In this document: positions 1-47,071 of the stretch, in pieces
Layout: every line of letters starts with the position of its first letter
Numbering within the stretch: position 1 is the stretch's first letter
Assembly (NCBI GenBank): GCA_022843265.1
Contig: JALHNZ010000025.1
Coordinates: 1-47,071 of the forward strand
DNA: 47,071 bases
Direction: 5' to 3'
Source: Gemmatimonadaceae bacterium
GTDB taxonomy: Bacteria; Gemmatimonadota; Gemmatimonadetes; Gemmatimonadales; Gemmatimonadaceae
The notes under the pieces: model-generated
Databases searched by the model: none
Told to the model about the DNA's origin: nothing
Seen by the model: only the letters and a program-made list of their open reading frames with translations
Program-made: the position numbers and the translations under genes

Positions 1-943
1 GAATGTCTTCAATGACACGATCCACCTGCTGCACCGATCGATCGCCAACGGTGAACACGTTGTTGCGCGACACGTTGCCACGCTGCTGGGCCACGATCGT
101 GGAAAAATGCATCGGGCCGATTTGCCCACTGGCCTGCACGCCATAGTTGTTGGACGGAATACCGGCGGTGAGGAAGCGTGAGGTAGGCGCCTGAAAACTC
201 ACGTTGCCCACCTCAACGCGCTGCAGGATTTCGTCGGGCCGCCCCTGGTAGAACAGCGAAATATTATTCGACGCGTCGTACTGATTTTGCGAATCGTACT
301 CGACGTTCACGAACACGCGGTCGGCCACGACACCCTTCGAGACCAGATTGACCTGAAAGTCGAAACCCGGCAGATAGGTGGCGAAGCAGTTGGAGCCGAA
401 CTGCGCGCGCTGGGCAGCGGTGCAGATTTCATTGACCGAGCGGGCCACCTTGCTTTCGAGGCGGGCGCTCAGGTCGACGTTCAAATCGGCGATCTCGGCG
501 AATAGCTCCGCCGGATTCGACGCGGCAGCAGGCGCCCGGACGTCGGTGGCCGCGCGCACCGGAGCGGGCGTCTCGGCGAGCTCACGCAGCGGTGCCGTAG
601 GAGTGCCCAGGAGCGTCGCACGCACGCCTTGCTGCCACTGGCGATCCCGGAGCGTGAGCAATCGCGTTTCCAGCGCGCTCGCCGCTTCGTTGGCAATCAC
701 CGACGACGGCTTGCCCTGCCGAACGCCGAGCGCGAGCGGCCGCAGCCCAGCCGGGAGCCGGAAGAGGATCCCCCCTCCCGGGAGCGACGGCTGTATGGTC
801 AAGGAATCGACCCGCACGCCCACGGGCGGACGTTCCTGCGCCATCAGGGGCCGCGCCAGCAGCGCCTGCGCGCCAACGCTCACCAACCCCAGCAGCGCCA
901 AGGCGGCGCCGGCTCTTTTCAGGCCAGCGGCGATCAGGCGCAC
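1..943 (-). CDS. SprA-like outer-membrane protein, N-terminal part (runs off left edge)
   Basis: An uninterrupted minus-strand frame enters at the left edge and extends upstream past position 943. The proposed GTG start at 943 gives a basic, hydrophobic signal peptide ending near ARPLMAQE. A Pro/Ala-rich stretch follows, then a region with motifs such as DLNVDLSARLESKV, LFYQGRPDEILQRVEVGNV and NNYGVQASGQIGPM. These resemble the N-terminal part of the SprA cell-surface protein, which in Bacteroidota is the giant outer-membrane translocon of type IX secretion. About 314 codons are present and the rest lies outside the window. An in-frame GTG at 1045 is another possible start; neither has a clear Shine-Dalgarno. 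The coding frame is well supported, but the family is recognised from memory only. Confidence 0.6.
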   Translation of the reverse strand, partial: MRLIAAGLKRAGAALALLGLVSVGAQALLARPLMAQERPPVGVRVDSLTIQPSLPGGGILFRLPAGLRPLALGVRQGKPSSVIANEAASALETRLLTLRDRQWQQGVRATLLGTPTAPLRELAETPAPVRAATDVRAPAAASNPAELFAEIADLNVDLSARLESKVARSVNEICTAAQRAQFGSNCFATYLPGFDFQVNLVSKGVVADRVFVNVEYDSQNQYDASNNISLFYQGRPDEILQRVEVGNVSFQAPTSRFLTAGIPSNNYGVQASGQIGPMHFSTIVAQQRGNVSRNNVFTVGDRSVQQVDRVIEDI

Positions 944-1035
944 AGGGCGGCGTTCGTGGGGTACAAGCAGATCGAAATGGGCCGAAACGGCTCGCTCCGA
1001 GGCAGCAGCGGAAGGGACAACCAGCGTAGTCGCTG

Positions 1036-1056
1036 TATAATGCACTTGATAATGCA
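1036..1056 (+). promoter_or_regulatory. Candidate -10 box and direct repeat ahead of the lptF operon
   Basis: A perfect TATAAT (1036-1041) lies in the gap between the divergent SprA-like and lptF transcription units, 36 nt before the ATG of the small leader ORF. The octamer ATAATGCA occurs twice, at 1037-1044 and 1049-1056, a 12-nt period of about one helical turn, so the site could also bind a regulator. No good -35 hexamer is visible 17 nt upstream. The assignment rests on sequence alone. Confidence 0.35.
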
Positions 1057-1077
1057 GTAGATACCGGGGGAATTTAG

Positions 1078-1197
1078 ATGAATAGAACGGGCCGCGCCCC
1101 GGTGCTCAAGGCACTCGGGCGATCCTATGGTGTGCGTACGGACGACGGCGGCTCGACCACGCACACACTTTTTGTTACCGCTGACCCCATGTTGTGA
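1078..1197 (+). CDS. 39-aa leader ORF overlapping the lptF start
   Basis: The ORF starts at ATG 1078 after a G-rich Shine-Dalgarno-like GGGGGAA about 8 nt upstream. It encodes 39 residues beginning MNRTGRAPVLKALGRS and ending FVTADPML. Its TGA (1195-1197) overlaps the GTG start of lptF (1194-1196) in the same GTGA arrangement used by several real gene pairs in this window, which is the main reason to take it seriously. No membrane segment or known motif is seen. It may be a translated leader that couples initiation to lptF, or chance. Unrecognised. Confidence 0.4.
   Translation: MNRTGRAPVLKALGRSYGVRTDDGGSTTHTLFVTADPML
1130..1171 (+). promoter_or_regulatory. Hairpin followed by a T-run inside the lptF leader
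   Basis: GTGTGCGT (1130-1137) can pair with ACGCACAC (1159-1166) across a 21-nt loop, and a run of five Ts follows directly. This has the form of a weak intrinsic terminator or attenuator placed about 25 nt before the lptF start and inside the 39-codon leader ORF. An attenuation role is inference; the loop is long and the stem only 8 bp. Confidence 0.25.
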
Positions 1198-2966
1198 GGA
1201 TCATTACCCGCTACATCGTGCGCGAGCACATTGGGCCGCTCGTGTTCGCGCTCACGGCGCTCACTTCGCTGCTCCTGCTGCAATACGTTGCCCGCCAACT
1301 CGACAAGTTGGTGGGCAAGGGGTTGCCGTGGCGTGTCATTGGCGAGTTTCTGCTGCTGTCGCTGCCGTTCACGATCGCGATGACGCTGCCCATGGCCGTG
1401 CTCGTGTCCACGCTGCACGCCTTTGGGCGTCTCGCATCCGAACACGAAGTCACGGCGTTCAAGGCCAGCGGCGTGCGCGTGCGTCGATTGATGGCGCCCA
1501 TGCTGGGGATCGCCGCAGTGCTGTCGTTACTCATGGTTGGCTTCAACGACCAAGTGCTGCCACGTGCCAATCATCGGCTGAGCATACTGCTGGGTGACAT
1601 TGTGAACGTGCGCCCAACGGTTGGCCTGCGCGCGCAGGTGCTCTCGCAGCTCTCACCCACCTTCTACATGAAGGTGGGTTGGCTCGACGAGACCTCCAAT
1701 CGCATGCGCGACGTAGAGATCTACGATCTGCAGAACACGGCCGAGCGCAAATCGGTGTACGCCGACAGTGGTACCTTCACCATGTCTCCCGACAGTGTTG
1801 ATCTGCAGCTCGTGCTGTACGACGGTGAGCAGCTGCAGTTCGCGCAGGGTGACGCGCAACAGCTACAGCGCACGTTCTTCCGCCAGCAGCTCATGAAGGT
1901 GAAAGATCTGGCGCGCGGCTTCAGTTCGTCGGAGCGAGAGGGCGCCTACAAGGGCGAGCGTGAGCAGGGCATTTGCGAGTTGCAGCGTGAGTACGTGGCG
2001 CGTGCGGAGGAATACGAATCACGGCGTTTGCGTTGGATCGCGCAGTTGCGGGCAGAAGCGGCCGATTCAGCGAACCCCAATGCTGTGTTGCGGGTGCCGC
2101 GTCCGCGCCCCGCGCACGGTGGTCTGGCGCGTCTGTATTGCGAAAAGATTCCGGCGTTACTCTCCCCCAAGACTGCAGAGGCCGCGCCGGTGCCGTTGTC
2201 TCACCCGGCGATCGCGGCATTTGCTGCCATGCCGCAAGACACCACAATTCGCGATTCGCTGCGACGTGACAGTATGGCCCGCGCCCAGGCGAACCAGGAC
2301 AGCACCGCTTCGCAGGCGCAGCAGCAGGCGGAGCAGATGCGTCGGCAGGCCATGCTCCAGGACAGTCTCGCGGGTGAGCAGCGCAAACGCGACAGTATTG
2401 CGATGGCTGCTGGCGGAGTGATCCTGGGTGCTGATGGATTGCCGATTGGACAGGCCCAGAACATTGCAGACAGCATGGCAGCCGCGGCGCGCGCGGCCGC
2501 GGCACTCGATCCGAACCGACCACCGCCCGCGATTTTTGCCGTGACCCCCGAGGCTTTACAGGCGGCGCTCATGGACATGAGCAAGTACGCCGTGGAGGTC
2601 CAGAAAAAGTTCGCGTTGTCCATGGCGTGCTTTGTGTTTGTGCTCTTTGGTCCGCCAATTGCGCTGCGGTTTCCGCGCGGCGGCGTTGGTGTGACGATCG
2701 GCGTGTCGCTGGTGGTGTTCGGCGCGTATTACGTGTGCCTCATGGCTGGTGAAACACTTGCGGACAAGGGAACGGTGGAGCCGGTGATTGCGATGTGGGC
2801 CGCGAACGTGATTTTCACTCTCGCCGGGTTGGTGTTACTGCTGCGTGTTGAAAAAACCGCCGACGGTTCTCGAGGCGGCGGAGTGCGCGATTGGTGGATG
2901 GACCGACGCGCGCGCAAATCGCGCCAGCGGGCGGCGAGAACGGCACTGCGCGGAGCGGGTGCGTGA
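1194..2966 (+). CDS. lptF: LptF/LptG-family (YjgP/YjgQ) permease with long insertion
   Basis: This is an inner-membrane permease of the LptB2FG lipopolysaccharide exporter, which extracts LPS and passes it to the periplasmic Lpt bridge. Transmembrane segments lie near residues 15-35, 50-75 and 98-118, with three more at about 472-491, 499-518 and 533-551. The family's periplasmic jellyroll domain should lie between. At 590 aa it is far longer than the usual 350-400. The excess is a hydrophilic block at about 240-455, rich in Ala, Gln, Asp, Ser and Arg, with recurring RDS/QDS units. The C-terminal tail is Arg-rich. The GTG start overlaps the stop of the leader ORF. The next gene is the paralogous partner, joined by a GTGA overlap. 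Which of the two is F and which G is uncertain. Confidence 0.85.
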   Translation: MRIITRYIVREHIGPLVFALTALTSLLLLQYVARQLDKLVGKGLPWRVIGEFLLLSLPFTIAMTLPMAVLVSTLHAFGRLASEHEVTAFKASGVRVRRLMAPMLGIAAVLSLLMVGFNDQVLPRANHRLSILLGDIVNVRPTVGLRAQVLSQLSPTFYMKVGWLDETSNRMRDVEIYDLQNTAERKSVYADSGTFTMSPDSVDLQLVLYDGEQLQFAQGDAQQLQRTFFRQQLMKVKDLARGFSSSEREGAYKGEREQGICELQREYVARAEEYESRRLRWIAQLRAEAADSANPNAVLRVPRPRPAHGGLARLYCEKIPALLSPKTAEAAPVPLSHPAIAAFAAMPQDTTIRDSLRRDSMARAQANQDSTASQAQQQAEQMRRQAMLQDSLAGEQRKRDSIAMAAGGVILGADGLPIGQAQNIADSMAAAARAAAALDPNRPPPAIFAVTPEALQAALMDMSKYAVEVQKKFALSMACFVFVLFGPPIALRFPRGGVGVTIGVSLVVFGAYYVCLMAGETLADKGTVEPVIAMWAANVIFTLAGLVLLLRVEKTADGSRGGGVRDWWMDRRARKSRQRAARTALRGAGA

Positions 2967-4117
2967 GTGATCCTGCCGCTTCCAAACCGCGTCGACGCTG
3001 GCGCATTCTGCGTCCACTGGACCGCTACGTTGCGGTGGAGTTTCTGCGCATCTTCCTCGTGACCAGTTTCGGTTTTCCGTTTCTGGTGTTCGTGGTGGAT
3101 ATCGTGGACAACCTTCGCAAATACACCGAGCGCAATATTCCCTTTCAGGAAATCGCGCTGAGCTATTGGTATTTCCTGCCGGATACCATGTACAAGGTGC
3201 TGCCGGCAGCGGTGTTGTTTGCCACCGTGTTCTCGGTTGGCAACTTCACGCGACACGCCGAAATCACCGCCGCGAAGGCGTCGGGCATGAGTTTTCACCG
3301 CGTGGTGGCGCCGATCTGGGTGCTGAGTGTGTTTGCCGCGGTCCTTGGACTGGTGATTGGCGAACTCGCGCCGCCCGCCACTTCAAAACGCCTTGAGTTG
3401 TTGCGTGAATCCTGCCAGACCGCCGCCGCGCCGTCTGGTGGCATGGCGGTGTGCAACGAATCGGTGAACACACGCTACAACTTTGTCTTCGGCGGTGAAG
3501 AAGGTCGTGTCGTGCGCGCCACGTTCCTGAATGTGCAGGACGGCACCATGCAGGGGGTGGAAACCGAGCATCGTGGCGATTCGCTCACACCGAGTCGCCT
3601 GGTGTCGGCCGAGAAGGCGTCATGGACACGTGAGCGAGGATGGATGTTGCGCACGGGCTACGTGCACATGATGCCTGACAAATCGCGTGACATTGTGATT
3701 GCGTTCGACTCGCTCGTGGAACGGTCGATGACCGAAACGCCCACCGAGTTGCGCGCATCCGACAAGGCGCCCGACGAAATGACCTATCGTCAGCTGGCGG
3801 GTTTCATTACCACGCTTGAGCGCGCCGGTTCTGATGTACGCGGTCTCCGCGTGGAGCTCATGCTGAAGATCGCGGTACCCGTTACCTGCATTTTGATCGC
3901 CATGTTTGGCGCACCGCTGGCCACGAGCACGCAGCGCGGCGGAACAGCCTTTGGTGTGGCGGTGAGTCTCGGTACGACGGTTGCGATTCTCGTCTTGATT
4001 CAGTTGACGAAGGCGGTGGGCAAGTCCGGGCTTGTTTCTCCAGAGCTGGCGGCATGGTTTCCCAACATACTGGTGGGTGCCGTAGCGGTTGTGCTGCTCG
4101 CCCGCGTTCGGACGTAA
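2963..4117 (+). CDS. lptG: LptF/LptG-family (YjgP/YjgQ) permease
   Basis: Second permease subunit of the LPS exporter, 384 aa, close to the family norm. Three N-terminal membrane segments (the first near VEFLRIFLVTSFGFPFLVFV), a periplasmic domain with a Cys pair, and three C-terminal segments match the YjgP/YjgQ architecture. The GTG at 2963 was chosen because it overlaps the preceding TGA (GTGA). An upstream start at 2891 would add 24 residues that overlap the preceding gene and look unlike the family. The ATPase LptB is not in the window. The gene is followed after 4 nt by mlaE, so lipid-export and phospholipid-trafficking genes share an operon. Confidence 0.88.
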   Translation: MSDPAASKPRRRWRILRPLDRYVAVEFLRIFLVTSFGFPFLVFVVDIVDNLRKYTERNIPFQEIALSYWYFLPDTMYKVLPAAVLFATVFSVGNFTRHAEITAAKASGMSFHRVVAPIWVLSVFAAVLGLVIGELAPPATSKRLELLRESCQTAAAPSGGMAVCNESVNTRYNFVFGGEEGRVVRATFLNVQDGTMQGVETEHRGDSLTPSRLVSAEKASWTRERGWMLRTGYVHMMPDKSRDIVIAFDSLVERSMTETPTELRASDKAPDEMTYRQLAGFITTLERAGSDVRGLRVELMLKIAVPVTCILIAMFGAPLATSTQRGGTAFGVAVSLGTTVAILVLIQLTKAVGKSGLVSPELAAWFPNILVGAVAVVLLARVRT

Positions 4118-4121
4118 ACAG

Positions 4122-4910
4122 ATGCTAGAAACGACCTGGCGCGCCATGCACGGTGCCGTGCGCACCACGCTCACGGGCGTGGGTGTATACGGCTACTATC
4201 TGCGCGACATCATTCGCTCCGCGCGTGAAGTGGATACGTGGCCACGTGAGACGATTCGCCAGATGCGCGTGATCGGTGTGGAATCGGTGCTGCTCACCAT
4301 CATCGTGGCCGGCTTCCTCGGCGGCGTCACGGCCTTCCAGACGCGATTTCAGCTCTTCCCGGGTGTGCAGGTCTCCGCGGTCGGATTGATCACGCGGCAG
4401 AGCATTGTGCTTGAGCTCGGCCCGCTGCTCACCGCGCTTGTGCTCACCGGACGGGTGGGCGCACGAATGACCGCGGAGATTGGCACCATGCGAGTGACGG
4501 AGCAGATCGACGCGCTTGAGACGCTGGCCTATGATCCGGTCGCCTTCCTGTCGCTGCCGCGCATCCTGGCCGCGCTGGTGATGCTGCCGGCACTGACCAT
4601 GCTCGCGAACACCGCCGCGCTCGTCAGCGCGTGGCTCACGCTGATCCTGGCAACCGACGTGCGCACCGTGGACTACGTGGAAGGTTTGCGCATTGCGTTC
4701 ACGCCGTTTCAGGTGATCTACAGCTTGATCAAGGCGACATGCTTTGGCGCGGCAATTGCGTTTGTGTGTTCGTATCAGGGGTATATCGCGAAAGCCGGAG
4801 CCGAAGGCGTGGGCCAGGCGACAGCCACCGCGGTGGTTATCACGTCAGTGGCGATTCTCACGCTGGACGCGATCGTGGCCGCGATCTTTGCCCCGTTTGT
4901 TCAGGCGTGA
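4122..4910 (+). CDS. mlaE: MlaE-family ABC transporter permease
   Basis: Integral-membrane permease of the Mla/Mce-type phospholipid transporter that helps keep outer-membrane lipid asymmetry. The 262-aa protein has the MlaE hallmarks: a hydrophobic segment around LLTIIVAGFLGGVTAFQTRF, the ELGPLLTALVLTGRVGARM stretch with the conserved E-x-G motif, the MRVTEQIDALETL coupling region, and C-terminal membrane segments ending at APFVQA. The ATG at 4122 lies 4 nt after the lptG stop; the earlier in-frame ATG at 4089 would overlap lptG. The next gene encodes the MlaD partner, but no MlaF ATPase gene lies between or beside them. Confidence 0.9.
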   Translation: MLETTWRAMHGAVRTTLTGVGVYGYYLRDIIRSAREVDTWPRETIRQMRVIGVESVLLTIIVAGFLGGVTAFQTRFQLFPGVQVSAVGLITRQSIVLELGPLLTALVLTGRVGARMTAEIGTMRVTEQIDALETLAYDPVAFLSLPRILAALVMLPALTMLANTAALVSAWLTLILATDVRTVDYVEGLRIAFTPFQVIYSLIKATCFGAAIAFVCSYQGYIAKAGAEGVGQATATAVVITSVAILTLDAIVAAIFAPFVQA

Positions 4911-4961
4911 GCCTCACGGCATCGCGCACTTCTTTCTTTGTGAATTCACCGGATCGGTTGC

Positions 4962-5843
4962 ATGAAACGTCGTGACGAAGTGCTTGTAGGTCTGATGCTG
5001 ATTCTGACCGTGATCATTGGCGTTGCCGGCACGGTGTGGCTAGCGCGCGGCGGTTTGGCCACCGGCTATCCGATGTACGCACTGTTCCCGTGGGGCGCCG
5101 GCCTGAAGAACGGACAACCTGTCCTCCTGGCTGGTGTCAATGTTGGTTTCGTGCGCAAAGTGGAGCTCGTGCCCAACGGCACGTTGCTCGTCACGCTGTC
5201 CGTGAAAAAAGAATATGAGATTCCAGACGGCACGACGGCCGCCGTTGAACCCAATGGCATTTTTGGCGATCAGCTGATCGCACTGTCTCCGAAGCTCGCG
5301 GTGACCACGTATATGGCGCACGGTGATACGATCCCAACGGGCAAGGGTTCGGCCACCACCGGCGAGGTGTTGACCAAAGCCGACTCCGTGGCGGGTGAAG
5401 TGCAGACACTTGCGGCGGCGATACGCGCGGAGTTTGTGACCGGCGGCGGACTGGCCGACATTCGCAAGGCGATTGCCGAACTGAGCACGCTGACCGCGCA
5501 GTTGGGCACGATTGCCGCCGACCAGTCACGTGAGCTTTCCACCACACAACGTCAATTACGGTCCACGCTTGCGTCGGTCGATTCGTCGGTGGTGGACTCC
5601 ACGTTGCGTGCATTTCGCACGAGCAGCGCAAACCTGGCGCAGTTGACCAGGGATCTCGAGCAGACGCGCACGCAGGTGAGTTCGATTTTGTCGAAAGTGG
5701 ATTCGGGCCCTGGAACCGCGGCCAAGTTCTTGAATGACCCGGCTGTGTACGCACGCGTTGATTCGCTCCTGCTACGGCTGGACGAGCTCGTGGCTGACGT
5801 CAAGGCAAACCCACGGCGCTATATCAATCTTCGCGTCTTTTAA
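4962..5843 (+). CDS. mlaD: MlaD-family (MCE domain) lipid-binding protein
   Basis: Periplasmic, membrane-anchored substrate-binding component of the Mla transporter; MCE domains form hexameric rings that handle phospholipids. The 293-aa protein has one N-terminal transmembrane helix (about residues 8-28). The MCE domain follows at about 35-115, with the typical LKNGQPVLLAGVNVGFVRKV and EPNGIFGDQLIAL segments. Then comes a long helical region of Ser/Thr/Gln-rich repeats (about 145-265). The end, NPRRYINLRVF, is the usual tail of this family. It lies 51 nt downstream of mlaE and completes the lptF-lptG-mlaE-mlaD run. MlaB, MlaC and MlaF are not seen here. Confidence 0.9.
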   Translation: MKRRDEVLVGLMLILTVIIGVAGTVWLARGGLATGYPMYALFPWGAGLKNGQPVLLAGVNVGFVRKVELVPNGTLLVTLSVKKEYEIPDGTTAAVEPNGIFGDQLIALSPKLAVTTYMAHGDTIPTGKGSATTGEVLTKADSVAGEVQTLAAAIRAEFVTGGGLADIRKAIAELSTLTAQLGTIAADQSRELSTTQRQLRSTLASVDSSVVDSTLRAFRTSSANLAQLTRDLEQTRTQVSSILSKVDSGPGTAAKFLNDPAVYARVDSLLLRLDELVADVKANPRRYINLRVF

Positions 5844-5884
5844 GAGACGCTTCATTCTGTTCTTCAGCTGGCAGTCTTTGCGTC

Positions 5885-6742
5885 ATGCATAAACTCAGTT
5901 CCTCGCGCGCTGCCGCGCGACGTGTGTTGCTCACGGCCGCACTCATGCTTTCGGCGTGCAGCGGTGGTAGCGACATCGGTGGCCCCGTTCCGCCACCACC
6001 CAATACGTGTACGACCGTGCCACCCGTTGTGGCTGGCGGCTACTACGACGCGGCGCGCAGTCGGTGCGGTGCCGCCTTGCTCGCCACGGTCCATCAGATC
6101 ATTCGCGGCCAGCGCGTGCTGGACTACACATCCGCGCGCGATTCGTTGTACCTGTTCATTGACCGCGGCAATCAGCCTTTCATTGTCGATCTCTACACCG
6201 GGCGCGCGGTGCCGAGCGTTACCACACGCGCCACGGCGGCTGCGAACAGTATCAACACCGAGCATGTGTGGCCGCGAAGTCGTGGCGCCGAAAACGAGCC
6301 GGGCCTGAGCGACTTGCATCATCTGTTTTCAAGTGACGAAACGGCCAACTCACAGCGCTCCAACTTTCCGTTTGGCGTCGTGCGTGGTACGGTGTTGTGG
6401 ACCAGCACCAGCCCGCAAACCCCAGGCGACGTGAGCCGACTGGGCTACTCCAACGGCAACAGTGGCCAGATCGTGTTCGAGCCGCGCCCGTCAAAGCGCG
6501 GCGACATTGCACGCGCCCTGCTCTACTTTTACACGCGCTACAACACGCAGCGCCCGAGCGGCTACAGCGTCGCCAACTTCGCCTTCGAGCGCGACCTGAT
6601 CATCGCCTGGGCCCGAGAAGACGCACCCGACGCATGGGAACGCGCCCGAAACGACGCGGTGCAACGCGCCCAAGGCAATCGCAATCCCTACATCGATTGG
6701 CCGGAGCTGCTGACCCTGATTCCCGAATTCCCGCTCAATTAG
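5885..6742 (+). CDS. Secreted endonuclease I family lipoprotein
   Basis: Predicted extracytoplasmic DNA/RNA endonuclease of the endonuclease I (EndA/Vvn-like, His-Me finger) family. The 285-aa protein starts with a basic signal peptide and the lipobox LMLSAC (lipid Cys 25). The catalytic core shows NTEHVWP (His 127), DLHHLFSSDETANSQRSN (143-160) and a later GDIARALLYFYTRY helix, ending in the NDAVQRAQGNRNPYID segment usual for the family. All key residues are present, so it should be active and anchored in an envelope membrane. It follows mlaD by about 40 nt, so readthrough is possible, and it converges on a TonB-dependent receptor gene. A role in nucleic-acid scavenging is plausible but inferred. 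Confidence 0.85.
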   Translation: MHKLSSSRAAARRVLLTAALMLSACSGGSDIGGPVPPPPNTCTTVPPVVAGGYYDAARSRCGAALLATVHQIIRGQRVLDYTSARDSLYLFIDRGNQPFIVDLYTGRAVPSVTTRATAAANSINTEHVWPRSRGAENEPGLSDLHHLFSSDETANSQRSNFPFGVVRGTVLWTSTSPQTPGDVSRLGYSNGNSGQIVFEPRPSKRGDIARALLYFYTRYNTQRPSGYSVANFAFERDLIIAWAREDAPDAWERARNDAVQRAQGNRNPYIDWPELLTLIPEFPLN

Positions 6743-6757
6743 TTGAAGTGGCTCTTC

Positions 6758-6915
6758 TTCGTGTCCTTCGTGCTTTCGTGCCCTTCCCGCCTGCTGTTCC
6801 CTCGCACTCGGAGCACGCGTGTGTAAAAGAGCCGCCGGCGCGGCTGATTCCTCGAGATGCGCCTAATGCAAGGGAACAGCGGGCGGGAAGGGCACGAAAG
6901 CACGAAGGACACGAA
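6758..6915. repeat. Long palindromic repeat: 45-bp arms with one mismatch
   Basis: The arms at 6758-6802 and 6871-6915 are inverted copies, 44 of 45 bases matching, separated by 68 bp. The outer part of each arm is a tandem of about 8-nt units of the type CACGAAGG (TTCGTGTCC on the other strand). The spacer contains a GC-rich self-complementary patch, GCCGCCGGCGCGGC. It carries no ORF and sits between convergent genes, just before a terminator hairpin. It resembles a non-coding mobile or REP/MITE-like element. The same periodic motif recurs at 30057-30210 and 31913-31940. Confidence 0.85.
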
Positions 6916-6942
6916 AACAGCAACAACTTCAGGGGAATGCAG

Positions 6943-6978
6943 AACGCCCCCGCCGCGAGTGATCGCGACGGGGGCGTT
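6943..6978. terminator. Bidirectional intrinsic terminator between endonuclease and receptor genes
   Basis: A 10-bp outer stem AACGCCCCCG/CGGGGGCGTT encloses a second stem CGCGA/TCGCG with a GTGA loop. It lies 17 nt beyond the receptor gene's stop and about 200 nt after the endonuclease stop. Short T tracts flank it on both strands, so it can serve both convergent genes. The outer stem is the same as that of the terminator at 42438-42469. Confidence 0.75.
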
Positions 6979-6994
6979 TGACTGTTGAGGCAGA

Positions 6995-9900
6995 CTAGAA
7001 CACGTAGCGGACACCGAGCTGCATGCTGAACTGCAGCAGCAGGTTGGCGCCGAGTGGGGTGTTGTCGCCGAAGTTGTCCACGAGGTTGTACCGAATCGTT
7101 TCACCCGCCGCATCGTAAGACGCCGGCACCATCAGGTTGCGTCGCGCTGCGGACACCGACTGGTAACGGCCCCAGTCCTTGTTAATGCCGTTGAGTACGT
7201 TGAAGAAGTCGAACGACAGTTCCGCGTACTGACCGTTGCGCACCGGGATGCGATTGCGCAGCGACAGGTCGAGTCGATTGAACCAGGGCTGACGGCATGT
7301 ATTACGCGGAATGATCGAACCCACGTGTTCGTTGATGCATGGGTTCGCTTCGAGGTATCCACGGTAGATCTCACGCTGCGCGGCCACGTATTCCGCCTGC
7401 GCCGACGCGGTGGTGATGCTGGTGGGAATAGCGACCGGGAACTGATCCGGTGCAAAGATGAACGGGCGATCGTTGAAGTTCAGTCCGTCACCATTCAAGT
7501 CACCACCCTGCTCCGGTCCCCACGGCGTGCCGCTCTGCAAGCGCCAGATGCCGCTGAGGCGGAAGCCCAGCGGAAGCGGCGCGTAGCCCGAGACAATGAC
7601 CGTGTGGTTGCGCACGAAGCCCGACGGGCCCCACGCCTTATCCGTGTCGCCCACGCCGCCGATGTCGTTCGGGCCGGACGCGCCAACGCGCGTCTCGTTC
7701 CAGCCCGCGAACGATGTGCAGCAGGAAAACGAGCTATTGTCCGAGGCGGTCACGTACGTGTAGGACGCACGCAGTGATGACTCCGTACCGAGCCGCTGAT
7801 CAATGTTGAACGTGGCAGAATGCGAGACCGCGGTGCCGTCGTAGAAATTCTGGAAGACGTTGCCGAAGTCCGTGTTCAGCAAACGCGCGTTGCCGGCGGC
7901 CGCATTTGGCGCGAAGCCGGCCGCTGGTACGAACACCTGACGTCCGCCCTCGTTCGCCAGCGAGAACAACGGCTGACGAAGATTCGTATTGCGCACGGTG
8001 TAGAGCTTGTTCGTCAGCGCGTACAGATAGTCGGCCGAGAAACGCGTGCGACGGCCGAGCTCACGCTCGTAACCAAGATTGGCACGATACGTCTCAGGAA
8101 TTTCAAAACCCTGCGTCCAGAACGAGAACTCCGGAATGCCGCCTACGCCGGCCGCACCGGCACAGTTGAACGGATTGTCGTTACCCGATGCATCCCAGTC
8201 CCGATAGTTGCGCACAGACGGCGGCGCGTTGGCGTCGCCATCGGCGGCGCTGCCAGTGCACGCCAGGTTCTGCAGCGGCACATCCGTAATACCAACGTTC
8301 GACCCAAGCACCGACGGCAAACGTCCGTAGAACAGACCGACACCGCCACGCCACACTTCACTTGCATCACCCTTGCGGTCCCACGCGAGGGCGAATCGTG
8401 GTGAGATGTTGTTCTTGTCAATCGGAGCCACGCCGGTCTGGATACCAAACGCACGCTCAGCATCGATCACGCGTCCTGGCGCATCCGCAAAGCGCGAGTA
8501 GTCGTACCGCACGCCGAGGGTGGCGAGCAGGCGCGGCGTCACGCGCCACTGATCCTGACCGTACACCGAGTACTCCTGCACGTCGAACACAGCGCGTGGC
8601 GGGGAGCCATCGGCGCGCACGTTGCGGGTGTACTGCAGCGGCTGATACGCTTCAAGCGCCGCCAGGTTGTCGAACGTGTAGAAGCCAGACCCCTGGTTCC
8701 AGAAATCGTTCTCGTAGTGCGCAAACAGATTGTTCGTGCCGAACTTGAGCGTGTGCGTGCCGAGGTCGATCGTGGTGTTGTTCACGATCTGCAGCTTGTT
8801 CTCGATAAGGCGGTTGCGGAACGCGATGCTGTTGCCGCCCCACGCGTATGCCGATCCGGTGTTCACATTGTTCACGCGCAGCTGCGGCTTGAGATCGTTG
8901 CCAACGCGCGGGCGATCTTCTGTCGCGTACTGAAAGCGGAACACGTTCGACGCGCGATCACCCAGCGTGCTGGTGAGCTCACCAACGATCGCGTTTGTGC
9001 GGTTCTGGAACGCTTCGGCCTGCGACAGACCACCGATCGCAGTGCCCGCAAAGGTTTCGTTGCCGTTGTCGTAGTCGGACCAGCTGTTGCGGAGCGACAG
9101 GCGGTTGCGGTCGTTGATATTCCAGTCGAGACGTGCAAACACGGTGAGCACGTCGTTACGCGTGGCGAACTCGTCGTACGCCTGCTCCGCGCCACTGATG
9201 CCGTAGCGATCTTCGAGAATGGAGAAGAAGCGACCAAGCGAGTCTGCCGTGGTGCGATCGCGCTGCGCGCGTCCCAGCAGATTTGCGGCCGAATCCGGGA
9301 AAGCCGCTGCGCGCCGCTCAAGATCCGCGGCGGTGGTGCGCAATGCGTTGGGGCCGTTCGGCACGAACGGCTCACGGCGACGCTGACCGTCAAGCGAGAC
9401 CAACCAGAACAGTTTGTCGCGAATCAGCGGACCTTCTGCCTGGAACGCGTACTGTTGCGCCTGGAAGTTGTTCACCGGCGTGCCATTGAAGTTCTCGGCG
9501 GTGAACGCATCACCCCGATAGTTGCTGTAGCCCGTGGCGCGGAACTTGTTGGTGCCACCCTTCGAGATAATGTTGATGATACCGCCGGCGTAGTTGCCGT
9601 ACTCCACATCAAAACCGTTCGTGATGATCTGGAACTCCTTCACCGACTCGATGGAGAAGTTGAACGGGATGCGACTGCCGCCACGATTTTCACCGAAGAA
9701 GTTGTTATTCGCGTCGACACCATCCAGCTGCACGTTCGTCTGCGACGGGCGTGCACCGGCAATGGAGAACTGACCACCGGTGGTCGTTTCCGGCGTCGGC
9801 GACACCAGTCCCGACAACGCGATAAAGTCGGTAAAATCGCGGCCGAGCGTGGGCAAGTTCTGAATTTCTTCCTGCGACACGTTCTGCTTGACGCCGCCTT

Positions 9901-10342
9901 CTGCGACATCGATGCGCTGTGCGCCGGTCACCGTGACAGCCGAGAGCTGCGCGGCCGCATCGCTGAGCGCAAAGTTCAGCGACACCGTGCTACCCACCGT
10001 CACGCGAATGCCTGTGCGCTCCTGCTGCTGACTGCCGATCCGTCGTACCGTGACACGGTACACACCAGAGGGCAGCAAGCGAATTACATATACGCCGCTT
10101 TCGGCCACCGACGTGCTCCGCGCCAAACCGGTCTCGGTATTCGTGGCCGTGACAACGGCGCCCACGAGCGGCGTAGCGTCTGCGGCCGTGACCACACCAC
10201 GAATCGAGCCCGTGGTTTCCTGTGCGGCGGCACTGCGCGCACCAAACAGTGCGAGGGCACAACAGGCCGCGGCCGTCGACAGACGCGCGAGCATTCGGGA
10301 CGCGCGCGCTGTGGCGCGTGTTCGAAACTGATTTACGAGCAC
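6995..10342 (-). CDS. TonB-dependent receptor, Oar-like, with carboxypeptidase-regulatory N-terminus
   Basis: Outer-membrane 22-stranded-barrel transporter, 1115 aa, energised through TonB for uptake of an unknown ligand. A signal peptide ends near ARSAAAQE. A carboxypeptidase-regulatory-like (prealbumin fold) domain covers about 44-130, beginning GSIRGVVTAADATPLVGA. The plug follows, with the Oar-type SIESVKEFQIITNGFDVEYG segment. The barrel ends in LQFSMQLGVRYVF, with the terminal aromatic residue needed for barrel assembly. The GTG at 10342 was chosen because GGAGG lies 4 nt upstream and the start overlaps the preceding gene's stop by 10 nt, making it the third gene of an operon with two lipoproteins. 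No canonical SusC or siderophore signature is obvious. Confidence 0.9.
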   Translation of the reverse strand: MLVNQFRTRATARASRMLARLSTAAACCALALFGARSAAAQETTGSIRGVVTAADATPLVGAVVTATNTETGLARSTSVAESGVYVIRLLPSGVYRVTVRRIGSQQQERTGIRVTVGSTVSLNFALSDAAAQLSAVTVTGAQRIDVAEGGVKQNVSQEEIQNLPTLGRDFTDFIALSGLVSPTPETTTGGQFSIAGARPSQTNVQLDGVDANNNFFGENRGGSRIPFNFSIESVKEFQIITNGFDVEYGNYAGGIINIISKGGTNKFRATGYSNYRGDAFTAENFNGTPVNNFQAQQYAFQAEGPLIRDKLFWLVSLDGQRRREPFVPNGPNALRTTAADLERRAAAFPDSAANLLGRAQRDRTTADSLGRFFSILEDRYGISGAEQAYDEFATRNDVLTVFARLDWNINDRNRLSLRNSWSDYDNGNETFAGTAIGGLSQAEAFQNRTNAIVGELTSTLGDRASNVFRFQYATEDRPRVGNDLKPQLRVNNVNTGSAYAWGGNSIAFRNRLIENKLQIVNNTTIDLGTHTLKFGTNNLFAHYENDFWNQGSGFYTFDNLAALEAYQPLQYTRNVRADGSPPRAVFDVQEYSVYGQDQWRVTPRLLATLGVRYDYSRFADAPGRVIDAERAFGIQTGVAPIDKNNISPRFALAWDRKGDASEVWRGGVGLFYGRLPSVLGSNVGITDVPLQNLACTGSAADGDANAPPSVRNYRDWDASGNDNPFNCAGAAGVGGIPEFSFWTQGFEIPETYRANLGYERELGRRTRFSADYLYALTNKLYTVRNTNLRQPLFSLANEGGRQVFVPAAGFAPNAAAGNARLLNTDFGNVFQNFYDGTAVSHSATFNIDQRLGTESSLRASYTYVTASDNSSFSCCTSFAGWNETRVGASGPNDIGGVGDTDKAWGPSGFVRNHTVIVSGYAPLPLGFRLSGIWRLQSGTPWGPEQGGDLNGDGLNFNDRPFIFAPDQFPVAIPTSITTASAQAEYVAAQREIYRGYLEANPCINEHVGSIIPRNTCRQPWFNRLDLSLRNRIPVRNGQYAELSFDFFNVLNGINKDWGRYQSVSAARRNLMVPASYDAAGETIRYNLVDNFGDNTPLGANLLLQFSMQLGVRYVF

Positions 10343-11343
10343 GAAACCTCCGTTACGTCTTGCGGACCACGCGGCTGCAGCTGCGTCGCGTTGTTAAAGA
10401 AGCCGAGAATGCCAGTGATGTTGTAGCAACGTCCGGTGGTAAATCGGGCCACGCCGATCGTCGTGTTCGCATTGCCATCCAGTCGGACGATGGCCGGACC
10501 TGACCCATCATTCATTGGTGCGTTGCCGCTCGCGAATGCGCCAACGGTCACGCGCTGCACGCGCACCAGACGACCAACGTTCGGAGCCAGCGGATTAGTG
10601 GTGGCCGCAGTTTGCGCGGTGGTCAGCAACACCGGGTCCGGCACAGCCGCGCCGCGGCGAATGTTCGGGGCCACACGAGGCGAGACGAGCTGCAACTGCG
10701 TGGAGAACACACCGATTTCGGCCGTGACTTCGAGGCTGTCCCCTTCCTGCAGCCCCAGAGACGTCGGCACGCCGAACAGCTGAATGCCGCCGGTCTGATC
10801 CTGCAGATACAGATTGTCGTTGGCCGCGCGGAAGCGTCCTGGCTGCGCGGTGACCACACCGGCGACCGTCACCGTGGTACCAACGGGGTTCGCCTTGGCG
10901 ATGTTGATGCGAACAACGCAACCAAACTTGAGCGGCGTGGCAACAAACGTTTCTTCGTTGCTGTAGACGCTGGGCCGCGCGCCACACCAGATGAATCGGT
11001 TGGCGATGATCGTCGAGGAGCGCACAACGTCGAGATCGTGCGTGCCCACCGGCGCGTTGATTGTAAAACGTCCATCCGTTCCAGTGACCGCCGATCCCAG
11101 CACCGTGGTGGTGCCGCGATCGAGCAAGCGCACCGTGACGCCCGGCATGATCGAATCACCGGCCGTAGGCGTGAAGACATTGTTGTTGTCGCGATCAAAA
11201 AACAGAATGCCGGAGACACTGCCCGTTTCCGAGTTCGGTACAACGGGAAGCGGATCCTCAAAGCACGCATTGACCGCGAACACGCTGGCCAGAAGCGCGG
11301 CCAGTCGCGTGCGACGAGAAAAGGAAATCATGGAGTTTGTCAT
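10333..11343 (-). CDS. Lipoprotein with SdrD-B-like and OB-like domains
   Basis: Predicted surface or periplasmic lipoprotein of 336 aa. The signal peptide ends in the lipobox AVNAC (Cys 27). Residues about 42-115 resemble a Cna/SdrD B-type domain, with the phrase GILFFDRDNNNVFTP. The second half (about 145-335) is an OB-fold-like module containing VGTTVTVAGVVTAQPGRF and LYLQDQTGGIQLFG. Modules of this type accompany extracellular nucleases and other surface proteins. The same module occurs twice in the preceding gene. The ATG at 11343 overlaps that gene's TGA (ATGA), and its own end overlaps the receptor start. A SusD-like role as ligand-binding partner of the receptor is an inference from gene order only. 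Confidence 0.75.
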   Translation of the reverse strand: MTNSMISFSRRTRLAALLASVFAVNACFEDPLPVVPNSETGSVSGILFFDRDNNNVFTPTAGDSIMPGVTVRLLDRGTTTVLGSAVTGTDGRFTINAPVGTHDLDVVRSSTIIANRFIWCGARPSVYSNEETFVATPLKFGCVVRINIAKANPVGTTVTVAGVVTAQPGRFRAANDNLYLQDQTGGIQLFGVPTSLGLQEGDSLEVTAEIGVFSTQLQLVSPRVAPNIRRGAAVPDPVLLTTAQTAATTNPLAPNVGRLVRVQRVTVGAFASGNAPMNDGSGPAIVRLDGNANTTIGVARFTTGRCYNITGILGFFNNATQLQPRGPQDVTEVSCS

Positions 11344-13247
11344 GGGGTCACATCACTTGCCACGCGCGGCTTGATCTGCGCGGTGCCGTTGAACTGCGTG
11401 AGGATGCCGGTCACCGAGTACGTGTTGCCAACCGTGAACGAGGCGCGAGACAGTCCCCGCAATGCGCCACCCACACGCACTTGAACGGTGGCTCCGTCCG
11501 CCGTACCGGTGACGGTAAAGGCAGCGCCCGTGCCACCACCAATCGTTGTCACCGTGAAGCCAGGCAGCGTGACGAGCTGCCCCTCAAGGGTGCGCGCCGT
11601 CACTTGCGTGCCATTTTGTACAGCCGGCGCAATCGCGGCACCCGCACCAATGCGTGTGATGGTGGGCGAACCCAGCTGCAACTGGCCGCTGAACGCACTG
11701 CGCGCGCCAGCCACTTCGACGAGCGTGCCGAGGGCGAGTGTTGTAGAGTCGGCCGTTGGCGCGGAGAACACCGCGATACCGCCACTTGCGTCCTGCACCC
11801 AGATTTCGGAGTTCACGTTGTTGGTGCCGCTCGTAAACGATCCCGGCGCTGCACTGATACGGCCCGCGATCGTGTAGGAGGTGCCGTTGACGCCGGTGCT
11901 GCGCACGGTGGCGATCGGCGTCACCGGGATGCCGGCCTGCACATCGTTCACATCACGAATCTTGATCTGCGCATTCGCGTTAAATCGCGTCAGCACGCCC
12001 GTGATCGTGTAGCGGCTACCAACGGTAAAGCTCGCACGCGAAAGACCGGTGCCGAGCCCCGCAATGCGGAGATCAACACGTGTTCCTGACGCGTCTTCCG
12101 AGACCACGGTAAAGGCCGGGCCCGTTCCGGTCGGAATGCTTGTCACCGTGAGGTTCGCGACGCGCACCAGCTGACCGTCGAGCGTCAGCGCATTCACCTG
12201 TGCGGCCGATTGCGAGACCGGCGTCGGTACGGTGCCGGGACCGAGATTCGAGATGCGCGCAATGTTGATTTGCGACTGCTGACTGAACGCGCTGCGTGCG
12301 CCGGAGATCTCAAGACGATCACCCAGTTGATACAGCGCACTGTCCGCCGTGGGCACGGAGAACGCGGCGATGCCGCCCGTTGCATCCTGAATCCAGAGCT
12401 CGGAGTTCGCACCCGACGTAAAGCGACCCGGACGCACCACCAGATTTCCAATCACCGCCACGGTCGCGCCAACCGGCCGCGCCCGCGCTTCGGCAATGGG
12501 AATGACCAAGGCGCCGGTAAAGATCGCGGAGACGGTGTTCATGGACGACGCGGCCACCGCAATCGTGCGCGTGGCGCCGCCGGCGTACGTGATTGTGCCC
12601 GGGTTCTCCAGGCGCACCGTGTAACTGCCGGGGGTGAGGAACGGGAACCGGAATGCCCCCTGCTCATCCGCCACCAGGGAGTCCACGCGCGTGGTTCCGC
12701 GCGAGAGTACGACAAACAGACCGGCGCCGGGTGTATCACCGGTGGAGAAGGCGCCGTTGCCGTCATCGTCGCGGAAAATGCGACCAGAAATGCTGCCCGG
12801 CAGCCAGGCGTAGCGCACTTCCGGCGCCTGCACCTGGCCAATCGCGCTCACCACAACGCGAGGCGCGGTCGCCGTTGCCAAAACGGTGCCGGCCGGGGCA
12901 GTAGACGGCAGCGTGAGCGTGTAGGCGCCCGGCTGGACCTCGCGAAAAGTCGCAATGCCCTGCGCATCTGATGTCGCGCTCAGTGCGATCTCAGGGCCGC
13001 TGGTGGGTACGAGCGTCAAGGCGACGCCTGAGAGTCCGCTGTCCGGGGCGGAAAAGGAGCCGGACGCATCGCGATCGAGATAGACGCGTACGTCGACAGC
13101 CGCAGATTCGCCTGGTGGTGCGGTGGCTTCGTCGCAGGCGCCGAGCGCGAAGAGCGCCAGTGCGGCCGCCGCAAGAGAGGGAGACCTCGAGGCCAGTCGT
13201 CGCTTGAGCGCGAGGCCGCGGGCACCTGCTGGATAAGTAGAAGGCAT
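11340..13247 (-). CDS. Lipoprotein with two B-type domains and two OB-like modules
   Basis: First gene of the lipoprotein-lipoprotein-receptor operon; 635 aa from the ATG at 13247. The signal peptide ends in the lipobox ALGAC (Cys 38). Two prealbumin/SdrD-B-like domains follow, one near VRVYLDRDASGSFSAPDSG and one near ISGRIFRDDDGNGAFSTGD. Two homologous modules of about 195 aa come next, each with a WIQDATGGIAAFS or WVQDASGGIAVFS core, a GARSAFS motif and a closing SRASFTVG segment. A longer frame from 13460 was rejected because it would run through the upstream terminator and operator, and its extra residues look non-coding. Cell-surface exposure and ligand binding are inferred; the ligand is unknown. 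Confidence 0.75.
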   Translation of the reverse strand: MPSTYPAGARGLALKRRLASRSPSLAAAALALFALGACDEATAPPGESAAVDVRVYLDRDASGSFSAPDSGLSGVALTLVPTSGPEIALSATSDAQGIATFREVQPGAYTLTLPSTAPAGTVLATATAPRVVVSAIGQVQAPEVRYAWLPGSISGRIFRDDDGNGAFSTGDTPGAGLFVVLSRGTTRVDSLVADEQGAFRFPFLTPGSYTVRLENPGTITYAGGATRTIAVAASSMNTVSAIFTGALVIPIAEARARPVGATVAVIGNLVVRPGRFTSGANSELWIQDATGGIAAFSVPTADSALYQLGDRLEISGARSAFSQQSQINIARISNLGPGTVPTPVSQSAAQVNALTLDGQLVRVANLTVTSIPTGTGPAFTVVSEDASGTRVDLRIAGLGTGLSRASFTVGSRYTITGVLTRFNANAQIKIRDVNDVQAGIPVTPIATVRSTGVNGTSYTIAGRISAAPGSFTSGTNNVNSEIWVQDASGGIAVFSAPTADSTTLALGTLVEVAGARSAFSGQLQLGSPTITRIGAGAAIAPAVQNGTQVTARTLEGQLVTLPGFTVTTIGGGTGAAFTVTGTADGATVQVRVGGALRGLSRASFTVGNTYSVTGILTQFNGTAQIKPRVASDVTP

Positions 13248-13328
13248 GATGAAAGGGTCGAGCGAGAGGTCGCGCGTGCCGGAGCGACACAGCGCAATGT
13301 CAAACAAAACCGCCGAACACCGGTCGCA

Positions 13329-13374
13329 GTTCGATTGTGACGTCACGAGGACGTAACGTCCGTTACAAACGAAC
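13329..13374 (-). promoter_or_regulatory. Candidate operator: inverted GTTCGWTTGTRAC sites
   Basis: GTTCGATTGTGAC (13329-13341) and GTTACAAACGAAC (13362-13374) are imperfect inverted copies of one 13-mer, lying 82-127 bp upstream of the first lipoprotein start. A perfect smaller palindrome, GTAACG-TC-CGTTAC (13353-13366), overlaps the second half-site. A close copy of the 13-mer (GTTCGATTGTAAC) lies upstream of the other receptor gene at 16920. This points to a shared regulator of both units; its identity is unknown. Confidence 0.45.
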
Positions 13375-13415
13375 TGGGTCGACAAAGGAGACGCAAGCCG
13401 ACGCCCCACAAAACA

Positions 13416-13448
13416 TCGAGGGGGCCCTCGGTTTGAGAGCCCCCTCGA
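13416..13448 (-). terminator. Intrinsic terminator after the second receptor gene
   Basis: A 10-bp stem TCGAGGGGGC/GCCCCCTCGA with a 13-nt loop lies about 60 nt beyond the receptor stop at 13507. On the minus strand the stem is followed by TGTTTTGT. It separates the 1115-aa receptor transcript from the lipoprotein operon downstream, whose own promoter must lie between this hairpin and 13247. Confidence 0.75.
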
Positions 13449-13506
13449 GCGATCGGTCACACACCGTCAGGGATCCCGAAATAGGCCGGGCCCCCCTCCC
13501 TCGGCA

Positions 13507-16500
13507 TTAAAACGCCAGACGCAGCGTCAGCTGAAGCTGGTAGAAGTCCGACGTGCGATTCGGCGCCGGACGGAAAATATTGCCCGTGCGGAGCCGGCTA
13601 TCGAACTCGTAGCCATTGGCCGTCTCGCTGGAGAGCGGTGCGGCCTGACGGTTACGAACCGTCAATACAGACTGCTGCGGAAAGTCTGGCGAGAGCGCCG
13701 GCAGCAGGATGCGGCCCCACGAGCGATTCACAAAGTTCGCCGCGTTGAAGATGTCGAGCTGCAGCGTCGCCGACTGACCGCGCACGCGCGGCAGAGACTG
13801 ACGAATGGACAGATCGATGCGGTTCTGCCACGGCGACTTGCAGGAGTTACGCTCCATGATCTGACCGCGCTGCGAGCTCAAGCAGTCCTGCTTGGAAATA
13901 AAGGACTCAAAATCAGCCGCCGCGGCTGCGTTCAGCGCGTAGGCCGTGCCAGCGCCCGTTCCAATGCGAATCTCACTCGGATCGGCACCGTTGCGCGGAA
14001 TGTAGATCGGATCGTTGCTGATGATGCCGTCTCCGTTCACGTCGCTGTTCACCACGTACGTGAAGGGCGTGCCCGACATGCCTTCCCACGAGAACGTGAT
14101 GTCCGTCTGCGCGTTCGTCCACGGCGCCGTGTAGGTACCGAATACGAGCACGCGGTGCGGACGCTCAAAGTACGAGGTGCCTACGTTCGTCTTGTCGTTA
14201 ATGATGCCGCCCGTCTGGTTGCCGTTGCGATAGTTCGAGATCGCGCGGTCCGACGTGAGTGACTGCACATCCTTGGACTGCATGAACGTGTACGCACCGG
14301 CGATTTCGAGCGCACGATCAAAACGACGACGCAGCTGACCGGTCAACGTGTAGTTGTAATCCGCCGATTGGTTCGTGAGGTTCACGATGCCTTCGGCGAA
14401 GTTCAGGTTGTTGGTACCGGTGGCCGTGACGAGGCGACGGCTGTTGTTCACAACCGAGAGCGCACCGGCTGCATTGGTCGTCATCGTATCGGCGTAGATC
14501 ACGCGTCCCGTGTTCGTCGTGTACGGCTGACCACCAACTTCGCGCGGACCACGGAAGTTCAGGTCTTCGAGGTACATGCCGTTGATGGCCTTGCGATACA
14601 GACCTTCGAACGTGAAGACAAAACCCGCCGGCAGCTTGCGGTCAAAGCCGAAGGAGGCCGTAAGGTTCTGCGGGTTCTTGAAGTTCGGATCGTTGGTATT
14701 GATGCCAACCGTTCCCGCGGCGCCCGGTACCGGAGCTGCAGTGCCCGCACAGGACGTTGGCAGCTGCGACACATCCGTCGTGAACAACGGTACGTTGCCT
14801 GCGGCTTCCGTGCAGGACACCGTGACGCCGCCCAGGCCCGTGTTCGAATACGCGTTGCCTGACATGATGTACGGCACCGGCGCCGTGAAGACACCAATGT
14901 TACCGCGCACCTGCGTGGTGAAATCACCGTTCACATTCCAGTTGAAACCAATACGCGGCGAAAACAGAGGGGCCGCCTTTGGCGTCCAATCCGTGCGAAC
15001 CGGGAAGCCGGCCGCCGTGGAACGCGTGAGAATGTCCTGATTCAGCACCGGTGAATCGAGATAGCTCGGCAAATCAACGCGCACACCGTACGTGAGGGCA
15101 AAGTTGCGCGACACGTTCCACAAATCCTGCGCGTACGCGGTCAGCTGCTGACCGCTGAACTCGGCCTGAATGTCACCGCCGTTCGCGTACGAGAAGGCGT
15201 AGCCACTCGGTGTTCCTGCCTGCAGACGCGCAATGCTCGGGAAGATGTACGCGCCGTTGGCTGCGCCCGAGAGAAAGAAGTTGTAGATGTACGTGTTCTC
15301 GTACCGACCGCCAAACGTCAGCGTGTGATCGCCGAACGACTTGGTGAAGTTGTTGCTGACTTCAAGGATGCGCTGTTCCAGCAGGTTACCTGGCGAAAAG
15401 CGCTCCGTACCAAAGGTGACCGGGCGATTGGGCGCGGAACCGCCCACAGGCGTGACAGCCACCGAAATTTCCGGCGTGTTCACCGGTACAATGCGCTCGT
15501 CTTCGATCGTGTTGTAACCGATCGAGAGTTCATTGCTCCAGCCACTCTGGCCGGTGGTGTACAACGTGGCGACCGACGAGACGTTCGTGTTCCGGCGCGA
15601 GAACGAGTTCGACGTGAGTCGGATACCGCTATTCTGCTGACCTACGTTCGTGTTGAACGCGTTGAAGTTACGGCTGAACTCATCTTGCTCGGCCGTGTTA
15701 TACAGCTGTCGAAACGCGAGACGGTTGGCGCCATTGATCTGCCAGTCGAGACGTCCGAACAGATTCGACAGTGGGTTCGCACGACGGAGCGACGCGGTCG
15801 TACCCACGTCTACGCCACGCGCCGACATGATCTGCGCAATACGCGCGACAGAATCGAGCGACACGTCGCCAATGCGATTGGTCGTCAGGTCGACCGACGG
15901 ACCGGCGGTCGGATCGGTGCGCTGCTGAAATTCGGGGGCGACAAAAAAGTGCAGCTTGTCCTTGATGATCGGGCCACCAAGTGAGAAGCCATACTGCTTC
16001 ACGTCAAAGTCTGCGCCGCGAATGAACGCGGTGTCGTAGGCCATCTGCGGGGTGCGGAACGTGTAGGTCGCGCCGCCCTGCCACTGGTTCGTGCCGCTCT
16101 TTGTGACCGCGTTCACGAGCATGCCGGCAAAGTTGCCGTAGCGAACGTCGGTCGGGCTGAGCAACACCTGGAATTCTTTCACGGCTTCGATTGACATGAT
16201 ACGACCGTTCGTCGCACCACCGGGCGTACCACCCGACGAACCGAGGCTGAATCGGTCGTTCTGGTTCACGCCGTCAACCGTGTAGTTGTTAAAGCGATTG
16301 TACACGCCACCAGCCGACGGACCACCGCCCGCCTGTGGCTGCGCGACCTGCGGGGTGGCGCGCGTGAGATCCGTAAAGTTGCGATTCAGCGTGGGAAGAC
16401 GACGGATGACCGTGTCATTCAACACCGTGCCCGCACCCTGCCTGGACGGCGAGAAGTCGGCGCCCGTTCCGGCGCCCGTGATGGTCACGCCAGCGATCTG

Positions 16501-16854
16501 CGTGGTGGCTTCCTTCAACGCCACATCCACAACCGTCGTCTGACCGAGCGTGACCTGAATGTTGTCGCGCGTGACCGGCTCGAAGCCGATGCGGCGGATC
16601 GTGACCGTGTACGAACCAACCGCGAGGCCCTGCACGAGGTAGCGACCGTTGGAACGCGTCAGGCCACCTGCGGAGAAGCCGGTGGCCTGGTTTCGAATCT
16701 GAATTTGTACGCCCTCTGCCGGGCGATCGAGGTTATCCGTGACGAGTCCACCGACGGCACCCGTCGTGAGTCCCTGTGCAGCAAGCGCTCCGACATTGCT
16801 CACAACCAAAGCAACCGCCGCGACTGCCACGCCTAACCAACGCTGTATGCGCAT
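13507..16854 (-). CDS. TonB-dependent receptor, Oar-like, with carboxypeptidase-regulatory N-terminus
   Basis: Second outer-membrane TonB-dependent transporter, also 1115 aa and clearly a paralogue of the one ending at 6995. From ATG 16854 the signal peptide ends near VGALAAQG. The regulatory-like domain follows (about 32-125: GGLVTDNLDRPAEGVQIQIR), then a plug with MSIEAVKEFQVLLSPTDVRYG, and a barrel closing with FYQLQLTLRLAF. A frame extending to 16968 adds 38 residues with no signal-peptide character and crosses the candidate operator, so the later ATG is preferred. It is transcribed alone, ended by the hairpin at 13416-13448. The substrate is unknown. Confidence 0.9.
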   Translation of the reverse strand: MRIQRWLGVAVAAVALVVSNVGALAAQGLTTGAVGGLVTDNLDRPAEGVQIQIRNQATGFSAGGLTRSNGRYLVQGLAVGSYTVTIRRIGFEPVTRDNIQVTLGQTTVVDVALKEATTQIAGVTITGAGTGADFSPSRQGAGTVLNDTVIRRLPTLNRNFTDLTRATPQVAQPQAGGGPSAGGVYNRFNNYTVDGVNQNDRFSLGSSGGTPGGATNGRIMSIEAVKEFQVLLSPTDVRYGNFAGMLVNAVTKSGTNQWQGGATYTFRTPQMAYDTAFIRGADFDVKQYGFSLGGPIIKDKLHFFVAPEFQQRTDPTAGPSVDLTTNRIGDVSLDSVARIAQIMSARGVDVGTTASLRRANPLSNLFGRLDWQINGANRLAFRQLYNTAEQDEFSRNFNAFNTNVGQQNSGIRLTSNSFSRRNTNVSSVATLYTTGQSGWSNELSIGYNTIEDERIVPVNTPEISVAVTPVGGSAPNRPVTFGTERFSPGNLLEQRILEVSNNFTKSFGDHTLTFGGRYENTYIYNFFLSGAANGAYIFPSIARLQAGTPSGYAFSYANGGDIQAEFSGQQLTAYAQDLWNVSRNFALTYGVRVDLPSYLDSPVLNQDILTRSTAAGFPVRTDWTPKAAPLFSPRIGFNWNVNGDFTTQVRGNIGVFTAPVPYIMSGNAYSNTGLGGVTVSCTEAAGNVPLFTTDVSQLPTSCAGTAAPVPGAAGTVGINTNDPNFKNPQNLTASFGFDRKLPAGFVFTFEGLYRKAINGMYLEDLNFRGPREVGGQPYTTNTGRVIYADTMTTNAAGALSVVNNSRRLVTATGTNNLNFAEGIVNLTNQSADYNYTLTGQLRRRFDRALEIAGAYTFMQSKDVQSLTSDRAISNYRNGNQTGGIINDKTNVGTSYFERPHRVLVFGTYTAPWTNAQTDITFSWEGMSGTPFTYVVNSDVNGDGIISNDPIYIPRNGADPSEIRIGTGAGTAYALNAAAAADFESFISKQDCLSSQRGQIMERNSCKSPWQNRIDLSIRQSLPRVRGQSATLQLDIFNAANFVNRSWGRILLPALSPDFPQQSVLTVRNRQAAPLSSETANGYEFDSRLRTGNIFRPAPNRTSDFYQLQLTLRLAF

Positions 16855-16919
16855 GTGACCTGAAGATGAAGATGGAACGCGCCTGCACCAAAAGATGGGG
16901 AGACGTACCCATTGTTTTG

Positions 16920-16936
16920 GTTCGATTGTAACAATC
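16920..16936 (-). promoter_or_regulatory. Candidate operator upstream of receptor gene
   Basis: GATTGT-A-ACAATC (16924-16936) is a perfect palindrome around one central base. It forms part of GTTCGATTGTAAC (16920-16932), a 13-mer that matches 12 of 13 bases of the site at 13329 upstream of the lipoprotein operon, in the same orientation. It lies about 66 bp before the receptor ATG. The binding protein is unknown. Confidence 0.45.
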
Positions 16937-16981
16937 CGAAAGTTAGGAGCGCCCCGGAACCTCGGCAAGCAACGGGTGTAA

Positions 16982-17010
16982 CCGGCGCGTCACGGATCGT
17001 GACCCGCCGG
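16982..17010 (-). terminator. Hairpin after the permease gene, possible terminator
   Basis: CCGGCGCGTCACG pairs with CGTGACCCGCCGG with one mismatch across a 3-nt loop, 26 nt beyond the permease stop at 17036. It is a strong stem without a U-run on the minus strand, so it may stabilise the mRNA 3' end or act with Rho rather than terminate by itself. Confidence 0.4.
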
Positions 17011-17035
17011 GTGGCACCTCGTCGGCGGCGGCGCG

Positions 17036-18409
17036 TCAGGCGGAGTTGGCCTTTCGGCCGACGGTCATATAGTAGACAGGAATGCCGGCGGCGATGACGC
17101 CAAGCACCGCCAGCGTACCAAGCCGCGCTCCCGGATCCATGATCGAGTTCACGAGAAGGAACAGCGTGGCTCCGATGAAGAGGAGCGGTACCAGCGGATA
17201 CAGCGGCACCCGCACCGACGGATCCCAGTCTTTGCGGCGACGGAGCGGGAAAATGGCCGATACGCCGAGGATATAGAACACCAGCGACGCCGTGACAAAG
17301 ATGTCCGCCAACTGTTCGAACGAGCGCAACAGGACGAAGCCGATGCCGAGTGCCGCAGCCAAACCAACCGCCACGTACGGCGTCTGAAACCTGGGGTGAA
17401 TCGACGCGACTTTCGTGAAAAACAGCTTGTCATCGGCCAAGGCAAAGAACACCCGCGGCCCGGTGAGCATCGAGCCGTTGATCGAGCCGAAGGTGCTGAT
17501 CATGACCGTGAGCGACACCAGCGTCACGCCAATCGGCCCGACGAGGCGTTCGGCAACATCCGCCGCGACCAGCCGCGCCACGCGAATCTCGTCAATCGTG
17601 AGTACCGACAAGTACGCGACATTCGCCAACAGGTAGATCGCGATCACTGCCAGCGTACCCAACACGATGCCACGCGGCAGGTTACGACGCGGATCCTTGA
17701 CCTCGCCGCCGACTTTGGACAGGTCGGCCCAGCCGTCAAACGCCCACAGCACCGACACCAGCGCCAGGCCAAAGGCACTCACCGAGAAACTGCCCGGGGG
17801 CACCGCCGGCGTGAAGTTGCCGCCCGTCTTCGGCAACCCGATAGCGAAGGCGAGCAGCACGATAATCACCAAACCGCCATACTTCGCCACGGCGGTTACG
17901 TTTTGTACCATCGAGCCCCACCGAAGACCCACAATGTTGATCGTGGCCATCAGCGCGAGTGCGCTAGCGGCCAGAAAGCGGGCGTAGGTGGCATACGGCT
18001 CCGTCGCCGGATCAAAACCGAGCCCGCGAAAGGTGTACTCGGCGAACGTGATGGAAATCGCCCCCAACGCGGCCGCTCGAACCAGCAACAGCTCGGCCCA
18101 GCCGAAGAGAAAGGCCGGCAGCCGCCCCCACCCCTCGCGGATGTAGGCGTACATTCCGCCCGTCTTCGGCAGCGCTCCGGCCAGCTCAGCGAGCGTCAGC
18201 GCTCCGCAGAGCGCAAACAGGCCGCCCACCGACCAGACGATGAGCATGGGCGCTGGTCCCGGCAGCTTGTCCGCGATGCCGGCTGGGGATCGGAAAATGC
18301 CGGAGCCGATCGTGGTACCCACGAGTACGGCAATGGCCGAGAAGAGTCCGAGCTGACGAGGCAGCTCCTGGGCGCGCGCAGAGGGCGCCGCGTGAGGTTG
18401 GGTGGGCAT
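17036..18409 (-). CDS. APC-family amino acid permease
   Basis: Inner-membrane amino acid transporter or exchanger of the amino acid-polyamine-organocation superfamily, 457 aa with about 12 hydrophobic segments. The N-terminal VGTTIGSGIF motif (about residues 30-39) is the family's substrate-binding unwound helix. ALPKTGGMYAYIREGWG and a later ADLSKVGGEVKDPRRNLPRG segment are also characteristic. The closest resemblance is to L-type (LAT/SteT-like) exchangers, but substrate cannot be read from sequence. It is monocistronic: the hairpin at 16982-17010 lies downstream, and the divergent COX2-like gene begins about 100 nt away. Confidence 0.85.
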   Translation of the reverse strand: MPTQPHAAPSARAQELPRQLGLFSAIAVLVGTTIGSGIFRSPAGIADKLPGPAPMLIVWSVGGLFALCGALTLAELAGALPKTGGMYAYIREGWGRLPAFLFGWAELLLVRAAALGAISITFAEYTFRGLGFDPATEPYATYARFLAASALALMATINIVGLRWGSMVQNVTAVAKYGGLVIIVLLAFAIGLPKTGGNFTPAVPPGSFSVSAFGLALVSVLWAFDGWADLSKVGGEVKDPRRNLPRGIVLGTLAVIAIYLLANVAYLSVLTIDEIRVARLVAADVAERLVGPIGVTLVSLTVMISTFGSINGSMLTGPRVFFALADDKLFFTKVASIHPRFQTPYVAVGLAAALGIGFVLLRSFEQLADIFVTASLVFYILGVSAIFPLRRRKDWDPSVRVPLYPLVPLLFIGATLFLLVNSIMDPGARLGTLAVLGVIAAGIPVYYMTVGRKANSA

Positions 18410-18506
18410 ACGAAGGCGAAGCTAGTGCGCTTGCCGCTCCAACGCACGGGGGTAAGGTTTCTGTCGGCTCTACCACCAGTTTCCGAGGCGGCGCTCAGGC
18501 GCCCTG

Positions 18507-18803
18507 ATGCTTATGTCTGTTGCAGTCTATGACACGCTGTTTTGGGTAGCGGTTGCGGCGTGTGCCGTCGCGCAGCTGTTCATCCTGAAAGCGGTCTTTT
18601 TTCCAGCGCCGCCCCCGATGGCTGGCCCCGCGGCCGATGGTCGGGCGGCCGGTCGACTTCGTGCGCCCTCGCGGCCGCTCGAAATGGCGTGGGTCGTGCT
18701 TCCCGTGATTGCGCTGGTCGCGGTGTTCGTGTGGGCATGGCAGTTGCGACACGCATCTGACGGTGCACCGTCACGCGTGTCCATCAGCGCCGTGCTCTCG
18801 TGA
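18507..18803 (+). CDS. Small COX2-membrane-anchor-like protein
   Basis: A 98-aa protein with two membrane segments, about residues 8-32 and 60-80, joined by a Pro/Ala/Gly-rich linker. The second hairpin, LEMAWVVLPVIALVAVFVWA, resembles the conserved LE-x-x-W-T-x-x-P transmembrane motif of cytochrome c oxidase subunit II. The copper-binding CuA domain that should follow is absent: the ORF stops after about 18 more residues. It overlaps the heme O synthase gene by GTGA, so a role in terminal-oxidase assembly or as a reduced subunit is plausible but inferred. ATG 18513 is an alternative start. Confidence 0.6.
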   Translation: MLMSVAVYDTLFWVAVAACAVAQLFILKAVFFPAPPPMAGPAADGRAAGRLRAPSRPLEMAWVVLPVIALVAVFVWAWQLRHASDGAPSRVSISAVLS

Positions 18804-19708
18804 GCGCGTCTCCGGTTCCGGGCGCCGCTCCTGCCCCAGGGCTTGGCCGTGATCTGATTGCGCTCACCAAGCCGCGCATCATTTCGCTGTTGCTCGTGAC
18901 CACCGCCGCACCGATGTACGCTGCGGGCTCGCCGTCCATCTGGACGGTGCTGCTCGTGATGCTCGGCGGTTATCTGATGGCCGGCGGCGCAAACGCGGTC
19001 AACATGTATCTCGATCGTGATATCGACGACATCATGGCGCGAACACGGTTGCGTCCGATTCCGAGCGGACGCATGTCGCCGCAACAGGTGCTCGCGTTTG
19101 GTGTTGCGTGCGCCGCCGCGGCCACATGGATGCTGGCGTTTTTTGTGAACGTGTTGACGGCTGCGCTCGCGCTGGCTGGTTTTTACTTCTACGTGTTCAT
19201 CTATACGCGGTGGCTCAAGCGTTCGTCGCCACAAAACATTGTGATTGGTGGGGCCGCGGGTGCATTTCCTCCGCTCGTGGGTTGGGCTGCCGTCACCGGT
19301 TCGCTCGACATCGTTGCGCTCACACTGTTTCTGATCGTGTTCTACTGGACGCCGCCGCACTTCTGGGCGCTCGCGCTCATGAAACAAGTGGACTACGGTC
19401 GCGCCGGCGTGCCCATGGCACCACTCGTGTGGGGTGAGCGAGAAACGATGTATCAGATGCTCTGGTACACTGTCATCCTGCTTGTGCTCACCGCATTGCC
19501 GTGGTGGGTTGGTGCCTTCGGATTGCTGTATCTCGCCAGTGCGATCATTCTCGGCGCGTTGTTGCTGGGTGGCATTCTGCAAATGCTGCGCGCGGCGCGA
19601 GCCGGAACGCCGTGGAGTGGTCCGGCGTGGTGGGTGTACAAATATTCGCTGCTGTATCTGGCGTTGTTGTTTGTGGCGATGGCGGTTGATCGGGCGCTGG
19701 CGCGGTGA
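18800..19708 (+). CDS. ctaB: Protoheme IX farnesyltransferase (heme O synthase)
   Basis: Integral-membrane UbiA-family prenyltransferase that attaches a farnesyl group to protoheme IX to make heme O for terminal oxidases. The 302-aa protein has the first Asp-rich motif NMYLDRDIDDIMARTRLRP (about residues 68-86), the YTRWLKR segment and several membrane helices, matching CtaB/CyoE in length and order. The GTG start overlaps the preceding stop (GTGA), and the following ABC gene also begins with a GTGA overlap, so all three are co-transcribed. No oxidase structural genes other than the COX2-like anchor are in the window. Confidence 0.93.
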   Translation: MSASPVPGAAPAPGLGRDLIALTKPRIISLLLVTTAAPMYAAGSPSIWTVLLVMLGGYLMAGGANAVNMYLDRDIDDIMARTRLRPIPSGRMSPQQVLAFGVACAAAATWMLAFFVNVLTAALALAGFYFYVFIYTRWLKRSSPQNIVIGGAAGAFPPLVGWAAVTGSLDIVALTLFLIVFYWTPPHFWALALMKQVDYGRAGVPMAPLVWGERETMYQMLWYTVILLVLTALPWWVGAFGLLYLASAIILGALLLGGILQMLRAARAGTPWSGPAWWVYKYSLLYLALLFVAMAVDRALAR

Positions 19709-21477
19709 CCTCAGCGTCCCGTTCGATGGTGTCACCGCGCCCGCTTGCGCGTTTGTTGCCGAGACTGGCGCCGTATCGTGGCAAACTGATCGTCGCGTTT
19801 ATCTGCCTTGTTGTTGCGGCCGCCGCAGGACTCGTATTCCCGCTCGTGATCGGCTACCTGCTCGACGCCGCGTTCGAACTGAAGGATCGTGGCGCGCTCG
19901 ACCGCATTGCGCTCGCGCTGCTGGCGATCTTTGCCGTGCAAGGCTTGATGAACTTCGTGCAAGTGTATCTGCTCAGTTCAACCACCGAACGGATCGTGGC
20001 CAAACTGCGCGAAGACACGTTCGCCCATCTCATCAATCTGAGTCCGGCGTTTTTTACGGAACGACGCACCGGTGAACTGACGAGTCGGTTGTCGTCGGAC
20101 CTGGCGCTGTTGCAATCGTTGCTCGGCACATGGATTTCCGAACTGTCGCGCCAGATTCTGTTTCTCGTAGGTGGCATTGCGATGCTCACCATTACGAATC
20201 CGGGACTGACGCTGACAACGCTTGCTGTGGTACCGATTGTTGTGACGGCCGCGATCTTTTTTGGACGCGCGCTCCGCAAGGCCAGCACCGGCGTGCAGGA
20301 TCGTATTGCCTCGGCCATGGGCACGGCAGACGAAGCATTTGCCAGCATTCGCACCGTGCAAAGTTTTACGCGCGAGCCTATTGAAACGCAGCGCTTTCGC
20401 TCGTTGCTGGATGGCGTGGTGTCCGCCGCGGTGTATCGCGCCAAACTCCGCGCTGGTTTCTTTGGCGTGGTCGGATTTGTTGCCTTTGCGTCGGTCGTGG
20501 CTGTGCTGTGGCAAGGAGGCGCGCAGGTATTGGCGGGCCGACTCACGGCTGGTGCGCTCGTTTCCTTTCTGTTTTACGCGCTCACGGTTGCCGCCGCCGT
20601 TGGTGCACTGGCGTCGCTGTTTGGCAATTTTCAGGAAGCCGTTGGTGCGGCGCAGCGTGTGTTTGAGCTGCTGGATTCTCGCGCGACGGTCGCAGATCCG
20701 GTCTCACCAGTCCCGCTCGCGCGTCCGGTTCGTGGCGCGGTGTCACTTGAGCATCTGAACTTTCGGTATGGCGCGGATTCGCCCGCCGTGCTCACCGATG
20801 TGTCGCTTGAGGTCGCGCCTGGCGAAGTGATCGCGCTCGTTGGCCGTTCCGGCGCCGGAAAGACGACGTTGGCGTCACTCGTCCCACGTTTCTGGGATGT
20901 CACATCCGGCAGTATTTCGCTCGATGGTCAGGACGTGCGCACGCTCGCGCTGGCCGATCTGCGCGGTGCGATTGGTATCGTACCGCAGGAACCCACGCTG
21001 TTCAGCGGCACGGTCGGCGAAAACATTGCCTACGCGCGGGCGGATGCATCGCTGCACGACATTGAAGCGGCAGCACGCGCGGCGCACGCGTGGGAGTTCA
21101 TTGAACGTTTGCCCGACGGGCTTGCGACGCTTGTTGGAGAGCGCGGCGTCAAACTCTCTGGGGGACAGCGTCAGCGTATTGCCATCGCGCGCATGTTCCT
21201 GAAAAACCCGGCCGTTGTGATTCTCGACGAAGCAACGTCAAGTCTGGACTCGGAAAGCGAGCAGTTGGTGGAAGCCGCACTCACCAGGCTGCTCCAGCAT
21301 CGCACGACAATCATCATTGCGCATCGGCTGAGTACGGTTCGCCGCGCACACCGCGTAATTGTGATGGATCAAGGTCGCATTGTGGAGCAGGGATCGCACG
21401 ACGAATTAATTTCGCTCGGCGGGTTGTATTCGTCGCTCTACGCGCGTCAGTTCGGCGAAGTGGTGTTGCCAGCGTAG
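19705..21477 (+). CDS. MsbA-like ABC exporter (fused membrane and ATPase domains)
   Basis: Half-size ABC exporter of 590 aa working as a homodimer in the inner membrane, probably moving lipids, peptides or drugs outward. Six membrane helices occupy about residues 20-310. The ATPase domain shows Walker A GRSGAGKTT, signature LSGGQRQRIAIARM, Walker B AVVILDEATSSLD and the H-loop IIAHRLS, all intact. It overlaps ctaB by GTGA. It ends exactly where the convergent lipoprotein gene ends (21477 and 21478), leaving no intergenic base. Substrate is not deducible; MsbA-like lipid flipping is one possibility. Confidence 0.88.
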   Translation: MTSASRSMVSPRPLARLLPRLAPYRGKLIVAFICLVVAAAAGLVFPLVIGYLLDAAFELKDRGALDRIALALLAIFAVQGLMNFVQVYLLSSTTERIVAKLREDTFAHLINLSPAFFTERRTGELTSRLSSDLALLQSLLGTWISELSRQILFLVGGIAMLTITNPGLTLTTLAVVPIVVTAAIFFGRALRKASTGVQDRIASAMGTADEAFASIRTVQSFTREPIETQRFRSLLDGVVSAAVYRAKLRAGFFGVVGFVAFASVVAVLWQGGAQVLAGRLTAGALVSFLFYALTVAAAVGALASLFGNFQEAVGAAQRVFELLDSRATVADPVSPVPLARPVRGAVSLEHLNFRYGADSPAVLTDVSLEVAPGEVIALVGRSGAGKTTLASLVPRFWDVTSGSISLDGQDVRTLALADLRGAIGIVPQEPTLFSGTVGENIAYARADASLHDIEAAARAAHAWEFIERLPDGLATLVGERGVKLSGGQRQRIAIARMFLKNPAVVILDEATSSLDSESEQLVEAALTRLLQHRTTIIIAHRLSTVRRAHRVIVMDQGRIVEQGSHDELISLGGLYSSLYARQFGEVVLPA

Positions 21478-22335
21478 TCAGCGATTCCGGAACCGCACGA
21501 CCATTCGCGTCTCCACGCCGGCCTCGACCATCACCGGCATTTCCACGCGTCCGAGGCGCTCGTGCCATGTTACGAGCACATAGGCACCGGCCGGAACACG
21601 ATCGAAAATGAACTCGCCGTTCGCGTTGGACACGGCCACGTAGGGATGCGGCGCGACGGCGATCCAGCCGCGCACCCACGGATGATGATCGTCGCGCACT
21701 TCGACGAGCCCAGGCTCAGCCAACACCGACGCGATCGGCACAACAGCGCCCGCGTCGGAGAGCGGCACCAGCGCCCGCGGCTCCACTTCAACAGGCGCGC
21801 CCGAGGAATCAACTCCTGAGGAGTCGTCCGCCGACAGGAAACGCAGCCGCGCGTTCATCGCATCGCGACTGCCCACCAGCAGCGTGGCGCCCGCGGCGGC
21901 GCGTTGCACGCGTGGTTGGAGCTGACAGTTCGTCAACGTGAGCGGCACACGTCGCGATGAAGTATCAGAGGGTCCAGTGGCAACACCCGCCAACCATACG
22001 ATCGCGTCGCCCAGGCCCTTCTCGCTCCCGATGAACGGTGCATGAACGACCGGCTTGCAAATCGATACGTCATGCGTGGGTTGGAGCAACGAATCCGACG
22101 GCAGATTGCCGTCAAACTGCACCGTGCCCTGTACGCGTCCGCCGAAGACCAGTGTGCTGTCTACGCGGTACGCCTGCTGCGCGAGCGAGGTGTTCCTCGT
22201 GATCGCGGATGCGCGCGGTGGCGGCGCGTCCGATGTCGCGGCGTCTTCGGCGGAGCTGCAGGATACGAGCGCGAGCAGCGCCGCCGCACCAACCACGGCC
22301 GTGCGTAATCTCGTAGCGCGATTGCGACCCTGCAC
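21478..22335 (-). CDS. Lipoprotein with carboxypeptidase-regulatory-like domain
   Basis: Predicted exported lipoprotein of 285 aa with lipobox LALVSC (Cys 26). The middle resembles cupredoxin-like proteins annotated as methylamine-utilisation-like. The C-terminal part contains HHPWVRGWIAVAPHPYVAV and DRVPAGAYVLVTWHERLG, the usual pattern of a carboxypeptidase-regulatory-like beta domain that often accompanies c-type cytochromes or copper proteins. It is the last of three genes joined by 1-nt overlaps: its GTG shares a G with the TAG of the peptidase gene. A direct functional link to that peptidase is not known. Confidence 0.65.
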   Translation of the reverse strand: MQGRNRATRLRTAVVGAAALLALVSCSSAEDAATSDAPPPRASAITRNTSLAQQAYRVDSTLVFGGRVQGTVQFDGNLPSDSLLQPTHDVSICKPVVHAPFIGSEKGLGDAIVWLAGVATGPSDTSSRRVPLTLTNCQLQPRVQRAAAGATLLVGSRDAMNARLRFLSADDSSGVDSSGAPVEVEPRALVPLSDAGAVVPIASVLAEPGLVEVRDDHHPWVRGWIAVAPHPYVAVSNANGEFIFDRVPAGAYVLVTWHERLGRVEMPVMVEAGVETRMVVRFRNR

Positions 22336-23513
22336 TACAGCACGATGAGGTCGTGCTGAATCTCACCTGGCGTGACCAGCATCCCATCGTCGGTAACCAA
22401 CGCGTTCACCTCGGTGCGCATTCCAAACTCACCCGGGATATAGACGCCGGGCTCAATTGAAAATCCAACGCCGGGAATCAACAGTCGTTCGTCACGCGAC
22501 TCGAGATTATCAATCTGAGGGCCCGAGCCATGCAACTCGCGGGCGTCGATCGAATGACCGGTGCGGTGCGTGAAGTAGGCGCCAAAGCCGCGTTCCGTGA
22601 TCACCGCACGTGCCGCGTCATCGGCCTCTGCTCCGCGCACCGGCACGCCGCTCGAAAGTCGATCGTGCAACAGCGCCAGCGCGGCGTCACGCGCATCGCG
22701 AATTGCTTCCCAAACCGCTGTCACTTTTGCGCGCGGTGCACCAATACTCGCCATCCACGTTTGATCGGCGTACACGCCGCCGTTTTCATGCGCCCACAAA
22801 TCAATGAGCAACGTGTCACCTTCGCGAATCACACGCGGCCGATCAGCACTCGGCTCGTAGTGCGGATTCGCCGCGTTCTCCGACGCCGCCACATCTGGAC
22901 CGTGATCCGTGTGCAACCCCGCCGCCGCGAACTCGGCCAGGATGTGCGCCTGCAACTCATGCTCGGTTGCAGGATTGCTGGTGCGCGCCCGCTCGCCCGC
23001 AATCGCGAACGTTTCCAGCGCGATGCGACGAATCTGCTCCGCGGCACGTTCATGTGACGCACGGTTTTCCGGCGACCACGTGGCGTACACGCGACTGACC
23101 AGTTCGCCCGAGCTCACCACGGTGGCACCAGTTGCGCGCACCATTTCCAGCACGCCGGCCGGTACCCGATCGAGGTACGGAATGGCGTCGCCCGCCGAGT
23201 ACTCCATGGCGACACGGCGATTCGCTACCAGCGCGGCAAGAGTCGATTCCAACTCACGCCAGCCGCTGTACACGCGCAGCGGCCAGTCCTTCGGCCACTT
23301 GGACCAGGGCCCGGGTTCGATCGCGTGCTGCACCCCGATCGGTGTGCCCTCGCGCGGAATCCATGCAAACACGCGACGCGACACCAGCCCGGAAAATCCG
23401 AGCAGGCCGGAGGCGATCGCATTGGTGCCACGAAAATCGTACAGCAGCCAGCCATCAACATCGAGCGCCGCAATGTGTCGCTGCAGCGCGGGCAGCATGG
23501 CAGGTGTGAGCAC
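22335..23513 (-). CDS. M24-family metallopeptidase (Xaa-Pro aminopeptidase-like)
   Basis: Cytosolic pita-bread-fold peptidase of 392 aa, likely a prolidase or aminopeptidase P-type enzyme. The N-terminal creatinase-like domain spans about 1-150. The catalytic domain shows the five metal ligands expected: Asp 238 (LLIDLWAH), Asp 250 (YADQTWM), His 320 (HRTGHSID), Glu 354 (FSIEPGVY) and Glu 368 (MRTEVN). All are present, so it should be active. The GTG start shares its G with the TAG of the upstream gene. No export signal is seen. Substrate preference cannot be told. Confidence 0.88.
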   Translation of the reverse strand: MLTPAMLPALQRHIAALDVDGWLLYDFRGTNAIASGLLGFSGLVSRRVFAWIPREGTPIGVQHAIEPGPWSKWPKDWPLRVYSGWRELESTLAALVANRRVAMEYSAGDAIPYLDRVPAGVLEMVRATGATVVSSGELVSRVYATWSPENRASHERAAEQIRRIALETFAIAGERARTSNPATEHELQAHILAEFAAAGLHTDHGPDVAASENAANPHYEPSADRPRVIREGDTLLIDLWAHENGGVYADQTWMASIGAPRAKVTAVWEAIRDARDAALALLHDRLSSGVPVRGAEADDAARAVITERGFGAYFTHRTGHSIDARELHGSGPQIDNLESRDERLLIPGVGFSIEPGVYIPGEFGMRTEVNALVTDDGMLVTPGEIQHDLIVL

Positions 23514-24199
23514 TATCGTCTCCAGTCAGTTCGCCATTGGCAGGAGGCATCGCCCCGTGAGCAGCATGCGACCATCTGAATCGCGTGGTCAACGCCCGTC
23601 AGTCCAAGCAATAGCTCACGAAACGCCGCTTCGTAGAAGCCGCAGCCGCCGCTGTTCGCTGCTGAGTCGGCGCTAAATGGGGCCAGCACGTTCAGCACCA
23701 GCGTACTCCCTTGCCGATCGATGGATCCCGCAAGGAAACGCCGCGACAGCGCGCGCAGATGTCTCAGCGCAATGGGGCGCGCGATCGCACTCGGCAGCGA
23801 GCGTGCCGCACGGCGCGTGGTGGTTGCCACGGTTTCGAGCGCGGCGCGCGCGACGCGTCGACCGGTCTCGCGAAACACGATGTCCGCATCCGGACGGCGA
23901 CCCACGAGTCTGGACAGTGCGACGACTTCATCGAAAGGCACCGCCTGCTGCCGCTTGACGGCCTCAGCGTACCGCTTGATCTGCATGTACACCGTGTCAC
24001 TCAACCCGAAGCGTTTGTTGCGCAGCTCGTGAACGAGTTCGGTATCGAGATCTGCGGCCGGCAGATCGAGTGCGCGCACCGCTTCGAGGAGCGAGAGCGG
24101 AACGACCGCGTGTACGGGTTGTCCGCTCAGCGAGAGGACAGTCACGCCGAGCGGCGGCGTGAGGCGCTGTGAAAGATCGGGAAACGTGTGGGTCACCAC
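23513..24199 (-). CDS. Uncharacterised protein with possible V4R-like C-terminus
   Basis: The protein is 228 aa from GTG 24199 (a second GTG follows at 24196). A longer frame reaches 24592, but its first 131 residues look non-coding and overlap the divergent zinc-finger gene, so it was not used. The C-terminal region GCGFYEAAFRELLLGL followed by CCSRGDASCQW resembles V4R-type small-ligand-binding domains, where Cys residues and a late Gly-Asp are conserved; this match is tentative. The N-terminal half is helical and has no recognised motif. It is co-transcribed with the M24 peptidase gene through a 1-nt overlap. It may be a sensor or regulator. Confidence 0.55.
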   Translation of the reverse strand: MVTHTFPDLSQRLTPPLGVTVLSLSGQPVHAVVPLSLLEAVRALDLPAADLDTELVHELRNKRFGLSDTVYMQIKRYAEAVKRQQAVPFDEVVALSRLVGRRPDADIVFRETGRRVARAALETVATTTRRAARSLPSAIARPIALRHLRALSRRFLAGSIDRQGSTLVLNVLAPFSADSAANSGGCGFYEAAFRELLLGLTGVDHAIQMVACCSRGDASCQWRTDWRR

Positions 24200-24411
24200 A
24201 TGAAAGTAGTGACGCGGCCGAGGGTGGAACAGGCAGTGCCGATCACGGAACGGTGCGTCTTCGCAGACTCGCCCTGCCGACGCAGCCGCGAGTCGTGGAA
24301 CCTTTCTGAGCCGGTGACGTTCGTTAAGTTGAAATACTGCGCTGCACTTGCCGTCGAATCCCCGTCGAACGGTACAGGCGCGCGTCCGCGGCCCGCCAAA
24401 GGATTGATTGC

Positions 24412-24705
24412 ATGGCATCGCTTTCCATACAAATCGAACGTCACGCAGGATCCGAGGTTGCATCCCCGGAGTGCCTCGCGGTCCTCGAATGTCTGGATGC
24501 GTATGTAGATGGCGAGTCGTCTGATGCCGAGGTGTCGCGCGTTGGGCTGCACCTCGTGGAGTGCGCGGAGTGTCGTCGCGCGGAGCATTCACTGCGCCGA
24601 TTGATCGAAACAGTCAGGCATTCACAGCTGTCGGTCATGGCATCGCGTCGACTGCGACTGCGCGTGGCGCAGCTGTTCCTGGCGCACGATCGTAGCGACG
24701 ACTAA
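24412..24705 (+). CDS. Anti-sigma-like zinc-finger protein (HC2 type)
   Basis: A 97-aa cytosolic protein with H-x3-C-x2-C (His 47, Cys 51, Cys 54), the zinc-binding signature of ZAS/RsrA-type anti-sigma factors that release their sigma factor under redox or envelope stress. A further Cys 21 and Cys 27 lie upstream. No membrane segment follows, so it is a soluble type. An AAGGA Shine-Dalgarno lies about 8 nt before the ATG. Such genes are normally directly downstream of an ECF sigma gene; none is present here, so it appears to be an orphan. The next gene, DUF92, begins 18 nt later. Confidence 0.7.
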   Translation: MASLSIQIERHAGSEVASPECLAVLECLDAYVDGESSDAEVSRVGLHLVECAECRRAEHSLRRLIETVRHSQLSVMASRRLRLRVAQLFLAHDRSDD

Positions 24706-24723
24706 GCAGCAAGGCACGCTCGT

Positions 24724-25536
24724 ATGCCGACGCTGAGCACGCTCGCGACGGCGGCAGTCATCGCGAGTGTCATCAGTGGCGTCGTGTGGCGAGCGGGCGC
24801 TCTCACGGCATCAGGGGCGATCGCGGCACTGATCGTTGGTGCAGCGGCGGTAGCCGCCGGACCCGCGTGGGGCGCGTTCCTCATCTGCTGGTTTGTGTCC
24901 GCCTCACTCCTGTCGCACGTTGGCCGCGCAACCAAGGCGCGCCACGTGGTCGGCGTGATTGCCAAACCAGGGGCGCGAGATGCGCGGCAAGTATTCGCGA
25001 ATGGTCTGGCATTTGCGAGCTGCGCGATCGCCGCAGTTTTTTCGCCCGACCCTCGCATTGCGGTAGCCGCGGCCGGCGCGCTCGCGGCGGCTGGCGCCGA
25101 TAATACGTGGGCCACCGAGTTCGGCACCTGGCGCCGTGCCGATGCGTGGTCGTTGCGCACCGGTCGATGGGTGCCGGCCGGGACATCTGGTGCCGTGAGT
25201 ACGTGGGGCACGCTGGCCATGTTTGCTGGAGCGCTTGCGTACGCTTCGCTGTCGCTTGGGCTGGGATTGGTTGCGGCCAGCGCATGGCTCGCCGTTTTTG
25301 CCGGAGGCGTGGTTGGTGCCACGATTGACTCGCTCATCGGGGCGTGGTGGCAAGAGCGGCGCTGGTGCAATCACTGTGATTCGGGCACCGAACAGCAGAT
25401 CCATCACTGCGGCACGACCACGCGGCTCATCGGTGGTCGGGCCACGATTGACAACGATCTGGTGAACTTTGCAGCGACTGTTGCGGGCGCGGCCGTGGCC
25501 TTTGGCGTTGCCGTCTCACTCTTAAGGACCAGATGA
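24724..25536 (+). CDS. DUF92 family membrane protein
   Basis: Polytopic inner-membrane protein of 270 aa belonging to the DUF92 family. The diagnostic pieces are all visible: DNTWATEFG, the GTSGAVSTWGTLA segment, GATIDSLIGAWWQERRWC with a downstream CG-x-x-T region, and a closing IDNDLVNF. Plant homologues act as phytyl-phosphate kinases; the bacterial role is undefined but a polyprenyl-phosphate kinase activity is a reasonable guess. It follows the zinc-finger gene by 18 nt. It precedes the biosynthetic operon that begins with a geranylgeranyl-reductase-like enzyme by about 150 nt, which gives a weak contextual hint toward isoprenoid chemistry. Confidence 0.85.
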   Translation: MPTLSTLATAAVIASVISGVVWRAGALTASGAIAALIVGAAAVAAGPAWGAFLICWFVSASLLSHVGRATKARHVVGVIAKPGARDARQVFANGLAFASCAIAAVFSPDPRIAVAAAGALAAAGADNTWATEFGTWRRADAWSLRTGRWVPAGTSGAVSTWGTLAMFAGALAYASLSLGLGLVAASAWLAVFAGGVVGATIDSLIGAWWQERRWCNHCDSGTEQQIHHCGTTTRLIGGRATIDNDLVNFAATVAGAAVAFGVAVSLLRTR

Positions 25537-25686
25537 TCTGTCGGTAAGCCCAACAAGCGAGCGGTTGCGGCGCGGGAACCCGAGCGCGAGACTCCTAATT
25601 GAGCTGGTGAGCGATTGCGGTCGCCGCTGAACACGGTTGCCGCTGCGGAGCGCATCGTGCGTTGCCTTTTCCCACTGCGAGATTTG

Positions 25687-26925
25687 ATGTCGCTGCCGAG
25701 TACGACACAGGTATTGATCGTTGGAGGCGGCCCGGCTGGGTCGTCTACCGCGCATTTCCTGTCGTCAGCCGGCATCGACGTTACGCTCGTTGATCGCGCC
25801 ACGTTTCCGCGTTCGAAACCCTGCGCGGAGTATCTCAGCCCCGAGGCCTCGCGTTTGCTCGAAGCCATGGGTGCGCTGCACCTCGTGGAAGAAGCCGGCG
25901 CGGCGCAGCTCACGGGGATGGTTGTGCGCGCGCCGAATGGCTTCGAGATCGAGGGCGCTTTTGTGGCCGAACACGGGTTTCGTGGTTTCCGTGATCGTGG
26001 GTTGGCGCTACGCCGCGAAGTGCTCGACGAACTGTTGCTCAATCGTGCGCGCGCGGCAGGAACCGCGGTGCACGAAGCGGTGCGTGTGGAGAGCATCACG
26101 CGCCTGGATCGTGGCTATGACGTTCGTGTTCGGACCAACGAAACGCTCCACACCATTCGCACGTCGCTGCTCATTGGTGCCGACGGGTTGCGGTCGGTTG
26201 TTGCGCGCGAGCTCGGCCTGGCGCGTCGCCGAGCATGGCCCCGTCGCTTGGCACTGGTTGCACACTGGTCTGGCGTGCGTGATATCGGAGCGCGCGGCGA
26301 AATGCATGTGCAGCACGATGGGTATGTAGGACTCGCCGACGTTGGTCATGGCCTCACCAATGTTGCGCTGGTGGTGCCGGCATCGCAGGCGCGTGACATG
26401 AACGGGAATCCCGAAGCGTTTGTGCAGCGATGGATCGCGCAGTATCCGCATCTGGCTTCGCGCTTCGAAGGGGCGACACGTATTACTCCAGTTCGCGCCA
26501 CGGGCCCCTTCGGCTCTCGCGCACGTCGCGCGTATGCGCCCGACGCCGCACTGGTTGGCGATGCCGCCGACTTTTTTGATCCGTTTACGGGGGAAGGCAT
26601 TTATTCCGCACTGCGCGGCGGCGAGCTGTTGGCGCCGTTTGCGGCGCAAGCGGTTCGTGCCTCTAGCGCACGGGAGTCGCTGCATGCCCTGCGCGCGTAT
26701 GAGCGGGAGCGTGCTCGCGCGTTCACCGGCAAGTGGCGCGTTGAACAGCTTATTGGCCTTGCCGTGTCGTTTCCCCGTTTGATGAATCACGCGGCGCGCG
26801 TGCTCTCGCGCCGTACTGAACTCGCTGACCTGCTCATTGGTGTGACCGGAGACTTCGTTCCGGCACGTGAAGTGTTGCGCCCTGGTGTGCTCTGGCGCAT
26901 GCTCGTTCCTCCTGTCCGTACATGA
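25687..26925 (+). CDS. FAD-dependent oxidoreductase, geranylgeranyl reductase-like
   Basis: A 412-aa flavoprotein of the group that contains geranylgeranyl reductases and aromatic hydroxylases. The dinucleotide-binding motif VGGGPAG lies at residues 12-18, a KPCAEYLSPEA segment follows (Cys near the flavin), and the second FAD motif DAALVGDAADFFDPFTGEGI is intact. The ATG at 25687 places the Rossmann motif at the usual distance; an earlier TTG at 25615 would add 24 residues outside the family pattern. It is the first gene of a five-gene run, overlapped by the flavin reductase-like gene (ATGA). It could reduce isoprenoid double bonds or hydroxylate a polyketide; sequence alone cannot decide. 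Confidence 0.82.
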   Translation: MSLPSTTQVLIVGGGPAGSSTAHFLSSAGIDVTLVDRATFPRSKPCAEYLSPEASRLLEAMGALHLVEEAGAAQLTGMVVRAPNGFEIEGAFVAEHGFRGFRDRGLALRREVLDELLLNRARAAGTAVHEAVRVESITRLDRGYDVRVRTNETLHTIRTSLLIGADGLRSVVARELGLARRRAWPRRLALVAHWSGVRDIGARGEMHVQHDGYVGLADVGHGLTNVALVVPASQARDMNGNPEAFVQRWIAQYPHLASRFEGATRITPVRATGPFGSRARRAYAPDAALVGDAADFFDPFTGEGIYSALRGGELLAPFAAQAVRASSARESLHALRAYERERARAFTGKWRVEQLIGLAVSFPRLMNHAARVLSRRTELADLLIGVTGDFVPAREVLRPGVLWRMLVPPVRT

Positions 26926-27425
26926 CTCCTGCAATGACTTCCGTCGACGCACTGGTTGACGCCGCCCAATTTCGTAAAACGCTCAGCCGATTCGCGTCGG
27001 GCGTGACCGTTGTGACATCACAAGACGCCGAGGGGCGCGACTACGGTATGACCGTAAGCGCGTTCAGCTCGCTCAGCCTTGATCCGCCGCTGGTACTGGT
27101 GTGTATCGATCAATCCGCCACCTGGCACGGCGTACTGCCGCAGTCGACCGCGTTCAACGTGCACATCCTGCGCGATGATCAGGAGGCCGTCTCACGTCGG
27201 TTCGCCACGGATCGTGCGGGTCGCTTTACCGAAGCCGCTTTCACACGTGGGGAGAACGGGCTGATACAGCTTGATGGTGTGCTCGCGCTGCTTGAGTGCC
27301 GCATTACGGCCATTCACGAGGGCGGCGATCATCGCATCGTCGTGGGCGCCGTGCAATCCGTACGACACGACGACGGGGAGCCGCTGCTCTATTTCCGAGG
27401 CGCGTACGCTCGGCTCACGCGTTAG
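26922..27425 (+). CDS. Flavin reductase-like / FMN-binding split-barrel protein
   Basis: A 167-aa protein of the flavin reductase (HpaC/ActVB-like) split-barrel family, which supplies reduced FMN or FAD to a partner monooxygenase. The typical pattern is present: RKTLSRFASGVTVVTSQDAE, then YGMTVSAFSSLSLDPPLVLVC, FNVHIL, and the C-terminal HRIVVGAVQSV. It starts by ATGA overlap with the upstream flavoprotein, suggesting it feeds reduced flavin to an enzyme of the same operon. It is the likely electron donor if the flavoprotein is a monooxygenase. Confidence 0.85.
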   Translation: MTPAMTSVDALVDAAQFRKTLSRFASGVTVVTSQDAEGRDYGMTVSAFSSLSLDPPLVLVCIDQSATWHGVLPQSTAFNVHILRDDQEAVSRRFATDRAGRFTEAAFTRGENGLIQLDGVLALLECRITAIHEGGDHRIVVGAVQSVRHDDGEPLLYFRGAYARLTR

Positions 27426-27445
27426 CTCGTGAGTGCGGGGCGCGC

Positions 27446-28141
27446 GTGCTGACGCCGGCGCGTCGTCGCGGCGTGGAGCTGCTCGACGATCCGGCGCTCG
27501 ACCCCTCACTCTCCACGCGATCGCTGCGCGACGTGGCGCGAGCGAACCTGCTCTTTGGTGGCGTACGCGCTGTGATCGCGGCTCTCGCGCCGCTTGTCGA
27601 GCGCGCCAAGCAAGAACAGCGCCCGCTCGTGTTGCTCGATGTTGGCACAGGCCTTGGGGACATTCCGCGAGCGGCGCGATTGTTTGCGGGGAAACACGGC
27701 GTCACGTTGACGACGATTGGTGTGGAGCTCACAACCGCGCTCGCGTTGGCCGCGCGACACGGGGCGGAACGCGCGCTCTCGGCCGATGCACGGGCTCTGC
27801 CCTTTGCCTCAGGCAGCATTGATATCGTCACCTGCTCGCAGGTTCTTCATCACTTCGAGCGAGATGACGCGGACGCGCTTTTGAGCGAACTTACACGTGT
27901 GGCCGGCACGGCCGTCATTGTGAGCGACCTTCGGCGTAGTTGGGTCGCTGCAGGACTGCTGTGGTTGGTGTCGTTTCCGCTTGGATTTCATCCCGTGAGT
28001 CGTCACGACGGGGTCGTGTCAATTTTTCGTGGATACACGGCCACCGAGTTGCACACGATCGTACAACTGGCGGTGCAACGTTCCGCCACCGTTCGGTATC
28101 ACCTCGGCTGGCGTATCACTGCCAGTTGGTCTCCGCGCTAG
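27446..28141 (+). CDS. Class I SAM-dependent methyltransferase
   Basis: A 231-aa cytosolic methyltransferase. Motif I is LLDVGTGLGDIP, motif II VELTTALALAARHG, and the LPFASGSIDIVTCSQVLHHF segment holds the post-II motif; these fit the UbiE/O- or C-methyltransferase group. The GTG at 27446 is the only in-frame start between the upstream stop and motif I; it begins 20 nt after the flavin reductase stop. A hydrophobic stretch near residues 165-180 might aid membrane binding. Its acceptor is likely the product of the same operon; the site of methylation is unknown. Confidence 0.8.
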   Translation: MLTPARRRGVELLDDPALDPSLSTRSLRDVARANLLFGGVRAVIAALAPLVERAKQEQRPLVLLDVGTGLGDIPRAARLFAGKHGVTLTTIGVELTTALALAARHGAERALSADARALPFASGSIDIVTCSQVLHHFERDDADALLSELTRVAGTAVIVSDLRRSWVAAGLLWLVSFPLGFHPVSRHDGVVSIFRGYTATELHTIVQLAVQRSATVRYHLGWRITASWSPR

Positions 28142-28181
28142 CCCCTTGTCTCGCCACCTTCCATCTTCGGCCTCCAGAACC

Positions 28182-28790
28182 ATGCGCACACCGTTCGACC
28201 TGGGACCCGTGCCAATGGATCGGCGATTGATCACCATCGACGAACGCGTGGTTCGTGCGCCTGTCGCGCAGATCTTTGAGATTGCGCGCCTGGTGGAGCA
28301 CTGGCCGGCCTACCTGCCACACTACCGGTTCGTACGCTTTCGCGAACACGCGAGCGATGGTGGTGGCATCGTCGAGATGAGTGCCAATCGTCCGTTCGGG
28401 CCCGTCGGTTGGCCCACGTGGTGGCTCTCGGAAATGTCGGTGGATCACGACACGCCGCTCATTCGGTTCAAGCACATTGGCGGGGTGACCACGCGCATGG
28501 ATGTGGCGTGGGAGTTCAAGCCGGTCAGTGAAGGCACGCACGTGCGCATTCTGCATACGTGGGATGGCCCTGAGTGGCCGCTGATCGGACCGTTTGCCGC
28601 AACGGCAGTCATCGGGCCGATATTTGTGCATGGCATTGCGTCGCGCACACTGGCCGGGCTGGCCAGGGCCGCGGAACGCGGTGAATCACGGTCGGTTATC
28701 CCGCGCGACGGGCGTGTTGTGGCGCCGGTTGATGCGACGCGCGTATCGACACACGACGTGGCAGCGCCTCGCGACGGATCGTCACGATGA
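28182..28790 (+). CDS. SRPBCC / polyketide cyclase-like protein
   Basis: A 202-aa protein of the START/SRPBCC helix-grip fold, which binds hydrophobic ligands and includes aromatase/cyclases of type II polyketide pathways. The pattern ITIDERVVRAPVAQIFEIAR, then HWPAYLPHYRFVRF, is typical of the polyketide cyclase/dehydrase group. A hydrophobic segment near 130-150 follows, and the last 45 residues are unconserved and Arg/Ser-rich. ATG 28182 was chosen; a longer frame from 28029 overlaps the methyltransferase. The end overlaps the ketoacyl synthase start (ATGA). Cyclase function is inferred from fold and neighbours. Confidence 0.75.
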   Translation: MRTPFDLGPVPMDRRLITIDERVVRAPVAQIFEIARLVEHWPAYLPHYRFVRFREHASDGGGIVEMSANRPFGPVGWPTWWLSEMSVDHDTPLIRFKHIGGVTTRMDVAWEFKPVSEGTHVRILHTWDGPEWPLIGPFAATAVIGPIFVHGIASRTLAGLARAAERGESRSVIPRDGRVVAPVDATRVSTHDVAAPRDGSSR

Positions 28791-30028
28791 GTCGAATGCG
28801 TCGACGCGTTGCGATTACCGGGATTGGTTGTGTGACGCCAATCGGTACGGGTGTAGATGCGCTCTGGGAAGGACTGCGCGCGGAACGCAGCGCGGTGACG
28901 GCGATCACGCGCTTCGACGCGTCAATCTTTCGCAGTCGGTGCAACGCGCAAGTTGATTTTGATCCCACGCACTATCTCGACGAACGACGCGTGAAGCGCC
29001 TCGATCGATTTGGTGCGTTCAGCGTGGTCTCGGCAATGCTTGCACTCAAAGACGCGAAGCTCGACCTCGATCAGGTGGACCGCGACCGCGTTGGCACCAT
29101 GATGGGCACCGCGCTCGGCGGCGTGGGCTACGCCGAGGAGCAGGCGGGGCGATTCATGCAGGGTGGATTGCGTGCGGTTGATGCGACGCTGGCGCTGGCC
29201 GTGTTCGGCGGCGCGTCGAGTTGCAACATTGCCATTGAGTTTGGCATCACGGGGCCAAACTCTACGAACGCGATGAGCTGCGCATCGGGTACGATCGCGA
29301 TTGGTGAAGCGTTCCGACGTGTTCGCGATGGTGAAGTCGACGTGATGCTCGGCGGCGGCGCGGAAGCACCGCTGGCCACGCTGTGCTTCGGTGCGTTTGC
29401 GCTCATTCGGGCCATGAGCACGCGCAATGACGAACCGGAGCGGGCGTCACGCCCGTTCGATACCGATCGCGATGGGTTCGTAATGGGCGAAGGTGCGTCG
29501 GTGCTGGTGCTTGAAGCGTGGGATCATGCGGTGGCACGCGGTGCGCACATTTACGCGGAACTCGCGGGCTACGGCACCACGAACGATGCGCATCACATGA
29601 CCGCGCCGTTGCCCGATGGTACACAGGCCGCACGTTGCATTACGCTTGCGTTGGCCGATGCGGATGTCTCACCGGCTGACGTGAGCTATGTGAATGCACA
29701 CGGCAGTGCGACACCGCTCAACGATCCCACGGAAACGCTGGCGATCAAACGCGCGCTCGGTGCGCACGCGTCTCGGATTCCGGTGTCTAGCACCAAAGGG
29801 TACTACGGGCACGCGCTCGGTGCGTCTGGCGCAATTGAAGCGGCGATCAGCGCGCTGGCGCTTGATCGCAAGTGGATTCCGCCAACGCTCAATCTTGAGA
29901 CGCCCGATCCGGCGTGTGATCTGGATTATGTGCCGCAGCACGGGCGCGAGGCGTCGCCTGACGTGGTGCTGAGTAACTCGTTTGGGTTTGGTGGGATTAA
30001 TGCGAGTTTGGTGTTGCGCCGGGCGTAG
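28787..30028 (+). CDS. Beta-ketoacyl-ACP synthase (FabF-like)
   Basis: A 413-aa condensing enzyme that extends an ACP-bound acyl chain with malonyl units. The catalytic set of the KAS I/II class is complete: Cys 165 (NAMSCASGTIAIGEA), His 305 (YVNAHGSATPLND), Lys 337 and His 342 (STKGYYGHALGASGA). It could serve fatty acid synthesis, but its neighbours are a cyclase-like protein, a methyltransferase and two flavin enzymes, and no fabD, fabG or acpP is near, so a dedicated secondary pathway is more likely. A chain-length factor partner is not present. It is last in the operon and is followed by the repeat at 30057-30210. Confidence 0.9.
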   Translation: MSRMRRRVAITGIGCVTPIGTGVDALWEGLRAERSAVTAITRFDASIFRSRCNAQVDFDPTHYLDERRVKRLDRFGAFSVVSAMLALKDAKLDLDQVDRDRVGTMMGTALGGVGYAEEQAGRFMQGGLRAVDATLALAVFGGASSCNIAIEFGITGPNSTNAMSCASGTIAIGEAFRRVRDGEVDVMLGGGAEAPLATLCFGAFALIRAMSTRNDEPERASRPFDTDRDGFVMGEGASVLVLEAWDHAVARGAHIYAELAGYGTTNDAHHMTAPLPDGTQAARCITLALADADVSPADVSYVNAHGSATPLNDPTETLAIKRALGAHASRIPVSSTKGYYGHALGASGAIEAAISALALDRKWIPPTLNLETPDPACDLDYVPQHGREASPDVVLSNSFGFGGINASLVLRRA

Positions 30029-30056
30029 GGGCGAGGGCGGTGCGGCGGCGAGATCG

Positions 30057-30210
30057 TAAACTGCCTGGAACGCAGAGACGCGGAGACTGCACGATAGTTC
30101 ATACGGCGTCGCGTTCTCTCCAAAACTTTGGGGATGTACACATCGAGCGACGCCGTCCGGCACAACACGCCGTCCCCGCGCCTCTGCGTCTCTGCGTTCC
30201 AGGCAGTTTA
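30057..30210. repeat. Palindromic element with 25-bp perfect outer arms
   Basis: The arms at 30057-30081 and 30186-30210 are perfect 25-bp inverted copies. Inside lies a second inverted pair ACGGCGTCGC/GCGACGCCGT, so the whole 154 bp can fold into one long structure. The inner edge of the arms carries CGCAGAGA/CGCGGAGA units with an 8-nt period, as in the elements at 6758 and 31913. It fills the gap between convergent ketoacyl synthase and ppa genes and holds no gene. It could also act as a transcription barrier. Confidence 0.85.
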
Positions 30211-30238
30211 TGAGCTCGCCGTCACACCTTACCCTGCC

Positions 30239-30772
30239 TCACCGCGGATACTTCTCATCATACCGCTTGATGCAGTCTTCGATGGTCGCCATCGCCACCG
30301 TGCTCTGCCGCCACCCATCAATCTCCACACGCTTGCCCTCGAGATCCTTGTACACGCTGAAGAAGTGCTCCACTTCTTTCAGGTAGTGCTGCGGCAAGTC
30401 TGCAATATCAAAGTATTCCTGATGGTACGGATCCTCGCTTGGCACGGCGAGGATTTTTTCGTCTGGATCGCCTTTGTCTTTCATCATCAACACGCCCACC
30501 GGGCGCACAGTGATCAGACACCCTGGAAACGTGGGCTCGTTGATCAGCACCAGGACGTCGAGCGGATCGCCGTCTTCCGCGAGCGTACCGGGGATGAACC
30601 CGTAGTCTCCTGGATACTGCACCGCCGAATACAACACGCGATCGAGTTTGAGCAGACCGGTAATCTTGTCGAGCTCGTACTTGTTTCGGCTTCCCGACGG
30701 GATTTCGATCACGGCCGTGACCTGCTCAGGAACGTGCGGGCCGGGCGGAATGTCGTGCCACAAGTTGGACAT
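30239..30772 (-). CDS. ppa: Inorganic pyrophosphatase
   Basis: Soluble type I inorganic pyrophosphatase of 177 aa that hydrolyses pyrophosphate and so drives biosynthetic reactions. The metal-binding signature D-G-D-P-L-D is at 67-72. The family's ALIEIP-like segment appears as AVIEIPSGSRNKYELD (20-35), and QYPGDYGFIP lies near 52-61. Length fits the bacterial hexameric enzyme. It is encoded downstream of hemB on the same strand with a 56-nt gap and converges on the ketoacyl synthase gene, separated by the palindromic element. Confidence 0.95.
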   Translation of the reverse strand: MSNLWHDIPPGPHVPEQVTAVIEIPSGSRNKYELDKITGLLKLDRVLYSAVQYPGDYGFIPGTLAEDGDPLDVLVLINEPTFPGCLITVRPVGVLMMKDKGDPDEKILAVPSEDPYHQEYFDIADLPQHYLKEVEHFFSVYKDLEGKRVEIDGWRQSTVAMATIEDCIKRYDEKYPR

Positions 30773-30828
30773 GCTTCGATCTGACCAGAGTAAGCGATGC
30801 TGCGCGATTCGCAGTCTCGCGGCTTGAA

Positions 30829-31869
30829 CTAGCGGCGTTGCAACACGGCCGCTGCTTCGAGCGCAAAGTAGGTGATCACCATATCCGCGCCGGCGCGTGT
30901 GATCGCTGTGAGCGATTCCATCATGGCGCGTTCACCGTCAATCCAGCCGCGTTCAGCGGCCGCCCGAATCATTGCAAACTCACCACTCACCTGGTAGGCG
31001 CAGAGTGGCACACCTGTGTCACGCTTTACGGCCTGAATCACGTCGAGATACGCGCCAGCGGGTTTGACCATCAGAATGTCCGCGCCTTCCGCGAGATCAA
31101 GCCGCGCTTCCTTGATGCCCTCCAGCGCGTTCGCCGGATCCATCTGATAGCTGCGCCGGTCACCGAATGTTGGCGTGCTTTCTGCGGCTTCACGAAACGG
31201 ACCGTAAAACGCCGACGCGTACTTCACGGCGTAACTCATGATGGGCGTGTTCGTGAAGCCTGCGTTATCGAGTGCGTCGCGCATGTGGCCGATCCGTCCG
31301 TCCATCATGTCGCTTGGTGCCACGATGTCGGCGCCAGCTTCGGCGTGTGAGAGCGCTTCACGCGACAGCAGTTCGAGCGTGGCGTCGTTGTCAACGTCGC
31401 CGCTGGCGGTGAGTACGCCGCAGTGTCCGTGCGACGTGTACTCGCACATGCACACATCAGTGATCGTGAGGAGTTGCGGAAACTCTCGCTTGATTGCGCG
31501 CACTGCTTCCTGTACCGGGCCGTGTTCGTGCCAACCGCTGGAGCCGATTTCGTCTTTTGTGTCGGGAATACCGAAGAGCAGCACACCGCCAATGCCGGCT
31601 TTTGATGCCGCTTCTGCATCGCGTAGCATTTCATCGATTGACGTTTGTGAGACGCCGGGCATGGAGCCGATCGGTGAGCGAATGCCGACGCCCGGGCGCA
31701 CGAAGAGCGGCAGGATGAACTGTGCTTCGTGCAGTCGTGTTTCGCGGACGAGGCGGCGAATTGCGTCGCTGCCGCGCAGACGGCGGGGGCGCACGCGGGG
31801 GAATCCGCCGAGGGGTGCGCGATCGGCTGCCCTTGTCTCGGTGCCGTCGAATGTCTGGGGGGTGCTCAT
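30829..31869 (-). CDS. hemB: Delta-aminolevulinic acid dehydratase (porphobilinogen synthase)
   Basis: Condenses two 5-aminolevulinate molecules to porphobilinogen in heme synthesis. The 346-aa protein has the Schiff-base lysines Lys 216 ([13 protein letters not shown]) and Lys 269 ([11 protein letters not shown]). Three zinc-site cysteines, Cys 140, 142 and 150 ([14 protein letters not shown]), mark it as the zinc-dependent type. It is downstream of hemC on the same strand, 94 nt apart, with a short tandem repeat in between. Together with hemC, hemD and ctaB it forms a dispersed heme-biosynthesis set in this window. Confidence 0.96.
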
Positions 31870-31912
31870 GACGCGAGCTCTCGGGCATCAGAGAACGCTG
31901 TCACAGCTTTTA

Positions 31913-31940
31913 CCACGGAGACACGGAGGCACGGAGGGGC
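31913..31940. repeat. Tandem 8-nt repeat between hemC and hemB
   Basis: Three consecutive 8-mers, CACGGAGA-CACGGAGG-CACGGAGG, occupy 31914-31937. The motif matches the 8-nt periodicity in the arms of the palindromic elements at 6758 and 30057. Here no inverted partner is visible, so it may be a solitary or decayed half-element. It lies within the 94-nt hemC-hemB intercistronic gap and could affect hemB expression; this is not shown. Confidence 0.7.
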
Positions 31941-31963
31941 ATGGAGATGAAGCGAGACCCTGT

Positions 31964-32908
31964 TCATGCGCGCCCTCCGCCAGTTGCGCGAAGTTGATTG
32001 AGAATGTCGCCGGCGCCGTCGGAGAGCAGTTGCTCGGCCAGTGCAACGCCTGCGGCTGCAGGCGCGGCGTTGTCCACTCGGTGCACACCGCGAAGCACTG
32101 TGCGTCCCGTCAGATCAGCAATGCATGCGTGCAACATCAGCGTTTCACCATCGCGAACCACGGCGGCACCAATCGGCACCTGACATCCGCCTTCAAGCGC
32201 CGCCAGCAGTGCTCGCTCTGCGGTAATCGCGCGGCGTGTCGGCGCATGATCGAGCTTTTCGAGCAACTCCCGCATGGGCACGTCATCCGTACGTGACTGA
32301 ATCGCGATCGCACCCTGCCCCGGCGCGCTCAGCCACTCTGGTGGATCGAGTAGGCTCACAATTCGATTACCGAGGCCGAGACGATTGAGACCGGCTGCAG
32401 CGAGCAACGCGGCGTCGACCTGTCCCTCGTCAATCTTGCGCAGTCGTGTGCCCACGTTGCCGCGCAGCTCCTGCACATCGAGATCGGGGCGCAGTGCGAG
32501 CAACTGTGCGCGCCTGCGCAGGCTCGATGTCCCAATGCGCGCGCCCTGCGGCAAATCCGCGAGCGATCGCACCGTTGAACCCTGCGTGACCACCAGCGCG
32601 TCGCGCGGATCTTCGCGTTCGAGCAGCGCTACGACAGTGAGTCCCTCGGGATCCGCCGTGGGCAGGTCCTTAAGCGAGTGCACAGCGCAGTCTGTCCGAT
32701 TGGCGCGCAGGTCCGCCTCCAACTCGGCGGTGAACAGCCCCTTTTCGCCAATCGCCGACAGTGGACGATCGAGAATGCGGTCACCGATCGTGGTGTATTC
32801 CGTGAGCGTGGAATCCACGCCGTGCGACGTAAGGAGCGCCGCGACCTGATGCGCCTGCGCCATGGCCAGCGCGGACGAGCGAGTACCAATCCGGACTACG
32901 AGAGTCAT
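31964..32908 (-). CDS. hemC: Porphobilinogen deaminase (hydroxymethylbilane synthase)
   Basis: Polymerises four porphobilinogens to hydroxymethylbilane, the step after HemB. The 314-aa protein begins MTLVVRIGTRSSALAMAQAH, the usual N-terminus. It has the EKGLFTAELEADL and HSLKDLPT segments around the catalytic Asp 81, GTSSLRRRAQLLALRPDL, and the dipyrromethane-cofactor Cys 242 in LEGGCQVPIGA. ATG 32908 was chosen; a frame extending to 33223 would overlap the divergent propeller gene and lacks similarity. The 199-nt gap to that gene must hold both promoters; nothing distinctive is seen there. Confidence 0.96.
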   Translation of the reverse strand: MTLVVRIGTRSSALAMAQAHQVAALLTSHGVDSTLTEYTTIGDRILDRPLSAIGEKGLFTAELEADLRANRTDCAVHSLKDLPTADPEGLTVVALLEREDPRDALVVTQGSTVRSLADLPQGARIGTSSLRRRAQLLALRPDLDVQELRGNVGTRLRKIDEGQVDAALLAAAGLNRLGLGNRIVSLLDPPEWLSAPGQGAIAIQSRTDDVPMRELLEKLDHAPTRRAITAERALLAALEGGCQVPIGAAVVRDGETLMLHACIADLTGRTVLRGVHRVDNAAPAAAGVALAEQLLSDGAGDILNQLRATGGGRA

Positions 32909-33107
32909 ACAATCGGGAAGAGTGTCAGGGATCGTTGACACACAAGTTAGCCGCTGGACGCTGGTGCGTCGACATCGGAGCGTCAGCTGGGGCCCGGCGT
33001 TCCTGTTGCGAAGTGTACCGAGCCGCCGACCGTGCTTGCTGGGGGCGGAGCTCGGCGGTACCGTTGGCGCGGTCGGCCCATAACGCAAACCCTTCGCCCC
33101 CGAGTCT

Positions 33108-34280
33108 ATGCGCAAGACACCGCTCATGATGCTGCTCGTGGCCGTGACGATCCCGGGGCTGTGTGCGGCGCAGAGCTCGCCCACCGCCGTGCACTCCGAG
33201 CCCAGAATCGCGTGGGATCTCACGCTGCGTTATCGCGACGTCAGCGCGATGGCTGAGACGGACGGTGTGATCGTCGCCGGCAACACGTCGGGGCAAGGCG
33301 GCACGTTCGCGTACGACGCCGCCACCGGTCGACAACTGTGGACCGTGCCGGGCCACATCCGTGGCGGTCCGGCGGTACAGCCGGGCTTTGCCTACACCGT
33401 CAATGACACACGCGACCGCTATCGCTTCCGTCTCGCAAAGCTCGCCATCAACACGGGCAAGGTCGCATGGTCCGCCACCGAGGAAGACCTCGGCAATCAC
33501 GATGGTCCGCCGCTACTCGTCGACGGGCAGGTTGTGCTCGTCAGCCGCAATCGCGTGATCTCGGCGTATGAGGATGCCACGGGCGCGCGCACCTGGTTTC
33601 ACGAAGGTGTGCGGATTTGCGATGGCAAGCTGTCGGCCGCCGGCGGCCTCGTGTACTTCAGCGGTGGGCTTGCCGGAAGCGAGGCAATGCTCACGGCGCT
33701 CAACGCGAAGACGGGGGCGACCGTGTGGTCCGCCAAGCTCGTCACGCAAAGCGGATCAACGGGCTGCGGCGCCATGACCGTTGTGGACCGCGGCATCGTG
33801 GTGATCGGCGTCGGACGTGATCTGCTCGCATTTGACGCGAAGTCCGGCGCGCGCCGCTGGGGTCGCATGGTGGCGCCGACAGTTGCTGGACGCGCACAGG
33901 ATCTGGCGCTCAGCCAACTCGTTGTTGCGGGCGGCGCCGTGCTGTCGGCCTCACCAACATCGTTACTTGGCTGGGATCTCGAAACGGGGGCGACGGTATT
34001 CGCATTTGCTCTGCCCGCGACCATGGAGTTGTCGTCGGTTCGACTGACGGGGGCGGAAGACGTGCTGTACCTCGCGGCCAAGGCGACGGGAGAAGGCGCC
34101 GATCGCGCAGCCTATCTCTACGCGGTCAGTCTTGCGGGGCGCGGGCTGCTCTGGCGTCATCACGTGGCGCGCACTGACAAGTACGATACCGTGGGCAGTT
34201 GGCCAACCCGCTACGTGCTGCCGTTGAAGGACGCGCTTGTGTACGAGAACAGCCAGCGGTTGGTCAAGTTGGTGCCGTGA
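33108..34280 (+). CDS. Exported PQQ-like beta-propeller protein
   Basis: A 390-aa protein with a signal peptide (about residues 1-21, ending GLCAAQ) and repeated beta-propeller blades of the PQQ/BamB type. Repeats such as AYDAATGRQLWTV, LAINTGKVAWS, AYEDATGARTWF, ALNAKTGATVWSAK and AFDAKSGARRWG occur at roughly 40-50 residue intervals. Full PQQ dehydrogenases are longer with defined cofactor motifs, and BamB is usually a lipoprotein, so the function is unassigned. It lies in the periplasm or outside. It is divergent from hemC and stands alone. Confidence 0.78.
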   Translation: MRKTPLMMLLVAVTIPGLCAAQSSPTAVHSEPRIAWDLTLRYRDVSAMAETDGVIVAGNTSGQGGTFAYDAATGRQLWTVPGHIRGGPAVQPGFAYTVNDTRDRYRFRLAKLAINTGKVAWSATEEDLGNHDGPPLLVDGQVVLVSRNRVISAYEDATGARTWFHEGVRICDGKLSAAGGLVYFSGGLAGSEAMLTALNAKTGATVWSAKLVTQSGSTGCGAMTVVDRGIVVIGVGRDLLAFDAKSGARRWGRMVAPTVAGRAQDLALSQLVVAGGAVLSASPTSLLGWDLETGATVFAFALPATMELSSVRLTGAEDVLYLAAKATGEGADRAAYLYAVSLAGRGLLWRHHVARTDKYDTVGSWPTRYVLPLKDALVYENSQRLVKLVP

Positions 34281-34377
34281 TCGCACGCGCTGTCGTGCAC
34301 GTTGATGTCGAAGATTGATCGGCTCGTTCGACTGACACGCAGAGGTTTCTGATTCCTCACGTCACTCGGAGCTCCGC

Positions 34378-34875
34378 ATGCTGAACACACGCGTCAATCT
34401 CGTTCCCTGCCTTTGGTTCGACTCGCAAGCCGAAGACGCAGCCGCTCACTATGTCGCAATCTTCGACAACGCGCGCATCAATAAAACCACCTACTTCACC
34501 GAGGTTGGTTTTGAACATCACGGTAAGCGAGCCGGTTCAGTGCTCACCGTTGAGTTCGAACTCGATGGTCAGCCCATGACCGCGCTCAACGGCGGACCGC
34601 AATTTGTGTTCAACGAAGCAATTTCGTTGCAGATCATGTGCGACACGCAAGCACAAGTTGATCACTACTGGAACTCGCTCACCGCCGGCGGTGATCCGCG
34701 CGCGCAACAGTGCGGTTGGCTCAAAGACAAGTTTGGCGTGTCGTGGCAGGTGGTGCCCAAGCGACTCGTCGAGTTGCTCGACTTGCCTGACAAGGCGGCG
34801 GCCGATCGCGTGATGGCGGCGATGCTGCAGATGAAAAAACTCAACATCGCCGAGCTCGAGGCGGCGGCGTTGTGA
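34378..34875 (+). CDS. PhnB-like VOC (glyoxalase) superfamily protein
   Basis: A 165-aa protein of the 3-demethylubiquinone-9 3-methyltransferase-like (PhnB) branch of the vicinal-oxygen-chelate fold. The starting segment VNLVPCLWFDSQAEDAAAHY and the later LNGGPQFVFNEAISLQI and DKFGVSWQVVPKRL are diagnostic. Despite the domain name these proteins are not proven methyltransferases; many are of unknown function. GGAG lies 6 nt before the ATG. The gene stands alone between the propeller and Uma2 genes. Confidence 0.85.
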   Translation: MLNTRVNLVPCLWFDSQAEDAAAHYVAIFDNARINKTTYFTEVGFEHHGKRAGSVLTVEFELDGQPMTALNGGPQFVFNEAISLQIMCDTQAQVDHYWNSLTAGGDPRAQQCGWLKDKFGVSWQVVPKRLVELLDLPDKAAADRVMAAMLQMKKLNIAELEAAAL

Positions 34876-34989
34876 GGATGTGGCCAGCAAACAATCGGTG
34901 AGGGGAAATAACTCGGCGGGTTAATCGTGCGGCATGTCCACGCACACGATCCTGATCACTTGCGCAACCAGCATCGCCGAGGCGACACT

Positions 34990-35541
34990 ATGGGTATGTC
35001 CGCTATCGTTCCGTACTACACGGTCGACGAAGTGCTTGCGATGCCCGACGACGGGAATCGCTACGAACTTGTGTTCGGTGAGCTGCTGGTGAGCCCGGCA
35101 CCGCGGTTGCGGCATCAGCGTATCGCCAACCGGCTGGCCCTCGCATTGCAGCCCTACTGCGAGCGCGAAGGATTGGGTGAAGTGTTTCCACTTCCGGCCG
35201 ACCTCTCATGGGGCCGCAACGACGTCCTTACCCAACCCGACGTCTTCGTGCTGCCGCCCGAGTATCGCCACGGCGCGGAATGGATTGATGTGCGTCACGT
35301 TCCGCTCGTGGTCGAAGTGTTGAGCCCGTCCACCGCGCGCTACGATCGATTCAACAAGCGTCTCGCGTATCGTGATGTTGGCGTGCCCATGTACTGGATT
35401 CTCGACACAGACGAATGCGTGGCCGAGGTCTGGACGCCGGAGGCGCACTTTCCGCGCATAGAACGCACAAGGCTCACCTGGCATCCGCACAACGCGTCGG
35501 CACCGCTCGAGATTGATCTCGCCGCGCTGTTCGCCGACTAA
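34990..35541 (+). CDS. Uma2-family (DUF820) nuclease-fold protein
   Basis: A 183-aa protein of the Uma2/DUF820 family, which has a PD-(D/E)XK endonuclease fold and is often present in many copies per genome with unknown role. The core is visible: ELVFGELLVSPAP with a conserved Glu, TQPDVFVLP with the catalytic-type Asp, VEVLSPSTARYDRF and KRLAYRDVGVPMYWILD. ATG 34990 was chosen because GAGG lies about 8 nt upstream; ATG 34996 is equally possible. Its stop overlaps the stop of the convergent MFS gene. Confidence 0.85.
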   Translation: MGMSAIVPYYTVDEVLAMPDDGNRYELVFGELLVSPAPRLRHQRIANRLALALQPYCEREGLGEVFPLPADLSWGRNDVLTQPDVFVLPPEYRHGAEWIDVRHVPLVVEVLSPSTARYDRFNKRLAYRDVGVPMYWILDTDECVAEVWTPEAHFPRIERTRLTWHPHNASAPLEIDLAALFAD

Positions 35542-36722
35542 CCTCGAAGTGGTGGTGTGACCGGCAACGATCGCAGCACCAACAGCGCGATCATGCCGAC
35601 TATCGCGCCCATCAGAAACGTCGCACTCGGCGAGACGTACTGCCACAACAATCCACCAACGGCTCCCGATACGAGCAGGGCTACACCGCTCGCCGTGGCG
35701 TAGAGCCCGAACGCGGTGCCGCGCAGCGCCTTCGGCGATCGATCGGCCAGCATCGCTGACAGAATTCCCTGCGTGAGACCCATGTGCACGCCCCAAAGCG
35801 CCGTTCCCGCAAGTATCCACATCACATTCGTGGAAACACTCAGCAGCGTGTGTGAAACCACGAGCACCACGATGCCTAATACGAGCAAACGCTCACGCGG
35901 CATACGATCTGACAGATAACCTGCAGGCCATGACGTCATCGCGTACGCCATGCTCATGATGGCCAGCGTCAGAGGAGTCCACGTGTCGGCCAGACCAACG
36001 TTTGACGCGCGTAACACCAGAAACGCTTCGGTGCCTCGCGCGAACATGAGCAGCATGCCAAACAACACCAGCCGCCAATACGCATTGCCGAGCGCAGAAA
36101 AAATTGAGCGAATGCGCGCAGTACGGTTGTTGTCGGCAGGCAACGGAGCGCCTGGCGCCACGCGTTCCGGTTCACGCACCAGCAACGCAAGCAACAGCAC
36201 GCCAATCGCACCGGGGATCACGGCAATCCAGAGCACCGTCCGTACATCAGACGCAAAGTAGAGCATGCCGGCAATCGCCAGCAACGGTCCCAGCACCGCG
36301 CCAATCGTGTCCAGCGACTGACGCAGTCCGAACGCAGCACCGCGCTGCTCGGGTGCAGTCACATCGCTGATCAGCGCGTCGCGTGGTGCGCCGCGGATCC
36401 CCTTACCCGTTCGGTCAATCAGCCGTGCGCCCACCACGAGTCCAATCGAGTCCGCCAGTGGAAAGAACGGCTTCGTCACGGCCGACAGCCCGTACCCGAG
36501 CAACACGAGCGGCTTTCGTTTGCCCGTCATGTCGCTGAGTCGACCAGAGAATGTTTTAACGAGTAACGCCACAAACTCGGCCGCGCCGTCAAGCGCACCT
36601 ACTACCATCATCGATGCGCCCAGCGTGGACACCAGGTACAACGGCAGCAGACTGTGTACCAGCTCCGACGACATGTCAGTGAGAAGACTGACAACGCCCA
36701 GCACCCAGACCTCGCGCGGCAT
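35538..36722 (-). CDS. MFS transporter
   Basis: Major facilitator superfamily permease of 394 aa with about 12 hydrophobic segments. The motif between helices 2 and 3, GRLSDMTGKRKPLVLLGYG, and the RGAPRDALISDV segment with its following repeat fit efflux-type members. Substrate is unknown. ATG 36722 is taken as start, but GTG 36746, only 1 nt after the hemD stop, would add eight residues and suit the tight operon. A frame reaching 36950 was rejected because it runs through hemD. It is the last gene of ccmA-ccmB-ccmC-ccmD-hemD-MFS. Confidence 0.85.
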   Translation of the reverse strand: MPREVWVLGVVSLLTDMSSELVHSLLPLYLVSTLGASMMVVGALDGAAEFVALLVKTFSGRLSDMTGKRKPLVLLGYGLSAVTKPFFPLADSIGLVVGARLIDRTGKGIRGAPRDALISDVTAPEQRGAAFGLRQSLDTIGAVLGPLLAIAGMLYFASDVRTVLWIAVIPGAIGVLLLALLVREPERVAPGAPLPADNNRTARIRSIFSALGNAYWRLVLFGMLLMFARGTEAFLVLRASNVGLADTWTPLTLAIMSMAYAMTSWPAGYLSDRMPRERLLVLGIVVLVVSHTLLSVSTNVMWILAGTALWGVHMGLTQGILSAMLADRSPKALRGTAFGLYATASGVALLVSGAVGGLLWQYVSPSATFLMGAIVGMIALLVLRSLPVTPPLRG

Positions 36723-36747
36723 GCGCCGCGGGCCATGTATCTTCACG

Positions 36748-37509
36748 CTATGTCGCGGTCCGCGCCCGCCACTCCGTAATCGCGCGCACCAATCCCTCGG
36801 CGGTGTACGGATTCGCCTCCACCGCGACACGAAAGCCCGCCTGACGTGCCGCCTTTGATGTGACGGGCCCAATGCTCGCCAACTGCACACGACTCGCGTG
36901 CTCCGGCGGCACGGCATCAGCGAGTGCGTCAACCGCGCTCGGCGCAGCAACCGTGATCAAGTCAAGCATGCCACTCGCGAGCATCTGCCCGAGGGTGCGC
37001 TGCCCATCGCGATCGGGCACACTCTCGTAACACGGCACAACGACGACATGCGCTCCAAGCGCGCGCAATCCATCGGGCAGCACATCGCGCGCGGCCACCG
37101 CACATGGATACAACACAGTGGTTCCCGCGACATCGCCGCGCGTGGCAAAGGCATCGAGCATGGCTTCCGCCGTGAACTGCGCGGGTACCATGTCCGCGCG
37201 CCAACCGTGTGCTTCCGCTGCCTGTGCCGTCACATCGCCAACAACCGCAACATACCGATCGGCGATGGCCTCACCGGTACCAGTTTTACGTACCGCATCG
37301 GCGAAGATTTCGACCGCATTCACGCTGGTGAGCAGAATCCACCTGACTTTGCCGATCTCGGCAAGCGCAGCCTGCAGCGGCGCGGGATCAAGACGAGCAA
37401 TGCGGGTAAGTGGAATCTCGTGCACCTCGGCACCCGCGGCAATCAAGCGTGACGAGAGCGACTCGGCTTTACCTGCGGCGCGCGTAACCGCGACGCGCAG
37501 CGCGCTCAC
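36748..37509 (-). CDS. hemD: Uroporphyrinogen-III synthase
   Basis: Closes and inverts the D ring of hydroxymethylbilane, following HemC. The 253-aa protein has the two-domain HemD pattern: an N-terminal VAVTRAAGKAESLSSRL segment, WILLTSVNAVEIFADAV near 57-73, YVAVVGDVTAQAAEAHGW, and the C-terminal ITVAAPSAVDALADAV and ASIGPVTSKAARQAGF. HemD is poorly conserved, but these blocks are typical. The GTG start overlaps the stop of ccmD (GTGA), so it is translationally coupled to cytochrome c maturation genes. Confidence 0.9.
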   Translation of the reverse strand: MSALRVAVTRAAGKAESLSSRLIAAGAEVHEIPLTRIARLDPAPLQAALAEIGKVRWILLTSVNAVEIFADAVRKTGTGEAIADRYVAVVGDVTAQAAEAHGWRADMVPAQFTAEAMLDAFATRGDVAGTTVLYPCAVAARDVLPDGLRALGAHVVVVPCYESVPDRDGQRTLGQMLASGMLDLITVAAPSAVDALADAVPPEHASRVQLASIGPVTSKAARQAGFRVAVEANPYTAEGLVRAITEWRARTAT

Positions 37510-37667
37510 GAGCCGCGTCGGACCGACGCGATGCGTCGCAGCATGAGCAGGATGTACGCGGCGAAAATGACGCCAGCCACGATGTAGCCGAGCTTCATGT
37601 AGTACGACGTATCCGGCGGACCCGTGCGCTCCGCAGGAGGTTGCGTCGTCGCGTCTTGCATGCTCAT
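37506..37667 (-). CDS. ccmD: CcmD-like small membrane protein
   Basis: A 53-aa protein that is easily missed because of its size. It begins MSMQDATTQPPAERTG and has one membrane helix (about residues 27-43, YIVAGVIFAAYILLMLR) followed by a basic tail, the layout of CcmD, which helps release holo-CcmE from CcmC in cytochrome c maturation. It starts by ATGA overlap with ccmC and ends by GTGA overlap with hemD. Position directly after ccmC is the classical place for ccmD. The Tyr pair before the helix and basic residues after it fit the family. Confidence 0.8.
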   Translation of the reverse strand: MSMQDATTQPPAERTGPPDTSYYMKLGYIVAGVIFAAYILLMLRRIASVRRGS

Positions 37668-38380
37668 GCCTGCTCCAGCATCAACCGCGCATCACGCGCT
37701 GTCGCCCAGCGATACCGCAAACGCAGCAGCGCGAAAAACAACAACGCAAACGCGCCCACGGCGAACAACCACGTGATCAACATTTCCGGTGGCATTTTGG
37801 GCTTCCCTGGCTGCAACACCACAGGATCCGGATGCAAGCCGCGAAACAAGTACACCGTCATGTGAATGAACGGCACCAGCAGCAGCGCGAGCACTCCGAG
37901 CACGGCTGACAGTCGTGCGCGCGTGTCGCGGTTTTCAATCGCATCGCGAAGCACCAGATACGACAACAGAACAAACCACAGAAACAACGCCGACGTCAGT
38001 CGCGGCTCCCACGCCCACGCCGTGCCCCACGACGATTTACCCCAAATCGCGCCAGTCGCCAACACCACGGTGAGAAACACGAAGCCCACCTCAGCCGCGG
38101 ACTCCGAAATACGATCGAGGCGATCGTCTTTCAACCAGAGAAAGAGTCCGCCACATGCGGCCATGATCGTGCACGCTACGTACATGCCGAGAATGGCTGA
38201 CGGCACGTGGATGTAGAGAATGCGTTGCACGGCACCCAGCGCTGCGTCGGCCGGCGTATAGAGAATCGCACGCACCGCCATCGCGCCCACCGCTAGCACG
38301 GCAAGCACCAGCAGCCAGTCCACAGCGGGCAACGGTCGCGCCGTGGTGGAACGCGACTCCACGGCAGATACGGAGGTCAT
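37664..38380 (-). CDS. ccmC: Heme exporter / cytochrome c biogenesis protein CcmC
   Basis: Inner-membrane protein that presents heme to the chaperone CcmE in system I cytochrome c maturation. The 238-aa protein has six membrane segments and the WWD-type heme-handling motif in the form SWGTAWAWEPRLTSALF (Trp- and Glu-rich, periplasmic side). His residues in YIHVPSAILGMY and IHMTVYLFRGLHP are the expected axial heme ligands. It follows ccmB by 3 nt and overlaps ccmD. Confidence 0.92.
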   Translation of the reverse strand: MTSVSAVESRSTTARPLPAVDWLLVLAVLAVGAMAVRAILYTPADAALGAVQRILYIHVPSAILGMYVACTIMAACGGLFLWLKDDRLDRISESAAEVGFVFLTVVLATGAIWGKSSWGTAWAWEPRLTSALFLWFVLLSYLVLRDAIENRDTRARLSAVLGVLALLLVPFIHMTVYLFRGLHPDPVVLQPGKPKMPPEMLITWLFAVGAFALLFFALLRLRYRWATARDARLMLEQA

Positions 38381-38383
38381 GAC

Positions 38384-39082
38384 CTATTCCTCAAGCGTAA
38401 ACGGGAAGGCAAGCGTACACGCCGCCACAAACACAATGTCGAAGGCCGCGAGGATCTTCAACTCCGCAATTACCTCAGTGAGCGGCAAGCCCGCCAACAA
38501 TTTTGACGTGGCCTGGGCCGCCGGAATCAACACTGGCACGAAAAACGGCAGCGCCAGCATGGGAAGCAGCATCTCGGCCAGTCGAGTATTCGACGCGATA
38601 GCCGCGAACAGTGTTCCCACGGCGGCGAACCCAACGGCCGCCAACAACGCAATCGCGCCCACGCCCCACCACTCCGGCGCCACCGGCAACCCGAAAAAGA
38701 GCGCCAGCGTAGGCAACGCGATCACCTGCACCGCCAGCACAAAACACAGATTGCCCAGCGCCTTGCCCGCAAACACCGCCTCGCGGGACACAGGAGACGC
38801 CAGCAGTGCATCGAGTGCGCGATCCGCCTGCTCCACGCCGAACGACCGGTTCAAACCAAGCAATCCCGCGAACGTAAAGATCACCCACACAATGCCAGGC
38901 GCGAGATCAATCGATGTCACCGCCGTTGGGTCCCAGGAAAAGCGGAAAATCGCAATTGACAGCATCGCAAACACCGTGGCCGACAGGAAGCCGCTGCGCG
39001 TGCGAAACTCGATCAACAGATCCTTTCGCGCAATGCGTACGGCGTCGGCCACAAACGACGGCTCGCGAAATGAGGCACTCAC
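38384..39082 (-). CDS. ccmB: Heme exporter protein CcmB
   Basis: Membrane permease partner of the CcmA ATPase; the complex releases holo-CcmE during cytochrome c maturation. The 232-aa protein starts with FVADAVRIARKDLLIEFRTR, characteristic of CcmB, and has six membrane segments with the ADRALDALLASPVSREAVFAG stretch between them. GTG 39082 gives a family-typical length; GTG 39106 is an alternative, while a frame reaching 39256 overlaps ccmA. It lies 34 nt downstream of ccmA. Confidence 0.9.
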   Translation of the reverse strand: MSASFREPSFVADAVRIARKDLLIEFRTRSGFLSATVFAMLSIAIFRFSWDPTAVTSIDLAPGIVWVIFTFAGLLGLNRSFGVEQADRALDALLASPVSREAVFAGKALGNLCFVLAVQVIALPTLALFFGLPVAPEWWGVGAIALLAAVGFAAVGTLFAAIASNTRLAEMLLPMLALPFFVPVLIPAAQATSKLLAGLPLTEVIAELKILAAFDIVFVAACTLAFPFTLEE

Positions 39083-39116
39083 GCCGCACCGGCCGTGCGC
39101 ACGCACATCGAACGGC

Positions 39117-39869
39117 TCATTCGCCGCCCGCCACGATCTCGCGATACAACGCCGCGTACTCTCCCACGTCGTACGAGGCCTCCGGGCGCGGCATTTCATG
39201 CGCAAACGTACCTGCGCGCATGATCGTCGCGTGCGTAGCGAGTGCCAGCCCTTCACTCAGATTGTGCGTGATCAGCACCACGGTGGCGCCGCTGGCCTTC
39301 AGCGCCCGCAACGCATCCGTCAACGCACGGGCACCCGTTTCATCAAGCCCCGTGTACGGTTCGTCCAGCAAGACAAGCCGCGGCCCGTGCACCAGCGCAC
39401 GCGCGATCGACACGCGTTGCTGCAACCCACGGCTCAACGCGCGCACCGGTGTGTCGGCGCGATCGAGCACCAGCAACATGTCAAGCGCACGCGTTGTGGC
39501 CGACGCCGCATCGCGCAGTCCCTGACACTCGGCCGCGAACATCACGTTCTCGCGCACGGTGAGCGCGTCGTACAACATGGACCGATGCGAGATCACCCCG
39601 AGCAAACGTCGCGTCTCTGCTTCGCCCGGAAGTTCGTTTCCGTGCAAGCGTACCGTGCCAGCGTTTGGCTTCAGCAATCCGCCCAGCATACGAAGCAGCG
39701 TGGTCTTCCCCGCCCCATTGGGCCCAAAAAGCGCCAGACAATCGCCTGCGGAAAGCGTCAGCGACACGTCCTTCACCGCCACGCGACCGCCGTATTTGCG
39801 GGTGACGCGCTCAGCCACCAAAGCAGGCGATTCAGCCACCGCGAGCCTGGCGGCGCACATAACGGGCAT
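39117..39869 (-). CDS. ccmA: Heme exporter ATPase CcmA
   Basis: Cytosolic ABC ATPase of the CcmAB complex, 250 aa. Walker A GPNGAGKTT is at 49-57, the signature region is ALSRGLQQRVSIARAL, Walker B is LVLLDEPYTGLD, and the H-loop ITHN is intact. It is the first gene of a six-gene operon. ATG 39869 or 39860 are both reasonable starts; a frame reaching 40043 overlaps the divergent acs gene. About 106 bp separate it from acs and should contain both promoters; no clear boxes are seen. Confidence 0.9.
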   Translation of the reverse strand: MPVMCAARLAVAESPALVAERVTRKYGGRVAVKDVSLTLSAGDCLALFGPNGAGKTTLLRMLGGLLKPNAGTVRLHGNELPGEAETRRLLGVISHRSMLYDALTVRENVMFAAECQGLRDAASATTRALDMLLVLDRADTPVRALSRGLQQRVSIARALVHGPRLVLLDEPYTGLDETGARALTDALRALKASGATVVLITHNLSEGLALATHATIMRAGTFAHEMPRPEASYDVGEYAALYREIVAGGE

Positions 39870-39975
39870 CTCGAAACGTGGACATTCCTGAAGGTTAGCC
39901 ACCTTACCGGTTGCCCGCGACGCGTCCTTTGCACAGGTTCGACAGAATGCCGTTTCCCACCACCCGATCCCGACC

Positions 39976-41943
39976 ATGAGCAGCGATATCGACGTTCTCC
40001 TGCAGGAACACCGTCTGTTCCCGCCGGCCGACAGCTTCGCCAAGGACGCGCTCGTGCGCGACGACTCCCTGCACGAGCGTGCCGCCGCTGATCCTGAGGG
40101 CTTCTGGGCCGAAGAAGCGGCCTCGTTGCAATGGCAGCGCCCGTGGGATCAGGTGCTCGAGTGGACGCCGCCCCACGCCAAGTGGTTCACGGGTGGTCAG
40201 CTGAACGCCTGCGTGAACTGCGTGGATCGGCACATTCACGGTCCGCGCCGCAACAAGGCGGCGCTGATCTGGGAAGGCGAACCTGGCGATCGTCGCACGT
40301 ACACCTACTGGGACCTGTACCGCGAAGTGAATCTCGCGGCCAACATGCTTAAGCATCTTGGCGTGAAAAAGGGCGATCGCGTGGCGATCTACCTGCCGAT
40401 GATTCCCGAAGCTGTGATCGCCATGCTCGCCTGCGCACGTATTGGCGCGGTGCACTCTGTGGTGTTCGGTGGGTTTGCGCCGGAAGCGCTGCGTGATCGC
40501 ATCAACGATGCTGGCGCGAAAGTGCTCATCACTGCCGACGGCGGATACCGGCGCGGTCAGATGGTGCCACTCAAGCGCAACGCGGATAAAGCAGTGGCCG
40601 AGTGCCCCACGATTGAGCATGTGCTCGTGGTCATGCGCCGGCGCACTGGTGTGGGCGACGAAACCTTTGCGGAAATGAAAGACGGCCGCGATCACTGGTG
40701 GCATCGCCTCAAGCGTCAGGTGCCCAAAATGTGCGCACCGGAAGTGATGGACGCAGAAGACTTGTTGTTCATCCTGTACACCAGTGGCACGACCGGAAAA
40801 CCCAAAGGCATCGTGCACACCACCGGTGGTTATCTCACCGGCGTCGCAAGCACCACCAAATACGTATTCGACTTGAAAGAGCAGGACGTCTTCTGGTGCA
40901 CCGCCGACATTGGCTGGATTACCGGACACTCGTATCTCACGTACGGTCCGCTCGCCAATGGGGCCACGTGCGTGGTGTACGAAGGCGCGCCCGACTGGCC
41001 GGAGCAGGATCGGTTCTGGCAGATCATTGAGCGCTACGGCGTCACCATTTTTTATACCGCACCAACGGCGATTCGAGCGTTCATGAAGTGGGGCGCGTCA
41101 CTCGTCAAACCGTACGATCTCTCCACGCTGCGACTGCTCGGCTCTGTTGGTGAACCGATCAATCCCGAAGCGTGGATGTGGTATCACGAACACATCGGTG
41201 GCGAGCGTTGTCCGATTGTCGACACGTGGTGGCAAACAGAAACGGGCACCATCATGATCACGCCGCTGCCGGGCGTGACGTCCACCAAACCGGGATCCGC
41301 CACCACACCATTTCCTGGCATTCACGCCGCACTGGTTGATGTGCACGGCAATGAGCTGGAAAAGGGCGGCGGCCTGATGGCAATTACCAAACCGTGGCCG
41401 AGCATGTTGCGCACCATCTGGGGTGATGACGCGCGTTATGTGGAGACCTATTTCAGCAAGTGGCCCGGTCGCCCGGATCTCTACTTTCCCGGCGACGGCA
41501 TCAAGCGTGATGATCACGGTTACTACTGGATTCTCGGACGTGTCGACGACGTGCTCAACGTGTCTGGTCACCGCATTGGCACCATGGAAGTGGAGAGCGC
41601 GCTCGTGGATCATCCGGCGGTTGCAGAAGCGGCGGTCGTTGGCAAGGCGCACGAGATGAAGGGTCAGGCTATTGCCGCGTTCGTGTCGTTGCGCACGGGC
41701 TTTCATGCCAGCCCGTCGCTGCGTGATGAACTGCGCGAGCACGTGGCAAAAAAGATCGGCGCACTCGCACGGCCGGACGACATACTTTTTAGCGCCGATT
41801 TGCCCAAAACGCGCTCGGGCAAGATCATGCGGCGGTTGCTTCGTGACATCGCCGAGGGACGGGCGCTGGGCGATACCACCACGCTGGCAGATCCGGGTGT
41901 GGTCGCGGGGCTGAAGGAGCAATACGAGGCGCAGGAAAGCTAA
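39976..41943 (+). CDS. acs: Acetyl-CoA synthetase (AMP-forming)
   Basis: Activates acetate to acetyl-CoA through acetyl-AMP. The 655-aa protein matches the family in length. It has the AMP-binding loop [14 protein letters not shown], the acetate/AMP-site segment [17 protein letters not shown], a hinge [20 protein letters not shown], and the C-terminal [11 protein letters not shown] containing the lysine that is acetylated by Pat-type regulators in other bacteria. All catalytic motifs are intact. It is divergent from ccmA. A small hypothetical gene follows. Confidence 0.96.
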
Positions 41944-42037
41944 ATCCGACGCCGCAGTGAGGGATTCGTGACGGTTGTCACCAAGAGCGAGACTTGGGAC
42001 GAAACATCCGGCGTCGAATAGCGTCTAAATTGATATC

Positions 42038-42427
42038 ATGGATCTCTTCCGCCGTTTGCTTCCGGAGTCGATTTTTTCGCGCAAGCTGTCTCCCGCCGTG
42101 GAGCAGCGATTGCGCCTCGCGCAGGCGCGCGCGGATGAAGCGATCGTGCGCGCACACGTGGAAAACGCCTTGCTGTTTGTGGATGCACTCGCGCCGGACG
42201 TACCCTTTGAGCGGGCGCTTGAGGTGTATGTACGGGAGATGTCGGTACCCGACCCGTTGGCCGGCGTGATCATCACGCGCGCGATGGTGGCGCTCGGCGA
42301 AGGGCTGATGTCCACGCGGGCGAGCAGTGCTGCCGTTGCTGAGTCGCACCCCACGACCGACGAGCTTCCGGTGAGGCCGCGGCTTCGCCTCGACGATGCG
42401 GCGGCTGCCAGGCGTCGTCTGGCGTGA
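42038..42427 (+). CDS. Hypothetical protein, helical, 129 aa
   Basis: Not recognised. The first 95 residues are helical with heptad-like hydrophobic spacing (AVEQRLRLAQARADEAIVRA) and no membrane segment. The tail is Pro/Arg/Ala-rich and probably disordered. It lies 94 nt after acs and is followed 10 nt later by a terminator hairpin, which supports a real transcription unit end. The 94-nt gap holds a small hairpin GTGAC-GGTT-GTCAC and no strong promoter. It may be lineage-specific. Confidence 0.6.
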   Translation: MDLFRRLLPESIFSRKLSPAVEQRLRLAQARADEAIVRAHVENALLFVDALAPDVPFERALEVYVREMSVPDPLAGVIITRAMVALGEGLMSTRASSAAVAESHPTTDELPVRPRLRLDDAAAARRRLA

Positions 42428-42437
42428 CCGATGCAAA

Positions 42438-42469
42438 ACGCCCCCGCCGATCTGCATCGACGGGGGCGT
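42438..42469. terminator. Bidirectional intrinsic terminator
   Basis: The 9-bp outer stem ACGCCCCCG/CGGGGGCGT encloses CGAT/ATCG. On the minus strand the stem is followed by TTTTGC, 19 nt after the stop of the DsbA-like gene, and on the plus strand it lies 10 nt after the hypothetical gene. The outer stem is the same as in the terminator at 6943-6978, so this may be a favoured terminator sequence of the genome. Confidence 0.8.
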
Positions 42470-42488
42470 CTTCACAAAACGGGCCGCA

Positions 42489-43214
42489 CTACGGCTTGGG
42501 GGTATCCGACGGCGTCAGCATAACCGCGGGCATCGCGGCCACCATGGAATCCACGATGGCCTTGATCTGATCGCTGCTCAGACCACCCGGATACAAGCGA
42601 TCTCCCACCTGCACCGTTGGGGTGGAGCCCACACCCATGCGAATGCCGGCGTTGCGATTGGCTTCGATGCGCGCAACATGCTTCTGCGAGTCGAAGCAGG
42701 TATTCCACGCGGCCATGTCGAGACCGAGTTCCTTGGCGTACCCCTCAAGCTGCTTGCGAGGGTTTCGCGTCGCCTGCGTGTTCCAGTCCATCTGTCCCGC
42801 AAAGATCCGATCGTGCATCACCCAGAACTTGCTCTGATCGTCGGCGCACGCGGCGGCGAGATGCGCCGCCATGGCGTTCGGGTGAATGTTCAGCGGAAAG
42901 TCGTAAAAACGAAAGTTCGCCAGCCCCGCGTCCACGATGCGTGATTTGATATCCGGCGTCACCAACACATTGAACTGGGCACATCCACCGCACTCAAAAT
43001 CGGCGTATTCAATAATCGTGACCGGAGCATCGGCGTTGCCGTACAGGTACCCTGCAGCTTCGACTTTTGGCGCCGTGGGATCAACCGCGATGGCGACCGG
43101 AGCGGTAGGGCGGGTGACGGTGTACAGCACGTATGCACCAACGGCGGCGACTACAGCCAGGAGCGCGTAGAACGGCACCGGCGACTTTTGCGGTTTGACA
43201 GTCTTCTTGCTCAC
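42489..43214 (-). CDS. DsbA-family thioredoxin-fold protein, membrane-anchored
   Basis: Predicted envelope thiol-disulfide oxidoreductase, 241 aa. One N-terminal membrane anchor (about residues 14-32) leads to a DsbA/BdbD-type thioredoxin domain with the active site FECGGCAQF (Cys 75, Cys 78) and the cis-proline loop GSTPTVQVG. The helical insertion between them is of normal size. It probably oxidises or isomerises exported proteins; cytochrome c maturation genes are 3 kb away, but a direct link is speculation. The gene stands alone, with the terminator at 42438-42469 downstream. Confidence 0.88.
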   Translation of the reverse strand: MSKKTVKPQKSPVPFYALLAVVAAVGAYVLYTVTRPTAPVAIAVDPTAPKVEAAGYLYGNADAPVTIIEYADFECGGCAQFNVLVTPDIKSRIVDAGLANFRFYDFPLNIHPNAMAAHLAAACADDQSKFWVMHDRIFAGQMDWNTQATRNPRKQLEGYAKELGLDMAAWNTCFDSQKHVARIEANRNAGIRMGVGSTPTVQVGDRLYPGGLSSDQIKAIVDSMVAAMPAVMLTPSDTPKP

Positions 43215-43364
43215 CGAGTTACGGCCTCGTGATCGCGATGCGAGAGAGAGGGGGAGTGCCGCCGTCGTTGACGGCGTTGAGTCAGACGGAGCGTCGTATT
43301 GGCAAGTTATTCACGCGACGGGGCTCGTCGCTATCCTGAGACAGGTTTCCTTCAATCATCCGCT

Positions 43365-44213
43365 ATGTACGTTGAACATCTCCGCGTTCCGATTGGCGGC
43401 GGCACCTTGCACGTGGAACGCATGGGACGAGGCGATCGTCCCGTGGTCCTGTTGCACGGATTTGGGACCAACGCCACGCTGTGGCGCGGCGTGTCGGCGC
43501 GCCTGGCCAACGCGGGCATGGTGGCCCTGGCCGTCGACCTGCTGGGGCACGGCGAGTCGGATCGCCCACTGGATGCCACGTACGATCTGGCCACGCAGGC
43601 CGACGTGCTCGTCCGGGCATTGAGCGCGCTGCGCGTGCGCCAAGCAACCATCGTGGGGCAGGACGTGGGCGGACTGGTGGGGCTGGCGTTGGCTTCTCGA
43701 CACCCCGAGCGAGTGCATCGGCTGGCGATCCTCAATCCGCCCGATATCACCAACCTGCCGTCGGCGCCTGTGCGCGCCATGCAGCGGGCCGCGGCTCGGC
43801 TGGCCATTGGCGCCTCGAGCGCCCGCCTGGGCGCGGCCGCCCTGCTTGGCGCCGTGCTCAGCGATGCGGTGGCCGACCCCGCCGGCCTTCCCGCCTCGGC
43901 GATGGCGCGATACCTCGCACCCTGGGCTGGATCCGGTGGCGTGGAGCAGCTCCAGTTGCTGGCCCGCACGCTGGAAGGCGACGGCGTTGAGCTCGACGCG
44001 TTGGACCACGTGCGCACCCCCACGCTGGTGCTGCGCACTGACGGGGATCGCACGGTGCCGGCGGCTGTCTCAACGGCACTGAGCGCAGCGCTTCGAGGCG
44101 CTGAGTTGCGAACAATGGTGGGCGTGGGACGTCTGATTGCGGAAGACGCGCCCGACACATTGGCTCGTACGCTGCTCGAATGGATGAATGCCGCAACGAA
44201 TCGCGCCGCGTAG
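43365..44213 (+). CDS. Alpha/beta hydrolase with Asp nucleophile but no catalytic His
   Basis: A 282-aa alpha/beta hydrolase-fold protein. The oxyanion segment is LLHGFGTNATLW (29-40), the nucleophile elbow is VGQDVGGLVG with Asp 100, as in epoxide hydrolases and haloalkane dehalogenases, and the acid position is TDGDRTVP (Asp 228). The usual GxGH near the C-terminus appears as GVGRLIAEDAP, so Arg 256 takes the place of the catalytic His. Such a protein would form but not hydrolyse a covalent ester intermediate, or act non-catalytically. ATG 43365 was chosen. Function unknown. Confidence 0.8.
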   Translation: MYVEHLRVPIGGGTLHVERMGRGDRPVVLLHGFGTNATLWRGVSARLANAGMVALAVDLLGHGESDRPLDATYDLATQADVLVRALSALRVRQATIVGQDVGGLVGLALASRHPERVHRLAILNPPDITNLPSAPVRAMQRAAARLAIGASSARLGAAALLGAVLSDAVADPAGLPASAMARYLAPWAGSGGVEQLQLLARTLEGDGVELDALDHVRTPTLVLRTDGDRTVPAAVSTALSAALRGAELRTMVGVGRLIAEDAPDTLARTLLEWMNAATNRAA

Positions 44214-44433
44214 ACGTTTATAGAGGGAAGGACACTGGTTTCTGCAGTGCTCTTCGGCTAGCTTTTCATAGCTGCACGGTGTCGTGTCTCATCGTCGTTG
44301 CTGCGGGCGAAACCTGTGGTCAATGTCGGTGCGCTTGGTTCCGGAGCGCGTGAGCAGCACCACGTGCCCCCACGGACCACCGGGCGGCGCCGATCCCAGT
44401 GATCGGTTCGTTTGTTACGTATTTTCCCGAGAA

Positions 44434-44703
44434 ATGACCAAGCTCAAGCAACGTCCGCGTCGTGACGTCGCGCAGCCTTCGCCCTACGAAGAGGCCCGCG
44501 ACGAGATGTTTCAGCACATCATGCAGTGTGGTGTTATCGGGTCACATCCCGACGATCAGAAAGAATGGTTCGACAACACAATGCAGTACATGACGTCGCG
44601 GTACCCGGAGTTGAATGCTGTGCAGGTGAAGGATTTGCGGACTCTCGGTGAGCGCTTTGCGCAGCCGCCGCGTGCGCAGACTCAGGAAGCCGTCACCGCC
44701 TGA
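44434..44703 (+). CDS. Small hypothetical protein, 89 aa
   Basis: Not recognised. From ATG 44434 the protein is hydrophilic with an N-terminal basic patch (KLKQRPRRD) and a compact helical core containing EMFQHIMQCGVIGSHPDDQK, then a Tyr/Met-rich segment and a disordered Ala/Thr/Gln tail. A strong intrinsic terminator follows 34 nt after the stop, supporting expression. A longer frame from 44284 adds 50 residues of non-coding character. The 220-nt gap before it contains an IR CACTG/CAGTG and no obvious promoter. Confidence 0.65.
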   Translation: MTKLKQRPRRDVAQPSPYEEARDEMFQHIMQCGVIGSHPDDQKEWFDNTMQYMTSRYPELNAVQVKDLRTLGERFAQPPRAQTQEAVTA

Positions 44704-44737
44704 CGCTGTCCCCGATCTTTACGGATCGACACATCAG

Positions 44738-44771
44738 AAAGCCCTCGCTTGCAGCGGGGGCTTTTTGTTTT
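44738..44771 (+). terminator. Strong intrinsic terminator
   Basis: AAAGCCCTCGCT (44738-44749) pairs with AGCGGGGGCTTT (44753-44764) with one G-U pair and a 3-nt loop, followed by a T-run and GTTTTA. It ends the 89-aa gene and, read from the other strand, lies just after the stop of the convergent phosphatidyltransferase gene. Confidence 0.9.
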
Positions 44772-45324
44772 ATTCGCCGACCCGTTGTTCTGTGGTGGGC
44801 GCGGTGCGCTCGCGCCAGAGCATGAGTGTGTAGTCGGTCGTGGCCACGACGCTAATCACGAGTGACAGCAGGACGAGCGGCGTGACATAGCCTGGCGCGA
44901 GAAGCACCGACAGAAACGCGGTGAACTGGAGTGCGGTCACCACCTTGCCGGGCCAGCGCGCCCGAAACGGTATCGCGCGCAGCCAACTCACATTGCGCGC
45001 GACAAACCAGCCGATCAGACTCATCACGTCCCGGAACAGCAGGGCGGCGGCGTGCCACGGCAACAGCAACCCGTCAACCAGAAACTGGATCACCACCGCG
45101 AGCACGAACGTCCGATCAGCGACCGGGTCAAGCAGCGCACCAAAACGCGACGTGACCTTTTGTCGCCGTGCGAGCCACCCGTCGAAAAAATCGGTGAACG
45201 TCGCGACCACCAGCACCGCAACCCGGGCCGGCACCGCGTCCACGGCCAGAAAGCCGATCGCCAGCGCGAATCGAGATCCGGACACCAGATTCGGCAGGCT
45301 GAGATACGTGGAACGGTCGGTCAT
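44770..45324 (-). CDS. CDP-alcohol phosphatidyltransferase
   Basis: Integral-membrane enzyme that transfers a phosphatidyl group from CDP-diacylglycerol to an alcohol such as glycerol 3-phosphate in phospholipid synthesis. The 184-aa protein contains the full family signature D-x2-D-G-x2-A-R-x8-G-x3-D-x3-D at residues 45-70 (Asp 45, 48, 66 and 70), all catalytic acids present, and several membrane helices. It resembles PgsA in length and helix pattern, but the acceptor is not certain. The gene is alone; its divergent neighbour starts 68 nt away. Confidence 0.88.
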   Translation of the reverse strand: MTDRSTYLSLPNLVSGSRFALAIGFLAVDAVPARVAVLVVATFTDFFDGWLARRQKVTSRFGALLDPVADRTFVLAVVIQFLVDGLLLPWHAAALLFRDVMSLIGWFVARNVSWLRAIPFRARWPGKVVTALQFTAFLSVLLAPGYVTPLVLLSLVISVVATTDYTLMLWRERTAPTTEQRVGE

Positions 45325-45391
45325 AGCCTAAACGTACCCGATCTGGCAACCGGGGTGCCAGCGGGGACTCGCGCTGGTTATCGTCTCGCGC

Positions 45392-45760
45392 ATGGTCCCT
45401 TCGGTACGCGAGTCTGTGTCGTCTTCCCACGCCCACCTGGTCGCGGAGTTTCACGACGTGCCCGAGGAGTTGCTAGGGGACGCGTCGCGCCTCGGTGGCG
45501 TACTGGTTGCGGCCGCCGGGGCGGCCGGGCTGCATACGCTCGGTGCGCCGCTTGTGCGCACGCGTGCGCCTCACGGCGTTGATGCCATGCTGCTGCTCGA
45601 GGGTGGTCACGCCGCGCTGCACACGCACCCGGAACGCTCGGTGATCCTCGTCGACCTGCTGGCGCCGTTGCGCTTTGATCTGGTGCGCGCGTTTGATGTG
45701 TTGTCCCGTCGATTACTGCCCGGCGAAGTGCGCGCCGAACGCCTGTTGCGCGGCGCGTGA
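45392..45760 (+). CDS. SpeD-like protein lacking the pyruvoyl-forming serine
   Basis: A 122-aa protein resembling S-adenosylmethionine decarboxylase proenzyme (SpeD), which makes the aminopropyl donor for spermidine. SpeD-like features are the HAHLVAEFHDVPEELL start and the EGGHAALHTHPERSVILVDL region (70-89), which aligns with the canonical ESH-LS-IHTWPE motif. The Ser that self-cleaves to form the pyruvoyl group is replaced (Glu 70-Gly 71-Gly 72-His 73), and the conserved Cys of DxFTCG is missing, so it cannot be a normal decarboxylase. The stop overlaps the next ATG (TGATG), linking it to a polytopic protein. Family assignment is moderate. Confidence 0.6.
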   Translation: MVPSVRESVSSSHAHLVAEFHDVPEELLGDASRLGGVLVAAAGAAGLHTLGAPLVRTRAPHGVDAMLLLEGGHAALHTHPERSVILVDLLAPLRFDLVRAFDVLSRRLLPGEVRAERLLRGA

Positions 45761-47071
45761 TGCTGGCGCGACTTGGTCTGTTGCCACTGGTTGTGGCTGC
45801 GCTCGTCCTGGCGTGGAATGTCACGCTCTCCGGCTGGATTGCGACGCGACGTGAAGGCGCCTCGTGGTTCCGCAACCTCACGGCACTGGCGGGATTGCTC
45901 ATTGCGCCCGCTGCGGTGCTTGCGATTGCCGCATCAACCGACACCGGGGCGCGGACCATCACTGGCGTGGCGTGGCTCTGGCCGGTGACCTGCGTGCTGA
46001 TGGTGGCACAAGCAATCGCCGCCACGGCGGGGCGACTGGTGTCATTGTCCGTGGGTGTGCCCATCGTGTTCTACAACGTGCTGCTCGCGCTGGTCGCGAT
46101 TGGCGATGACCAGGTGTTGCGATCGGGATACGCGCCAGATGTACTGCAAGGGCTCATTGCCGCGCGTGACGCCGTGCTCGGCGTGGTGAGCGGACGCGCC
46201 GCTTTGGGATCACCACTGTCGGTGTTGATTCCGTTGATTGCGCCGGCGTATCCCGCTCGCTGGAGATCCAGTGCGTTTGTGCGCGCGGTGCTTGTGCTAT
46301 ACGCGGCGGCAACGCTCACATTGCTGGTCATGGAGTGGCCGCGCGGCATTGGTGCGGTGCGCAGCTACGATGCCTCTGCGCGCACGCTCGCCCCGCGTGA
46401 CGCACGCAGCTTTGCACTTGGCTTGCGACTCCTCCCCGACATTGCGGGCCTGCCAGACGCACGCGCGGTGCGTACAGGTGCAAGGCTCTATGACCGACTC
46501 AATCCCGATGCACTGCTGGTCTCGCTGAACGCATCGGCGGTACGATCGTCAGGCCTCGACTCACTCGTGCGCGTACTGGCGCCGTACCGCAGTGACAGCG
46601 TGCGCCTGATCGTGGCGCTGTCGTTTACGCGCGAAGATGCGATCGGCGTGCGCAACGCGCCCCAGCTCGCGAGTCGCCTGCGTCTTGATGCATTGCAACG
46701 CGTCACGGAGGCGCTGCGTCCGAACATCGTGATCCCCGCGCTCCCGCCGGCGTTGCCCGGTGTGTTGTTTACGCCAACAGTGTCCACGCTGTGGTGGCAG
46801 CAGCATCTTCGAGAGGCCGCGCGCACTGTACAGCGCGCGCGCCCGCAAACGAGTGTGATGTGGGTCGCCACCCGATTTGATGCGGCGGACAGTGTGATGC
46901 ACGCGTGGGCCACCGACAGCACCTCACCTGTCCAGCTCGTTGGATTTACACCCTTGCCGAGCTTTGCCGGGCTGGCGTCAGTCGACGCGCGTTTGCGTGT
47001 CGCCGATCGCTGGGTCGCAGCGCATGGTGCCGGAGCGCGTGCGCATTGGATGTTCATGGCGGGACTGCCGC
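45760..47071 (+). CDS. Polytopic membrane protein with extracytoplasmic domain (partial)
   Basis: Open frame from ATG 45760 to the right edge (at least 437 codons). Predicted membrane helices lie at about 3-23, 39-60, 69-90, 93-114, 150-165 and 172-192. They are followed by a large soluble region with alternating helix and strand segments (DALLVSLNASAVRSS, VRLIVALSFTRED, TSVMWVATRFDAADSV) that could form a TIM-barrel-like domain; no catalytic motif is recognised. It starts by TGATG overlap with the SpeD-like gene. The C-terminal end is outside the window. Function unknown. Confidence 0.65.
   Translation, partial: MLARLGLLPLVVAALVLAWNVTLSGWIATRREGASWFRNLTALAGLLIAPAAVLAIAASTDTGARTITGVAWLWPVTCVLMVAQAIAATAGRLVSLSVGVPIVFYNVLLALVAIGDDQVLRSGYAPDVLQGLIAARDAVLGVVSGRAALGSPLSVLIPLIAPAYPARWRSSAFVRAVLVLYAAATLTLLVMEWPRGIGAVRSYDASARTLAPRDARSFALGLRLLPDIAGLPDARAVRTGARLYDRLNPDALLVSLNASAVRSSGLDSLVRVLAPYRSDSVRLIVALSFTREDAIGVRNAPQLASRLRLDALQRVTEALRPNIVIPALPPALPGVLFTPTVSTLWWQQHLREAARTVQRARPQTSVMWVATRFDAADSVMHAWATDSTSPVQLVGFTPLPSFAGLASVDARLRVADRWVAAHGAGARAHWMFMAGLP

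Follow-up and report, generated by a model that had tools for sequence, protein, structure and literature searches.

A SpeD homologue without the self-cleaving serine and the catalytic cysteine is conserved at a fixed locus in two Gemmatimonadota families

The window, by which we mean the whole 47,071-nucleotide stretch of Gemmatimonadaceae DNA analysed here, carries a gene for a homologue of SpeD, a member of the AdoMet_dc superfamily (PF02675), in which both the self-cleaving serine and the catalytic cysteine have been lost. Sequence comparison and computation show that this Ser-less protein retains the SpeD fold, belongs to a single clade, is encoded at a fixed locus, is under purifying selection and occurs independently of canonical SpeD and ordinary speE. 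From this we infer its function, and favour, with some reserve, the reading that the protein has been repurposed as a non-catalytic SpeD-fold module for binding or assembly. The coordinates of the relevant features are given in Table 1.

Table 1. Features of the window around the Ser-less SpeD-like gene (Tm, Thermotoga maritima numbering)
Feature	Positions	Strand	Remarks
89-aa conserved protein (c1), MTKLKQRPRRDV...	44434..44703	+	No Pfam family; syntenic marker, kept across the order
CDP-alcohol phosphatidyltransferase (PgsA-like)	44770..45324	-	Divergent conserved neighbour marking the locus
Ser-less SpeD-like gene	45392..45760	+	122 aa plus stop; ORF, profile, alignment, model, fold match
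Helix 1 (residues 31-44), proposed docking surface	45482..45523	+	Outward face changed from polar to Gly/Ala/Leu/Val
Gly71-Gly72-His73 replacing Tm Glu62-Ser63-His64 (pyruvoyl site)	45602..45610	+	Alignment
His77, equivalent to Tm His68 (processing/catalysis)	45620..45622	+	Kept in 42/43 Ser-less homologues
Pro92 in place of the catalytic Tm Cys83	45665..45667	+	Cys in 0/43 homologues
Downstream gene c8, 6 TM plus TIM barrel resembling clan GH-A glycosidases	45757..47071	+	Runs off the contig

The open reading frame reported in a preliminary description of this DNA is real, and its product has the length of a class 1b SpeD. Pfam PF02675 (AdoMet_dc) matches residues 15-121 across the entire profile (1-107 of 107) at 61 bits, above the curated cut-off of 25, while the score against TIGR03330, the SpeD equivalog, is 47.3 bits, under the cut-off of 75.65 that marks a functional SpeD. 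A phmmer search of PDB sequences with the window protein matched the T. maritima and Aquifex SpeD proteins. An AlphaFold2 model built on 11 natural homologues (mean pLDDT 91) has the SpeD tertiary fold: its top matches in the PDB are the T. maritima SpeD structures 1vr7/1tlu/1tmi (TM 0.86-0.90, rmsd 1.2-1.4 Å, Z 19.1-19.5), and the next best after true SpeD is the N-terminal domain of human spermine synthase (3c6k; TM 0.57-0.60, Z 10.7). The preliminary description had called the protein SpeD-like and named a lack of fold similarity as grounds for giving up that assignment; the similarity is strong.

When the window protein is aligned with T. maritima SpeD (TM0655), Tm Ser55 corresponds to Asp64, His68 to His77, Trp70 to His79, Glu72 to Glu81, Asp79 to Asp88 and Cys83 to Pro92, and the position of Ser63 is occupied by Gly72. 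The pyruvoyl serine and the catalytic cysteine are thus missing, and the processing/catalytic histidine is present. It had been noted previously that EGGH replaces the ESH of the cleavage site; this is correct, yet the Glu of EGGH aligns with Tm Ser61 and not with Glu62, which is lost in the Ser-less family. The HTHPE segment (residues 77-81) does remain, as does the overall length. Among 43 sampled Ser-less homologues, drawn from two families (f1 and f2) of the same Gemmatimonadota order, position Tm63 is Gly in 28 and Cys in 15 but Ser in none, and Cys at Tm83 is found in 0/43. The 14 comparison sequences have Cys at Tm83 without exception and Ser at Tm63 in 13 cases, the fourteenth being one Rubrivivax protein. 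The earlier statements that the catalytic Cys region is gone, and that no known route leads to a pyruvoyl cofactor, are supported. Judged by these alignments, identical losses in 43/43 sampled homologues are more than chance.

Other residues of the pocket are kept in the Ser-less clade: His64 in 43/43, His68 in 42/43, Asp79 in 40/43 and His7 in 39/43. With His64 invariant and His68 and Asp79 almost so, the pocket could just as well point to new chemistry: the retained residues, together with a mostly basic Tm47, would serve a pyruvoyl-independent enzyme, perhaps with a metal; Tm63 is solely Gly or Cys, as if a small residue were required beside the pocket. New chemistry with the retained histidines is the strongest rival to a non-catalytic role. 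We nevertheless consider it unlikely, given that Ser-bearing SpeD conserves His64 and His68 just as strongly, so that they may be structural, that some members (L009, L090) carry Arg at the His68 position, and that candidate substrate or pathway genes are absent from the locus.

The residues at Tm70 and Tm72 bear on the suggestion, made in the preliminary description, of a SAM-binding regulator. A regulator binding SAM or a nucleoside would have kept the substrate site and lost the chemistry; the SpeD fold is indeed retained, and about half of the members have Asp or Glu at Tm72. The conservation of Glu72 is gone, however (Glu in 11, Asp in 11, Ala in 10, Ser in 6), and the aromatic residue at Tm70, present in 14/14 Ser-bearing sequences, persists in a minority of the Ser-less ones, which there have mostly Val, Leu, Ile, Ala or His. 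In addition, the locus shows no consistent linkage to a regulator or methyl-cycle gene. On sequence grounds the suggestion appears unsupported, and we regard a regulator of this kind as distinctly improbable.

The 15 Cys63 homologues raise the question of self-processing by another nucleophile. Since their Cys lies exactly at the Ser63 position and His64 is kept, they might cleave by an N-to-S acyl shift that the Gly members have lost. The window protein, which has Gly, could not do so; the Gly members are the majority and in Gemmatimonas are under strong selection, Cys83 is absent, and Ser55 is retained in just 11/43. Cys-based processing seems to us highly improbable.

A sequence search of 60 relatives gave 28 matches, one of which (G027) lay in a spurious frame and was dropped, leaving 27 genomes with the Ser-less protein. 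When 298 genomes of the phylum were searched with a profile, members of the family scored at least 87 bits and came from f1 and f2 only, with a clear gap to everything else, at about 70 bits or less. Below the gap lie four distant relatives (L101-L104; 57-70 bits) from family f9 of the same class, in which the RESH motif and the Cys are intact; these genes sit at another conserved locus, adjoining c68. A maximum-likelihood tree separates the Ser-less sequences from the others by a branch supported at 99/97, the bootstrap being not fully settled. A profile search of genome contigs returned at least ten family members and one Rubrivivax SpeD among the matches listed, and no plasmid-borne relatives of the Ser-less gene were found when looked for. 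A contig (L097) is titled Candidatus Kuenenia stuttgartiensis; its genes are of Gemmatimonadaceae type and it is apparently identical to a contig of family f1 (G232:C1, 89302 bases), so that the title looks wrong.

The SpeD of the Rubrivivax MAG (L100:6001-6378) reads AEWH, with Trp in place of Ser and the Cys kept. It was considered as a second Ser-less family and rejected, because nine relatives retain AESH; it represents an isolated substitution or a sequence error.

A decaying copy of SpeD might well have lost, as here, two catalytic residues and the Glu preceding the serine. Within Gemmatimonas, however, dN/dS of the SpeD-like gene is 0.03-0.19, some pairs being close to saturation at synonymous sites, compared with higher values for its neighbours c2 (0.31) and c8 (0.30). 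The losses are common to the whole clade and the locus is conserved, a picture that contrasts with the lone Ser-to-Trp change in Rubrivivax. Decay is refuted by the low dN/dS together with the clade-wide fixation of the losses, and we give it next to no credence. The original proposal of a repurposed rather than decayed gene is borne out, and no close relative retains the Ser.

Nine of the 60 relatives were found to have canonical SpeD, and these nine are also the only ones with speE of the ordinary class (117-127 bits). No Ser-bearing SpeD was detected in 19 of the 27 genomes with the Ser-less gene, and 17 of these 19 are at least 90% complete. Because these 17 near-complete genomes carry the Ser-less gene without Ser-bearing SpeD or ordinary speE, we conclude that the Ser-less protein does not serve polyamine synthesis as an enzyme and that prozyme-like activation is not its general role. 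For an inactive paralogue that activates the canonical SpeD alongside it in the cell, trypanosomes offer a precedent (PMC5201418), and the window's own genome does carry a canonical SpeD; nevertheless, 19/27 genomes have no Ser-bearing SpeD at all to activate, and in the loci examined the two genes are not neighbours. Co-occurrence thus leads us to reject this as a general role, and very little probability attaches to it. A second PF02675 match in one relative (G038) is a Ser-bearing SpeD of another type. The canonical SpeD region of the window's genome (G000:C62:137-5471) includes a long protein of 498 aa that has a spermidine synthase domain, and the SpeD gene adjoins an SPFH/Band 7 gene, two DUF4178 genes and a DUF350 gene; a second genome of the family (G020) has similar gene sizes in the same order.

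These findings have a practical side. A generic Pfam AdoMet_dc annotation would call the Ser-less genes SAM decarboxylases, and spermidine synthesis would then be predicted in genomes in which neither Ser-bearing SpeD nor ordinary speE was found. Catalytic residues that were lost once, in a family then conserved mostly without active SpeD, show that the fold can be kept for a purpose other than polyamine synthesis.

In both f1 and f2 the SpeD-like gene lies downstream of the 89-aa gene and the divergent PgsA-like gene and is followed by convergent M16 peptidase-like and TPR-like genes, labels given from their sequences and not by family search. In f1 the next gene is usually c8, of ~500 aa and without a Pfam family, whose start mostly lies no more than about 60 nt away and often overlaps by 4 nt; it is directly downstream in 19 distinct f1 loci. 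The overlap reported for the window is real, amounting to 1 nt if c8 starts at ATG 45760 and 4 nt if it starts at GTG 45757, and the C-terminal remainder of c8 is found on another contig of the same genome (G000:C5:2-325). Sequence searches with c8 against Pfam and the PDB gave nothing useful, and only the fold search was informative. Its AlphaFold model (pLDDT 78) has about six long N-terminal helices, taken by us to be transmembrane, and after them a TIM barrel matching clan GH-A glycosidases (GH1, GH5 and others; Z about 19-21). Enzymes of clan GH-A have a catalytic Glu pair at the ends of strands 4 and 7. When the alignment of c8 homologues was read against the model, no conserved Glu was seen at these strand ends, and c8 may therefore also be non-catalytic.

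The two genes had been suggested to form a two-gene system. They are indeed frequent direct neighbours in f1, often with the 4-nt overlap, but each occurs without the other: c8 is found at the same spot without the SpeD-like gene in 16 loci of ten genera, and family f2, part of genus g20 and the relatives G003, G005 and G009 have the SpeD-like gene with no c8 beside it. An obligate pair is therefore rejected. In a subclade of f2, a DoxX gene lies downstream of the Ser-less gene, with a 4-nt overlap in all six loci (L053, L055, L107, L109, L110, L113). The Ser-less gene is thus repeatedly coupled to a membrane-protein gene, albeit to unrelated ones, c8 in f1 and DoxX in the f2 subclade; nor is a membrane partner universal, as several Ser-less loci have no membrane gene directly downstream. 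A link with the cyclic-nucleotide-binding gene c17, often adjacent upstream, was considered and dropped: the 60-genome search revealed many genomes with c17 and without the SpeD-like gene, and no c17 in Gemmatimonas.

In the SpeD protomer, helix 1 lies on the outer side of the sheet. At helix positions 35, 36, 39, 40 and 44, a polar residue is found in 46-62% of the Ser-bearing sequences but never (0%) in the Ser-less clade; on average the helix has 3.3 polar residues in the former group and 0.3 in the latter. As helix 1 is outside the sheet and its polar residues have given way to small or hydrophobic ones, the comparison suggests a new packing surface, either for a partner or for self-assembly; the change could reflect self-oligomerisation.

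Putting these observations together, we propose that a class 1b SpeD gene lost its self-cleaving Ser and catalytic Cys once, in the ancestor of the two families, and would then have been kept as a non-catalytic protein outside polyamine synthesis. The product would stay an uncleaved SpeD-fold chain, probably a dimer as its relatives suggest, and would act as a binding or assembly module docking through its small-residue, hydrophobic helix 1. Likely partners would be membrane proteins, namely the 6-TM/barrel protein in Gemmatimonas and its family and DoxX in part of the sister family, and a small ligand may bind to the conserved His and Asp residues of the former pocket, which would make the protein a sensor. 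The membrane-docking and ligand-reading parts of this mechanism are put forward more weakly than the rest. In its boldest form, the proposal is of a SpeD fold rebuilt into a free-standing bacterial protein that acts as sensor or assembly factor of membrane proteins and whose pocket histidines read a small molecule while its hydrophobic helix docks on differing polytopic proteins; this we hold to be possible but doubtful.

Inactive SpeD folds are also known as the second half of eukaryotic AdoMetDC. What is already known, then, are dead SpeD folds as fused domains or as eukaryotic partners of active SpeD. The open literature, searched with subscription papers outside its scope, yielded no free-standing bacterial Ser-less SpeD family independent of active SpeD, and no paper linking Gemmatimonas with SpeD.

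The Ser-less protein resembles class 1b SpeD (T. maritima TM0655, 1vr7/1tlu/1tmi) in fold, length, His64, His68 and the HLxAEF start, at 26-27% identity. It differs in that its family is without Ser63, Cys83 and Glu62, has mostly lost the aromatic residue at position 70 and has a hydrophobic helix 1. Repurposing of class 1b SpeD homologues has been described for SpeDA and SpeDC, SpeD-derived arginine and ornithine decarboxylases recognised by an adjoining second SpeD or by their presence in genomes without speE, and expected to have Ser63, His68 and Cys83 intact (PMC10407285). As pyruvoyl enzymes these differ from the Ser-less family, which falls outside SpeDA/SpeDC because Ser63 and Cys83 are missing.

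Like the AdoMetDC prozyme of trypanosomatids (PMC5201418), the Ser-less protein is a catalytically dead SpeD-fold paralogue kept by selection; the prozyme, however, is a class 2 (two-repeat) protein that activates a partner SpeD, and most Ser-less genomes have no such partner. A bacterial SpeD domain with active-site residues lost is found in a SpeD fusion of Victivallis vadensis, whose degenerate C-terminal SpeD domain undergoes no self-cleavage (PMC10407285), although there the domain is fused to an active SpeD and the Ser-less protein is encoded by a separate gene at a different locus. The closest functional precedent is the SpeD-like N-terminal domain of human spermine synthase (3c6k), which shares the fold. 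In spermine synthase this domain is associated with dimerisation (PMC11203672) and is fused to an aminopropyltransferase, whereas the Ser-less protein is free-standing and bacterial.
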